DNA of 49,476 bases. Source: Falseniella ignava CCUG 37419 (GTDB lineage: Bacteria > Bacillota > Bacilli > Lactobacillales > Aerococcaceae). The DNA lies in assembly GCF_000301055.1 (NCBI RefSeq), contig NZ_JH932300.1, positions 499,407 to 548,882 on the forward strand, read 5' to 3'. Below are positions 1 through 49,476 of this stretch, one piece after another (the stretch's first letter is position 1; every line of letters begins with the position of its first letter). A program made the position numbers and the translations under genes. The notes under the pieces are model-generated. The model was not told where the DNA came from, did no database searches, and worked only from the letters and a program-made list of their open reading frames with translations.

Positions 1-23
1 AAATCACTCGAAAGAAGTGATTT
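1..23. other. Stem-loop at the window edge
   Basis: An 8-bp perfect inverted repeat (AAATCACT / AGTGATTT) with a 7-nt loop starts at base 1. No T-tract follows on the + strand. It may be the distal part of a terminator or leader of a gene lying outside the window. Confidence 0.4.
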
Positions 24-46
24 AATAAGCTTTGTCTACAGTCTGA

Positions 47-84
47 GTCAATTTGTATCTTACAAATTGACTTTTTTTATTTTT
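47..84 (+). terminator. Intrinsic terminator upstream of the asp23-like gene
   Basis: An 11-bp perfect stem (GTCAATTTGTA / TACAAATTGAC) with a TCT loop is followed by a T-rich run. It would end a + strand transcript entering from the left and insulate the asp23-fakA unit. Confidence 0.8.
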
Positions 85-85
85 A

Positions 86-115
86 TTATTATCTTATATC
101 CAAATGTGGTAAAAT
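86..115 (+). promoter_or_regulatory. Possible promoter of asp23-fakA
   Basis: TTATTA, an 18-bp spacer, and TAAAAT at 110-115. The -10 box is fair and the -35 weak. Its place just after the terminator and before the first gene supports it. Confidence 0.4.
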
Positions 116-148
116 GAAGAGGAATAAATGAAAGAAAGGATCAATACA

Positions 149-505
149 ATGGCAGTTCAAATTTCAACAAAAGATGGCCAAGTCTCCATTAACTTGAATG
201 CAATCGCCACCGTCATTGGAGCTTCAGTAACGGATAACTATGGCGTAGTCGGAATGGTGAGCAAAAATCTGATTCGAGATAATTTCATTGAAGTCTTAAA
301 AAATGAAAATTACGCAAAAGGGATTGTTTTAAAACAAAATGGTAATTTGATTTCAGTGGATGTCTATATATTAGTATCCTACGGAACAAAGATTTCAGTT
401 ATTTGTCGTAATATTCAAGAAACAGTAAAATACAATGTTGAACGTTTGCTTGGTTTTTCACTAGATTATGTAAATGTTCATGTACAAGGAGTAAAGGTTG
501 ATTAA
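149..505 (+). CDS. Asp23/Gls24 family envelope stress protein (YloU-like)
   Basis: A 118-residue protein of the Asp23/Gls24 family, seen from the opening MAVQISTKDG and the conserved TDNYGVVGM segment near residue 30. Family members are cytoplasmic proteins linked to cell-envelope stress; the biochemical role is unsettled. The longer reading frame opens at an ATG at 128, but I chose 149 because homologues begin MAVQ and an AAAGGA site lies at the right distance. It lies 29 bp before fakA, with no terminator between, so the two are probably co-transcribed. This asp23-fakA pairing is common in Firmicutes (yloU-yloV in Bacillus). Confidence 0.88.
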   Translation: MAVQISTKDGQVSINLNAIATVIGASVTDNYGVVGMVSKNLIRDNFIEVLKNENYAKGIVLKQNGNLISVDVYILVSYGTKISVICRNIQETVKYNVERLLGFSLDYVNVHVQGVKVD

Positions 506-534
506 TTCAACTGATATGAGGAGGACATGTCATC

Positions 535-2232
535 GTGGAAATTAAGCAATTTTCAGCGAAAGATTTTCGTAAAATGATTCAAAGTGGCGCGAATAATTTA
601 ACGCGTAATAAAGATTTAGTCGATTCGTTAAATGTATTCCCTGTTCCAGATGGGGATACTGGAACGAACATGAATATGACGTTCACGTCTGGAAATGAAA
701 AGTTAACCCAAACAGTGAGCGATCATGTGGGTGAGTTAGCTCAATCTCTAGCAAAAGGGCTTCTAATGGGAGCGCGTGGTAACTCTGGGGTAATTCTATC
801 ACAAATTTTCCGTGGGTTTAGTAAAGCAATTGAGCATCTTGAAACATTAGATGCTGAAGGTTTTGTGAGTGCCTTCTCGGGAGGGGTAGAGTCAGCGTAT
901 AAAGCGGTGATGAAACCTGTAGAGGGAACAATTTTAACGGTTGCCCGTGAATCAGCTATGGCTGGAGAGCATGCGGTACAATCTACCGATAATATTGTTG
1001 AGATTATGGAAGCGATTGTTGAAGGAGCACGCCGTTCTTTAGACAACACGCCGAATCTATTGCCTGTTCTAAAACAAGTTGGTGTGGTTGATAGTGGTGG
1101 GAAAGGTTTATTATGTATTTATGAAGGCTTCCTAGAGAGCTTGACTGGTGAGTCACTCCAAGAAGAATCAGAGGAAGCTCATGAAGTAGCACCACAACTT
1201 ACACATGCAATTTTTAATAATGAGGAAGAGCATCCACTTTCGATGGATGATATTACCTATGGATTCTGTACGGAGATTATGGTACGCATTGACCCAGATT
1301 TTGCTACCACAGATCAAACATTTGATACGGAACAGTTTCGTGAAACATTAAATACTCGTGGAGATTCGTTATTAGTCGTTGCGGATGATGAGATTATTAA
1401 AGTCCATATTCATACTGAGAATCCTGGAGAAATTATGCAACTCGGACAGCAGTTCGGTGAGTTAATTAAAATTAAAGTGGACAATATGCGTGAGCAAGTC
1501 CGAGAGATTGATCGTCAGCACCAAGCAAGTCGTCCAGACCAACCGACCGTAGATGATCAAGCGATGATTTTAAGTAAACCAACGGCAGTAATTACGGTAG
1601 CGGCTGGTGAAGGAATGCATCAATTATTTGAGTCGATTGGAGCGGATATCGTCTTATCTGGAGGCCAGACCATGAATCCTTCGACGGAAGATTTTGTTAA
1701 GGCGATTGAGACTGTGAAAGCCGATAAATATATTATTTTGCCAAACAATAAAAATATCATTATGGCAGCCGAGCAAGTCTCAGAGTTGATTGATCAACCT
1801 GTTGTGGTCATTCCAACACGTAGTATTCCTCAAGCAGTCAGTGCCATGTTAGTTTATAACGAAGAAGCAACCTTAGAAGATAATCAGGAAATGATGCTTG
1901 AAATGATGGAGCAAGTGAAGACTGGTCAGATTACTTATTCGATTCGTGACACGCAAATTAATGATATTGATATTCATAAAGACGATTATATGGGATTAAT
2001 TGATGATCAAATTGAGTTGGTTGATCAGGACTTAACGGAAGCACTCTACCATACGTTAGATCAAATGATCGATACATTTAGTTCGATTGTGACGATTTAC
2101 ATTGGTGAAGAGGGCGATGAAAACGAAGTTAATGATGTGATTGAACGCTTAAGCCAACAATACTCAGATATTGAATTTGAAGTAGTTGAAGGCAATCAGC
2201 CAGTTTATAATTATATTATGTCAGTAGAGTAG
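535..2232 (+). CDS. fakA: Fatty acid kinase catalytic subunit FakA (DAK2/DegV-like, YloV)
   Basis: FakA phosphorylates fatty acids held by FakB carriers, giving acyl-phosphate for phospholipid synthesis. The N-terminal DhaL-type kinase domain (about residues 1-200) carries the metal and nucleotide motif NVFPVPDGDTGTNMNMT, with acidic residues D39 and D41 and N45, and the glycine-rich ARGNSGVILSQ. The rest (about 215-565) matches the FakA middle domain and its DegV-like C-terminal domain. The length of 565 is near the 550-residue norm. It starts at GTG 535 behind AGGAGG; the ATG at 527 is out of frame. plsX and acpP lie 2-3 kb downstream, so acyl-phosphate supply and use are encoded together, with recG between. 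A strong terminator follows. Confidence 0.92.
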   Translation: MEIKQFSAKDFRKMIQSGANNLTRNKDLVDSLNVFPVPDGDTGTNMNMTFTSGNEKLTQTVSDHVGELAQSLAKGLLMGARGNSGVILSQIFRGFSKAIEHLETLDAEGFVSAFSGGVESAYKAVMKPVEGTILTVARESAMAGEHAVQSTDNIVEIMEAIVEGARRSLDNTPNLLPVLKQVGVVDSGGKGLLCIYEGFLESLTGESLQEESEEAHEVAPQLTHAIFNNEEEHPLSMDDITYGFCTEIMVRIDPDFATTDQTFDTEQFRETLNTRGDSLLVVADDEIIKVHIHTENPGEIMQLGQQFGELIKIKVDNMREQVREIDRQHQASRPDQPTVDDQAMILSKPTAVITVAAGEGMHQLFESIGADIVLSGGQTMNPSTEDFVKAIETVKADKYIILPNNKNIIMAAEQVSELIDQPVVVIPTRSIPQAVSAMLVYNEEATLEDNQEMMLEMMEQVKTGQITYSIRDTQINDIDIHKDDYMGLIDDQIELVDQDLTEALYHTLDQMIDTFSSIVTIYIGEEGDENEVNDVIERLSQQYSDIEFEVVEGNQPVYNYIMSVE

Positions 2233-2242
2233 TCATTTTATG

Positions 2243-2265
2243 AGGGGCCTCGCGCCCCTTTTTTT
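2243..2265 (+). terminator. Intrinsic terminator after fakA
   Basis: AGGGGC / GCCCCT stem with a short loop, followed by seven T residues. It separates fakA from recG, although recG starts only 24 bp further on and no strong promoter is visible between, so read-through is likely. Confidence 0.8.
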
Positions 2266-2288
2266 CATAGGATAAGGAGGATGATAGT

Positions 2289-4319
2289 GTGGATTGGATG
2301 GACTCCATTGAGCAACTTAAAGGGATCGGCCCTGCGTCTTTGGCACGGTTTAAACAATTAAATATTGAAACGATTCAAGACCTACTATTCCATTTTCCAT
2401 TTCGTTATGAAAATATTCAAGAGCGAGATATCGAGACGATTCTCGACCAAGAGAAAGTAGTTCTTAAAGGAAAGATTATTTCTGACCCTGTTGTAAGCTA
2501 CTATGGACGTCGCAAAAGTCGTCTATCATGTAGGTTAGCCGTTGACTCGCAAACTTTAATTACGGTTGTGTTCTTTAATCAACCTTATTTAGTGAAACAA
2601 CTTGAATTGGGGAATCAAGTGGCCATTCTAGGGAAGTGGCAACAAAGCCGTCAGACTTTAATGGGGATGAAAATCATTCAACGCAGCCATACGAACGATT
2701 TAGAACCGATATATTCAACGGTCAAAGGATTAAGCCAGTCTTTAATTTCAAAGTCAGTCTATCAAGCGTTCGAGCTGTATGGTAAAGATATTCCAGAAAT
2801 ATTACCGGAATCTTTAAATCTTGCTTATCGCCTAATGCCACTGAATCAAGCGCTATATCGAATGCATTTTCCTAAGAGTGCTGAGCATTATCATCAAGCG
2901 GAACGCAAGATCATCTATCAAGAATTCTTCTTGTATCAATGGCGTTTGATGAATCAGGCTGAACAATGGGAGAAATATCCAAGTGTTCAATATTTAGATC
3001 GAACAGATCGTAGGCACCAAATTCAAGCATCCTTACCTTTCGAACTAACTTCATCTCAGCAGCAAGCTTTGGATGAAATTATGCATGATTTGTATCAACC
3101 TTATCCAATGCGTCGAATGCTGCAAGGGGATGTGGGTAGTGGAAAGACGATTGTTGCATTCTTGGCGATGATTGAGACCTTATCGAATGACTTACAAGCG
3201 GCTTTGATGGTTCCTACAGAAATTTTAGCGCGTCAACATGTGGAAAGCTTTAATCAATTATTCCAATCCTATGGATTTCAGGCAGAACTTCTTGTGAGCT
3301 CGATGGAACGTTCAGAAAAAGAACGCGTAATACAAGCGATAGCTTCAGGAGAGTGTCAAATTGTTATAGGGACCCATGCATTAATTCAAGATAGTGTTCA
3401 ATTTAAACGACTTGGGTTAGCAATAATCGATGAGCAACACCGTTTTGGCGTTAATCAACGTCATGCACTGATGGCTAAAGGACCTGAAGAAGTGACGATC
3501 AATATTTTACAGATGACGGCTACACCCATACCACGAACGTTAGCACAAGCTATCTATCAAGGGATGGCGGTGTCTACGATTGATCAAATGCCACAGGGTC
3601 GCTTACCCATTCAGACTGAATGGATTCAAGAAAACCAAATTAATCGTGTTTATCAGCGAATTCATGAACAGTTATCTAAAGGGCACCAAGTCTATTATGT
3701 ACTGCCGCTAATTAATCCCTCTGATGCGTTAGAAGAGGTGGAGAGCGTTCAGTCCGTTGCACAACGGTTGGCTGACCAATTTCCTCAATATCGAATCGGC
3801 TATTTACATGGGCAATTAGATAAGGAAAGCCAGCGGGAAACAATGGAAGGTTTTGTAAATCATCACATCGATATCCTCATTGCAACGACAATGGTAGAAG
3901 TCGGTGTGAGTGTAAGTAATGCTACTGTGATGGTCGTTCAATCTGCTGAGCGATTTGGTCTCAGTCAGTTACACCAGTTAAGGGGAAGGGTCGGCCGAGG
4001 GCAATGGCAAAGTTATTGTTATCTGATTGCCAACCCTAAGACAGACGCTGGTAAACAACGAATGCAAATTATGGCAGAACAATCTGATGGATTTTTGATC
4101 AGTGAAGCGGATATGGCTTTACGAGGGATGGGAGATGTCCTCGGAATATCCCAAAGTGGGTTACCAGATTTTCACTATGCTAACTTAATTGAAGACCAAC
4201 ATATATACCGAGTAGCGAAAGAAGATGTTGAACAAATTTTATCCGGTCAACAACCAATCACTCCACAGGCAAGAGGGCGATTAGATCGGTTAGTTGAAGC
4301 AAATGAAATGAAATTATAG
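2289..4319 (+). CDS. recG: ATP-dependent DNA helicase RecG
   Basis: RecG remodels stalled replication forks and Holliday junctions. The N-terminal OB-fold wedge domain (about residues 1-240) precedes a superfamily 2 helicase core. Visible motifs are Walker A GDVGSGKT (280-287, K286), the DEQH box (381-384), MTATPIPRTLA (motif III) and the motif VI region QLRGRVGRG. The length of 676 matches Bacillus RecG (about 680). It starts at GTG 2289 behind AAGGAGG. It is separated by 13 bp from plsX, so the two are likely co-transcribed. recG-plsX adjacency is a common Firmicute arrangement. Confidence 0.95.
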   Translation: MDWMDSIEQLKGIGPASLARFKQLNIETIQDLLFHFPFRYENIQERDIETILDQEKVVLKGKIISDPVVSYYGRRKSRLSCRLAVDSQTLITVVFFNQPYLVKQLELGNQVAILGKWQQSRQTLMGMKIIQRSHTNDLEPIYSTVKGLSQSLISKSVYQAFELYGKDIPEILPESLNLAYRLMPLNQALYRMHFPKSAEHYHQAERKIIYQEFFLYQWRLMNQAEQWEKYPSVQYLDRTDRRHQIQASLPFELTSSQQQALDEIMHDLYQPYPMRRMLQGDVGSGKTIVAFLAMIETLSNDLQAALMVPTEILARQHVESFNQLFQSYGFQAELLVSSMERSEKERVIQAIASGECQIVIGTHALIQDSVQFKRLGLAIIDEQHRFGVNQRHALMAKGPEEVTINILQMTATPIPRTLAQAIYQGMAVSTIDQMPQGRLPIQTEWIQENQINRVYQRIHEQLSKGHQVYYVLPLINPSDALEEVESVQSVAQRLADQFPQYRIGYLHGQLDKESQRETMEGFVNHHIDILIATTMVEVGVSVSNATVMVVQSAERFGLSQLHQLRGRVGRGQWQSYCYLIANPKTDAGKQRMQIMAEQSDGFLISEADMALRGMGDVLGISQSGLPDFHYANLIEDQHIYRVAKEDVEQILSGQQPITPQARGRLDRLVEANEMKL

Positions 4320-4332
4320 AAAGGAAGATACG

Positions 4333-5328
4333 ATGATAACAATTGCAATTGATGCGATGGGTGGAGACCATGCGCCACAAGTTCCAATTCAAGCAGTAAA
4401 CCAAGCCATCGATAAATATCCACAAGTACAATTTAAAGTGTATGGAGATCAAACAAAGATCACACCGCTCATTCGAACGGATCAACGAATCGAGGTGATT
4501 CACTGCGATGAAATAATTGATAACGAAGATGATCCTGTTCGGGCAGTACGAACGAAAAAAGAATCCTCAATGGTCAAAGCAGCCCGTGCAGTTAAAGAAG
4601 GCGAAGCGGATGTATTACTGTCTGCTGGCAGTACAGGAGCGCTATTGACTGCCGGATTACTAATTGTAGGTCGTATTCCGGGAATTGACCGACCTGGTTT
4701 GATGCCAGTTATTCCAACAATTAGTTCGGAGCATCCTCACCTAATCTTAATGGATGCGGGAGCCAATGCAGATACAAAACCAATTAATATTCAACAATTT
4801 GCAGTGATGGCAAATGTTTATGCACGTCAGGTGTTAAATATAGAGCGTCCACGTGTAGGTCTAATTAATAATGGTACGGAAGCTTCAAAAGGGAGTCAAT
4901 TATCGAAAGAAGCCTACGCATTATTGAGTGAACTCGATTCGATCCACTTTGTTGGCAATATCGAAGCTAAAAATTTATTAAACGGAGAAATTGATATTGC
5001 TGTAACTGACGGATTTACTGGTAATGCAATACTTAAAACTTTAGAAGGATCGGTCAAATCCCTCGTCTCATTATTGAAAAGCACTTTCAAATCGGGCGGT
5101 TTATTAACAAAAATCGGCGCTTTTTTAATTAAAAATCCATTAAAAAATACTCTTGAAAACTTAGATGATTCTAAGCAAGGAGGAGCCGTTCTCTTAGGAG
5201 TAAAAGCACCCGTTATAAAAGCACATGGATCCGCCGACGAAGAAGCATACTTTAACGCAATTCGTCAATCTATTCATGTCATTGAAAGCCAAGCTGTGGT
5301 CCAAATTACGAATTATTTCTCAGATTAA
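4333..5328 (+). CDS. plsX: Phosphate acyltransferase PlsX
   Basis: PlsX interconverts acyl-ACP and acyl-phosphate at the membrane surface, feeding PlsY for the first acylation of glycerol 3-phosphate. The start ITIAIDAMGGDHAP, the SAGSTGALL segment and the DGFTGNAILKT segment are family hallmarks. The length of 331 is standard. It has an AAGGAAG ribosome binding site and follows recG at 13 bp. acpP is downstream, and fakA upstream makes the same acyl-phosphate from exogenous fatty acids. fabD and fabG, which often stand between plsX and acpP in Bacillus, are absent here. Confidence 0.95.
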   Translation: MITIAIDAMGGDHAPQVPIQAVNQAIDKYPQVQFKVYGDQTKITPLIRTDQRIEVIHCDEIIDNEDDPVRAVRTKKESSMVKAARAVKEGEADVLLSAGSTGALLTAGLLIVGRIPGIDRPGLMPVIPTISSEHPHLILMDAGANADTKPINIQQFAVMANVYARQVLNIERPRVGLINNGTEASKGSQLSKEAYALLSELDSIHFVGNIEAKNLLNGEIDIAVTDGFTGNAILKTLEGSVKSLVSLLKSTFKSGGLLTKIGAFLIKNPLKNTLENLDDSKQGGAVLLGVKAPVIKAHGSADEEAYFNAIRQSIHVIESQAVVQITNYFSD

Positions 5329-5407
5329 ATAAAAATTAGAAAAAATAGGAGCATTGAGTATACCGTGTGAAACGCTTTCTAAGCGGGAAACTTGCCCAAA
5401 TTTGTTA

Positions 5408-5436
5408 TAGACAAATGAGAGATTAATTTGTATTAT
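5408..5436 (+). promoter_or_regulatory. Probable acpP promoter
   Basis: TAGACA, a 17-bp spacer and TATTAT lie in the 153-bp plsX-acpP gap. No terminator follows plsX, so acpP may be served by both the upstream transcript and this promoter. I looked for a FapR operator here and did not find a convincing one. Confidence 0.45.
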
Positions 5437-5481
5437 ATAAGATACATGTTGCAAAATAATTCAATAAACGGAGGTGAGCAA

Positions 5482-5727
5482 GTGAACGAAAATTCAGAAA
5501 CCTATACAGTTGTTCGAGATATGATCGTTGAGCGTTTTGGTGTCGAAGAGGAAAAAGTCGCTCCGTCAATGACATTTGATGATTTAGGCGCAGACTCTTT
5601 GGATGTCGTTGAACTTGTGATGGATATTGAAGATCGATTTGACATTCAGTTTGATGATGATCGAATTGGGGAGTTGAACAATATCGCAGATGCCATTGAT
5701 TATATTGAAGAGCTCAAAGGAGCATAG
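5482..5727 (+). CDS. acpP: Acyl carrier protein
   Basis: An 81-residue acidic carrier protein for fatty acid synthesis. The phosphopantetheine site is the serine of GADSLDVVELVM, the classic DSL motif. I start it at GTG 5482, which has GGAGGTGAG just upstream and gives the usual ACP length. The frame is open back to 5428, but that would add 18 residues unlike any ACP. It follows plsX and precedes oppD by 39 bp without a terminator, so opp genes may be partly read from the acpP promoter. In most relatives rnc follows acpP; here the opp cassette intervenes. Confidence 0.93.
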   Translation: MNENSETYTVVRDMIVERFGVEEEKVAPSMTFDDLGADSLDVVELVMDIEDRFDIQFDDDRIGELNNIADAIDYIEELKGA

Positions 5728-5766
5728 TGCAAACGGAAAACTCTAAATGACATCGGAGGCTAAAAA

Positions 5767-6774
5767 ATGGAGAAAAAGGATATTCTATTAGAAGTGAAAG
5801 ACCTACATACAGGTTTCCGTATTAAAGATAGTTACTTTAATGCGGTCGATGGTGTTTCCTTCGAATTACGTCGTAACGAAAAGCTAGCAATTGTAGGGGA
5901 GTCTGGGTGCGGTAAGAGTACTTTGGCGACGTCAATTGTGGGCTTACACGACCCTAAAAATACACGTCAATCGGGTGAAATTATTTATAAAGGACAAAAT
6001 CTTTTAGACTTTACTGAGCAAGATTTCCTTAAGATTCGTGGGGATGAAATCGGAATGATTTTCCAAGACCCATTGGCATCATTAAACCCGTTAATGACAA
6101 TTGAAGACCAAATTGCTGAGCCTATGATTTATCATACAAAATTAAATGCTCAACAACGTTCACAACGTGTATTGGAGTTGTTAGACCAAGTTGGGATTGC
6201 GAATCCAAAACGAATGGCAAAACAATACCCACACGAGTTGTCTGGAGGAATGAGACAACGTGTTATTATTGCGATTGCCCTAGCATGTAAACCTGATATT
6301 ATTATTGCAGATGAGCCGACCACGGCTTTAGACGTAACGATTCAAGCTCAAATTCTTGACTTATTAAATGAAATTCAAGAAGAAACAGAATCTGGTATTA
6401 TTTTAATTACGCATGACCTCGGGGTAGTTGCCGAAACTGCAGACCGTGTTGGAGTAATGTATGCAGGCCAATTTGTTGAGATTGCACCAGTACATGAGTT
6501 GTTTAACAATCCAAAACACCCATACACGCGCTCACTCTTAAGATCGATTCCACAATCAAATGATTTAGTGGATGAGAAAGGTCACTTACACGTAATTCAA
6601 GGGGTAGTCCCTTCAATTACGAACTTACCAAGAGAAGGATGTCGTTTCGCACATCGTATTCCTTGGATTCCAGCAGAAGCGCATGAAGCTAATCCAGTAC
6701 TTCATCAAGTTGGTGAAGATCATTGGGTACGTTGTACTTGTCATGAGCATTTCTACTTCCCAGAGGAGGCATAA
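5767..6774 (+). CDS. oppD: Oligopeptide ABC transporter, ATP-binding protein OppD
   Basis: One of two ATPases powering oligopeptide uptake. Walker A is GESGCGKST, the signature LSGGMRQR, and Walker B reads IIADEPTTALD, followed by the H-loop LITHDLG. The length of 335 is normal. The C-terminal peptide-transporter extension is present but altered. Relatives carry four cysteines (GCxF, PRCP, C, VxC), whereas here C292 is followed by HRIP in place of PRCP, and only C323 and C325 remain near the end. oppF follows at 3 bp. It has an AUG start behind GGAGG. It could equally be named appD or dppD from sequence alone. Confidence 0.88.
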   Translation: MEKKDILLEVKDLHTGFRIKDSYFNAVDGVSFELRRNEKLAIVGESGCGKSTLATSIVGLHDPKNTRQSGEIIYKGQNLLDFTEQDFLKIRGDEIGMIFQDPLASLNPLMTIEDQIAEPMIYHTKLNAQQRSQRVLELLDQVGIANPKRMAKQYPHELSGGMRQRVIIAIALACKPDIIIADEPTTALDVTIQAQILDLLNEIQEETESGIILITHDLGVVAETADRVGVMYAGQFVEIAPVHELFNNPKHPYTRSLLRSIPQSNDLVDEKGHLHVIQGVVPSITNLPREGCRFAHRIPWIPAEAHEANPVLHQVGEDHWVRCTCHEHFYFPEEA

Positions 6775-6777
6775 TAA

Positions 6778-7737
6778 ATGAGTGGATTAATAGAAGTAAA
6801 AGATTTAAAAGTTCACTATCCAATTCGTAGTGGATTCTTCAACCGCATTACAGATTACGTCTATGCGGTGGATGGGGTAAGCATGAGCTTTGAACGTGGT
6901 AAGACCTACGGGCTTGTTGGCGAGTCTGGTTCAGGTAAATCAACCATCGGTAAAGCAATTATCGGTTTAGAGAAAATCACTGACGGTCAAATTTTCTATA
7001 ACGGAAAAGATGTGTCGAAAGAAGCACGTCAACGTCGTTCAGATTACCGTAAAAACGTTCAAATGATTTTCCAAGATGCGATGTCAAGTTTTAACCCTAA
7101 AAAACGTATCTTGGACGTGATGGCAGAGCCTTTACGTAACTTTACAAATATGACACCTGAGGAAGAACGTCGTAAGATTGTTGAGTTACTTGAGATTGTA
7201 GGATTAACGGAAGATGTTCTGTTAAAATATCCACACCAATTCTCAGGAGGACAACGTCAACGGATCGGGGTTGCTCGAGCAGTAGCTTTAAACCCTGAGC
7301 TAGTGATTGCGGATGATCCGGTATCAGCGCTGGACTTATCAGTACAAGCTCAAGTACTGAACTTTATGAAGACGATTCAAGAAGAGTATAACATCAGTTA
7401 TTTATTCATCTCGCATGACTTAGGGGTCGTAAAACATATGTGTGATGATATTGCCATTATGTATCGCGGTCGCTTCACTGAGTTAGGTAAAGCAGATGAA
7501 ATTTATCAAAACCCTCAACACATTTATACGAAACGCTTGCTTTCAGCAATTCCACAGATGGATCCAAACCATCGTGAAGAGCACAAAATTGAGCGTATTC
7601 GCGTTGAAAAAGAATATCAACAAAATAACGCGAAGTATTTCGATGAAAATGGCCGAGTGTTCGATCTTAAGCCAATTAATGATCATCACTCCGTAGCGTT
7701 GAGAGATATCTCTCAATTAGTAGAAGGAGGGTTATAA
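6778..7737 (+). CDS. oppF: Oligopeptide ABC transporter, ATP-binding protein OppF
   Basis: The second ATPase of the Opp importer. It has Walker A GESGSGKST, the Q-loop in MIFQDAMSS, the signature FSGGQRQR and Walker B LVIADDPVSALD. The glutamate expected after the Walker B aspartate reads D in ADDP, which I also recall as common in OppF-type subunits. It is 319 residues long. The C-terminal tail (about 275-319) is charged and lacks the cysteine cluster. It lies 3 bp from oppD and from oppB, indicating tight translational coupling in an oppDFBC operon. Confidence 0.88.
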   Translation: MSGLIEVKDLKVHYPIRSGFFNRITDYVYAVDGVSMSFERGKTYGLVGESGSGKSTIGKAIIGLEKITDGQIFYNGKDVSKEARQRRSDYRKNVQMIFQDAMSSFNPKKRILDVMAEPLRNFTNMTPEEERRKIVELLEIVGLTEDVLLKYPHQFSGGQRQRIGVARAVALNPELVIADDPVSALDLSVQAQVLNFMKTIQEEYNISYLFISHDLGVVKHMCDDIAIMYRGRFTELGKADEIYQNPQHIYTKRLLSAIPQMDPNHREEHKIERIRVEKEYQQNNAKYFDENGRVFDLKPINDHHSVALRDISQLVEGGL

Positions 7738-7740
7738 TCC

Positions 7741-8703
7741 ATGTGGAAAACAATTCTTAGACGTTTAGTTTTAATGGTTCCCCAAATTATTATTTTAAGT
7801 ATCTTAGTATTCTTACTTGCAGACTTAATGCCAGGGGACGCGCTGACAGGGTTGATTGACCCAACGATTTCAGCTGAACAGATTGAAGCCATGCGTGAGA
7901 GATTAGGTTTGAATAAACCTGTTCACGAACGCTACCTAGATTGGGCAGGAAATATTATACGGGGAGATTTCGGTCGAAGTTGGAACCATAAAATGCCAGT
8001 TACACAAATAATTGGGATTCGTATTTGGCCAACACTTTGGTTATCTCTATTAACCGTTATTATCTCATACTCAATTGCCTTACCAATGGGGTTATATGCT
8101 GGTCGTTACCAAAATACAACATTTGACCGTTTTGTAAACTTATATAACTTTATTACTTATTCAGTGCCAGTATTTGTTTTAGGTCTATTATTCTTATGGG
8201 CATTTGGATACTCATTAGGTTGGTTCCCAACTCGTGGAACAATTTCTGCAGGTGTTACACCAGGAACCTTTGAAGCAGCCTTGTCGAGATTCTACCATAT
8301 GATTCTTCCCGCCTTCACTATGGGGGTACTAAGTACGACCGGTACCGTTCAATATTTACGTACATCGGTTATTGACGCGAAGACACAAGACTATGTACGT
8401 ACAGCGCGTTCTAAAGGTGTGCCAATGGATAAAATTTATTCCCGCCATATTTTCCGTAACTCAATCTTACCGATTGCGCAAGGAATGGGGTATACCATTA
8501 CTGGATTGATTTCTGGTTCAGTTATTACTGAGACCATCTTTACTTATCAAGGAATGGGACAATTATTCATTACTTCGATTAATACGCGTGACTTTACCGT
8601 TATGACAGCATTAGTTCTATTATTTGGTACAATGACCTTATTGGGGACTCTATTGTCAGACATTATTATGATCTTCGTAGACCCACGAATTAGAATTAAC
8701 TAG
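7741..8703 (+). CDS. oppB: Oligopeptide ABC transporter permease OppB
   Basis: Membrane permease of the BPD_transp_1 family. The start IILRRLVLMVPQ is typical of OppB: a first transmembrane helix, then an extracellular loop, then five more helices. The EAA loop that contacts the ATPases is visible around YVRTARSKGVPMDKIYSRHIF (about residues 218-240). It is 320 residues long. It is encoded between oppF and oppC, with AGAAGGAGG preceding the next gene. It forms the pore with OppC. Confidence 0.88.
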   Translation: MWKTILRRLVLMVPQIIILSILVFLLADLMPGDALTGLIDPTISAEQIEAMRERLGLNKPVHERYLDWAGNIIRGDFGRSWNHKMPVTQIIGIRIWPTLWLSLLTVIISYSIALPMGLYAGRYQNTTFDRFVNLYNFITYSVPVFVLGLLFLWAFGYSLGWFPTRGTISAGVTPGTFEAALSRFYHMILPAFTMGVLSTTGTVQYLRTSVIDAKTQDYVRTARSKGVPMDKIYSRHIFRNSILPIAQGMGYTITGLISGSVITETIFTYQGMGQLFITSINTRDFTVMTALVLLFGTMTLLGTLLSDIIMIFVDPRIRIN

Positions 8704-8719
8704 AAGGAGGAGATAGATC

Positions 8720-9649
8720 ATGGCAGAAATTAATCAAGGATTACCAACTGAAGAAAAAGTTTTAGAGCAAGTTGACAAAGAAGCTATCCCTCCGATGGGG
8801 TTTGAAGTCATTAAGCGCGAGTTTGCGAAAGATAAAGTCGCAATTACTGCTTTAATTGTCTTTGTTACGGTCTTGCTCGTTGCTTTCATAGGTGCCCTCG
8901 TGGTAGACCATGATGCGGCAACTCGAGTGGATGTGTTCGAACGTTTTACACCGCCAGGACAAAATGGCTATATTCTAGGGGCTGATGATGGTGGACGTGA
9001 TATTTTATCACTTTTAATTATCGGGACCCGTAACTCAGTATTTATTGGTTTCTCAGTAACCATTATTACAACAACTATTTCGATCATTTTAGGAATTATG
9101 GCTGGATACTATGGTGGCTGGGTAGAAGATATTATGATGCGTATTGTTGACTTCATCATTATCTTACCACCAATTATCTTAATCATTGTTATTACTCAAA
9201 TTATTCGTCGATTTGACGCAATTTCATTAATTTTAATCTTATCTTCCATTTATTGGGCAGGTGGGGTGCGTCTCTTCCGTACCGTTACTTTAAGTGAGGC
9301 TTCACTGGATTACGTAAGTGCTTCTAAAACGATGGGAACTCCGGACTGGAAGATTATGTTTGGTGAAGTTATGCCTAACTTAAGTTCGATTATTATTACC
9401 AACTTAGTATTAGGTTTATCAGGGAATATCGGGATTGAGACAGGACTTTCTTTCTTAGGATTCGGTCTTCCAGCAGCGACACCATCATTAGGTACGTTGA
9501 TTGCAGCAGCTAACAACCCAGACGTTATTCAAAATAAAACATGGGTATGGTTACCAGCGGTATTGGTTATTTTAGTTTTAATGTTAAGTATCAACTATAT
9601 GGGACAAGCATTCCAACGTGCTGCTGACTCACGTCAACGCCGTGGATAA
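8720..9649 (+). CDS. oppC: Oligopeptide ABC transporter permease OppC
   Basis: The second permease. It has an N-terminal cytoplasmic segment of about 40 residues with FEVIKREFAKDKVA before the first membrane helix, as OppC proteins do. It is followed by the periplasm-side loop ending GADDGGRDILS and the EAA loop DYVSASKTMGTPDWKIMFGE. It is 309 residues long. It is the last gene before a strong terminator, so oppDFBC forms one unit and the binding proteins are transcribed separately. Confidence 0.88.
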   Translation: MAEINQGLPTEEKVLEQVDKEAIPPMGFEVIKREFAKDKVAITALIVFVTVLLVAFIGALVVDHDAATRVDVFERFTPPGQNGYILGADDGGRDILSLLIIGTRNSVFIGFSVTIITTTISIILGIMAGYYGGWVEDIMMRIVDFIIILPPIILIIVITQIIRRFDAISLILILSSIYWAGGVRLFRTVTLSEASLDYVSASKTMGTPDWKIMFGEVMPNLSSIIITNLVLGLSGNIGIETGLSFLGFGLPAATPSLGTLIAAANNPDVIQNKTWVWLPAVLVILVLMLSINYMGQAFQRAADSRQRRG

Positions 9650-9657
9650 TTGATTTT

Positions 9658-9690
9658 AACAAGAGGCAGAAAGGTCTCTTGTTTTTTTAT
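9658..9690 (+). terminator. Intrinsic terminator after oppC
   Basis: An 8-bp stem, AACAAGAG / CTCTTGTT, is followed by a run of T. It divides the transport core (oppDFBC) from oppA. Confidence 0.8.
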
Positions 9691-9764
9691 TCTATGCGAT
9701 TCATTATTTTTTATAGTATTTGAAAAAATGTAGACTAAAGTATGAAAAAATGTAAAGAAAAGGC

Positions 9765-9793
9765 TTGCAATTTCTACTGATAACGATTACAAT
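9765..9793 (+). promoter_or_regulatory. Promoter of the first oppA
   Basis: TTGCAA, exactly 17 bp, then TACAAT. These are good sigma-A boxes. The start codon is 30 bp downstream of the -10 box. The -10 region is overlapped by a cre-like palindrome (9778-9791). Confidence 0.75.
9778..9791 (+). promoter_or_regulatory. cre site (CcpA operator) over the oppA1 -10 box
   Basis: TGATAACGATTACA matches the cre consensus TGWAANCGNTNWCA at all but one position (T for A at position 4). The placement between -35 and -10, and over the -10 box, predicts repression when a preferred sugar is present. Confidence 0.65.
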
Positions 9794-9823
9794 GAATGTA
9801 TCATAAATAAATGGAGGAAGAAT

Positions 9824-11587
9824 ATGAAGAAATCATTGAAGAAAGCTTTATCAATGTTCACAGTTGGTTTTGCGATTTCAGCTGCAATCAGTGGGACGGT
9901 AGCACAAGTTGCTAACGCTCAGACTGTTGAATTCCCACAAGTTATCGAAAATGAAGGAGAGCCAATCGAAGGCGGTACGCTTAAGTTTGCGTTCGTATCT
10001 GATACTCCTTGGGCTGGTTTACTTAATAATATGTTATGGACCAACTCTTCAGACGCGGCGGTTGTAGACTTTATCAACCCAGGTCTTTACGGATTCGATG
10101 AGAACTATACGATTGACAACTCTGGTTTTGCGGATGTAGAGTTCAACCAAGAAGAGAAGACTGTTAAGATCACAATTCCTGAAGGTCATGTATGGCATGA
10201 TGGTGAGCCGATTACGATTGATGATGCAATCTTCCCTTACTATGTTATCGGTCATCCTGATTATACAGGTATTCGTTATGGAGATTACTTCACAAACGTT
10301 ATTGGTATGGAAGAGTATCGCAACGGCGATGCAGAAGAGATTGAAGGTCTTGAGCGTGTCGATGATTACACGATGATCATCCACTATAAAGAGTTCAGTA
10401 ACTCAATGCTTCAAGCGGGTGGGGCAGTATGTAACTATATTGAACCAAAACATATCTTAGAAGATATTCCAGTTGCTGAGCTTGAAGACTCAGATGCAGT
10501 TCGTCAAAATCCAGTTGGATTTGGGCCATTCAAAGTTAAATCAATCACTCCTGGTGAAGCGGTAGTGTACGAAGCATTCGATGAGTATTACCGTGGACGC
10601 CCAGCAATTGATGAGATTCTTCTCGAGCGTGTTAGCCCAACTAACGTGGTTGCAGAACTTAAAGCAGGTAACTACGATATCGCATCATTACCAGCTAACC
10701 AATGGGAGCAATACCAAGATCCAACTAACTTCCAAATTGCTGGTAGTGTAGATAACTGGTATTCATATACTGGATTCCAAATGGGTACTTGGAATGCAGA
10801 AAAATCTGAAGTAGAATATGACGACAGCCGTATTGTATCGAATAAAGCAATTCGTCAAGCGATGGCTTATGCGATTGATAACGTAGCAGTATCTGAACGA
10901 TTCTTCTATGGATTACGTCAACCAGCGAACTCACATATTCCACCATTCTTCAAGGATTATCATAACTTCGATCAAGAAGGATATTCTTATAACCCAGAGA
11001 AAGCTAAAGAAATCTTAGCTGAAGCTGGATTTGAAGATAAAGATGGAGACGGATTTGTTGAGGACTTAGATGGAAATCCATTCACATTAAAATATGCCTT
11101 CATGTCTGGTGGGGAAATTGCTGAGCCGTTATCTCAATACCACTTACAATGCTGGGCAGATGTGGGTATCCATGTTGAGTTAGTTGATGGTCAATTATTA
11201 GACATGAATAACTTCTACGATCGTCTTGAAGCTGACGACCCAGATATTGACGTCTTCGCAGCGAGCTGGATTACAGGTGGGGATCCAAACCCAACTCAAT
11301 TCTATGGTCCAAATGCTGGATTCAATATGTATCGCTGGAGAACGGAAGAGCATGATCAGCTGTTAGCAGCAATCAACTCTCCAGATGCTTTCGATCCAGA
11401 AGTTCGTCAAAAAGCTTTCTATGACTGGCAAGCATATATGATTGAAGAAATCCCTTGCTTCCCAACATTCTATAGCTACAGCTTGACTGCTGTTAATAAC
11501 CGTGTAAGTAACTGGGATACTACAGTTGGTAACGACTTAGAATGGTCAGAAATTAAACTATTAGCTGACTCCCCAGTAGCTGAATAA
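9824..11587 (+). CDS. oppA: Oligopeptide-binding protein OppA, copy 1 (secreted, no lipobox)
   Basis: Extracytoplasmic solute-binding protein family 5 (SBP_bac_5). It would capture peptides and hand them to OppBC. The 587 residues begin with a signal peptide: MKKSLKK, a hydrophobic core to about residue 25, and a probable signal peptidase I site after A32 (ANA). No cysteine lies in this region, so the usual LxxC lipid anchor is missing. The body carries the cluster EGEPIEGGTLKF, then YDxASLPANQWE and the C-terminal domain with DGDGF. Copy 2 is a clear paralogue with the same blocks in the same order. It is transcribed from its own promoter and closed by its own terminator. The substrate range cannot be read from sequence. 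Confidence 0.87.
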   Translation: MKKSLKKALSMFTVGFAISAAISGTVAQVANAQTVEFPQVIENEGEPIEGGTLKFAFVSDTPWAGLLNNMLWTNSSDAAVVDFINPGLYGFDENYTIDNSGFADVEFNQEEKTVKITIPEGHVWHDGEPITIDDAIFPYYVIGHPDYTGIRYGDYFTNVIGMEEYRNGDAEEIEGLERVDDYTMIIHYKEFSNSMLQAGGAVCNYIEPKHILEDIPVAELEDSDAVRQNPVGFGPFKVKSITPGEAVVYEAFDEYYRGRPAIDEILLERVSPTNVVAELKAGNYDIASLPANQWEQYQDPTNFQIAGSVDNWYSYTGFQMGTWNAEKSEVEYDDSRIVSNKAIRQAMAYAIDNVAVSERFFYGLRQPANSHIPPFFKDYHNFDQEGYSYNPEKAKEILAEAGFEDKDGDGFVEDLDGNPFTLKYAFMSGGEIAEPLSQYHLQCWADVGIHVELVDGQLLDMNNFYDRLEADDPDIDVFAASWITGGDPNPTQFYGPNAGFNMYRWRTEEHDQLLAAINSPDAFDPEVRQKAFYDWQAYMIEEIPCFPTFYSYSLTAVNNRVSNWDTTVGNDLEWSEIKLLADSPVAE

Positions 11588-11599
11588 TCACTTCATTTA

Positions 11600-11624
11600 A
11601 CACCCTCATATCGAGGGTGTTTTT
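11600..11624 (+). terminator. Intrinsic terminator after oppA copy 1
   Basis: The stem ACACCCTC / GAGGGTGT with a five-base loop, then TTTT. Confidence 0.8.
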
Positions 11625-11744
11625 GTATACCTCTTTTTAAATTCTAAATATAATAAAATGTTAGCGAAATGGCGATACGATGAATAAAATGAATGGTATT
11701 TGAAATTAAAGTGAGATTTTTAAGATTAAAATTAAAAAATGAGG

Positions 11745-11773
11745 TTGATTTCTAATTTTTAAGATGTTACAAT
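11745..11773 (+). promoter_or_regulatory. Promoter of the second oppA
   Basis: TTGATT, 17 bp, then TACAAT. The transcript would carry a leader of about 125 nt before the ATG at 11907. In the 319-bp gap between the oppA copies I see this promoter and leader only, with no further gene and no clear cre site. Confidence 0.65.
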
Positions 11774-11906
11774 GTCTATAACGTTTAAGAGATAGGATAA
11801 TCACGCGCATTCCCGATTGATTATGTCTCATAAACTGTTAATAAAGTGTTGGTTGAGGAAAAGGAATTATCTTATTTCATACCAAAATAAAAATGGAGGT
11901 TATCTA

Positions 11907-13682
11907 ATGAGAAAGTCATTTAAAAAAGTATTTGGTTTAGCAAGTACAGCAGCTGTATTATCTACGGTATTCGCACAACCTGTTGCGCACGTTGTTACAG
12001 CAGAGGAGACTGAAGAGGGAGTATTAAGCTTCGAGAGTGAAGTGATCCGTGAAGGAGAGCCAATCGAAGGTGGCGAATTAAAAGTTGCAATGGTAGGGAC
12101 ACCATTCGAAGGTGTGTTAAATAACATGCTTTATTCAAACAACTCTGATGCTTCCTTAATTAATTACTTTAACCCAGGAATTTTAGGTTATGATGAAAAC
12201 TTCACGATTGATAACTCAGGTTTTGCAGATATTGAGTTTGACCCAGAAGCAAAAACTGTAAAATTAACGATTCCTGAAGGACAAACATGGCATGACGGTG
12301 AGCCAATTACCATTGATGACGTTATCTTCCCATACTATGTCATTGGACACCCAGATTATACAGGCGTTCGTTACGGTGAAGACTATATGAACGTTGTCGG
12401 TATGGAAGAGTACCATGCAGGAGATGCAGAGGAAATTTCTGGTCTTGAGCGTGTTGATGACTATACATTAATTGTTCACTATAAGAGTGTATCAAACTCA
12501 ATGTTACAAGCTGGTGGTGGAATCTCAGGTTATATGGAGCCTGAACATATTTTAGGTGAAATTCCAGTCGGCGAATTAGAAGATAGTGAATATGTACGTA
12601 GTACACCGGTTGGTTTCGGTCCATTCAAAGTTGACCGTGTAGTGCCTGGTGAAGCGGTAACTTATTCTGCATTTGATGACTGGTATGAAGGTCGTCCAAA
12701 CATTGATAACCTTACGGTTGAAGTTGTAGCTGCAACGAACGTTATTCAAGAAATTAAAGCAGGTAACTACGATATCGCGTCACTTCCTGCAGATCAATAT
12801 GAAACTTATAAAGACGCAACCAACATCGATATTTTAGGTACCATTGATAACGCATTTACCTATATCGGATTCAAGCAAGGTACTTGGGATGATGAAGCGG
12901 GTGAAGTGAAGTACGACGAAACACTTCCACTTTCTAACAAAGCAATCCGTCAAGCAATGGCTCACGCAATTGACAACAACGCAATTGCTACACGTTTCTA
13001 CCATGGCTTACGTCAAGCTGCTAACTCATTCATTACACCAAACTTCACGGCTTACTGGGATCAAGATATTGAAGTGCCAGAATATAATCCTGAATTAGCG
13101 AAACAAATCTTAGAAGAAGCCGGATTCGTTGACGTAGATGGTGACGGATTCGTTGAGACGCCAGAAGGAGAACCATTAAAATTAACCTTCGCTTCGATGT
13201 CTGGAGCTGAAGTTTCAGAACCAATCGCAACATACTATATCCAATCATGGAGAGATATCGGTATTGATATCGAGTTGCTTGATGGTCAATTACACGATAT
13301 GAACGCATTCTATGATCGTGTAGAAAGTGATGATCCTGAAATTATGGTGTATCAAGCAGCATTTGGTATAGGTGGAGACCCTAACCCAGCTGGATTATGG
13401 GGACGTAAAGCAAAATTCAATATGCTACGTTGGGCAACGGAAGAGAACGACAAATTATTAGCAGATATTGCTTCTGATAAGTCATTCGACGAAGAATTCC
13501 GTACTGAAGCATTCCATAACTGGCAAGAATATATGATGGAAGAGTTACCAGCAATTCCAACATTATTCCGTTATAAATTAACAGCTGTTAACAAACGTGT
13601 ATCTCATTGGGATGTTCAAATCGGTAGTGATTTGAAGTGGAGTGAAATCTACTTACTATCTGATGAGCGTGTAGCTGAATAA
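11907..13682 (+). CDS. oppA: Oligopeptide-binding protein OppA, copy 2 (secreted, no lipobox)
   Basis: A paralogue of the preceding gene, 591 residues from the ATG at 11907, which has AATGGAGG in front. The frame stays open upstream to 11817, but that stretch is not signal-peptide-like and is rejected. The signal peptide is MRKSFKK followed by a hydrophobic stretch and a probable cleavage after A32 (VTA). Again there is no lipobox cysteine. The body shares EGEPIEGGELK, the DNSGFAD segment, WHDGEPITIDD and GNYDIASLPA with copy 1. Divergence in the pocket-forming regions suggests different peptide preference (inference). Two binding proteins probably share one OppBCDF core. A terminator follows. 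Confidence 0.87.
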   Translation: MRKSFKKVFGLASTAAVLSTVFAQPVAHVVTAEETEEGVLSFESEVIREGEPIEGGELKVAMVGTPFEGVLNNMLYSNNSDASLINYFNPGILGYDENFTIDNSGFADIEFDPEAKTVKLTIPEGQTWHDGEPITIDDVIFPYYVIGHPDYTGVRYGEDYMNVVGMEEYHAGDAEEISGLERVDDYTLIVHYKSVSNSMLQAGGGISGYMEPEHILGEIPVGELEDSEYVRSTPVGFGPFKVDRVVPGEAVTYSAFDDWYEGRPNIDNLTVEVVAATNVIQEIKAGNYDIASLPADQYETYKDATNIDILGTIDNAFTYIGFKQGTWDDEAGEVKYDETLPLSNKAIRQAMAHAIDNNAIATRFYHGLRQAANSFITPNFTAYWDQDIEVPEYNPELAKQILEEAGFVDVDGDGFVETPEGEPLKLTFASMSGAEVSEPIATYYIQSWRDIGIDIELLDGQLHDMNAFYDRVESDDPEIMVYQAAFGIGGDPNPAGLWGRKAKFNMLRWATEENDKLLADIASDKSFDEEFRTEAFHNWQEYMMEELPAIPTLFRYKLTAVNKRVSHWDVQIGSDLKWSEIYLLSDERVAE

Positions 13683-13702
13683 TTTAATCTCCATTTTTTA
13701 TG

Positions 13703-13727
13703 ACAGGCTCGAAAGAGCCTGTTTTTT
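13703..13727 (+). terminator. Intrinsic terminator after oppA copy 2
   Basis: The stem ACAGGCTC / GAGCCTGT with a GAAA tetraloop and a T-tract. It closes the opp region. Confidence 0.85.
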
Positions 13728-13770
13728 GTGCTGTTTTTTAAAGTGAAATTCTAGGAAATATCCGCATCTA

Positions 13771-13779
13771 TGCTATAAT
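13771..13779 (+). promoter_or_regulatory. Extended -10 promoter of rnc
   Basis: TGCTATAAT is a TGn-extended -10 box. No good -35 box is seen at the usual distance. It lies 24 bp before the rnc start codon, so the rnc-smc transcript is independent of opp. Confidence 0.5.
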
Positions 13780-13803
13780 AATGAGACGGAAAGGAGGGAT
13801 AGA

Positions 13804-14490
13804 ATGAATCCATTAATTAACAATCTCAACTCAAAATTAGCAATAACCATTCGTCAAGTGAAACTGTTTGATCAAGCGATGCAACATACGTCATTTGTGA
13901 ATGAACATCGTCGAAGGAAGTTAGCTTCCAATGAGCGATTGGAGTTTTTAGGCGATGCAGTGCTTGAAATTATTGTCAGTGAGTTCTTATATCAACAATA
14001 CCCTAATTTGGCTGAGGGAGAGTTATCTAGAATGCGAGCCCAACTCGTTAGAGAACCGAGTTTAGCACGATTGGCTCGTCAACTCAATTTACCAGATTAT
14101 TTAAAGTTAGGACGCGGAGAACTCAAAAGTGGTGGTTTGGAGCGCGATTCGATACTATCGGATGCTTTAGAAGCATTATTAGGTGCACTCTACTTAGATC
14201 AAGGGTTAGAAGTAGTTCGTGATTTTTTGTATCGAGAATTATTGAAAGACCATGTAAATTGGTTGAAGCTGATCAATAAAGATTATAAGACATTGCTGCA
14301 AGAGCGTCTGCAACAACAAGGAGCTGTCTTAATTGAATATCATGAGTTAGCTAAGTCTGGTCCAGCACATCATCAACAATTTACGATGGGACTGTATATT
14401 AATCAAGAATTAGTAGCCGAAGGTACCGGACTCAGCAAGAAGAAAGCTGAAATGGCAGCGGCTCAAGCTGCACTGGCCAAGTTAGATTAA
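13804..14490 (+). CDS. rnc: Ribonuclease III
   Basis: Double-strand-specific endoribonuclease for rRNA precursor and mRNA processing. The RNase III signature NERLEFLGDAVLEIIVSEFL (about residues 43-62) carries catalytic acidic residues, and DALEALLGALYLD holds the second acidic cluster. The C-terminal double-stranded RNA-binding domain (about 155-228) ends with GLSKKKAEMAAAQAAL. It is 228 residues long, the normal size. AAGGAGG precedes the ATG. smc follows at 16 bp, a near-universal pairing in this group. Confidence 0.95.
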   Translation: MNPLINNLNSKLAITIRQVKLFDQAMQHTSFVNEHRRRKLASNERLEFLGDAVLEIIVSEFLYQQYPNLAEGELSRMRAQLVREPSLARLARQLNLPDYLKLGRGELKSGGLERDSILSDALEALLGALYLDQGLEVVRDFLYRELLKDHVNWLKLINKDYKTLLQERLQQQGAVLIEYHELAKSGPAHHQQFTMGLYINQELVAEGTGLSKKKAEMAAAQAALAKLD

Positions 14491-14506
14491 AATAAGGAGG
14501 TGAATT

Positions 14507-17500
14507 ATGTATTTAAGTCGAGTTGAAATGACAGGATTCAAGTCTTTTGCAGATAAAACCATTATTGAATTTGATCAAGGACTAACTGCGGTCGTCGGCC
14601 CGAATGGAAGTGGAAAAAGTAACTTTACTGAAGCTGTTCGTTGGGTTCTAGGGGAACAATCCATTAAAAGTTTACGCGGGAATCGAATGGAAGATGTTAT
14701 TTTCAATGGTACTGCTGACCGAAAGCCCGTTAATATTGCAAAAGTGACCGTTGTTTTAAATAATGAAGATCGCTATTTGGATTATGATTTTAGTGAGATT
14801 AGTTTAACGCGAAGTTATAATCGAAATGGAGATAGTTTCTATTATATTAATCAAGAACGGGTTCGACTAAAAGATATTGTGGACTTGTTACTTGATTCAG
14901 GACTTGGGAAAAACAGCTTTTCTATTATTTCCCAAGGGCAAGTCGAACAAATCTTCTTAAGTAAACCCGAAGAACGACGCGTTATCTTTGAAGAAGCGGC
15001 TGGCGTCCAAAAGTATCAATATCGAAAGCAAGAAGCAGAGCGTAAATTAGTAAAGTCTGAGGATAATTTAAGTCGTTTGAAAGACATTATCTATGAGATT
15101 GAACAGCAACTTGTGCCACTGGAATCTCAGCGCAAAAATGCGTTAAAATACCTTGCAACGGCAGAGCAATTAAAACAATGGGAAGTCACCTTACTTATCC
15201 AACAAATTGAACAGAGTGAGCAGCGAACTGAAGAATTAACGAAACGATTGCTAGAAATCCAACAAGAAATTGACAGTCATTCGCAAAAAGATGAATCACT
15301 TTTAGCATCAATTCAACGCATCAAACAACAAATGAACGAAGATGAAACAGCGGTAGATGCGATCAATCTGACTCAGCGACGTCGTTGGCAAGAGATGGAG
15401 CAATATCGCTCAGACGAACGATTATTGCAACGTGATTTGTCGTATTCGATTGAACAATTGGAACTTAATCTATCGTCCGTTCAACAAAATCAAACCAACT
15501 TGGAAGTATTAGCGGAACAATTAAAAGCCGCTGAAGCTGAAAAAGAAACAAAACAACAACAATGCCAAGAAGTACAAGCTCAATTGGATCAAGTGAAAGA
15601 GCGATTAGAACAATTCCAATCTTTAAGTCAACATCAAAGTGAAGATATTCGTGAGGAAATACTAGCCCTTTTTCAAGATCAAGCACAAGCTAAAAATATT
15701 GTAAATCAAAATCAATTGACAATTGAACGCTTGACACAACGTCTACCACAAGTAATAGATCTAATTGACGCAATCCAACTTGAAATTGACCAAATCGATT
15801 CGCAAAAGAAAAATTACGAATCAGATGCAAAGCGTATCGAGCAGCAACAATCTGAGATTCAATCGAACCAGACAGATATCGATCAACAAGTGACGAAATT
15901 ACATTGGCAACAAGAGCAATTAACCAAGCAGCTGCAAGAAACGGAAAATCTTCGTTATCGCAAAGAACAACAGTATCAACATGCGCTCGATCAACAGCAC
16001 AATTATGCTGGGTATTACGGAGGCGTTCGCGCTGTGATGAATGAGCGCCATGTACTTACTGGGATCGAGGGGACGGTTGCGGACTTAATACGAGTAGCTG
16101 AGCAATTTGACCTGGCTATTTCGACAGCATTGGGAAGTAGTATGCAAAGTATTGTCGTGCAAGACGATCGTGCTGCACGGCAAGCGATTCAATATTTAAC
16201 CCAACAAAAAGCCGGACGCGCAACGTTCTTGCCGCGTACAAATATTAAGCCCAAATACGTCTCTAAATCACATTTGGCTCAAATTGAAAACCAACCAGGT
16301 TATATCGGCATTGCTAGTGAGCTAATTCATGTAGAGCCTGCAAATCGAATCATTGCAGAGCATCTACTTGGTGGGACGGTGATTGCTAACTCACTTAAAG
16401 AAGCGCAAAAATTAGCACAATCGACCCGTCATCAAGTAAAAATAGTGACCTTAGACGGAGATGTACTGATGCCGGGTGGTTCGGTAACAGGAGGGAAATC
16501 TCAACGTCAGAGTGAATCGATGTTATCGCGGCAAAACCAAATTGACAAGTTAGCTAAAGAATTAGCGGGACTTGAAGAGAATGTGGTGAAGTTAAATCAA
16601 CAGAAGCACACACTCTCCAAGAAGTATCAGCAATCGATGACGCAACAATCAGAGTATCAATTGAAGAATCGACAGATTGTGGAACAATCTAATGAAGTTC
16701 ACAGATTGATTAAGGAACAAGAAACAATGTTACTTCAAAAACAAAATCAATTGGCGATTCAACAAGATTTACGTCAAGATATTGAAGAAGAATTAGTGAC
16801 CTATCAAGAAGAAGTTACAAAAGCCCAAGGACAATTAGAACAAGTCGAACAAACATTGGAATCACAGCAAGCATTGTTAAAGCAACTTCAATTTGATGAA
16901 GGTGAAAAGCAAGCGCATCTTAAACAACTGAATCAACAGAGTCAATCGTTACATACAAAATTAGCTGTCTTAGAAGTTGAAGTAAAGCAGTTAGTAGAAC
17001 GTATTAAAACAATGCAATTGCAACAGGCAGAAGGACATGCAAATAAAGAAGCGAGTGTCAAACAGCAACAAGTACACCGCAATCAGCAATCGGATTATGC
17101 CGAACAGATTGAACAACTGCAAACAAAAATTCAGCAACTGGATGCACTACTTAAAGAAGATGAGCAACAACTTGAAAAATATAAGCAACAAAAAGTGGAT
17201 CAACAAGCACAATTAGAAACCCTAGAAGTGGAACGGGAAGAGGTTGTAAAAATACAACAAAAAATGTTCCAAAAGCAAGTTCAAGTTGAAACTCAAATTG
17301 AACAGCATCAAACGACCATCGATCAACACTTAAATCATTTGAATGAAGAATACCAATTAACCTATGAAATGGCTAAAGAGCTTATTGAGGAACAAGTTGT
17401 GAATATTCCAGAAGATTTAAGTGATCAAGTGAAACGATTACGTCAACAAATTCATCGTTTAGGCCCGATTAATTTGCAAGCAATTGATGATTGGGATGAA

Positions 17501-18067
17501 TTAAGTGCTCGTTATAATAATTTAACGCATCAACGTGATGACTTATTAATGGCGATGGAGCAATTGACCCAAACGATGCAAGAAATGGACCATGAGGTCG
17601 TGACGCGTTTTGCTCAATCTTTTGAAGAGATAGATCGACAATTTCAAAAGACGTTCCAAAAGCTATTCGCAGGTGGGCATGCTTCACTTCAATTGACACA
17701 ACCAGATGATTTACTCACCACGGGTGTCGATATTATTGCCCAGCCCCCTGGTAAGAAGAAACAAAGTTTAGCTTTACTTTCAGGTGGGGAACGCGCATTA
17801 ACCGCGATTGCTTTGTTATTTGCAATCTTAGAAGTAAAACCTGTGCCATTTGTTATTTTAGATGAGGTGGAGGCTGCTTTAGATGATGCGAACGTCGTAC
17901 GATACGGAAGCTATATTCGTGAATTTACTCACGATACACAATTTATTGTCGTTACGCATCGACAAGGAACGATGGAAAGTGCCGACCGACTCTATGGTGT
18001 TACGATGGAAAAATCCGGTGTCTCCAAGTTAGCAACGGTTACCTTAGATCATCGAGATAGTGAATAA
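14507..18067 (+). CDS. smc: Chromosome partition protein SMC
   Basis: ATPase of the SMC-ScpAB condensin complex that organises and segregates the chromosome. The N-terminal head has Walker A GPNGSGKSN (from residue 31). A glutamine-rich coiled coil follows (about 170-500), then the flexible hinge (about 515-650, with YYGGVRAVMNERHVLTGIEG and GGSVTGGKS), and the returning coiled coil (about 660-1000). The C-terminal head has the signature LSGGERALTA (from L1091) and Walker B with D1119 and E1120. The length of 1186 matches Bacillus SMC. The coiled coil is strikingly rich in glutamine. It is co-transcribed with rnc and closed by a terminator. Confidence 0.96.
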   Translation: MYLSRVEMTGFKSFADKTIIEFDQGLTAVVGPNGSGKSNFTEAVRWVLGEQSIKSLRGNRMEDVIFNGTADRKPVNIAKVTVVLNNEDRYLDYDFSEISLTRSYNRNGDSFYYINQERVRLKDIVDLLLDSGLGKNSFSIISQGQVEQIFLSKPEERRVIFEEAAGVQKYQYRKQEAERKLVKSEDNLSRLKDIIYEIEQQLVPLESQRKNALKYLATAEQLKQWEVTLLIQQIEQSEQRTEELTKRLLEIQQEIDSHSQKDESLLASIQRIKQQMNEDETAVDAINLTQRRRWQEMEQYRSDERLLQRDLSYSIEQLELNLSSVQQNQTNLEVLAEQLKAAEAEKETKQQQCQEVQAQLDQVKERLEQFQSLSQHQSEDIREEILALFQDQAQAKNIVNQNQLTIERLTQRLPQVIDLIDAIQLEIDQIDSQKKNYESDAKRIEQQQSEIQSNQTDIDQQVTKLHWQQEQLTKQLQETENLRYRKEQQYQHALDQQHNYAGYYGGVRAVMNERHVLTGIEGTVADLIRVAEQFDLAISTALGSSMQSIVVQDDRAARQAIQYLTQQKAGRATFLPRTNIKPKYVSKSHLAQIENQPGYIGIASELIHVEPANRIIAEHLLGGTVIANSLKEAQKLAQSTRHQVKIVTLDGDVLMPGGSVTGGKSQRQSESMLSRQNQIDKLAKELAGLEENVVKLNQQKHTLSKKYQQSMTQQSEYQLKNRQIVEQSNEVHRLIKEQETMLLQKQNQLAIQQDLRQDIEEELVTYQEEVTKAQGQLEQVEQTLESQQALLKQLQFDEGEKQAHLKQLNQQSQSLHTKLAVLEVEVKQLVERIKTMQLQQAEGHANKEASVKQQQVHRNQQSDYAEQIEQLQTKIQQLDALLKEDEQQLEKYKQQKVDQQAQLETLEVEREEVVKIQQKMFQKQVQVETQIEQHQTTIDQHLNHLNEEYQLTYEMAKELIEEQVVNIPEDLSDQVKRLRQQIHRLGPINLQAIDDWDELSARYNNLTHQRDDLLMAMEQLTQTMQEMDHEVVTRFAQSFEEIDRQFQKTFQKLFAGGHASLQLTQPDDLLTTGVDIIAQPPGKKKQSLALLSGGERALTAIALLFAILEVKPVPFVILDEVEAALDDANVVRYGSYIREFTHDTQFIVVTHRQGTMESADRLYGVTMEKSGVSKLATVTLDHRDSE

Positions 18068-18099
18068 TCATATTCATCGTCAAAATTTAATCATTAGCG

Positions 18100-18128
18100 G
18101 CTTGGCGGGAGACTGCCAAGCTTTTTTA
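18100..18128 (+). terminator. Intrinsic terminator after smc
   Basis: The stem GCTTGGC / GCCAAGC with an 8-nt loop and six T residues. Confidence 0.8.
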
Positions 18129-18227
18129 TTTCACCAGAATGAAATAAATCACTGAAAAACATTTGTTTATGAATGCTTTGAAAAGCAAGTGCGTTGTTAT
18201 AAGATGGAAGAAAGAGCAAACATTTGT

Positions 18228-18233
18228 TATAAT
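18228..18233 (+). promoter_or_regulatory. Possible -10 box before the HAD gene
   Basis: TATAAT, 31 bp before the chosen ATG. A matching -35 box is poor. It would start the HAD-ftsY-ylxM-ffh transcript after the smc terminator. Confidence 0.35.
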
Positions 18234-18263
18234 AAATTCATTGCAAAAGATAGGATTGAAAAA

Positions 18264-19073
18264 ATGATTAGACTAATCGCAATTGATATTGATGGAACTT
18301 TAGTGAATGATTACGGGCATATTCCCGAGGAAAATTTAAAAGCTATCCAATGGGCGCAAAGTCAAGGTGTACAAATCGTTATTTGTACAGGACGGCCGTA
18401 TCAATCCGCCCGGACGATTATCGAGCAACTTCCGATTCAATCGAATGATGTGATGATTAATTTTAATGGTGGACAGATTCGCAATGCTCAATCAGGCCAA
18501 TTACTTTATGATTACCCCTTGAGTTATGATGATGTTCAACGTTGGATTGTTGAAGGAGAGCGTCTCGCTTTACCAGTCAATCTTATCGATAACGAGTGGG
18601 TTTATGAACCTTTAAAATATCCGGACGGTTATCCGAGTTGGTATACTACCAAAGTAACGACGGCACCGGTTACGACATTGGATTACGAGAAGATTTTACC
18701 GGATCATCAATTTAACAAAGTGGTTATTGCGACCGATGAAGCCCACTTAGCACGTCAGCTGAAACAACTTGACCCGCAACTTGCTCGAGATTACCAAATT
18801 ATTCAAGGGTACCCTTTTCAAATAGAAATTATTCCCAAAGGGATAAATAAAGGGTCAGCGCTTCAAGTATTAAGTAAAGATTTAAATATACCTCAAACCG
18901 CGATGATGGGCATCGGTGACCAACTTAACGATGTGCCGATGTTTGAATCGTGTGGCGTGCGTATCGCAATGGAAAATGCTGTTCCCGCCGTGAAAGCAAT
19001 GAGCACCTGGGTAACAACCAATAATAATGCCAGCGGTGTAGCGCACGCAATTTACCGCTATATCAAAAAATAA
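18264..19073 (+). CDS. Cof-type HAD-IIB family phosphatase
   Basis: Haloacid dehalogenase superfamily hydrolase of the Cof/YidA type, 269 residues. HAD motif I is IAIDIDGTLV, motif II lies around VICTGRP, and motif IV is GIGDQLNDVPMFE with the metal-binding aspartates. The C2-type cap lies between (about 85-200). I start it at ATG 18264; an upstream in-frame extension to 18189 lacks a ribosome binding site and would displace motif I from the N terminus. The substrate is probably a sugar phosphate or nucleotide, but this cannot be told from sequence. A HAD gene between smc and ftsY is also usual in streptococci. ftsY follows at 12 bp. Confidence 0.85.
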   Translation: MIRLIAIDIDGTLVNDYGHIPEENLKAIQWAQSQGVQIVICTGRPYQSARTIIEQLPIQSNDVMINFNGGQIRNAQSGQLLYDYPLSYDDVQRWIVEGERLALPVNLIDNEWVYEPLKYPDGYPSWYTTKVTTAPVTTLDYEKILPDHQFNKVVIATDEAHLARQLKQLDPQLARDYQIIQGYPFQIEIIPKGINKGSALQVLSKDLNIPQTAMMGIGDQLNDVPMFESCGVRIAMENAVPAVKAMSTWVTTNNNASGVAHAIYRYIKK

Positions 19074-19085
19074 GGAGATGAGCTT

Positions 19086-20111
19086 ATGTCATTATTCGAT
19101 CGAATTCGTCGTGCATTTACCGGTGAAGATAAAGTTGTTCGCGAACAAGCTGAAACAAAAGAGCAACAAATCGTTTTTGATACGTATGATAAAGGACTTG
19201 AAGCAACCCGTAAAAATTTTACACAACGTTTAACGGAATTATTTACTAGTTTTGACGGGGTTGACGATGAGTTTTATGATCAGTTAGAAGAAGCCTTTAT
19301 TAGTGCGGATGTTGGTTTTAATATGACAATTGCTTTAACGGATGCAATCCGAGATCGAATTGAATCACAACAATTATCAAGTCTTGAAGATGTGAAGCAA
19401 GCGATTGTCAGTGAAATGGTACGCATCTATGAGAAAGATGATACGCAAACGGTCTTATTAAATGAGAACCCCGATGGTCCGACAGTGATTCTTTTTGTCG
19501 GCGTAAATGGAGTGGGCAAGACAACTTCGGTAGGAAAGATTGGCTATCAATTACAACAACAAGGCCACAAAGTGTTGATGGCTGCTGGTGACACTTTCCG
19601 TGCAGGAGCAGTCGAGCAGCTCAATGTTTGGGGAGAACGTTTAAATATTCCAGTAATTCAAGGGGTTGCGCAAGCTGATCCGGCTTCCGTCGTCTATGAA
19701 GCGGTGCAAGCAGCAAAAGAAGGACAATATGATTATCTCTTAGTTGATACTGCTGGAAGACTTCAAACAAAGGCGAATTTGATGGAAGAGTTAGCAAAGA
19801 TGAAGCGAATTATTGAACGCGAAAATCCAAATGGCGTTCAAGAAGTCTTATTAGTTCTAGATGCGACAACCGGTCAAAATGCATTGACCCAAGCCAAACA
19901 ATTCAATGAAGCAACCGAGATTACTGGACTGGTTCTAACGAAATTAGACGGAACCGCTAAAGGAGGAGTCATTTTATCAATTCGTTATGAATTAGATATT
20001 CCAGTGAAATATGTCGGATTGGGAGAACAAGCAAAAGACCTACAAGTCTTCGATCCAGAACAATATATGTATAGCTTAATTAGTGATGTCTTAATGACAT
20101 TATCAGATTAA
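19086..20111 (+). CDS. ftsY: Signal recognition particle receptor FtsY
   Basis: SRP receptor GTPase that docks ribosome-SRP complexes at the membrane translocon. The 341 residues have only a short charged N-terminal region before the NG domain, as usual in Gram-positives. The P-loop is GVNGVGKTT (from G139, K145), followed by GDTFRAGAVEQL, DTAGRLQTK and the specificity motif TKLDGTAKGG. It is coupled to HAD upstream and lies 21 bp before ylxM. Having ftsY, ylxM and ffh in one cluster puts the SRP and its receptor in the same operon. Confidence 0.96.
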   Translation: MSLFDRIRRAFTGEDKVVREQAETKEQQIVFDTYDKGLEATRKNFTQRLTELFTSFDGVDDEFYDQLEEAFISADVGFNMTIALTDAIRDRIESQQLSSLEDVKQAIVSEMVRIYEKDDTQTVLLNENPDGPTVILFVGVNGVGKTTSVGKIGYQLQQQGHKVLMAAGDTFRAGAVEQLNVWGERLNIPVIQGVAQADPASVVYEAVQAAKEGQYDYLLVDTAGRLQTKANLMEELAKMKRIIERENPNGVQEVLLVLDATTGQNALTQAKQFNEATEITGLVLTKLDGTAKGGVILSIRYELDIPVKYVGLGEQAKDLQVFDPEQYMYSLISDVLMTLSD

Positions 20112-20132
20112 CCTTTCAGTGAGGAGTAGGCA

Positions 20133-20456
20133 ATGTTTCTAGAAAATATGGTCTTAATGGGGCAATTATTTCCCATTTATAAGCAGTTACTTACAGACAG
20201 GCAGCGAGATGTGATGGCCATGTATTATGAAGAAGACTTCTCTTTAGCTGAAATTGCTGAACAACTCAATATTACACGCCAAGGAGTGCGCGATAATTTA
20301 AAGCGAGCTGAAAATGCATTGCTTCATTATGAAGAGACTTTAAAAGTTAATCAAAAACGCTTAAGCCGACTCGATTATTACCGAGAATTATTACCCTACG
20401 TTGCAGACTCCGATGGGCGTGAATTGATTCAACAATTAATACAACAAGAAGAATAA
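20133..20456 (+). CDS. ylxM: YlxM family SRP accessory protein
   Basis: A 107-residue helix-turn-helix protein resembling sigma factor region 4: DRQRDVMAMYYEEDFSLAEI, then AEQLNITRQGVRDNLKRAE. YlxM proteins are always next to ffh in this group, and streptococcal YlxM has been reported to modulate SRP and FtsY GTPase behaviour. It is not known to be a transcription factor. It is spaced 15 bp before ffh, with a GAGGAG site in front. Confidence 0.9.
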   Translation: MFLENMVLMGQLFPIYKQLLTDRQRDVMAMYYEEDFSLAEIAEQLNITRQGVRDNLKRAENALLHYEETLKVNQKRLSRLDYYRELLPYVADSDGRELIQQLIQQEE

Positions 20457-20471
20457 TTTAGGAGGAAATCC

Positions 20472-21962
20472 ATGGCATTTGAAGGATTATCAGAACGACT
20501 CCAAGGCGCAGTCAGTTCGCTAGGAGCCGGTGGAAAGATTACGGAAGCTGACTTAAAACAGATGATGCGTGAAATCCGTCTTGCTTTACTGGAAGCAGAC
20601 GTAAACTTCCAAGTCGTCAAGACCTTTGTGAAGCGAGTCAATGAACGCGCGTTAGGATCGGATGTTTTAGAGTCCCTTTCTCCGGCACAACAAGTCGTTA
20701 AAATCGTTAACGAAGAATTAACGGATTTAATGGGCGGTGAGCAAGCGCCCTTAAATATCTCGAAGCAACCACCAACCGTTATTATGATGGCAGGGCTTCA
20801 AGGGGCAGGTAAGACTACAACGGTTGGGAAGTTAACGAATTATTTATCTAAGCATCACCAACTTAACCGGCCGCTCTTAGTAGCTGCAGACGTCTATCGT
20901 CCGGCAGCGATTGACCAACTTCAGACGATTGGTCAACAGATTGGTGCGGAAGTCTTTGCACAAGGGACGGATGTCAATCCGGTTCAACTCGCAACAGATG
21001 CACTAGCTCATGCTAAATTACAAGGAAACGATGTAGTTATTATTGACACGGCAGGACGACTGCATGTCAATGAAGAGTTGATGAATGAATTACGTAATAT
21101 CAAATCCGCTGTTCATCCTGATGAAATCTTACTAACGGTTGATGCGATGACCGGACAAGATGCGACGAATGTGGCTGAAGCATTTAATGATGCCTTAGAT
21201 ATTACAGGGGTTATTATAACAAAGCTCGATGGGGACACGCGTGGAGGAGCTGCGTTATCGATTCGAGCGATTACAGAGAAGCCAATTAAGTTTACCGGTC
21301 AAGGTGAGCAACTGGATGCCTTAGAACCGTTCCACCCGGATCGAATGGCTGGGCGTATTCTTGGAATGGGAGATATGCTCACCCTGATTGAGAAAGCCCA
21401 ACAAGACTTTGATGAAGCCGAAGCCGAACGTATGGCAGAAAAAATTAAAGATGCCAGCTTTGACTTCAATGACTTTATCCAACAAATGGATCAAGTGACC
21501 AAGATGGGACCCCTTAAAGATCTGATGAAATTAATCCCGGGTGTTAATAAAATTCCAGGATTTGATCAATTTGATGTTTCAGATAAAGATATGGCCCGTC
21601 TTAAAGGAATCGTGATGTCGATGACGCCGGAAGAACGAGAAAATCCGGATATTATTTCTCAAAGTCGTCGCCGTCGGATCGCGCGTGGATCTGGTCGTGA
21701 ATTGAATGAAGTGAATCAACTTATTAAACAATTCAATCAAACACGAAAAATGATGAGCCAAATGTCCCAAGGTAAGAATGGTTCCATGCGTAAAATGATG
21801 AAACAAATGAAAAATCTTCCGAAAGGACAAGGAATGCCGGATATGGGAGATTTATCAAACTTGATGGGCGGTGCAGGTGAACCCCTATCACCAGAAGCTT
21901 TAGAAGCTCAACGTAAACAAAAAATGATCCAACGTAAACTTCGAAAAATGAAACGAAAATAA
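20472..21962 (+). CDS. ffh: Signal recognition particle protein Ffh
   Basis: SRP54-type GTPase that binds signal sequences and 4.5S/scRNA. The N and G domains span about 1-295, with P-loop GLQGAGKTT (from G108, K114), DTAGRLHVN and TKLDGDTRGG. The M domain (about 325-496) is methionine rich, with the RNA-binding motif SRRRRIARGSG and long Met-Lys stretches such as MRKMMKQMKN. It is 496 residues long, slightly above the Bacillus 446 because of the C-terminal tail. It has AGGAGG before the ATG. The gene is followed by an inverted repeat and the rpsP promoter. Confidence 0.96.
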   Translation: MAFEGLSERLQGAVSSLGAGGKITEADLKQMMREIRLALLEADVNFQVVKTFVKRVNERALGSDVLESLSPAQQVVKIVNEELTDLMGGEQAPLNISKQPPTVIMMAGLQGAGKTTTVGKLTNYLSKHHQLNRPLLVAADVYRPAAIDQLQTIGQQIGAEVFAQGTDVNPVQLATDALAHAKLQGNDVVIIDTAGRLHVNEELMNELRNIKSAVHPDEILLTVDAMTGQDATNVAEAFNDALDITGVIITKLDGDTRGGAALSIRAITEKPIKFTGQGEQLDALEPFHPDRMAGRILGMGDMLTLIEKAQQDFDEAEAERMAEKIKDASFDFNDFIQQMDQVTKMGPLKDLMKLIPGVNKIPGFDQFDVSDKDMARLKGIVMSMTPEERENPDIISQSRRRRIARGSGRELNEVNQLIKQFNQTRKMMSQMSQGKNGSMRKMMKQMKNLPKGQGMPDMGDLSNLMGGAGEPLSPEALEAQRKQKMIQRKLRKMKRK

Positions 21963-21967
21963 AATTT

Positions 21968-21998
21968 ACCCTGTAAAGTAAAAAGACTTTACAGGGGT
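21968..21998. repeat. Inverted repeat between ffh and rpsP
   Basis: The arms ACCCTGTAAAGT (21968-21979) and ACTTTACAGGGGT (21986-21998) pair almost perfectly around a 6-nt loop, with one bulged base. No T-tract follows on either strand, so it is not a standard terminator. The right arm contains the rpsP -35 hexamer, which makes an operator or a processing site possible. Confidence 0.6.
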
Positions 21999-22016
21999 AA
22001 AATAATCTGTTATATT
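21988..22016 (+). promoter_or_regulatory. rpsP promoter
   Basis: TTTACA, 17 bp, TATATT. It starts the rpsP-khpA-rimM-trmD transcript about 28 bp before the S16 ribosome binding site. Confidence 0.65.
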
Positions 22017-22050
22017 ATTCCTTGTGATATTGATTTGAGGAGGTGACGAC

Positions 22051-22323
22051 ATGGCAGTAAAAATTCGTATGAAACGTTTAGGTTCTAAAAGAAACCCATT
22101 CTACCGTATTGTAGTGGCAGACTCACGTTCACCACGTGATGGTCGAATTATCGAGCAAATTGGTTTTTATAACCCAGTTTCTGAACCAAAAGAATTGAAA
22201 ATCGACGAAGAATTAGCATTGAAATGGTTAGGTAATGGTGCGCAACCATCCGATACTGTTCGTAATTTATTCTCTAAAGAAGGAATTATGCAAAAATTCC
22301 ACGATTCTAAAACAAAAAAATAA
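22051..22323 (+). CDS. rpsP: 30S ribosomal protein S16
   Basis: A 90-residue ribosomal protein. [20 protein letters not shown], then [12 protein letters not shown] and IEQIGFYNP, are diagnostic. AGGAGGTGA precedes the ATG. It is the first gene of the translation-related cluster with khpA, rimM, trmD and rplS, an order conserved across Firmicutes. Confidence 0.97.
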
Positions 22324-22348
22324 TCTGACTCATAAAGGGTGATAAAAC

Positions 22349-22615
22349 ATGTTAGATATTAAAGCCTTAATTCAAACGATGATTGAACCATTGATTGAGT
22401 TTCCAGAGGATTTTGAAATTAAAGTAGTTGAAGGTGAAGAATTTACCGAGTATCATTTACACTTAAATCCAGAAGATATTGGACGTGTTATTGGACGTCG
22501 CGGACGAGTAATTCGTTCGATTCGTACGATTGTCTATAGCATTCGTCAACGCGGGCAAAAACGTTCCAAAATCGTCGTTCAAGATGATGCAACCGACCAA
22601 CTAGAAGATGAATAA
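22349..22615 (+). CDS. khpA: KH-domain RNA-binding protein KhpA (YlqC)
   Basis: An 88-residue single KH-domain protein. The GxxG loop appears in GRVIGRRGRVIRSIRTI (about residues 49-65). In streptococci KhpA pairs with KhpB and affects cell elongation and division through RNA binding; that role is taken from the family. A site resembling AAGGGTGA precedes the ATG. The gene is 25 bp behind rpsP and is followed by a weak hairpin before rimM. Confidence 0.92.
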   Translation: MLDIKALIQTMIEPLIEFPEDFEIKVVEGEEFTEYHLHLNPEDIGRVIGRRGRVIRSIRTIVYSIRQRGQKRSKIVVQDDATDQLEDE

Positions 22616-22622
22616 TATTACG

Positions 22623-22653
22623 ACTGCCGAGGCTTTTGTTTTGGCAGTTTTTT
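22623..22653 (+). terminator. Weak terminator-like hairpin before rimM
   Basis: ACTGCC / GGCAGT stem with a 13-nt loop, followed by a short T run. The stem is short, so it probably attenuates rather than stops the transcript into rimM. Confidence 0.5.
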
Positions 22654-22672
22654 GATGAAAAAGGAGCTGGAA

Positions 22673-23197
22673 ATGACATATTATAAAATTGGACGCCTAG
22701 TGAATACCTTTGGTATTCGAGGAGAAGTTAAAGTCATCGTTGACAGTGATTTTCCAGAGGAGCGCTTAGCTCAAGGCGCAACACTTTATATTTTAAAAGA
22801 TGATCAACCGATTGCTGTCACGGTTCAGTCAGCCCGGCAACATAAAGGCAGTTATATCGTTGCTTTTGAAGAATACCAAGATATTAATCAAGTCGAGTGC
22901 TATAAGGGGAGTTGGTTAGCGATCGAAGCCTCTCAACAGCAGGCCCTTGAAGAGGATCACTACTATTATCACCAAATTGAAGGCTTGAAAGTCTATACAG
23001 TCGGTGGTGAACATTTAGGTCAAATTAAAGAGATTCTTGCCTTAGGATCGAATGATGTCTGGGTAGTTAAACCGGCTCAAGCTGGCCGGCGTGATATTCT
23101 CTTACCTTATATCGGAGATGTAGTGAAAGAAGTTGACTTAACCAATCAGCGGGTAACAGTAGAATTGATGGAAGGACTTATTGACGATGCGAATTGA
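22673..23197 (+). CDS. rimM: 16S rRNA processing protein RimM
   Basis: Assembly factor that binds S19 and aids 30S head maturation. The N-terminal domain starts [18 protein letters not shown]. The PRC-barrel C-terminal domain begins near [13 protein letters not shown] (about residue 101) and holds LGQIKEI and [14 protein letters not shown] chose ATG 22673 behind AAGGAG; the seven extra residues upstream overlap the hairpin. It is 174 residues long. It overlaps trmD by 11 bp, indicating translational coupling. Confidence 0.95.
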
Positions 23198-23906
23198 TGT
23201 TCTCACACTTTTTCCAGAGATGTTTGCACCGTTAGAGCATTCAATGATGAAACTTGCACGTGAACGTGAGATTTTAGGTTTTCATTTACATAATTTTAGA
23301 GAGTATGCAGTCAATAAGCACGGTCATGTGGATGATTATCCTTATGGCGGCGGGGCAGGAATGTTACTCCGGGTAGAACCGATTGTGCAGGCACTCGAAC
23401 AGATTGAAAATTACTCACATGCTCGTGTGATCCTGACGGATCCAGCGGGAGAGCCTTTTAATCAAGCCAAGGCTCAAGCATGGTCAAAAGAAGACCACTT
23501 AATCTTTATTTGCGGGCACTATGAAGGATTTGATCACCGCATTCGAGATTATATTACCGATGAAGTGTCTATGGGAGATTATGTGTTAACCAATGGGGAA
23601 ATACCCACTATGGCAATGATTGATGCCACGGTCCGATTGATTCCAGAAGCCATTGGCAATCATCAGTCCATTCAAGAGGAATCCCATCAATCTTCTTTAT
23701 TAGAGTATCCGCAGTACACTCGTCCAGCTAATTTTAGAGGCAAAGAAGTGCCAGAAGTCTTATTAAGTGGACACCACCAGCGGATTGAAGCATGGCGCCG
23801 TCAAGAAGCCTTACGTCGAACCTATTTGAATCGACCTGATTTACTCGAAACGGCCAAATTAACGGAAGAAGAGAAAAAATGGCTAGAAAGTCTATCTGCT
23901 CACTAA
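23187..23906 (+). CDS. trmD: tRNA (guanine-N1-)-methyltransferase TrmD
   Basis: Methylates G37 of tRNAs next to the anticodon using S-adenosylmethionine, preventing frameshifts. The SPOUT-fold trefoil knot is seen in [30 protein letters not shown] and [12 protein letters not shown]. It is 239 residues long. A TTG six bases upstream is in frame, but ATG 23187 gives the normal [13 protein letters not shown] start. It overlaps the rimM end by 11 bp. rplS follows from its own promoter. Confidence 0.96.
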
Positions 23907-23913
23907 TTTACCC

Positions 23914-23941
23914 TTTACATTAAAAGATAATTCTGTATAAT
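23914..23941 (+). promoter_or_regulatory. rplS promoter
   Basis: TTTACA, 16 bp, TATAAT, just after the trmD stop. The leader is about 90 nt and holds two short possible stems, TAGTCT/GGACTA near 23951 and GATAAT/ATTATT near 23974. It could be an L19 autoregulatory leader, but I cannot confirm the family. Confidence 0.7.
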
Positions 23942-24036
23942 AAACTAAGTAGTCTAAAGGACTATGCTATCACGATAATCCGCTAAATTATTACTGAATT
24001 AATTTATGATTGTTTGTCGGAAGGAGAAGAAAATAT

Positions 24037-24387
24037 ATGAGTATCAATCCAATTATTGCTAAAATCTCAGAAGGACAATTACGTTCTGATATTCCAGAAT
24101 TCCGTCCTGGAGATAACGTGCGTGTTCACGCATTAATCGTTGAAGGTGAGCGCGAGCGTGTGCAAATCTTCGAAGGTTTAGTCATTAAACGTCGTGGACA
24201 CGGTATTAGCGAAACTTACACTGTTCGTAAGATTTCTAACGGTGTAGGTGTTGAACGTACTTTCCCAGTACATACACCACGCGTTGCAAAGATTGAAGTA
24301 ACACGCCGTGGTAAAGTACGTCGTGCTAAGTTATACTACATTCGTAACTTATCAGGTCGTTCTGCACGTATTGCTGAGCGTCGTTAA
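24037..24387 (+). CDS. rplS: 50S ribosomal protein L19
   Basis: A 116-residue ribosomal protein at the 30S-50S interface. [20 protein letters not shown], then [14 protein letters not shown] and the C-terminal [16 protein letters not shown], are diagnostic. The frame is open nine codons upstream to 24010. I start at ATG 24037 because AAGGAG lies 11 bases before it and L19 normally opens MxxxPII. A terminator follows directly. Confidence 0.96.
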
Positions 24388-24399
24388 TCAAATCAATCA

Positions 24400-24426
24400 A
24401 CATCCCAGGAAACTGGGATGTTTTTT
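24400..24426 (+). terminator. Intrinsic terminator after rplS
   Basis: The stem ACATCCCAG / CTGGGATGT with a GAAA tetraloop and six T residues. Confidence 0.9.
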
Positions 24427-24519
24427 GTTGTTGGATTCTCATCTGTTTGTTATGAAATGGATACACTTGCTTTGAATTTAATGGTATACTGAAATCACTA
24501 TTATTATTGGAGGCTGAAT

Positions 24520-24966
24520 ATGTCTATAATTCATGAGCATTTCGAAGAAAAATTAAATGAGCTTGATATTCCTTTTAATTCGATGGAAATTGAGGAAGGA
24601 CATCGACTATATCGGGTGACCTATCGACTGACAAAAGAACGTGTATTAGTTGCGGAAATTATTATTCAAGAAGCTGACATGCCATACGTTGATAGTCAAA
24701 TTATCTTCCGCCATGTCCATTTACTCACAGAACGGAGTAAGGAAGCGACCGCACTCACCACAATTAATCAATTAAATGAAATGAAAACAGGTTATTATGC
24801 ACTACATTTAGCAGGTGATGGGGAAATCTTCTTGCGTACGTTGATGCGAGTGGGAGAAGATATTGAACCATTATACCAAACTTTAGTCATGGGATCGCAA
24901 ATTGCGAAAGGATTGCAAAAAGATTTAATCGCGAACCTGGGCGAATCAGGTTCAATTACAAATTAG
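24520..24966 (+). CDS. Conserved hypothetical protein, 148 residues
   Basis: I do not recognise a named family. It is a soluble, acidic protein with no signal peptide and no membrane segment. The first half alternates strand-like segments (LYRVTYRL, RVLVAEIIIQE, SQIIFRHVHLL). A helix around TALTTINQLNEMKTGYYALHL and a long C-terminal helix (EPLYQTLVMGSQIAKGLQKDL) follow. This layout faintly recalls YbjN or type III chaperone-like folds, which is a guess. It starts at ATG 24520 behind GGAGG. A possible -10 box TATACT lies at 24485-24490. It stands 20 bp before the YitT-type gene with no terminator, so they are likely co-transcribed. Confidence 0.75.
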   Translation: MSIIHEHFEEKLNELDIPFNSMEIEEGHRLYRVTYRLTKERVLVAEIIIQEADMPYVDSQIIFRHVHLLTERSKEATALTTINQLNEMKTGYYALHLAGDGEIFLRTLMRVGEDIEPLYQTLVMGSQIAKGLQKDLIANLGESGSITN

Positions 24967-24986
24967 AGTAGAGGATTAAAAGACAA

Positions 24987-25943
24987 ATGTTAGGAAGAAT
25001 TACGAATAAGTATCCATTTGTGGAAAATATTGTCGCATTACTGGTCGTGTTGTTTTCTTCAATCGTTTATTCAATTGCTATGAATAAATTTCTATTACCA
25101 GGGCATATTTATTCCGGAGGATTAATGGGGTTTGCCCAAATTTTAAGTTATTTTATTAATCATTACACGCCTTGGGCGAATATGATTTTACCTGGTCAAT
25201 TGAACTTTATACTGAACATTCCAATTATTACCTTAGCGTTTATAAAATTAGGTAAACGATTCACCTTTTTAACGCTTTGTGTGGTGTTCGGGATTTCATT
25301 TTTCTCATCCATTATTCCAGTGACGCAAGTTTCTGAAAATCCATTACTTAATGGGATTATGGGGGGCGTTCTCGGAGGTATTGCAGTGGGGACGGCCGTT
25401 CGTTTTGGTCTTTCAGCTGGGGGAACGGATATTATTTCAGTGGTAGTATTCCGCGCTACTGGGGTCAACGTCGGATCGGTAAACTTATTAATTAACTTAA
25501 TTATTATCTCATTTGCCGGAAATATTTATAGTTGGGAATATGCACTTTATACCTTAATTTCCATGTATGCTTCAGCACGCTGTATTAACTTCATTCATAC
25601 CAATGAGAAGCGCTTAACGGTCTTTATTGTGACCGATCATGTGGACGCCGTACTCGACAGCATCTTTGCCCGACTTCGCCGTGGGGTGACCATTCTTGAT
25701 GGGCGCGGAGGCTATAGTCGAGAACCTAATAGCACCTTAATGATTGTAGTTAACCAGTATGAGTTATATGATTTACAGATGGCGATTGCGCAAGGAGATC
25801 CAGAAGCATTTGTTAATATCATTCAATCTACTCGAGTCATCGGTAACTTCTTGAATAAACAACAACAAGATAAGCATCGCTTTGAACTCAAATATTACCA
25901 ACAACTTGAAGCGGAGCGCAAACTTAAGCGACATCATCATTAA
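24987..25943 (+). CDS. YitT family membrane protein (DUF161 plus DUF2179)
   Basis: A 318-residue membrane protein. Hydrophobic helices occupy about residues 10-215, including the glycine-rich GIMGGVLGGIAVGTAVRFGLS typical of YitT_membrane, with GGTDIIS following. The soluble C-terminal domain (about 220-300) carries LRRGVTILDGRGGYSREPNS, the DUF2179 hallmark. The function of the family is unknown; transport or signalling has been suggested. The start at 24987 has only a weak ribosome binding site. It is probably in an operon with the 148-residue hypothetical gene upstream and ends at a perfect palindromic terminator. Confidence 0.85.
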   Translation: MLGRITNKYPFVENIVALLVVLFSSIVYSIAMNKFLLPGHIYSGGLMGFAQILSYFINHYTPWANMILPGQLNFILNIPIITLAFIKLGKRFTFLTLCVVFGISFFSSIIPVTQVSENPLLNGIMGGVLGGIAVGTAVRFGLSAGGTDIISVVVFRATGVNVGSVNLLINLIIISFAGNIYSWEYALYTLISMYASARCINFIHTNEKRLTVFIVTDHVDAVLDSIFARLRRGVTILDGRGGYSREPNSTLMIVVNQYELYDLQMAIAQGDPEAFVNIIQSTRVIGNFLNKQQQDKHRFELKYYQQLEAERKLKRHHH

Positions 25944-25950
25944 TCATTAC

Positions 25951-25980
25951 AAACTGCAGGACGCGTCCTGCAGTTTTTTT
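25951..25980. terminator. Perfect palindromic terminator after the yitT-like gene
   Basis: A 26-bp perfect inverted repeat (AAACTGCAGGACG on the left, its complement on the right), followed by T residues. Confidence 0.85.
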
Positions 25981-25994
25981 AACCATAAAAACAA

Positions 25995-26012
25995 AGGTCA
26001 AATAAAGTCAAA
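25995..26012 (+). promoter_or_regulatory. CtsR heptad box upstream of clpB
   Basis: AGGTCAAATAAAGTCAAA is a tandem heptad match to the CtsR operator consensus RGTCAAANANRGTCAAA. It lies just upstream of the clpB -35 region. Confidence 0.85.
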
Positions 26013-26018
26013 ATATTA

Positions 26019-26047
26019 TTGACCAATCTTGACCTTTTTGGTATACT
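26019..26047 (+). promoter_or_regulatory. clpB promoter with a second, inverted CtsR box
   Basis: TTGACC (26019-26024), 17 bp, then TATACT (26042-26047). The inverted heptads TTGACC-AATC-TTGACCT (26019-26035) cover the -35 box and spacer. CtsR bound here would block RNA polymerase, giving heat-induced expression. Confidence 0.85.
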
Positions 26048-26092
26048 AAGGTCAGTCGATGAACGACAGAAAAAAATAAGGTGGTGAACAGG

Positions 26093-28684
26093 ATGGAACA
26101 ATATACGACACTGGTGCAACAAACAATAGCGGATGCGCAACAAATTGCCCAGACACGTCATCATCAAGCGATTGATATTGCGCATGTGTGGCGCGTATTC
26201 ATGCAAAGTGATCATTATGCATATCAACTCTACCAAGATTTACAAGTTCCGATGGATGGATTAAAACAAGTCGTCGAGCAAGAGCTAGATAAAATAGCCG
26301 TAGTCACCGGCAGCAATATTCAATACGGACAGACTATTTCACAAAATTTAAATCGATTATTACAAGATGCAAACCAAATTGCAACGGAAAAAGGAGATAC
26401 CTATCTCTCGATAGACGTCCTGTTATTGGCTTTGTATCGTCAACCAAATCAACCGATTACGAAATATTTAGTAGAACATGGTATTACGGAAGAGATTTTA
26501 AATGAAAAAATTGAAACATTGAGAGGAGGGGAGTCTGTGAACTCACCAAACCAAGAAGCAACTTACGATGCTTTAAAACAATATGCAATTAACTTAAATG
26601 AAGCGATGAAATCGAACAAGAGTGATCCGATTATCGGACGAGACGAAGAGATTCGAGATGTGATTCGAATTCTCTCAAGAAAAACTAAAAATAATCCAAT
26701 CTTAATCGGGGATCCGGGGGTTGGTAAGACCGCGATTATCGAAGGCTTAGCTCAACGGATTATTCGAAACGATGTGCCAGAGAATTTAAAAGGCAAAGTC
26801 ATCTATAGCTTGGATATGGGGGCTTTGATTGCGGGCGCCAAATATCGTGGCGAATTTGAAGAGCGTTTGAAAGCTGTCTTAAAAGAAGTGAAAAATGCGG
26901 ATGGTGAAATCATTCTCTTTATTGATGAGATTCATACCATTGTTGGAGCTGGTAAGACAGAAGGTTCGATGGACGCAGGGAACTTACTTAAACCAATGCT
27001 CGCTCGTGGAGAATTGCATTGTATTGGGGCCACAACCATTGAAGAATATCGCCAAAACTTTGAAAAAGACAAAGCTTTGGAACGTCGTTTCCAACGCGTG
27101 ATGGTGAAAGAACCGAATGTTGAAGATACGATCTCTATCTTGAGAGGATTGAAAGAACGCTTTGAAATCCACCATGGTGTGAATATTCATGACAATGCGT
27201 TGGTTGGTGCAGCGGTTCTATCAGATCGCTATATTACCGATCGTTTCTTACCTGATAAAGCGATTGACTTAGTGGATGAGGCGTGTGCAACCATCCGAAT
27301 GGAATTAAACTCTGTGCCTACGGAAATTGACCAAGTCAATCGTCGTTTAATGACGTTAGAAATTGAAGAAGCCGCTTTGAAGAAAGAATCGGATAAAGCA
27401 AGTATGAAACGTCTGGAAGACCTCAAAGAAGAGATTGCAAACTTACGAGAAGAAGCAAGTCAACTCAAAGCGCGCTGGGAAGTTGAGAAAGCTGCAACCA
27501 ATCAAGTCCGTGATAAACGGGAAGAACTTGATGAAGCACGTCGTGAATTAGAAAATGCACAAGCTCAATATGATTTAGAACGGGCAGCGCAATTGCAACA
27601 TGGTGTAATTCCAGGTCTAGAGAAAGAGTTAGCGGATTTAGAAGAACATCAAGCTGAAGAATATGTTGATTCACGTTTAACGCAAGAATCGGTTACCGAA
27701 GAAGAGATTGCAAAAGTCGTCGGACGGATTACAGGGATTCCTGTCAATAAAATTGTTGAAGGCGAACGAGCTAAATTACTAACACTCGATGAAACTTTAA
27801 AAGAACGAGTAATCGGACAAGTTGAAGCGGTGAATAAAGTCTATGAAGCCGTCTTAAGATCGAGAGCAGGCATCCAAGATCCACGGAAACCGATAGGTTC
27901 CTTCCTCTTCTTAGGACCTACGGGGGTTGGTAAGACGGAATTAGCAAAAGCATTGGCTGAAGCACTCTTTAATTCAGAAGACCATATGATTCGAATTGAT
28001 ATGAGTGAGTATATGGAAAAACATACCGTATCTCGCTTAGTGGGTGCACCTCCAGGCTATGTAGGGCATGAAGAAGGTGGCCAATTAACCGAAGCAGTAC
28101 GTCGTAGCCCATATACGATTGTACTTCTCGATGAGATTGAAAAAGCTCACCCGGATGTCTTTAATATTTTATTACAAGTACTGGATGATGGTCGATTAAC
28201 CGATTCGAAAGGGCATTTAGTTGACTTTAAAAATACGGTCATCATTATGACAAGTAACATCGGTAGTCATTTGCTCTTAGATGGATTGAATGAAGATGGA
28301 ACCATCGAAGAAAGTGCACAAAATGCTGTTCAAGCTGAACTTAAAGCACACTTTAAACCTGAATTCTTAAACCGTATCGATGATACCGTGCTATTCAAAC
28401 CATTAACGAGAGAAGACATGACGGGCATTGTCCATAAGATGATCAACCAATTGACTTTACGTCTTGAAGGCCAAGATATTCATCTTCAAATGGAACCTTC
28501 TGCGATTGATTGGATTGCTGATAATGGTTATGATCCAATCTATGGAGCACGTCCACTTGAACGCTTTATAACGCGTGAATTGGAGACACCGCTTGCGAAA
28601 CGCATTATTGCTGGGGAGGTTCCTCCACATGCGACCGTGGATGTCGAGCTCGGTGAACATCAATTAGATTTTAAATTAGTCTAA
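26093..28684 (+). CDS. clpB: ATP-dependent chaperone ClpB
   Basis: An 863-residue hexameric AAA+ disaggregase that works with DnaK to rescue aggregated proteins. The N domain spans about 1-150. AAA1 has Walker A GDPGVGKT (from G206, K212) and Walker [10 protein letters not shown]. The coiled-coil middle domain runs from about 390 to 520. AAA2 has Walker [10 protein letters not shown] (from G608, K614) and [12 protein letters not shown] 26093 is chosen over GTG 26081 because AAGGTGG lies in front of it. No ClpP-binding IGF/IGL loop is expected for ClpB, and I did not see one. It is controlled by two CtsR boxes. The N domain looks divergent from E. coli ClpB. Confidence 0.94.
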
Positions 28685-28695
28685 GATTATGACTC

Positions 28696-28726
28696 AGACT
28701 GGTAGTTTTTCTACCAGTCTTTTGTT
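28696..28726 (+). terminator. Intrinsic terminator after clpB
   Basis: A 10-bp perfect stem AGACTGGTAG / CTACCAGTCT with a TTTTT loop, followed by a T-rich tail. Confidence 0.85.
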
Positions 28727-28792
28727 ATTTAGATTGAAATTTGTGGTTTTTTCAGTTAATTTATACATACTAGAATAGAAAGGAGGAATCAG

Positions 28793-30022
28793 ATGTCATT
28801 CTTTCGTGAACCAGATAAGACAGAAAAATCCATTATTAAAATTATTTTATTCAGTGGATTGCTGTTTCTTTTAATTCGTTATTTTGGAAATGTCTTAGAG
28901 ACATTTAATCATTTCATTGCTGTTCTAATGCCAATTATTATTGGCGCCGCAATGGCCTATATTTTAAATATTCCGATGACTAAGATTGAGGAGTATTATT
29001 TTCCGGATCGTGAAGATACTTGGGTAAAACGAACACGGCGACCTGTCAGTATTGCAACGGCGATCATTGTTATTTTACTCTTTATCTTTTTAGTGTTTTA
29101 CTTAGTTATTCCCCAATTAATTGGCGTCATTTCAATGATTGTCAATACTTTACCGAATTTTGTCATGAGTATTCGTGACTGGGGAATGTCGCTTGAAGAA
29201 CGTTTCCCGCAATTACAAGAAGTATTGGGACAATTAAACTTCAATTGGAATAGTATTACACAAAATGCAATCAGTTTCCTGAACTCTATCACCAGTAATG
29301 TCATTGATGGGACTATTTCAACGATCGGGAATACGGTAGGTTTTATCTTCAATTTCTTCTTATCCTTTGTTTTAAGTATTTTTATGCTTTCAAATAAAGA
29401 GAAGTTACAATACCAATTCGTATTATTATCAGAGACATACTTGCCGTCACGTTTACATAATCAAATTATGTATGTCGCACGTATTTTAAATGAATCATTC
29501 AAAGGGTTCTTTGTTGGAACACTTACTTCCGCAACAATTGAAGGGATTATGGTTGCTTTAGGATTATTCCTACTTCGCTTCCCATACCCAGCAATGCTAG
29601 GGGTACTGACCGGAGTTACAGCACTCATCCCATATATCGGAGCATTTCTTGCGACTGGAATTGGATTTATGTTAATTTTTGTCCAATCACCGATTCAAGC
29701 GTTAGGATATGTAGTCTTTATGATTATGGTTAACCAGATTGAAGGTAATTTACTTTATCCACGTGTCGTGGGAGATTCAATTGGCCTTCCTGCACTATGG
29801 GTTATTATTGCTGTGACGATTGGTGGGGGATTATTCGGAATTCCTGGTATGATTCTTTTTGTACCATTGTTCTCGGCCTTATCTGCGATTATCCACCGAG
29901 ATATAGCCTATCGTCGTGATCGTGGCGCTTCAATTTCGCCTGAACAAGAATTATCCGAAGTCATGAAGAACAATTCGGAACTTTACCGTGAGAAAGAAGC
30001 AAAAAGCGAGAAAAATAATTAA
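28793..30022 (+). CDS. AI-2E family transporter (UPF0118)
   Basis: A 409-residue polytopic membrane protein of the AI-2E/TqsA family. Hydrophobic helices lie near residues 15-60 and 75-115, and from about 170 to the C-terminal quarter. The signature region is PYPAMLGVLTGVTALIPYIG and QIEGNLLYPRVVGDSIGLPA, and the last 45 residues are charged and cytoplasmic. Family members include exporters and Na+/H+ antiporters, so the substrate cannot be assigned; the family name does not prove autoinducer transport. AAGGAGG precedes the ATG. A fair promoter, TTTTCA-16 bp-TAGAAT (28749-28776), lies upstream. The stop codon region was hit by the insertion sequence. Confidence 0.85.
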   Translation: MSFFREPDKTEKSIIKIILFSGLLFLLIRYFGNVLETFNHFIAVLMPIIIGAAMAYILNIPMTKIEEYYFPDREDTWVKRTRRPVSIATAIIVILLFIFLVFYLVIPQLIGVISMIVNTLPNFVMSIRDWGMSLEERFPQLQEVLGQLNFNWNSITQNAISFLNSITSNVIDGTISTIGNTVGFIFNFFLSFVLSIFMLSNKEKLQYQFVLLSETYLPSRLHNQIMYVARILNESFKGFFVGTLTSATIEGIMVALGLFLLRFPYPAMLGVLTGVTALIPYIGAFLATGIGFMLIFVQSPIQALGYVVFMIMVNQIEGNLLYPRVVGDSIGLPALWVIIAVTIGGGLFGIPGMILFVPLFSALSAIIHRDIAYRRDRGASISPEQELSEVMKNNSELYREKEAKSEKNN

Positions 30023-30036
30023 CAAACACCTTGATA
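30012..30036. repeat. Left copy of the 25-bp target-site duplication
   Basis: A 25-bp sequence beginning AAAATAATTAAC and ending CCTTGATA is repeated exactly at 31217-31241, directly flanking the insertion sequence. The copy includes the stop codon of the upstream membrane protein gene. Confidence 0.85.
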
Positions 30037-30137
30037 TGTTAGGAGATAATACATTTGTGACATAAAACAAACAAAAAAAGAGCCCCCTTTGGTATGATAG
30101 ATGTGCAATCAAAAATCATCCAAGGAGGATCTCTCAT

Positions 30138-31070
30138 ATGTCTATTATAACAGAAGGAATGAAACATCGCGAACGAATTGTTAAGCATGCTATAAAAGTG
30201 AATAATAATGCTCTTACAGCGAGAAAGTATCACACATCCCGTCAATATGTTCAAAGATGGCGGAAGCGATACGATGGGACGATTGAATCCCTTCGAAAGA
30301 AGTCAACTCGCCCTAAATCTCATCCTAATCAGCACACACAGACTGAATTAGAGTTAATCAAGTATAACTATCGATACCATAGGCATCGAGGATTAGCCCA
30401 CGTCTATCGTAAATGTAGGGATAAGGGCTATACTAGAAGCTATGATTCTATGTGTCGTCAAATACGGAAAATGAACTTAAAACCTCCTTCTAAAAAGAAA
30501 AAAAGGCGAATCAAGAAAAAAGATAAACCCAACTATTCTTATCCAGGAGAATTAGTTCAAATCGATGTGAAGTACGTTCCTATTCATTCTATAGGTTTTG
30601 CCAGTAACCATAAACGATACTATCAAATCACAGCTATAGATGCTTATTCAAGAACTAGAGTTCTTGATTTGATGAATGAAAATAGCACTTATACAACATC
30701 TGAATTTCTTATAGATTTAGAGAAAAGAATGGGCTTTAAGATAGACAAAGTTCAGACAGATAATGGGAAAGAATTTACAAACGACTCTTATGAAACAGAT
30801 AAGAAGTCGAGGTTTCAAACGGTTTTAGAATTTCTTGGGATTAGCTATAAAACAACAGCACCCTACAGTCCTTGGCAAAACGGCTTGGTAGAAAGAAGTC
30901 ACAGAGAAGATGAAGAAAGATTTTATTCAAGACGTCGTTTTTCAAGTGAGGAAGAACTTCGGAAAGCTTTGGCTAGATACAACACGAGTTACAACAATAC
31001 TTATCGTAAAGTGCTGAATTTTAAAAGTCCAGATGAAGTCGTTAATGACTATTTTGCTAAAGTAGCGTAG
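30138..31070 (+). CDS. DDE transposase (IS481/IS3-like integrase fold)
   Basis: A 310-residue transposase. The N terminus has a helix-turn-helix (RKYHTSRQYVQRWRKRYDGT, about 29-48) and a second DNA-binding part. A basic linker (KKKKRRIKKKDK) precedes the rve integrase core. Catalytic residues are D143 (QIDVKYVP), D208 (QTDNGKEF) and E252 (NGLVERSHRED). The D208-E252 spacing of 43 intervening residues is longer than the usual 35. AAGGAGG lies before the ATG. The gene appears intact, so the element may still be active. The family call rests on domain order and TGT ends; an IS1202-type relationship is possible because of the long duplication. Confidence 0.88.
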   Translation: MSIITEGMKHRERIVKHAIKVNNNALTARKYHTSRQYVQRWRKRYDGTIESLRKKSTRPKSHPNQHTQTELELIKYNYRYHRHRGLAHVYRKCRDKGYTRSYDSMCRQIRKMNLKPPSKKKKRRIKKKDKPNYSYPGELVQIDVKYVPIHSIGFASNHKRYYQITAIDAYSRTRVLDLMNENSTYTTSEFLIDLEKRMGFKIDKVQTDNGKEFTNDSYETDKKSRFQTVLEFLGISYKTTAPYSPWQNGLVERSHREDEERFYSRRRFSSEEELRKALARYNTSYNNTYRKVLNFKSPDEVVNDYFAKVA

Positions 31071-31091
31071 CTATTATCTATTTCTTTCAAG

Positions 31092-31137
31092 TTTAGTAAG
31101 GCACCGCTACGCTCTAAAGGCCTTGACTAAATTTTTC
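31092..31137 (+). terminator. Hairpin terminator at the end of the transposase
   Basis: TTTAGTAAGGC pairs with GCCTTGACTAAA (one bulge) around an 18-nt loop, then TTTTT. It would limit read-through from the insertion sequence into rpsB. Confidence 0.65.
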
Positions 31138-31216
31138 AAAAATAGTTTTACTGATTAGCTTCTTTAGCACAATCTATTTATCAAAGGCTGTGTCATAAAT
31201 GTTTGACTTCTCTACA

Positions 31217-31241
31217 AAAATAATTAACAAACACCTTGATA
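31217..31241. repeat. Right copy of the 25-bp target-site duplication
   Basis: Identical to 30012-30036. Together they mark the insertion point between the AI-2E-type gene and the rpsB promoter. Confidence 0.85.
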
Positions 31242-31245
31242 AGGC

Positions 31246-31274
31246 TTGTAATCCATGTCTGTTTAAGGTATGAT
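31246..31274 (+). promoter_or_regulatory. rpsB promoter
   Basis: TTGTAA, 17 bp, TATGAT. It lies immediately after the IS duplication and gives a leader of about 115 nt. Confidence 0.65.
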
Positions 31275-31281
31275 TATTAAC

Positions 31282-31362
31282 GGTGTTAAAACACCAAATT
31301 CACACGAATAAGGATGATTTACTGGGTACTCTCACGAGTCAGTGAATGAGACGAATTATTCG
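31282..31362 (+). promoter_or_regulatory. Structured leader of the rpsB-tsf mRNA
   Basis: A small hairpin (GGTGT-TAAA-ACACC, 31282-31295) is followed by a long-range stem CGAATA (31305-31310) / TATTCG (31357-31362). This encloses an inner hairpin ACTG-ACTC / GAGT-CAGT (31321-31343) with a 3-nt bulge. A leader of this kind in front of a ribosomal protein gene suggests S2 autoregulation. I know of no named family match. Confidence 0.45.
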
Positions 31363-31394
31363 GAGGAAAATAAAAACCAAAAAGGAGAAATATT

Positions 31395-32183
31395 ATGGCA
31401 GTCATTTCAATGAAACAATTGCTAGAAGCCGGTGTTCATTTCGGACACCAAACACGTCGTTGGGATCCAAAAATGAAACCTTACATCTTTACAGAGCGTA
31501 ATGGTATTTACATTATCGATTTACAACAAACTGTGAAATTAGTTGACAAAGCGTACAACTTTGTACGTGACGAAGTCTCAAATGGTGGGATTGTATTATT
31601 CGTAGGAACGAAAAAACAAGCAGCTCAATCAATTGAAGAGCAAGCGAAACGTGCAGGACAATATTACATCAACCATCGTTGGTTAGGTGGATTGTTAACA
31701 AACTGGGAAACCATCCAACAGAGTATTAAACGTCTAAAACGCATTGAAGAAATGGAACAAGACGGAACTTTCGATGTATTACCTAAGAAAGAAGTTCAAG
31801 AATTACGTAAAGAATTAGACCGCTTAGAGCAAAACTTAGGCGGAATTAAAGATATGCCTCGCTTACCAGACGTGATCTACATTGTAGACCCACGCAAAGA
31901 GCAAATTGCAGTGAAAGAAGCACGTAAATTAAATATTCCACTTGTCGGAATGGTTGACACAAACTGTGACCCTGAAGAAGTGGATTATGTAATTCCATCT
32001 AACGATGATGCAATTCGTGCAATTAAATTAATTACAACAGCAATTGCTGATGCAGTAATTGAAGGTAACCAAGGTGTAAGCCACGAAGAAGGTAGCGAAG
32101 AGACTTCAGATAAAGATTTCTTTGATAACTTATTCGAATCAGAAGAAACAACTGAAGAGTCAACTGAGGAATCAGCAGAATAA
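31395..32183 (+). CDS. rpsB: 30S ribosomal protein S2
   Basis: A 262-residue ribosomal protein of the 30S subunit. [20 protein letters not shown], then [21 protein letters not shown] and [11 protein letters not shown], are diagnostic. The C-terminal tail (about 228-262) is strongly acidic, as in several Lactobacillales. AAAGGAG precedes the ATG. tsf follows after an attenuator-type hairpin, the standard rpsB-tsf operon. Confidence 0.97.
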
Positions 32184-32201
32184 TTTATAAGTAACGAAGA
32201 T

Positions 32202-32265
32202 ACTGTCTTAATTCAGGACGCATGCACAGGTAGAGGTACCTAGCCCTGTGTTAAGACAGTTTTTA
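32202..32265 (+). terminator. Two-part terminator/attenuator between rpsB and tsf
   Basis: The outer stem ACTGTCTTAA / TTAAGACAGT (10 bp perfect) encloses an inner CACAGG / CCTGTG hairpin, then TTTTTATT. It probably lowers EF-Ts expression relative to S2, though tsf has no obvious separate promoter. Confidence 0.8.
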
Positions 32266-32294
32266 TTAAGAACAAATTCATAGGAGGAACTCAA

Positions 32295-33176
32295 ATGGCA
32301 AAAATTACAGCGCAATTAGTTAAAGAGTTACGTGATTTAACTGGTGTAGGTATGATGGATGCGAAGAAAGCACTCGTTGAAGTAGAAGGCGACATCGAGA
32401 AAGCAATCGACCACCTACGTGAAAAAGGTCTAGCAAAGGCTGCTAAGAAAGCAGACCGTATTGCAGCTGAAGGTTTATCTGCGATGGCAATTGATGGTAA
32501 CCATGCTGCAATCGTTGAAATCAACTCAGAAACAGACTTCGTTTCTAAGAACGAAAAATTCGTTAAATTAGTTGATGATATTGCACAAGCTTTAGTTAAA
32601 GCGCAACCTGCTGATTTAGATGCTGCTTTAGCGGTTGAAATCGATGGTAAGAGCATTGCAGATTTAATTACGGATGCGACAAATACAATTGGTGAGAAAA
32701 TCTCATTCCGTCGTTTCGATTTATTAACGAAAGAAGACGGCGATTCATTCGGTGCATACAGCCATAACAATGGTCAAATTTCTGTTATTACTTTAATTAA
32801 AGGCTTAGCAGACGAAGATGTAGCACGTGACGTATCAATGCACGTTGCAGCGATGAAACCTCGTTACACTTCACCAGATGAAGTTCCAGCTGATGTTGTA
32901 GAACATGAGAAGAAAATCCAAACTGAAATTGCCCTAAATGAAGGTAAACCAGCAAACATCGTTGAAAAAATGATCGACGGACGTATGCATAAATTCTTAG
33001 GCGAAATCAGCTTAACTGAGCAACCATTCGTTAAAGATAACGATGTAACGGTTGGTAAGTATGTTGGAGATAAAGGTGGAACCATCGAAACATTCATCCG
33101 CTATACAGTTGGAGAGGGCATGGAAAAACGCCAAGACAACTTCGCTGAAGAAGTCGCTCAACAAATGAAACAATAA
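32295..33176 (+). CDS. tsf: Translation elongation factor Ts
   Basis: Nucleotide exchange factor for EF-Tu, 293 residues. The N-terminal UBA-like domain has LRDLTGVGMMDAKKALVE, and the core carries EINSETDFVSKNEKFV and the dimerisation region with VAAMKPRYTSPDEVP. TAGGAGG precedes the ATG. It is probably transcribed by read-through of the preceding attenuator. A UUCG-loop terminator follows, then pyrH. Confidence 0.97.
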   Translation: MAKITAQLVKELRDLTGVGMMDAKKALVEVEGDIEKAIDHLREKGLAKAAKKADRIAAEGLSAMAIDGNHAAIVEINSETDFVSKNEKFVKLVDDIAQALVKAQPADLDAALAVEIDGKSIADLITDATNTIGEKISFRRFDLLTKEDGDSFGAYSHNNGQISVITLIKGLADEDVARDVSMHVAAMKPRYTSPDEVPADVVEHEKKIQTEIALNEGKPANIVEKMIDGRMHKFLGEISLTEQPFVKDNDVTVGKYVGDKGGTIETFIRYTVGEGMEKRQDNFAEEVAQQMKQ

Positions 33177-33187
33177 TTAATCGATCC

Positions 33188-33212
33188 AGTCCCAGTTCGC
33201 TGGGACTTTTTT
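33188..33212 (+). terminator. Intrinsic terminator after tsf
   Basis: AGTCCCAG / CTGGGACT with a TTCG tetraloop, then TTTT. Very compact and strong. Confidence 0.85.
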
Positions 33213-33237
33213 CAAAGACAAGAAAGGATGTAATGAG

Positions 33238-33966
33238 ATGAGTGAAACACCGAAGTATCATCGGGTTGTACTGAAGTTAAGTGGCGAAGCCATGGCAGGT
33301 GAACAAGGATTTGGGATTCATCCACCAACCTTAAAACTAATGGCTGAAGAGTTTAAATCTGTTCACGATTTAGGCGTTGAGATTGCCGTCGTTGTGGGTG
33401 GAGGTAATATTTGGCGTGGAAAAATCGGTGAAGAAATGGGCATGGAACGTTCACAAGCTGATTACATGGGAATGTTAGCTACGGTAATGAATGCCCTAGC
33501 CTTACAAGATGTGTTGGAAAATGAAGGAGTTCCGACCCGCGTCCAGACTTCAATCGAAATGCGTGAAGTTGCCGAACTCTATATTCGTCGTCGTGCGATC
33601 CGTCACCTAGAAAAAGGGCGTGTTGTTATCTTTGCTGGAGGAACGGGGAATCCATTCTTTACGACAGATACAACAGCTGCGCTTCGTGCAGCTGAAATGA
33701 ATGCGGATGTCATCTTAATGGCAAAAAATAATGTAGACGGTGTCTACGATTCAGATCCACGCTTTAACGAACAAGCTCAAAAATATGAGAACTTAACACA
33801 TCTAGATGTGATTAATAAAGGCTTGAAAGTGATGGATGCTACAGCTAGCTCATTAAGTATGGATAATGACATCCCATTGGTTGTTTTCAATCTTAACGAA
33901 CCTGGTAATATTCGTCGCGCGGTGATGGGCGAAAACATTGGAACTACAGTCAGCCGTAATATATAA
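33238..33966 (+). CDS. pyrH: UMP kinase
   Basis: Phosphorylates UMP to UDP in pyrimidine nucleotide synthesis; hexameric and allosterically controlled in bacteria. The 242 residues include [17 protein letters not shown], the nucleotide-binding [11 protein letters not shown], and [27 protein letters not shown] stands before the ATG. The order pyrH-frr after rpsB-tsf is highly conserved. It lies 37 bp before frr. Confidence 0.97.
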
Positions 33967-34003
33967 TTAACTTATTAAGATACAACTTATTCAGGAGGAA
34001 ATT

Positions 34004-34564
34004 ATGAACTCAAGTGAATTATTAAAAACAACACGTGAGCGTATGAGTAAATCAATTGAATCATTCAAACGTGAACTTGGAACGATTCGTGCTGGACGCG
34101 CTAATGCGTCAATTTTAGACCGAGTGCAAGTCCAATATTATGGAGCGCCTACGCCATTGAACCAATTAGCAAGTATCGCAAGCCCAGAAGCGCGCATGCT
34201 CTTGATTACACCTTACGACAAATCAAGTCTTGGCGAAATCGAAAAAGCGATTCTTCAAAGTGATGTCGGTATCACCCCTTCAAACGACGGGAATGTGATT
34301 CGTCTGATTATTCCTGCGTTAACCAAAGAGCGCCGTCAAGAATTATCCAAAGTTGTTGGTAAAGAACAAGAAAATGCGAAAATCGCAGTTCGTAACATTC
34401 GTCGTGATAGTATCGATGAAGCGAAAAAAGCTGAAAAGAACAAAGAATTAACCGAAGACGAATTACGTAACTACGAAGAAGAAATTCAAAAAATTACTGA
34501 CCAATCAACCAAAGAAATCGATAAATTGGCTGAAGAAAAAATAGACGAAATTATGAACGATTAA
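34004..34564 (+). CDS. frr: Ribosome recycling factor
   Basis: With EF-G it splits post-termination ribosomes. The 186 residues are all-helical with a small beta domain. [22 protein letters not shown] and the C-terminal [20 protein letters not shown], then [14 protein letters not shown], are diagnostic. GGAGG precedes the ATG. It is followed by a symmetric terminator shared with the convergent gene. Confidence 0.97.
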
Positions 34565-34579
34565 TCTTTTATCATACAA

Positions 34580-34612
34580 ACAGCACGCTGATGGTTCAGC
34601 GTGCTGTCTTTT
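34580..34612. terminator. Shared terminator between frr and the minus-strand gene
   Basis: An 11-bp perfect stem, ACAGCACGCTG / CAGCGTGCTGT, with a 6-nt loop lies between two converging genes. The + side is followed by CTTTTATTTT; the minus side has a weaker TTTG tail. It is probably bidirectional. Confidence 0.8.
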
Positions 34613-34626
34613 ATTTTGTAAGAATT

Positions 34627-35184
34627 TTATTCCGTCGGAACGTCAATTCGTTTGAAAGTAATTTGAGACTCGGTGTCTTCTAAGTCGCCGTCTTCGTTGA
34701 GTTGAAGTAAGAGCGAAGCATGATTCTTGTTAAGTTTAATCTTAAATTTTTCATTGGATTTTGAAATAAAGTAGTCGGGTTCCGCTTCTATGCGGGTGAG
34801 ATAGTCGGTTTCAAAAGTAAATTTTTTCGCAGACTCATCATCATATGGAAGGCATTCGATTGTGACTTCAGGTGAATCTTGTTGATCCGTTGGATCAACT
34901 AAAGAAGATAAATGTGGATTAACAATCAAGTTGTAAATCGCTTCTAGTAATAAGTGATAGGGATCCTTCGATTCAACCGCACCAAATGGGTTATATTCGT
35001 TAGAATATAATATGACAGCATCTTCAGTAATTTCTAGATATTGTAACTGTGAATCTTTATCAACTTGATAAGTGCCAATGAAATCAGCGTAATTGATTTC
35101 TTTCGCCTTAACAGAATCAATATGCCAACTCAAAGTAACAAAACTTATCAGCAGTAAACAAAACTTTATCCATCGCTTTTTCAT
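34627..35184 (-). CDS. Small secreted hypothetical protein
   Basis: The only minus-strand gene here, 185 residues. The start MKKRWIKFCLLLISFVTLS is a clear signal peptide, with a likely cleavage after SVKA (about residue 27). A cysteine at position 9 lies inside the hydrophobic core and is not a convincing lipobox. The mature part has beta-rich repeats of the ITEDAVILYSNEY kind and reads like a small extracellular lipocalin- or beta-barrel-like domain, but I recognise no family. AAAGGA lies 10 bases before the ATG. A good promoter precedes it. Its placement between frr and the fol operon looks accessory. Confidence 0.8.
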   Translation of the reverse strand: MKKRWIKFCLLLISFVTLSWHIDSVKAKEINYADFIGTYQVDKDSQLQYLEITEDAVILYSNEYNPFGAVESKDPYHLLLEAIYNLIVNPHLSSLVDPTDQQDSPEVTIECLPYDDESAKKFTFETDYLTRIEAEPDYFISKSNEKFKIKLNKNHASLLLQLNEDGDLEDTESQITFKRIDVPTE

Positions 35185-35222
35185 CTACTTCATTCCTTTC
35201 TAAAAAATCTAACCAACATATA

Positions 35223-35242
35223 AAGCTATCAATATATAGCTT
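35223..35242. repeat. Inverted repeat in the 5' region of the minus-strand gene
   Basis: AAGCTAT (35223-35229) and ATAGCTT (35236-35242) around a 6-nt loop lie just downstream of the promoter, in the expected untranslated leader. It may be an operator or an mRNA hairpin. Confidence 0.45.
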
Positions 35243-35248
35243 GATAAT

Positions 35249-35276
35249 ATCATAACACATAAAAAAACGGTTTCAA
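35249..35276 (-). promoter_or_regulatory. Promoter of the secreted hypothetical gene
   Basis: On the minus strand: TTGAAA (35276-35271), 16 bp, TATGAT (35254-35249). Confidence 0.65.
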
Positions 35277-35432
35277 TAATAAAATTTAAATTATCTTTCA
35301 GTACATCAAGAATAAAACGATCATGATGAGTAATCAATGATATAACGCGTTGAAATTATTTTCACAAACTATGATAGTGCTACCATAATTTTGATGATGT
35401 TATGAAAAAGCTTATGTGACAGACAAATAACC

Positions 35433-35483
35433 TTGATTTAACTAGCCTTTATGATTGTAATATGGTGACAAAACGTCTACAAT
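35433..35483 (+). promoter_or_regulatory. Promoter(s) of the folate operon
   Basis: Two overlapping options: TTGATT-17 bp-TGTAAT (35433-35461) and TTGTAA-17 bp-TACAAT (35455-35483). The second would start transcription right before the THF aptamer. The rest of the 480-bp gap (35280-35430) is AT-rich, and I see nothing in it. Confidence 0.6.
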
Positions 35484-35495
35484 GAAGAAGTAAGA

Positions 35496-35588
35496 ACAGA
35501 GTAAATGGTCTACGTTAAGTGCCACTGGATGGGATGTTGCCAGTGGACGAAGTGCTTTGTGCGCGCGGTCGGCCATTGCCTCCGCTGT
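35496..35588 (+). ncRNA. Tetrahydrofolate (THF) riboswitch
   Basis: The sequence follows the THF aptamer closely. A short P1 (ACAG/CTGT) is followed by AGTAAATGGTCTACGTTAAG, a P4-type hairpin CCACTGG/CCAGTGG around ATGGGATGTTG, then ACGAAGTGC, the GCGCGGTCGGCCATTGCCTC segment and CCGC. The conserved pieces GTTAAGTG, GGGATG, ACGAAG, GCGCGGT and CATTGCxTCCGC match the folT and folE riboswitches that I remember. It lies at the 5' end of a complete folate synthesis operon. Confidence 0.93.
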
Positions 35589-35602
35589 TATCGGTTGCGG
35601 GG

Positions 35603-35632
35603 GCACCTTAGTATAACTAAGGTGCTCTTTTT
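35603..35632 (+). terminator. Riboswitch-controlled terminator before folP
   Basis: The stem GCACCTTAG / CTAAGGTGC with a TATAA loop and TCTTTTT. An alternative hairpin, GCCTCCGC (35578-35585) with GCGGGGGC (35597-35604), overlaps both the aptamer 3' end and the first two bases of this stem. It therefore looks like the antiterminator. Confidence 0.88.
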
Positions 35633-35664
35633 CTGATGAATTCATAAGAATTTGAGGGATATAG

Positions 35665-36654
35665 ATGAAAATAAAAGATAAAGTTCAAGACTTTTACTTT
35701 AAAGATTCGGTGATTCGTCATGGCGATTCTACGATGATTTGTGGTATCGTCAATGTCACACCGGATTCTTTCTCCGATGGTGGCCAATGGTTTGGCGTAG
35801 AGAAGGCAGTTAACCGCGCTATGGAATTAATCGAAGCTGGTTGTCAGATGATTGATATTGGCGGGGAGTCGACTCGGCCAGGGTCAACCTATGTCGAAAT
35901 CGAAGAAGAAATTAATCGCGTCGTTCCTGTGATTCGCCAATTACGTGAACAATCCGATGTGATTATTTCAATAGATACTTGGAAAGCACCCGTAGCTAAA
36001 GCTGCGATTGAAGCCGGGGCGGATATCATTAATGATATTACCGGACTACTTGGAGACCCCAACATGGCGCAAGTGATTGCTTCTTCAAATGTCGGGTGTG
36101 TTGCGATGTTTAATCCGGTGATTGTTAGACCCGATCATCCGTCCGCGAAGATTTTTCCGCAGTTTGGTGCTGAAGGGATTTTTTCGGCCAAGGAGTTAGA
36201 AGACTTTGCGACATTAGATGACTTAGCTTTAATGGAAATTTATTTCGATAAAACGTTAGAAATCGCCCAAAATTCGGGACTCTCATCGGACCGTCTGATG
36301 TTAGATCCAGGCATTGGTTTTGGCTTAACCAAACGAGAAAACTATCATCTGGTTAAAGAAGTCGGACAAATTCACCGTTGGGGCTATCCTTGCTTCTTAG
36401 GTGTTTCACGCAAACGATTTATTCAAAATACGTTAGCTGAAGCGGGCTATAATGTCGATACTGAAACGGAAGAAGGATTTAAACTGCGTGATGAAGCTTC
36501 TGCCTCCTTAACGGCGATTGCTGCTTATATGGGGGTCGAAGTCGTTCGGGTGCATGTCGCGCAAGAGCACGTTATTGCTAGTCTAATTGGGTCGAATATT
36601 CGCTTAGCCGATCAATTAGAGGATCAAAATTTTGGAGCTTATCAGAAAAAGTAA
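35665..36654 (+). CDS. folP: Dihydropteroate synthase
   Basis: Joins 4-aminobenzoate to dihydropterin pyrophosphate; the sulfonamide target. GIVNVTPDSFSDGG (27-40) and DIGGESTRPGS (64-74) are the pyrophosphate-loop motifs. IDTWK (103-107), NDITG, DPGIGFG (214-220) and SRKRF (248-252) complete the TIM barrel. The 329 residues are longer than the usual 270-290. The extra length lies in about 20 residues at the N terminus and in a stretch after VAMFNP (147-151), where many homologues read MHxR. First gene of the THF-riboswitch operon; folB follows at 9 bp. Confidence 0.93.
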   Translation: MKIKDKVQDFYFKDSVIRHGDSTMICGIVNVTPDSFSDGGQWFGVEKAVNRAMELIEAGCQMIDIGGESTRPGSTYVEIEEEINRVVPVIRQLREQSDVIISIDTWKAPVAKAAIEAGADIINDITGLLGDPNMAQVIASSNVGCVAMFNPVIVRPDHPSAKIFPQFGAEGIFSAKELEDFATLDDLALMEIYFDKTLEIAQNSGLSSDRLMLDPGIGFGLTKRENYHLVKEVGQIHRWGYPCFLGVSRKRFIQNTLAEAGYNVDTETEEGFKLRDEASASLTAIAAYMGVEVVRVHVAQEHVIASLIGSNIRLADQLEDQNFGAYQKK

Positions 36655-36663
36655 GGAGAGATT

Positions 36664-37014
36664 ATGTTTAAAATAAAATTAAATAATATGCTATTTCACT
36701 CGCATATTGGGGTGTTTCCAGAAGAGAAAGTGTTGGGACAACGGATTGCGATTGATTTAACTGTAACGATTAAAAATGAAATTCAACAAGACCAATTAGA
36801 TGAGACGGTCTCTTATGCGCATTTCTATGATATCATTGCGGCATATATTGATGAGAGTCGAGCTGATCTAATTGAGACGCTGGCATTTGATATTGTGAAG
36901 CTAATCAAACAAGCTAGCCCAGATAAAATTGAGAAAGTAAAAGTTAATGTTCGTAAACTTCAACTGCCGATTGAAGGAATTTTGGACAGTGCCGAGATTG
37001 AATTGGAGGCGTAA
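36664..37014 (+). CDS. folB: Dihydroneopterin aldolase
   Basis: Converts dihydroneopterin to 6-hydroxymethyl-dihydropterin and glycolaldehyde. The 116 residues form a T-fold protein with HSHIGVFPEEKVLGQRIAID, DETVSYAHFYDII and LIETLAFDIVKLI, including the catalytic glutamate and the Y/K pair. AAGGAGAG precedes the ATG. Three bases separate it from folK, which uses its product. Confidence 0.94.
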   Translation: MFKIKLNNMLFHSHIGVFPEEKVLGQRIAIDLTVTIKNEIQQDQLDETVSYAHFYDIIAAYIDESRADLIETLAFDIVKLIKQASPDKIEKVKVNVRKLQLPIEGILDSAEIELEA

Positions 37015-37017
37015 GCA

Positions 37018-37503
37018 ATGCATCAAGTATATTTAAGTTTAGGTTCGAATATGGGTGATCGGCAAGGGAACTTGCAAAAAGCTCAAACATTACTCGAACA
37101 ACACCCACAAATTAACGTCATCAAAGTATCTGGCGATTATCAAACTTCACCGGTGGGAGGCGTAATACAAGATGACTTTATTAATCAAGCGATGCATATT
37201 GAGACGTCACTCGATCCGTATGAATTGCTCGAGTATATCCATCAAGTTGAATCTCAATTACATCGTAAACGCCTAATTCATTGGGGGCCTCGTACGATCG
37301 ATATCGATATTTTATTCTTCGATAAAGTATTGATGCCCGATCCAAAATTAACGATTCCCCATGCAGAAGTGTTTAACCGTTTATTTGTATTAGTACCGTT
37401 AGTAGAAATTATCGATGCGGACTTTTACCAATTTGAAAAAGTCCAAAAAGCCATCGAACACTTAGAATCAAATACAGATCAAAGCATAGAAAGAGTGAAG
37501 TAA
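37018..37503 (+). CDS. folK: Hydroxymethyl-dihydropterin pyrophosphokinase
   Basis: Transfers pyrophosphate from ATP to the pterin, making the FolP substrate. The 161 residues start VYLSLGSNMGDRQGNLQKA and carry YQTSPVGGVIQDDFINQA and the signature RKRLIHWGPRTIDIDILFF. The last 20 residues are charged. It is followed immediately by folE: the stop codon ends at 37503 and the folE ATG starts at 37504. Confidence 0.95.
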   Translation: MHQVYLSLGSNMGDRQGNLQKAQTLLEQHPQINVIKVSGDYQTSPVGGVIQDDFINQAMHIETSLDPYELLEYIHQVESQLHRKRLIHWGPRTIDIDILFFDKVLMPDPKLTIPHAEVFNRLFVLVPLVEIIDADFYQFEKVQKAIEHLESNTDQSIERVK

Positions 37504-38085
37504 ATGACAGAAATGAATTTAACGAAAATTGAGGAGTTAGTGCGTGAGATTTTGATTGAGATTGGAGAAGATCCAGGTCGTGAAGGGTTAGTTGAAACAC
37601 CAAAACGAGTAGCCAAAGCTCTAGACTTTATTACGGGTTCCACTCGTTTAAGTGAATTTACTGAAGGGAAAATGTTCCCTACAGAATTTTGTGAAGATAA
37701 TGAAATGGTCTCAGTCAATAATATTCCATTTTACTCAATGTGTGAGCACCATATGTTACCTTTCTTTGGTACCGTATCAGTAGCTTATTTACCGGCTGAG
37801 GGACAAATTATTGGCTTATCCAAAATCCCACGTCTAGTGGATTACGTCTCACGAAAATTGAACGTTCAAGAAAATATTACCCGTGATGTCGGTCAAATTT
37901 TAATGGATATTACCAAAGCGCGTGGTGTAGCAGTGATCGTAGATGCACGCCATATGTGTGTTGAGATGCGCGGAGTTCAAAAAGTGAATTCAACGACTCG
38001 AACGACTTTCTATGCTGGTGAATTCAAGAATAATGCGCAATTACGTAATGAATTCTTACAATCAATTCCGAGGGTGGGTCAATAA
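37504..38085 (+). CDS. folE: GTP cyclohydrolase I
   Basis: First enzyme of the pterin branch, GTP to dihydroneopterin triphosphate. The 193 residues contain the zinc site CEHHMLPFFG with its partner cysteine in ARHMCVEMRG, the IGLSKIPRLVDYVSRK segment and STTRTTFYAGEF. The start codon abuts the folK stop and the stop overlaps the folC start by one base (TAATG), so translation is coupled. It is a type IA enzyme that keeps all zinc ligands. Confidence 0.96.
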   Translation: MTEMNLTKIEELVREILIEIGEDPGREGLVETPKRVAKALDFITGSTRLSEFTEGKMFPTEFCEDNEMVSVNNIPFYSMCEHHMLPFFGTVSVAYLPAEGQIIGLSKIPRLVDYVSRKLNVQENITRDVGQILMDITKARGVAVIVDARHMCVEMRGVQKVNSTTRTTFYAGEFKNNAQLRNEFLQSIPRVGQ

Positions 38086-39362
38086 TGTCTGATTTATCTG
38101 AACAGATTCCTGCCATGCTTTATGGTCAAGGGGACCGCTTAGCACCCCTTCGCCAAGTGATTCAAGCTTTAGGCAATCCTGACCAAAAAGTTAAGATCGT
38201 CCATTTAGCTGGAACGAATGGGAAAGGGTCTACATCGACGATGATTGCCCAACTTCTAAGAAGTCACGGAATGCGGGTCGGGTTATTTACAAGTCCGCAT
38301 TTATATAGCGAACGTGAGTCGGTTCAAGTAGATGGACAACTTATTGATGCATCAACATTTCAAGCCTTGCTCAATAAAATTTCGCAAGTTGAATCTGCAT
38401 TGAATCTTCCGGACGAGCAGCGATTATCCCAGTTTGAATTAACCTTTGTCGTGGCGCTGTGTTACTTTGCGCAAGAAGCGTGTGATTGGGTTGTGCTAGA
38501 ATGTGGCTTAGGCGGCGAATTGGACGCCACCAATGCGATTGGGCGAAGTGAGTATAGCATCTTCACAAAGATTGGGCTTGATCATGTGAACTTACTAGGG
38601 GACACCATTGAAGAGATTGCTCAGACCAAAGCCGGCATTATGCGTCCGAATCAAACAGTCATTATTGCGCCTAACCAACAGCCAGAGGTTGTTAAGGCGT
38701 TGATTGAGCGAGCCGACGAATTCGATAATTCGTGGATTTATTTAGCAAAGCCTTTAACAAAATTGCAAGAGGGATCGACTTATCAAGTCGCACTACCCGA
38801 CGTGAAACCTTTTACGATGCAGTTAGGCTTGCGGGGAAATTTCCAAGCAGAGAATCTAACAACAGCAATGTTGTTTTATAAAGCTTGGTTAACAGCGCAA
38901 GGTCATGCATTGGATCCGGATCATTTAAAAACAGTATTAAAAGATATTTCATTACCAGGGCGTTATGAACGTGTAAGCTCTGAGCCGACGATCATTTTGG
39001 ATGCATGCCATAATTTGGATGCTGTTGCTGCAACGCTTGAAACATTGCAACGTGAATTTAAGGGGCAACGCCTACACGTTATCTGTGGTTTTCTCAAGGA
39101 TAAAGATGTAACAGCGATGGTGCATTTGTTGCATCAGCTTGATGCAGATTTTATCTTGACGCAACCGGATTTCCCAGAGCGAACATTACCAGTTGATGAA
39201 TTAGCAAAAATATTTAAAGCAGAAGGCATTGAAGCGCCAACCTTTACGGATCCACGAGAAGCCGTAACTGATGCGTTAGACCGACAACACGATCCGATTA
39301 TTATATTGGGGTCATTCCACCTTATTAAATGCGTCAGAGGGATGTGGCGTGATGAATATTAA
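38085..39362 (+). CDS. folC: Folylpolyglutamate synthase / dihydrofolate synthase FolC
   Basis: Adds glutamate to dihydropteroate and folates. The Mur ligase-like ATP site is HLAGTNGKGSTSTMIAQLL (about residues 40-58), followed by LFTSPHL and LECGLGGELDATN. The C-terminal domain holds LPGRYE and ILDACHNLDAV. It is 425 residues long. Translationally coupled with folE and overlapping the start of the NUDIX gene by 11 bp. With folP, folB, folK and folE, it completes most of the pathway to polyglutamylated dihydrofolate under one riboswitch. Confidence 0.94.
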   Translation: MSDLSEQIPAMLYGQGDRLAPLRQVIQALGNPDQKVKIVHLAGTNGKGSTSTMIAQLLRSHGMRVGLFTSPHLYSERESVQVDGQLIDASTFQALLNKISQVESALNLPDEQRLSQFELTFVVALCYFAQEACDWVVLECGLGGELDATNAIGRSEYSIFTKIGLDHVNLLGDTIEEIAQTKAGIMRPNQTVIIAPNQQPEVVKALIERADEFDNSWIYLAKPLTKLQEGSTYQVALPDVKPFTMQLGLRGNFQAENLTTAMLFYKAWLTAQGHALDPDHLKTVLKDISLPGRYERVSSEPTIILDACHNLDAVAATLETLQREFKGQRLHVICGFLKDKDVTAMVHLLHQLDADFILTQPDFPERTLPVDELAKIFKAEGIEAPTFTDPREAVTDALDRQHDPIIILGSFHLIKCVRGMWRDEY

Positions 39363-39888
39363 AGAAGCTGCGAAAGTAGCAATCGAACAAGTAAAAGAAC
39401 AAGATTATCCTTGGGTGGATCAAGCACAATTAATGGCGATGGCGGAGCAAATTGAACAACTTTCCGCTGAATCATTGATTGACCGTTCAACGAAGCTACA
39501 CTTTACTGCGTCAGCTTTTGTTTGTCAACATGGTCGTGCATTCTTTATTGAACATCCTTATTTGCACCGATTGTTATTACCCGCAGGTCATGTCGAAGTG
39601 GGCGAGACCTTTGAGGAGGCCGCTCGTCGTGAGTTTCATGAGGAGACAGGTTATCGCTTGAATCCATCCATTTCAGGTCAGTTGATTGATATTAATCAAC
39701 ATTCAATTCCCGCTAATCCTGCAAAAGCCGAAGGTGTCCATCACCATATTGATTTTCGCTTTTTATTTAGTTGGAATGGTGAAACTTCAAAGGATTCAGC
39801 AGAATTGGTTGTCCATCGCTTAACGGTAGAACAGGCGCCGGAAGAATTCCGTCCTTATTACCGATTCGATCAATATGACGCGAAATAA
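39352..39888 (+). CDS. NUDIX hydrolase, candidate dihydroneopterin triphosphate pyrophosphatase
   Basis: A 178-residue NUDIX enzyme. The full box is present: G79-x5-E85-x7-R93-E94-F-H-E97-E98-T-G. It starts inside the end of folC (ATG 39352; a GTG at 39349 is also possible), so it is the sixth gene of the folate operon. The pathway still needs removal of pyrophosphate from the FolE product before FolB acts. In Lactococcus lactis a NUDIX protein encoded among fol genes does this (FolQ). I infer the same role from position only; the NUDIX box does not reveal the substrate. A terminator follows. Confidence 0.85.
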   Translation: MNIKEAAKVAIEQVKEQDYPWVDQAQLMAMAEQIEQLSAESLIDRSTKLHFTASAFVCQHGRAFFIEHPYLHRLLLPAGHVEVGETFEEAARREFHEETGYRLNPSISGQLIDINQHSIPANPAKAEGVHHHIDFRFLFSWNGETSKDSAELVVHRLTVEQAPEEFRPYYRFDQYDAK

Positions 39889-39907
39889 GTTATTTATAAA
39901 TGATTAT

Positions 39908-39932
39908 CCCTTCGTTTTTGAAGGGTTTTTTT
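39908..39932 (+). terminator. Intrinsic terminator closing the folate operon
   Basis: CCCTTC / GAAGGG stem with a 6-nt loop and seven T residues. Confidence 0.8.
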
Positions 39933-39973
39933 ATTGCGAATCGAGAAATGAATCGAATGAATTCGTTTAATGT

Positions 39974-40002
39974 TTCTCACATAGCGAATAGTTTGCTATA
40001 AT
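39974..40002 (+). promoter_or_regulatory. uppS promoter
   Basis: TTCTCA, 17 bp, TATAAT, with a TGC extended -10 element. It gives a short leader before uppS-cdsA-rseP. Confidence 0.6.
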
Positions 40003-40051
40003 TAGATAGAATTCGATAAAACAAACGAAAAACATTCAGAAAGATGATATT

Positions 40052-40753
40052 ATGAATCCAAATAAGGTCCCTCAGCATGTCGCGATGATTATGGATGGCA
40101 ATGGTCGCTGGGCAAAAAAACGGTGGATGCCACGTAACTTTGGTCATCGTGAAGGTGCTAAAAATATTCGTACGATAGCGGCTATAGCAAGTCGGAAGGG
40201 CATCAAGGTTCTAACGCTTTATGCTTTTTCAACGGAAAACTGGAATCGACCTGAGGCAGAAGTTAACTATTTAATGGAATTGCCTTTTGAGTTTTTTGAA
40301 AAATTTGTTCCTGAAGCGATTGAAAATAACATTCAAATTCAAGCAATCGGTGCTCTCGAGCAGCTGCCGGATAAGACCCAATCAGCCATCGAAGAGGCAC
40401 GTCAGCGGACAGCGCATTGTGATGGCATGATTTTGAATTTTGCGATTAACTATGGGGCACGTTATGATATTGTCCATGCGGTCAACCAATATATAGAGGA
40501 AGGTGCTACGCAGCCACTAACTGAAGAGCGATTGAGTCGAAATTTAGCGACTGAAAAGTTAGGGGAATTACAATGTCCTGATTTAATTATTCGAACGAGT
40601 GGTGAATTACGTCTAAGTAACTTTTTGCTATGGGAAGCAGCATATAGTGAATTTTATTTTACCGACGTTTATTGGCCTGATTTTAAAGAGAAAGAATTTG
40701 AACTAGCTTTAGCAAGTTACGCTGAACGCCATCGCCGTTATGGGAAGCTTTAG
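40052..40753 (+). CDS. uppS: Undecaprenyl diphosphate synthase
   Basis: Cis-prenyltransferase making the C55 lipid carrier for cell wall polymers. The 233 residues have HVAMIMDGNGRWAKKR (catalytic D15, R19), FSTENWNRP, and the C-terminal signature IIRTSGELRLSNFLLWEAAY with SEFYFTDVYWPDF. The ribosome binding site is weak (AGAAAGATG). cdsA follows at 21 bp. Confidence 0.96.
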   Translation: MNPNKVPQHVAMIMDGNGRWAKKRWMPRNFGHREGAKNIRTIAAIASRKGIKVLTLYAFSTENWNRPEAEVNYLMELPFEFFEKFVPEAIENNIQIQAIGALEQLPDKTQSAIEEARQRTAHCDGMILNFAINYGARYDIVHAVNQYIEEGATQPLTEERLSRNLATEKLGELQCPDLIIRTSGELRLSNFLLWEAAYSEFYFTDVYWPDFKEKEFELALASYAERHRRYGKL

Positions 40754-40774
40754 TCTAGAAGAGGAGGGTCTCAT

Positions 40775-41569
40775 ATGAAAGTGCGCGTGATTAGCGCCAT
40801 TGCGGCGCTATGCGTGTTTGTTCCTTTCATACTATTGGGGGGAACGTACTTTATGTTATTTATTTGGTTATTAGGCTTAATTGGCATGCAAGAATTTTGT
40901 TCGATGATGAAGCTGAATTACCAAAGTTATATCGGATTTATCTCTTCGCTTGGTTTGACAGCCGTTTTAATTCCGCACTATTATTGGCCAGGTTGGGTTA
41001 CGAACGGGATGACACAGAATGTTCTTTATATCTCAATGGTTGCTTTAATGACAATTACGGTGTTTGATCCGGAGCGATTTAATATCGAAAAAGCAGCTGT
41101 TCTTGTCTTAGCGATGTTTTATCTCGGCCTTGGCTTTCAGACGTTAATTAGAATGCGAGATGCGGGATTATCTTCGTTAATGTTTTTATTCGCGATTGTC
41201 TGGGCGACGGATATTGGAGCTTATTGTGTTGGACGAGCAATTGGTAAACAAGCGTTAGCGCCAAAGATTAGTCCAAATAAGACGATTGAAGGAGCATTTG
41301 GAGGGACCATTATTGCATTAATTGTAGGGATTATCTATCTCTATACGGTTCAGCCACCCATCGCAATTAATCAGACCAACTGGTTCTTAATTGTTGCAGT
41401 CTCATTTATTGGACAATTTGGTGACTTAGTAGAGTCTGCGATGAAGCGTCATTTCCAAGTGAAAGATTCGGGACGATTGATTCCCGGTCATGGAGGTATT
41501 TTAGACCGGTTTGATAGTACATTATTTGCGAGTATTATCTTAATGTTATGGGTAAATTTTACAAGATAG
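40775..41569 (+). CDS. cdsA: Phosphatidate cytidylyltransferase
   Basis: Makes CDP-diacylglycerol from phosphatidate and CTP, the branch point for anionic phospholipids. The 264 residues are strongly hydrophobic with about seven membrane helices. The family signature is complete: SPNKTIEGAFGG, then GDLVESAMKRHFQVKDSGRL and IPGHGGILDRFDS. GAGGAGG precedes the ATG. It is coupled to uppS and 5 bp from rseP, a standard cluster. Confidence 0.95.
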   Translation: MKVRVISAIAALCVFVPFILLGGTYFMLFIWLLGLIGMQEFCSMMKLNYQSYIGFISSLGLTAVLIPHYYWPGWVTNGMTQNVLYISMVALMTITVFDPERFNIEKAAVLVLAMFYLGLGFQTLIRMRDAGLSSLMFLFAIVWATDIGAYCVGRAIGKQALAPKISPNKTIEGAFGGTIIALIVGIIYLYTVQPPIAINQTNWFLIVAVSFIGQFGDLVESAMKRHFQVKDSGRLIPGHGGILDRFDSTLFASIILMLWVNFTR

Positions 41570-41574
41570 GTTAG

Positions 41575-42849
41575 GTGTCGGATTTGAAAACAATCATTGT
41601 ATTTTTAGTTATTTTTTCGATTATCGTGATTATTCACGAATTAGGTCACTTCTTAATGGCACGAAAGCGTGGGATTCAAGCGCGTGAGTTTGCGATTGGA
41701 ATGGGCCCGAAACTTTTCTCAACGCAAGATGATCAAGGAACGACTTATACATTGCGAATGTTGCCGCTTGGGGGGTATGTCCGTCTAGCTGGACTCTATG
41801 AAGAGGAAGAAATTCAGCCAGGAATGGAAGTGAGTCTGAGCTTAGATGAAGCAGGGATTGTCCAAGCGATTGATCTACGTCAACATGTGTCGGACGAAAG
41901 TTTACCGATTCGGGTGAATGATTTTGATTTAGTTCATCAAATGACGATTGAAGGGCTCCCGGTGGGGCAAGAGGAAATGCAAGTTTATTCAGTTTCCCCA
42001 GATTGTCGGATTATTCAGCCCGACGGTACGAGCTTACGGGTAGCGCCATATGAACAACGCTATGAGGCGGCTTCGGTAACCAGCAAAATTTTAACCAATG
42101 TGATGGGTCCTGTGAATAATTTTTTATTATCGATTGTTTGCTTTACGTTATTTGCCTTTTTGGTTGGGGGAATTCCAAGTAATGAGAATACGGTTGGAGA
42201 CGTTGTTGCAGGTTCGCCTGCTGAAGCGGCCGGCTTAGTTGCTGGAGACCGGATTGTATCAATCAATGACCAATCGGTGAATAATTGGCAAGAACTAATT
42301 AGTCAAATTCAACAATTACCGGGTGAGACAGTGCCGATCAGCTATGAACGAGACGGTGCAAACCATGAAGAAATGATTACAATTAACAAAGTGATCGATG
42401 AAGCAACCGAACAATCCTACGGTCAAATTGGTATCCATGTATCACGCAAGACTGGCTTTTTAGATAAACTAGCCTACGGGTTTAGTGAGACATGGCAAGT
42501 TGCTACCGGCGTGTTGGCGATGATTGGCGGCATGTTTGTCCGAGGATTTAACTTAAATAATCTTGGGGGTCCGGTCGCGATTGCTCAAATGACCGGTCAA
42601 GTCGTTCAATCAGGCTTCAGTACGATGGTATGGTTCTTAGCGATGCTATCAGCCAATATTGGGGCAGTCAACTTATTCCCAATTCCAGCGTTAGATGGCG
42701 GTAAGATTGTCTTAAACTTAATTGAACTCGTTCGAGGCAAGCCACTTTCTCAATCGAAAGAAGGTATGATCACCTTGATTGGTGCGGTCATTATGATGAT
42801 TTTAATGATTGCCGTTACTTGGAATGATATTATGAGAGCATTTTTCTAG
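41575..42849 (+). CDS. rseP: Site-2 protease RseP (Eep/YluC-like)
   Basis: Intramembrane zinc metalloprotease that trims signal-peptide remnants and anti-sigma factors. The HExxH motif HELGH (H21, E22, H25) lies in the first membrane helix. A PDZ domain spans about 200-275 (ENTVGDVVAGSPAEAAGLV). The third metal ligand lies in NLFPIPALDGGKIV near the C terminus. It is 424 residues long. The start is uncertain: GTG 41575 is used, but TTG 41584 would also fit. In enterococci Eep makes peptide pheromones from lipoprotein signal peptides. polC follows after a terminator. Confidence 0.93.
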   Translation: MSDLKTIIVFLVIFSIIVIIHELGHFLMARKRGIQAREFAIGMGPKLFSTQDDQGTTYTLRMLPLGGYVRLAGLYEEEEIQPGMEVSLSLDEAGIVQAIDLRQHVSDESLPIRVNDFDLVHQMTIEGLPVGQEEMQVYSVSPDCRIIQPDGTSLRVAPYEQRYEAASVTSKILTNVMGPVNNFLLSIVCFTLFAFLVGGIPSNENTVGDVVAGSPAEAAGLVAGDRIVSINDQSVNNWQELISQIQQLPGETVPISYERDGANHEEMITINKVIDEATEQSYGQIGIHVSRKTGFLDKLAYGFSETWQVATGVLAMIGGMFVRGFNLNNLGGPVAIAQMTGQVVQSGFSTMVWFLAMLSANIGAVNLFPIPALDGGKIVLNLIELVRGKPLSQSKEGMITLIGAVIMMILMIAVTWNDIMRAFF

Positions 42850-42860
42850 TCAAACATTAT

Positions 42861-42896
42861 CAGGCATCTCGCTGAAACGAAATGCCTGTTTTCATT
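42861..42896 (+). terminator. Terminator between rseP and polC
   Basis: CAGGCAT-TCG / CGA-ATGCCTG stem with one C/A mismatch and a 6-nt loop, then TTTTCATTT. proS, which often stands here in Firmicutes, is absent. Confidence 0.7.
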
Positions 42897-42923
42897 TGAA
42901 CTTAGCGAATAGGAGGGGGATTT

Positions 42924-45900
42924 ATGTCGAAAAATCGGCACTTATTTGAATTATTATTAGATCACTTAAAGATTAATGATTCAGACTTGCTGGAAACTTT
43001 ATCTCGAACAGAATTAATAAAAGTTGAGATGTTAGTTCAGTCTCGGACTTGGCATTTTCATTTTTTAACACCGAATCAAATACCCGTCGATCAGTTTGTG
43101 TATTTTGAACAAGTGATGCGGGAATATTTCCAGCAAATGGGTTCGGTTGAAATTTGGTGGGAATACCAAGAAACGCCAACGTCTCAGTCGTTAGCAGCGT
43201 ATGCTCAAGCAATTATGCATTCTTGTGCCAGTGATTTACCGTTATTAAGAACCATGTTACACCAAAGTGCTTTAATGGTTGACCCCTCAATGATTCGCCT
43301 GGGTGTACCAAGTGCCCAATATATTCAAACTTTCCAGACGCATTACGAACCACTCTTATTAGCACGGTTTAAACAAGCGGGGCTAGCTGACTACACTTTT
43401 GAAGTCTATTTGGATGAGACGCGCTATGAACAAATGTCGCAAAAAACGATGCAACGTTTGAATGAAGAAGACGAAGCCAATCGAATTGCTGCGCTTGAAA
43501 TTGAAAAAGCACGTGAACAACAAGCGCCGCACAAAGAAGCGCCACAAGATGAAGATTTATTGATTGGGCGTGAACCTTCGAATAAGTTAGCGATTCCGCT
43601 TGTTGAATTAGATCAACCGCAAAACAACGTGGTCATTGAAGGACGTATCTTTAGTATTGACTTACGTGCACTTCGTTCGGGGTCGCACCTGTTAATGATG
43701 AATCTAACGGATTATACAAGTTCGATTACGTTGAAGATGTTCTCCAATCGACGCAATCCATTAGAAAAGTTGGAGCAGTTTAAGGAAGGAGAATGGATTC
43801 GAGCGGAAGGTGACGTGACAATTGACCGTTTCTCGAATGAATTAACCTTTGCTCCGCGCAGTATTCGTAAAATTATAAAAGCCTCGCGTCAAGATCAAGC
43901 GCCTGAAGATTGTCGTCGGATTGAGTTGCATGCCCATACGCAAATGAGTCAACTTGATGCGACCAACTCTGCCAAAGATTTAATTAAACAGGCTGCTGCT
44001 TGGGGACACAAAGCGATTGCCATCACGGATCACGGTGGGGTTCAAGCGTTCCCCGAAGCATATGCGGCAGGTAAAGACGCTGGTATTAAAGTGATTTATG
44101 GACTCGAAGCCAATATTGTGAACGATGGAGCGGAAGTGGCTTATGAGAGTGCACCGATCGAATTAGCGGAGGCTACCTATGTGGTCTTCGATATTGAAAC
44201 GACCGGACTTTCTGCTATTTATGACGATATCATTGAAATTGGGGCCGTCAAGATGCAAGGCGGGCAAGTGATTGATCGCTTTGAGACGTTTGTCAACCCT
44301 GGTTACCCGATTCCAGCGAATATTACCCAACTGACCAGTATTACCGACCATGACGTGAAGGATGCACCCATATTAGCCGACGTCTTAGGGAAGTTTCAAG
44401 CTTTTGCCGAAGGAAGCATCCTAGTCGCACACAATGCGAAATTTGATATTAACTTCATTATGAAATCCTACAAGAAAATTGGCCTTGATGCGGCACCTCA
44501 GCCAGCTATCGATACACTGGAATTATCGCGTCTCGTGAATCCGAATTTCGGTTCGCACGGGTTAGGTCAATTGGTCAAGCGCTACAATATTCACTTAGAG
44601 CACCATCACCGAGCGGTCTACGACTCGGAAGCGACAGGCTATTTGCTCTATAAATTATTGGAACAGGCTCAAGAGCAATTCCAAATGACCCAACACGATC
44701 AATTAAATAATCAGTTAGGGCAAGGGGACGCCTATAAACAAGGCCGTCCGTTCCATGCCATCCTATTGGTTAAAAACAATGCGGGCTTGAAGGACTTATT
44801 TAAGCTTGTCTCACATTCGAATGTCGATTATTTCTATCGCGTTCCACGAATTCCACGTAGTTTATTGAATCAATATCGCGAGGACTTATTAATCGGAACG
44901 GCTTGCGCTTCAGGTGAAGTTTTCACTGCCATGATGCAAGAAGGGTATGACGAAGCAAAGGAACTCGCTGAATATTACGACTATATTGAAATTCAGCCAC
45001 CGAGTGTCTATGAACCATTGGTTAAAGACGGTCTAATTCGTCATCAAGAAGATGTTTATCATATTTTAGAAAATATGATTCGATTAGGTGAAGAACTGGA
45101 CAAGCCGGTCGTAGTCACTGGAAACGTTCATTATTTGAACCCTGAAGATGCGATTTACCGTGAAGTTCTACAGGGGTCGATGAAAGCGAACTTGAACCGT
45201 GAAATCCACTTGCCGCCAGTTCATTTCCGAACGACCGATGAGATGTTAGCGGAGTTTGATTTTATTTCGGACGAGAAAGCCCAACAAATTGTGGTTGATA
45301 CGACCCATCAAATTGCGGACTTAATCGAAGAGGTGGAAGTCATCCATTCGGAACTATATCCACCAGTGATTGAGGGAGCTGACGAAGAAATTCGTGAGTT
45401 AACTTATAATAAAGCCTACGAACTCTATGGCAATCCACTGCCGGAAATTGTAGAAGCGCGGATCCAAAAAGAGCTGGATAGTATTATTAAACACGGTTTT
45501 GCGGTAATTTATTTAATCTCACAAAAATTAGTGAAGAAAAGTAATGATGACGGCTACTTAGTTGGTTCAAGGGGATCGGTTGGATCGAGTTTGGTGGCGA
45601 CTTTAACGGGAATTACCGAGGTCAATCCTTTAGCGCCGCACTACTACTGTCCATCGTGTCAATTTAGCGAGTTCTTTACCGATGGTTCTTCAGCCAAATC
45701 AGGCTATGATTTGCCGGATAAACAATGTCCAAAATGTGGCGAAAAACTATGTAAAGAAGGGCAAGATATTCCGTTTGAGACGTTCTTAGGATTTTACGGG
45801 GATAAAGTTCCCGATATCGACTTGAACTTCTCAGGGGAATATCAAAGTCAAGCCCACGCCTATACTAAAGACCTTTTCGGGGTAGATTATGTCTACCGTG

Positions 45901-47231
45901 CTGGGACCATCGGAACGGTTGCTAATAAGACCGCTCACGGCTATATTAACGGCTATTTGGAGAAGCATGCAATGTACTTGCCACAAGCAGAGCGCGAACG
46001 AATTGCGAAGGGAATTGAAGGCGTCAAGCGGACGACTGGCCAGCATCCGGGCGGGATAATTGTTATTCCACATTATAAAGATGTGTTTGACTTCACGCCG
46101 ATTCAATATCCGGCTGATGCGACCGGTTCTGAGTGGCGTACGACCCACTTTGACTTCCATTCAATTCACGACAACGTCTTAAAACTAGATATACTCGGTC
46201 ACGATGATCCGACGATGATTCGGATGTTACAGGACTTGAGCGGCATCGATCCAATCTCAATTCCAGCGGTCGATACTGAAGTGATGAAGATTTTCCAAGG
46301 AACCGAAGTGCTTGGTGTGACGCCAGAACAGATTGGTTCTGAAACAGGTACGCTCGGTATTCCAGAATTTGGGACGGCCTTTGTACGTGGGATGCTATCT
46401 GAGACACGCCCAAGTACTTTTGCCGAGTTGCTACAAATTTCTGGACTGTCTCACGGGACGGATGTTTGGTTAGGAAATGCGCAAGATTTAATCAATCAAA
46501 ATATTGTTCCGCTCTCGGAAGTCATCGGCTGTCGGGATGATATTATGGTTGTTCTGATGCAACAAGGATTGGAAGACAGTGTGGCTTTCAAGATTATGGA
46601 AAGTGTCCGGAAAGGACGCGGCCTGACCGACGAGTGGCTCGCCGAGATGCGCGCCCACAATGTGCCCGAATGGTACATTGATTCCTGCTTGAAGATCAAA
46701 TATATGTTCCCGAAAGCCCATGCGGCTGCTTACGTCTTAATGGCACTGCGAGTCGCTTACTTTAAGGTTTACTACCCGATGTACTACTACTGTGCTTACT
46801 TTAGTGTCCGGGCGAAAGACTTCGACCTCGCTGCTATGTATCAAGGCAAGGAAATGGTCAAGCAGCGGATCCAAGAAATTAACGAAAAAGGCTTCGCTGC
46901 TTCACAAAAAGAAAAAGACTTATTAACTGAGCTGGAGATTGCTAACGAGATGCTCGAGCGTGGCTACCACTTTAAGATGGTAGACTTAGACCGCTCGCAA
47001 GCACATAACTTTGTGATCGACGGAGACAGCTTGATCCCACCGTTTCGCGCTGTGCCTGGGCTAGGAGCCAACGTGGCCGAGCAAATCGTCCAAGCCCGCG
47101 AAGAAGCTCCATTCTTATCGAAAGAAGACTTGCAAAAACGCGGTAAATCCTCAAAGTCAATCATCGAATACTTAGACGCCCACCAAGTCCTCTCTCACCT
47201 ACCTGACGAAGACCAGCTTAGCCTGTTCTAA
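42924..47231 (+). CDS. polC: DNA polymerase III PolC-type alpha subunit
   Basis: The Gram-positive replicative polymerase with built-in proofreading, 1435 residues. Layout: N-terminal domain, OB fold (about 235-320), PHP domain starting at RRIELHAHTQMSQLDATNSA (about 331-350), and a DEDDh exonuclease inserted into it (about 415-585, FDIETTG with D423 and E425). The PHP remainder follows, then the polymerase core. A zinc knuckle has CPSCQF and CPKCGEKLC, and the catalytic PDIDLNF has D964 and D966. AGGAGGGG precedes the ATG. The 3' part of the gene is noticeably richer in G and C than its 5' part. Confidence 0.96.
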   Translation: MSKNRHLFELLLDHLKINDSDLLETLSRTELIKVEMLVQSRTWHFHFLTPNQIPVDQFVYFEQVMREYFQQMGSVEIWWEYQETPTSQSLAAYAQAIMHSCASDLPLLRTMLHQSALMVDPSMIRLGVPSAQYIQTFQTHYEPLLLARFKQAGLADYTFEVYLDETRYEQMSQKTMQRLNEEDEANRIAALEIEKAREQQAPHKEAPQDEDLLIGREPSNKLAIPLVELDQPQNNVVIEGRIFSIDLRALRSGSHLLMMNLTDYTSSITLKMFSNRRNPLEKLEQFKEGEWIRAEGDVTIDRFSNELTFAPRSIRKIIKASRQDQAPEDCRRIELHAHTQMSQLDATNSAKDLIKQAAAWGHKAIAITDHGGVQAFPEAYAAGKDAGIKVIYGLEANIVNDGAEVAYESAPIELAEATYVVFDIETTGLSAIYDDIIEIGAVKMQGGQVIDRFETFVNPGYPIPANITQLTSITDHDVKDAPILADVLGKFQAFAEGSILVAHNAKFDINFIMKSYKKIGLDAAPQPAIDTLELSRLVNPNFGSHGLGQLVKRYNIHLEHHHRAVYDSEATGYLLYKLLEQAQEQFQMTQHDQLNNQLGQGDAYKQGRPFHAILLVKNNAGLKDLFKLVSHSNVDYFYRVPRIPRSLLNQYREDLLIGTACASGEVFTAMMQEGYDEAKELAEYYDYIEIQPPSVYEPLVKDGLIRHQEDVYHILENMIRLGEELDKPVVVTGNVHYLNPEDAIYREVLQGSMKANLNREIHLPPVHFRTTDEMLAEFDFISDEKAQQIVVDTTHQIADLIEEVEVIHSELYPPVIEGADEEIRELTYNKAYELYGNPLPEIVEARIQKELDSIIKHGFAVIYLISQKLVKKSNDDGYLVGSRGSVGSSLVATLTGITEVNPLAPHYYCPSCQFSEFFTDGSSAKSGYDLPDKQCPKCGEKLCKEGQDIPFETFLGFYGDKVPDIDLNFSGEYQSQAHAYTKDLFGVDYVYRAGTIGTVANKTAHGYINGYLEKHAMYLPQAERERIAKGIEGVKRTTGQHPGGIIVIPHYKDVFDFTPIQYPADATGSEWRTTHFDFHSIHDNVLKLDILGHDDPTMIRMLQDLSGIDPISIPAVDTEVMKIFQGTEVLGVTPEQIGSETGTLGIPEFGTAFVRGMLSETRPSTFAELLQISGLSHGTDVWLGNAQDLINQNIVPLSEVIGCRDDIMVVLMQQGLEDSVAFKIMESVRKGRGLTDEWLAEMRAHNVPEWYIDSCLKIKYMFPKAHAAAYVLMALRVAYFKVYYPMYYYCAYFSVRAKDFDLAAMYQGKEMVKQRIQEINEKGFAASQKEKDLLTELEIANEMLERGYHFKMVDLDRSQAHNFVIDGDSLIPPFRAVPGLGANVAEQIVQAREEAPFLSKEDLQKRGKSSKSIIEYLDAHQVLSHLPDEDQLSLF

Positions 47232-47234
47232 ACC

Positions 47235-47275
47235 AAAAACTCCACTGTTTTTAAGCGAAAACAGTGGAGTTTTTG
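47235..47275 (+). terminator. Strong terminator after polC
   Basis: A near-perfect 13-bp stem, ACTCCACTGTTTT / AAAACAGTGGAGT, flanked by A and T runs. It may act in both directions, and would then also stop minus-strand transcription leaving the repeat array. Confidence 0.9.
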
Positions 47276-47319
47276 TGTGCTGCCTGGGGTGGAGGCGGCG
47301 AATTAAAAAAAGACTGTTG

Positions 47320-47864
47320 ATTGGTCTGGCACTGGGTTCGCCAAACCAAAGTAGCTTTGTGATTGGTCTGGCATCGGGTTTGCCAAACCAAAGTAGCGCG
47401 ATAATTAGTTTGGCACTGAGCTCACCAAACCAAAGTAGAGCGTTAATTGGTCTGGCAGCGAGCTCGCCAAACTAAAGTAGCTTGTTGATTGGTCCGGTAC
47501 AGAGCTCACCAAACCAAAACCACCCAATAATTGGTCTGGTACCGTGTTCACCAAACCAAAGTAGCTTGTTGATTGGTCTGGCACTGGGATCACCAAACCA
47601 AAGTGGCTTGTTGATTGGTCCGGTACTGGGCTCACCAAACCAAAGTGTGCGTTAATTGGTCTGGCTCAGCAGTTGCCAAACCAAAGAAACGCGATAATTG
47701 GTCTGGCACTGAGCTCACCAAACCAAAGTAGCTTGATGATTGGTCTGGCACTGAGCTCACCAAACCAAAGTAGCTTGGGGATTGGTCTAGCTTCGGGTGA
47801 GCTGAACCAATATCAATCAAATTTTAGTCTCGCTCCACACTCACCAAACCAACCCCACTCCAAC
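47320..47864. repeat. Tandem repeat array 1: 13 units of 42 bp
   Basis: Thirteen head-to-tail units start at 47320, 47362, 47404, 47446, 47488, 47530, 47572, 47614 (41 bp), 47655, 47697, 47739, 47781 and 47823. Each has a left arm ATTGGTCTGG, about 10 variable bases, a right arm CCAAACCAAAG and a tail of about 11 bases drawn from a few classes (GTAGCTTGnTG, GTAGCGCGATA, GTAGAGCGTTA). The arms form an imperfect palindrome. The last two units, facing the NERD gene, are degraded. Because 42 is divisible by 3, several frames stay open; these are not believed to be genes. Confidence 0.95.
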
Positions 47865-47946
47865 AAATAAACTTTTTACCCAAAAAGATAAAATAAAAAA
47901 GTATTTTGACTCCTTTCAGTGTACTTATTGTTAAGGAGGAATTTCT

Positions 47947-48882
47947 ATGCAAAAAATGAATATGTACCTGTCTCGTTTTTTTCGAGGAGAGAACACTTAC
48001 AAATTAGGAAATTTAGTCGCTGGTTATTATGGGGAGCAAGATTTTTATCGCATCGCTGAAAATTTTAAACCCCACAACTCAATTTTAGTTAAGAATTTTA
48101 TTTTTGAATTCCCGTCTTTTGTACAAATTGATGCGCTAGTAATCACCGAACGCGAAATCCATTTGTACGAAGTAAAGAATTACGACGCGCACTGTTCAAT
48201 CAATGACGGGCGAATTTTCTATGATAATAAACGACTGAATCACAACCCGTTGTTTCAAATTACTCGTGCTGTTGAGGGTTTTAAAAATATATTGCATCAA
48301 GAAAAAATTATGTTGGAAGTTAAACCACATTTAGTTTTTATGCATCCCTTTGGCAGTTTTGAAACGGACGGGACTCACGTAGTTTCGCTGATGACACGTA
48401 ACCAACTTCGGGAGCATTTTCGACAAATGGTTAATTCGCCAGGAGGAGATTCTGCATATTCGCCGAAGAGCCTTCATGAAATTTTAAAAGCGTATCAGAT
48501 TGCAGATTGGCACAGTCCTCATGATACAAATCCAGTCGACTTTAATAAGTTGAAACGTGGAGTTTACTGTCTGAATTGTGGGAGCTTTCGTGTGAAATCA
48601 ATGCAGCACACGATTAAATGTTTGCATTGTGGGCATACTATTTCGAAAAAACTGGCAATCAATTACCTAATTGCAGAATGTAGCGCGCTCTATCCGAATG
48701 AAACGCTTCGTCCACAGGATGTTTTTCGGTTTTCAGATGGACTACTCGATAGAGGTTGGATTTACAAGATTCTTGCCAAAACTTTAGAACGAGAAAAGAG
48801 AGGATATTATTTCAAATTGGAAAAGAATCCTTACACTGATCAGATGCTCGAACTTTACAGCAAATTGAAGAGTAGAAGATAA
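47947..48882 (+). CDS. NERD-domain protein with C-terminal zinc ribbon
   Basis: A 311-residue protein. The NERD (nuclease-related) domain covers about 25-165: GE at 29-30, D62 in QIDALVI, then E75-V-K77 in LYEVKNYD. This gives the E, D, ExK pattern of PD-(D/E)xK enzymes. A zinc ribbon follows with C208-x2-C211 and C225-x2-C228 (YCLNCGS, KCLHCGH). The last 80 residues are basic. It has no signal peptide or membrane segment. AAGGAGG stands before the ATG; no clear promoter is seen in the AT-rich 80 bp upstream. It is flanked on both sides by the same 42-bp repeat family. NERD proteins are often accessory or defence-linked, and the target here is unknown. Confidence 0.88.
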   Translation: MQKMNMYLSRFFRGENTYKLGNLVAGYYGEQDFYRIAENFKPHNSILVKNFIFEFPSFVQIDALVITEREIHLYEVKNYDAHCSINDGRIFYDNKRLNHNPLFQITRAVEGFKNILHQEKIMLEVKPHLVFMHPFGSFETDGTHVVSLMTRNQLREHFRQMVNSPGGDSAYSPKSLHEILKAYQIADWHSPHDTNPVDFNKLKRGVYCLNCGSFRVKSMQHTIKCLHCGHTISKKLAINYLIAECSALYPNETLRPQDVFRFSDGLLDRGWIYKILAKTLEREKRGYYFKLEKNPYTDQMLELYSKLKSRR

Positions 48883-48904
48883 AAGTAGGAAGGGGTCCAA
48901 ATAA

Positions 48905-49476
48905 AGCCAAAACCACTTGATGATTGGTATGGTTCTTGAGTTGCAAAACCAAAGGAGCTTGGTGATTAGTCTGGCAGCGAGCTCACCAAACCAAAGTTAC
49001 CCGATAATTAGTCTGGCCCCGAGCCCACCAAACCAAAGCAGCTTGATAATTGGTCTTGCTCTGGGTTCGCCAAACCAAAGCAGCTCGATGATTGGTCTGG
49101 CTCTGGGTTCACCAAACCAAAGCAGCGCGATAATTAGTCTGGCCCCGAGCTCACCAAACCAAAGTAGTGCGTTAATTGGTCTGGCCCCAGGTCCACCAAA
49201 CCAAAGCCGCTCAATAATTGGTCTGGCCCAGAGCACACCAAACCAAAGTTACCCGATAATTAGTCTGGCCCCGAGCCCACCAAACCAAAGTTACCCGATA
49301 ATTAGTCTGGCCCCGAGCTCACCAAACCAAAGTAGTGCGTTAATTGGTCTGGCCCAGAGCACACCAGACCAAAGTTACCCGATAATTAGTCTGGCCCCGG
49401 GCTCACCAAACCAAAGTAGCTTGGTGATTAGTCTGGCAGCGAACCCACCAAACCAAAGCAGCGCAATAATTAGTCT
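48905..49476. repeat. Tandem repeat array 2: 13 full 42-bp units and more, open at the window edge
   Basis: After a half-unit remnant (48905-48922), full units begin at 48923 and recur every 42 bp without exception to 49427. A fourteenth starts at 49469 and is cut by the window end. The left arm is ATTAGTCTGG or ATTGGTCTGG and the right arm CCAAACCAAAG. The tails GTTACCCGATA and GTAGTGCGTTA recur, and the units at 49133 and 49301 are identical. The first unit, next to the NERD gene, is degraded. The array begins about 20-40 bp after the NERD stop codon with no terminator between. Confidence 0.95.

Follow-up and report, generated by a model that had tools for sequence, protein, structure and literature searches.

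Tandem arrays with near whole-turn periods beside genes of a putative NERD-domain nuclease in Bacilli

Introduction

The window analyzed here is a stretch of 49,476 nucleotides from Falseniella ignava CCUG 37419. Near its end, a single gene for a NERD-domain protein stands between two arrays of the same short palindromic repeat. Why is a nuclease-like gene framed in this way? A preliminary description, made from the letters of the window, proposed a cis system in which a nuclease-like protein is kept with a structured DNA or RNA array. It named as the plain alternative one minisatellite that was split by the insertion of an accessory gene. Here, we follow the locus, its paralogues and its relatives across the Bacilli and weigh these readings and others against each other.

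Results

Two arrays of one unit bracket a single gene

Two arrays of one 42-bp unit bracket a NERD gene of 311 codons in identical orientation (Table 1). The unit reads TTGGTCTGGC-N9-ACCAAACCAA and is followed by a spacer of about 13 bp; it is thus built of two arms of 9–10 bp with a variable centre between them. By eye, the arms are conserved, and the sequences of centre and spacer differ from unit to unit in the manner of mutated copies. A scan with a degenerate pattern (up to three mismatches) found 26 units in the window, 13 per side, plus a cut one at its end, which confirms the counts and the common orientation given in the preliminary description. The 42-bp palindromic repeat reported there also holds, with the exception of one step in the left array, and so does the statement that nothing else is encoded between the arrays: the NERD gene is the sole ORF of at least 50 aa, and the remaining frames of that size are repeat sequence. 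Tandem Repeats Finder (TRF) calls arrays at 47318–47788 (11.2 copies) and 48946–49476 (12.6 copies), and a higher-order period of 126 bp (3 × 42) in the window array.

Table 1 Features around the NERD gene, in positions of the window
Feature	Position	Strand	Evidence or remark
polC	42924–47231		left neighbour of the window arrays
Terminator-like hairpin after polC	47236–47275	.	by eye; near the left border of the added stretch; a neighbour, outside the module
Left (upstream) array, 13 palindromic units, period 42 (one step 41)	47318–47852	+	TRF, unit scan
RBS-like AAGGAGG 5' of the NERD start	47933–47939	+	by eye
NERD gene, 311 aa	47947–48882	+	ORF; Pfam PF08378, E 3.2e-12; predicted structure; invariant residues
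Right (downstream) array, 13 full units and a cut one, orientation as left array	48916–49476	+	TRF, unit scan

The window ends at a run of 100 N. Beyond it, the right array continues for 13.3 copies, to about C1:549.55k, and rimP begins some 0.2 kb past the end of this continuation, which gives a polC–rimP gap of about 3.1 kb. We compared 30 polC loci, the window's own included. In ten of them, all in relatives, rimP lies within the flank, at 116–242 bp in eight and at 1022 and 1165 bp in two, whereas it was not found in the flank examined in the 19 other relatives. Relative to the eight with the short gap, the stretch with the NERD gene and its arrays is therefore an addition at the polC–rimP junction.

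With up to two mismatches, the palindrome pattern matches the genome 57 times in the forward direction and 16 times in reverse, the latter at places that also match forward. The control, the same pattern read backwards, gave no match in either direction. A chance origin of the window units is hence excluded. A search for known RNA families gave none above the gathering score in the window's stretch.

The genome of 1.77 Mb holds five NERD genes, all of them above the Pfam cut-off, and the other four proteins are 31–48% identical to that of the window. Each adjoins a tandem array with a period of 41 or 42, and the unit sequence differs from paralogue to paralogue. At one of the five loci (L023), even the units on the two sides are unlike. 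The ORFs next to the five loci, read by eye, look like ordinary chromosomal genes, and no replicon or partition genes were noticed beside them.

A predicted PD-(D/E)XK nuclease

The window protein matches PF08378 with 47.4 bits (cut-off 22.1) over residues 25–131, and no other Pfam family was matched. The NERD domain is followed by a CxxC...CxxC zinc ribbon (C208, C211, C225, C228) and by a winged-helix-like C-terminal end. The AlphaFold2 model (54 sequences) has a mean pLDDT of 92. In a comparison with 997 chains, 12 reached Z of at least 8, with a PD-(D/E)XK core at residues 24–166. The best match is Cdn1 (8z4i_B; Z 10.0, rmsd 3.0, 120 residues aligned), followed by Upx, Can2, EndoMS, and others; McrC and Holliday-junction resolvases scored lower. 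Foldseek with the whole model returned no match at E ≤ 0.001 (best 0.0034, to Card1), and no solved structure had a clear sequence relationship to the protein (best E 0.021). D62, K77, and the four cysteines of the zinc ribbon are invariant in the 54 sequences, and E75, Q60, and N78 are kept in at least 90% of them. The D...ExK residues are presumably catalytic. On the basis of the model, we predict a PD-(D/E)XK nuclease that carries a zinc ribbon and a winged-helix-like end.

The last 113 residues, modelled alone (pLDDT 94.6), form the zinc ribbon, three helices, a two-stranded wing and a final helix. They most resemble MarR/PadR-type regulators and AspA, a centromere protein (Z 6.0–6.3; top match Z 6.3, rmsd 3.2, 81 residues aligned), and Foldseek gave no match for this part at E 0.001. 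As Z stays below 8, the winged-helix likeness is only suggestive. In all 23 pairs of close homologues, dN/dS was 0.09–0.19, with dS > 1 in some, which indicates that the gene is under purifying selection with its active-site motif conserved.

Could this protein serve defence or addiction? The nuclease would then attack foreign or unprotected DNA, while the arrays hold the nuclease, mark self or act as a decoy. NERD domains do occur in defence proteins, and we found weak partial matches to PglW, HEC-02B, MkoA, and MAD6 (best PADLOC E 0.00025, covering 87 of 1607 model positions). Such a role is also in keeping with the structural resemblance to Cdn1, Can2, and Card1, nucleases activated by cyclic oligonucleotides, and with the presence of several orthogonal paralogues per genome. 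However, none of the five proteins scanned gave a full-length match to a PADLOC or NCBIfam model, the queries used matched no phage, plasmid or viral contig, and the five loci of this genome lie among genes that read as ordinary chromosomal ones. We regard a defence or addiction module as improbable. On the same search of phages, plasmids, and viral contigs, we rejected the idea that the NERD gene rides in mobile elements.

NERD genes recurrently adjoin tandem arrays

With the window protein as the single query, homologues were found in 24 of 60 relatives and in none of the other 36. They were also found in 67 of 295 genomes of the order (E 1e-10) and in six of 398 genomes across the phylum (E 1e-20), own genome included. 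All six belong to the same class, so within the phylum sample the subfamily was found only in the class of the window. The named loci (n = 46) come from Alkalibacterium, Trichococcus, Desemzia, Virgibacillus, Oceanobacillus, Gracilibacillus, Bacillus, and others; one is recorded as Sedimentibacter.

For the counts, 194 loci, mostly the best-scoring ones, were reduced to 142 distinct NERD ORFs, and 17 ORFs shorter than 240 aa were dropped. The resulting 125 genes include the five of the own genome that prompted the idea. A TRF array with a period of at least 30 lies within 600 bp of the gene in 83 of the 125, on both sides in 13, only upstream in 22 and only downstream in 48. Arrays reach a length of 58 units. 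The remaining 42 genes are without a TRF array, an observation that counts against the pairing of gene and array. Array DNA takes up 23% of the sequence at 0–300 bp from a NERD gene, 19% at 300–600 bp, 4% at 600–1200 bp, and 0.2–1.1% farther out. A lag test that is independent of TRF agrees: a repeat lag was present in 118 of 250 near flanks versus 18 of 790 far flanks, and in nine of these 18 the lag was of the NERD kind (40, 51, 52, 102). Among the 42 TRF-negative genes, the same test found a repeat lag in 20 and none in 22.

After the 125 genes, we examined as a hold-out the 17 NERD genes that the phylum-wide search returned outside the own genome; they come from genomes of the same class outside the window's order. 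None of their proteins shares more than 63% identity with a protein of the 125, and a TRF array lies within 600 bp in 14 of the 17. Among 20-kb stretches drawn at random, arrays with periods of 40–43 or 50–53 occurred twice in 400 kb of NERD-bearing genomes and not at all in 400 kb of genomes without a match, counts too small to say that NERD-free genomes are without arrays.

In the genomes sampled, most NERD genes of the window subfamily in Bacilli thus adjoin tandem arrays, and very probably the protein and the arrays form a functional pair. The proposal of a nuclease-like protein kept with structured repeats gains from this recurrence. The minisatellite split by an accessory gene, or hitch-hiking with it, fits poorly. 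The higher-order period of the window array does show ordinary unequal exchange, and array length differs between species, but gene-array pairs with dissimilar units turn up at many places, arrays are rare away from NERD genes by the distance profile, the lag test and the random stretches, and the period follows the protein tree (see below). Recurrent pairing with unlike units and the tie between period and tree already contradict this reading, which we consider scarcely credible.

Period follows the protein clade while the unit sequence turns over

Beside the 125 genes, TRF periods fall at 31 (1), 40–43 (22), 50–52 (57), 81–82 (4), 102–104 (5), and >140 bp (9), and none lies at 44–49 or 53–80 bp. 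We placed the 69 proteins with a 38–54 bp array on a quick maximum-likelihood tree, on which some long branches meet in the 41 group. One change separates the 16 proteins with 40–43 bp arrays from the 53 with 50–52 bp arrays, with L059, a gene that has a 40 and a 52 array, scored as 52. As far as this tree resolves it, array period follows the protein clade; the periods are close to whole multiples of the helical turn.

Unit sequences behave differently. The share of unit pairs above the 99.5% point of a shuffled null was 9/9 at protein identities of at least 80%, 3/3 at 70–80%, 3/7 at 60–70%, 7/40 at 50–60%, and 11/166 at 40–50%. In this sample, distinct NERD proteins have distinct unit sequences, and once protein identity drops below about 50%, the likeness of two units mostly does not exceed that of shuffled ones. 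Since unit similarity fades with protein identity while the period tracks the tree, we infer that the sequence turns over and the length is held by the protein lineage. Different units on the two sides were seen at three of nine both-sided loci.

The 118 near lags, which depend on each other through shared ancestry and as multiples of one period, fit a helical repeat of 10.35 bp with a resultant R of 0.88 (99% point of the null, 0.27). The 19 distinct near lags gave 0.78 (null 0.61), and 18 TRF periods of the hold-out gave 0.85 (null 0.64). Thirteen lags of distant hold-out genes (21, 31, 40–43, 61, 63, 82, and one of 49) reached 0.79 (99% point 0.72), and the ten distinct lags among them, taken alone, 0.77 (99% point 0.79), which is not significant. 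Far flanks gave 0.59 (null 0.62). One hold-out array has a period of 49, and the independent changes behind the helical argument are few, with a single one for the tree of 69 proteins. Periods near whole helical turns favour double-stranded DNA as the form in which the units act, and the simplest physical reading would place the proteins on one face of the double helix, in a four-turn and a five-turn form.

Palindromy exceeded all 60 column shuffles in 40 of 71 arrays (median z 4.0) and did not in 31. By eye, several distant hold-out arrays resemble direct half-sites about 20 bp apart, and for some dispersed 51–52 bp arrays, the TRF period is half of that, 25–27 bp. Phased spacing is hence more general than inverted symmetry.

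These data also bear on an arrangement like the type III toxin-antitoxin systems, in which a transcript of the array would supply hairpin RNA repeats as inhibitors of the nuclease. Hairpin units do adjoin a putative nuclease gene, and in the window nearly all wobble-type mismatches become G-U pairs on the strand antisense to the NERD gene (17 versus 1 and 29 versus 0), with a modest antisense excess over all 71 arrays (108 versus 70 positions). However, the antitoxin array of type III systems stands upstream of the toxin gene on the same strand, and an exclusively upstream array is seen for just 22 of the 83 genes with arrays. Moreover, the two kinds of wobble mix within arrays about as by chance, whole-turn periods are unexpected for an RNA, and many units lie in trans without the gene. 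We judge an RNA antitoxin to be very unlikely. A hairpin RNA made from one strand was set aside, with wobble positions mixed over the 71 arrays and agreement within arrays near chance.

Units also occur away from the gene

Copies of the window unit recur in the own genome at 313–314, 321–322, and 576 kb of contig C1. The unit of the NERD gene at C1:308845 recurs at 244, 271, 300, 306, and 610 kb, and that of the gene at C1:566998 at 280 and 290 kb and at C2:607 kb, where three array types follow each other within one gap. In six genomes of one genus, which belongs to a second taxonomic family, one unit pattern gave 139 matches, with all six genomes represented and none for the control; in one of them (G093), it occupies ten places. 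Another unit gave 113 matches in genome G010, at no fewer than nine places among the matches listed. Both totals include arrays that adjoin cognate NERD genes. In 20 stretches around dispersed arrays of other genomes, with known NERD loci left out, no NERD ORF was found, and no array of the searched families overlaps an ORF of at least 130 aa. Two of these stretches (L262, L264) hold several array types each.

As judged from these matches, NERD-type units also occur gene-free in other intergenic gaps. The preliminary description had suggested recording whether a NERD gene is always adjacent to the unit in related genomes: arrays do stand beside their cognate genes, yet none of the 20 further places has one. 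The purely cis part of its proposal is not supported, since the window unit and four other searched unit families are also found where there is no NERD gene. Units being widespread away from NERD genes was one finding it had named as contrary, and this is what we see; the other, that NERD homologues mostly lack arrays, is not.

GC skew was positive at all 12 places read in the own genome (weakest 0.003). The window family has a single orientation at its four places there, and two other families mostly agree in orientation, with 271 and 290 kb ambiguous and 280 kb scoring better when reversed. Replication polarity as a rule was rejected: orientation in G093 does not track GC skew, and G114 has neighbouring arrays just 6 kb from each other that point in opposite directions.

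Dispersed arrays raise the question of sites that serve the host. The NERD protein would coat and bridge the arrays in a centromere- or nucleoid-like manner, the arrays would act in segregation, insulation or transcription, and the nuclease motif would be kept for control or structure. Phased sites, many dispersed intergenic arrays per genome, conserved loci under purifying selection, and the weak structural resemblance that links the C-terminal domain with MarR/PadR regulators and AspA are all in line with this. Against it, unlike families coexist in one genome (five paralogues here, and 14 in one case from the search of the 60 relatives), which together with the 36 of 60 relatives in which no homologue was found argues that there is no general need for the module. 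In addition, a role in binding alone leaves the invariant D62 and K77 unexplained, and array polarity in G093 has no fixed relation to GC skew. Chromosome-organising or regulatory sites, taken as a whole, are therefore an unlikely answer in our view.

Arrays change faster than genes

One junction could be followed through five congeneric species. It lies 5' of the 423-aa query ORF, which we take to be PurD and which is 88–100% identical to the query in the five species. By eye, the junction holds 0, 0, 2, 4, and 6 units. Arrays are absent in two of these species and present in three. A 3-bp repeat at the border of the junction, also seen by eye, is too weak to indicate a target duplication.

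Orthologous NERD genes stand at the same place in five species with arrays of varying length; the fixed place of the loci counts against recent movement of the gene. In the genomes compared, array copy number and presence thus differ between congeneric species, and the junction counts together with the fixed NERD loci show that arrays come, go or change length faster than genes. The nuclease may be the driver of this change.

Discussion

We propose a self-contained pair, formed by a nuclease that binds DNA and by phased arrays of its own sites. The NERD protein, probably a dimer through its winged-helix end, would bind paired half-sites as double-stranded DNA, and neighbouring units would place proteins on one face of the helix at four- or five-turn steps. 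That the protein binds double-stranded units directly and in helical register we consider likely. The PD-(D/E)XK domain may then, on rare occasions, cut or nick at the arrays. Repair after such cuts would expand, shrink, and homogenize the arrays and sometimes copy them into other gaps. We offer it tentatively, leaning toward doubt, that the nuclease drives turnover and spread in this way. The pair could persist as a satellite system that resembles REP/RAYT but works without a transposase, selfish or partly domesticated. The statement as a whole, turnover included, has in our estimate a chance slightly short of even. A bolder claim would be a class of bacterial satellite DNA with an enzyme of its own, a PD-(D/E)XK winged-helix nuclease that sits in helical register on its units and, through cuts and their repair, lets the arrays grow, become uniform and reach other intergenic gaps free of a transposase, with several orthogonal families per chromosome. 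We find this class attractive but rather unlikely.

If the proposal is true, an enzyme-satellite partnership is widespread in Bacilli, in which one fold meets a changing target while the spacing in helical turns stays constant. Bacteria would thereby offer a rare parallel to satellite DNAs that evolve fast and have a cognate binding protein. Several orthogonal protein-DNA pairs per genome would form a natural series from which recognition rules could be read, and the growth and spread of tandem arrays would gain a tractable system. Many intergenic repeats would also receive a name and a partner, as would a subfamily known only as 'NERD domain'.

Which known system comes closest? In REP/BIME-RAYT systems, palindromic repeats flank the gene of a DNA-processing enzyme, related repeats are dispersed without the gene, several cognate pairs can occur in one genome, and repeat classes form mosaics. 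The NERD loci share the flanked enzyme gene, the related units in gene-free intergenic gaps, the several cognate pairs per genome and the mosaics of repeat classes. Dispersed intergenic palindromic repeats with a flanked cognate gene are thus found here as well, with palindromy above all shuffles in 40 of 71 arrays and arrays on both sides in 13 of 83 genes. The differences lie in the enzyme and in the repeats. RAYT is a Y1/HUH transposase, whereas the enzyme here is a NERD protein of predicted PD-(D/E)XK fold; no Y1/HUH transposase was found as the cognate gene, since NERD was the only Pfam match. NERD arrays are long and tandem, their period lies near four or five helical turns and follows the protein clade, and the unit sequence turns over almost completely between paralogues. 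Because of the other enzyme class, the long tandem arrays, the whole-turn period and the lack of the defining transposase, we do not place the pair in REP/RAYT. REP repeats are described as carrying a GTAG or CGTC tag at one end (PMC3733652).

In type III toxin-antitoxin systems (ToxIN and relatives), whose processed RNA repeats bind the toxin, a nuclease gene likewise adjoins short tandem repeats, and these are similar in length. NERD arrays differ by standing on either or both sides, by reaching up to 58 units, by occurring also in trans and by giving no clear RNA signal. On array position, the pair is not of this kind. Iteron and centromere sites with their winged-helix proteins (plasmid Rep/iterons, AspA, and ParB/parS) are likewise close in that tandem sites at near whole-turn spacing lie beside a predicted winged-helix gene with its own unit. 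The NERD arrays, in contrast, are chromosomal, have many copies and families per genome and come with a conserved nuclease motif. In CRISPR arrays, unrelated spacers alternate with conserved repeats, and cas genes lie nearby; unlike such spacers, the centres and spacers in the window are, by eye, mutated variants of one another. NERD is listed, without specifying which protein, among putative CRISPR auxiliary genes in a figure legend (PMC10910872). The N-terminal NERD domain is common to the window protein and to NERD proteins in general (PF08378; PglW and other defence proteins), but the window subfamily, of about 300 aa, combines it with a zinc ribbon, a winged-helix-like end and phased arrays. 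Judged by title and the opening of the abstract, none of the open-access PMC papers found describes the pairing of NERD genes with arrays.

We rate the combination of enzyme, array geometry, and co-dependence as unlike any kind that we can name, and hence as new. If REP/RAYT is counted as a broader kind, the NERD/array pair would be a variant of it.

Array composition and length

A single gap on contig C2 of the Falseniella ignava genome holds three successive array types, whose units resemble, by eye, those adjoining two different NERD paralogues. The longest array, which adjoins a NERD gene in another genome (G010), spans about 2.8 kb, and its step is exactly 43 bp in 55 cases. At seven loci of the own genome (L019, L021, L022, L023, L238, L239, and L242), arrays often contain or border runs of N, and the window likewise stops at a run of N, at an array. 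Draft assemblies probably undercount array copies.

Coordinates of arrays and neighboring ORFs (contig positions in kb, own genome)
Feature	Locus	Contig position
Three arrays in one gap: 42-bp unit, 14 copies; 41-bp unit; second, different 41-bp unit	L243:2320-3317	C2:606.8-607.8
Surface-protein-like ORF	L022:6532-14112	C1:568.5-576.1
Array with a 43-bp unit, 58 copies (G010)	L207:5933-8700	
Putative metal P-type ATPase portions	L019:11607-15288	C1:317.6-321.3
51-bp array (another genus)	L216:2374-2516	

Neighboring genes

The NERD gene C1:566998 is followed after 0.6 kb by a very long and repetitive surface-protein-like ORF, which carries a 33-bp coding repeat, is terminated by a run of N, and adjoins a solo array (one with no NERD gene beside it) built of the window's unit. 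Elsewhere in the own genome, ORF reading suggests that two ORFs are portions of one metal P-type ATPase-like protein, separated by two transposase-like ORFs. In another genus, an array lies immediately downstream of polC, a position similar to that of the window's cassette, with a different unit.
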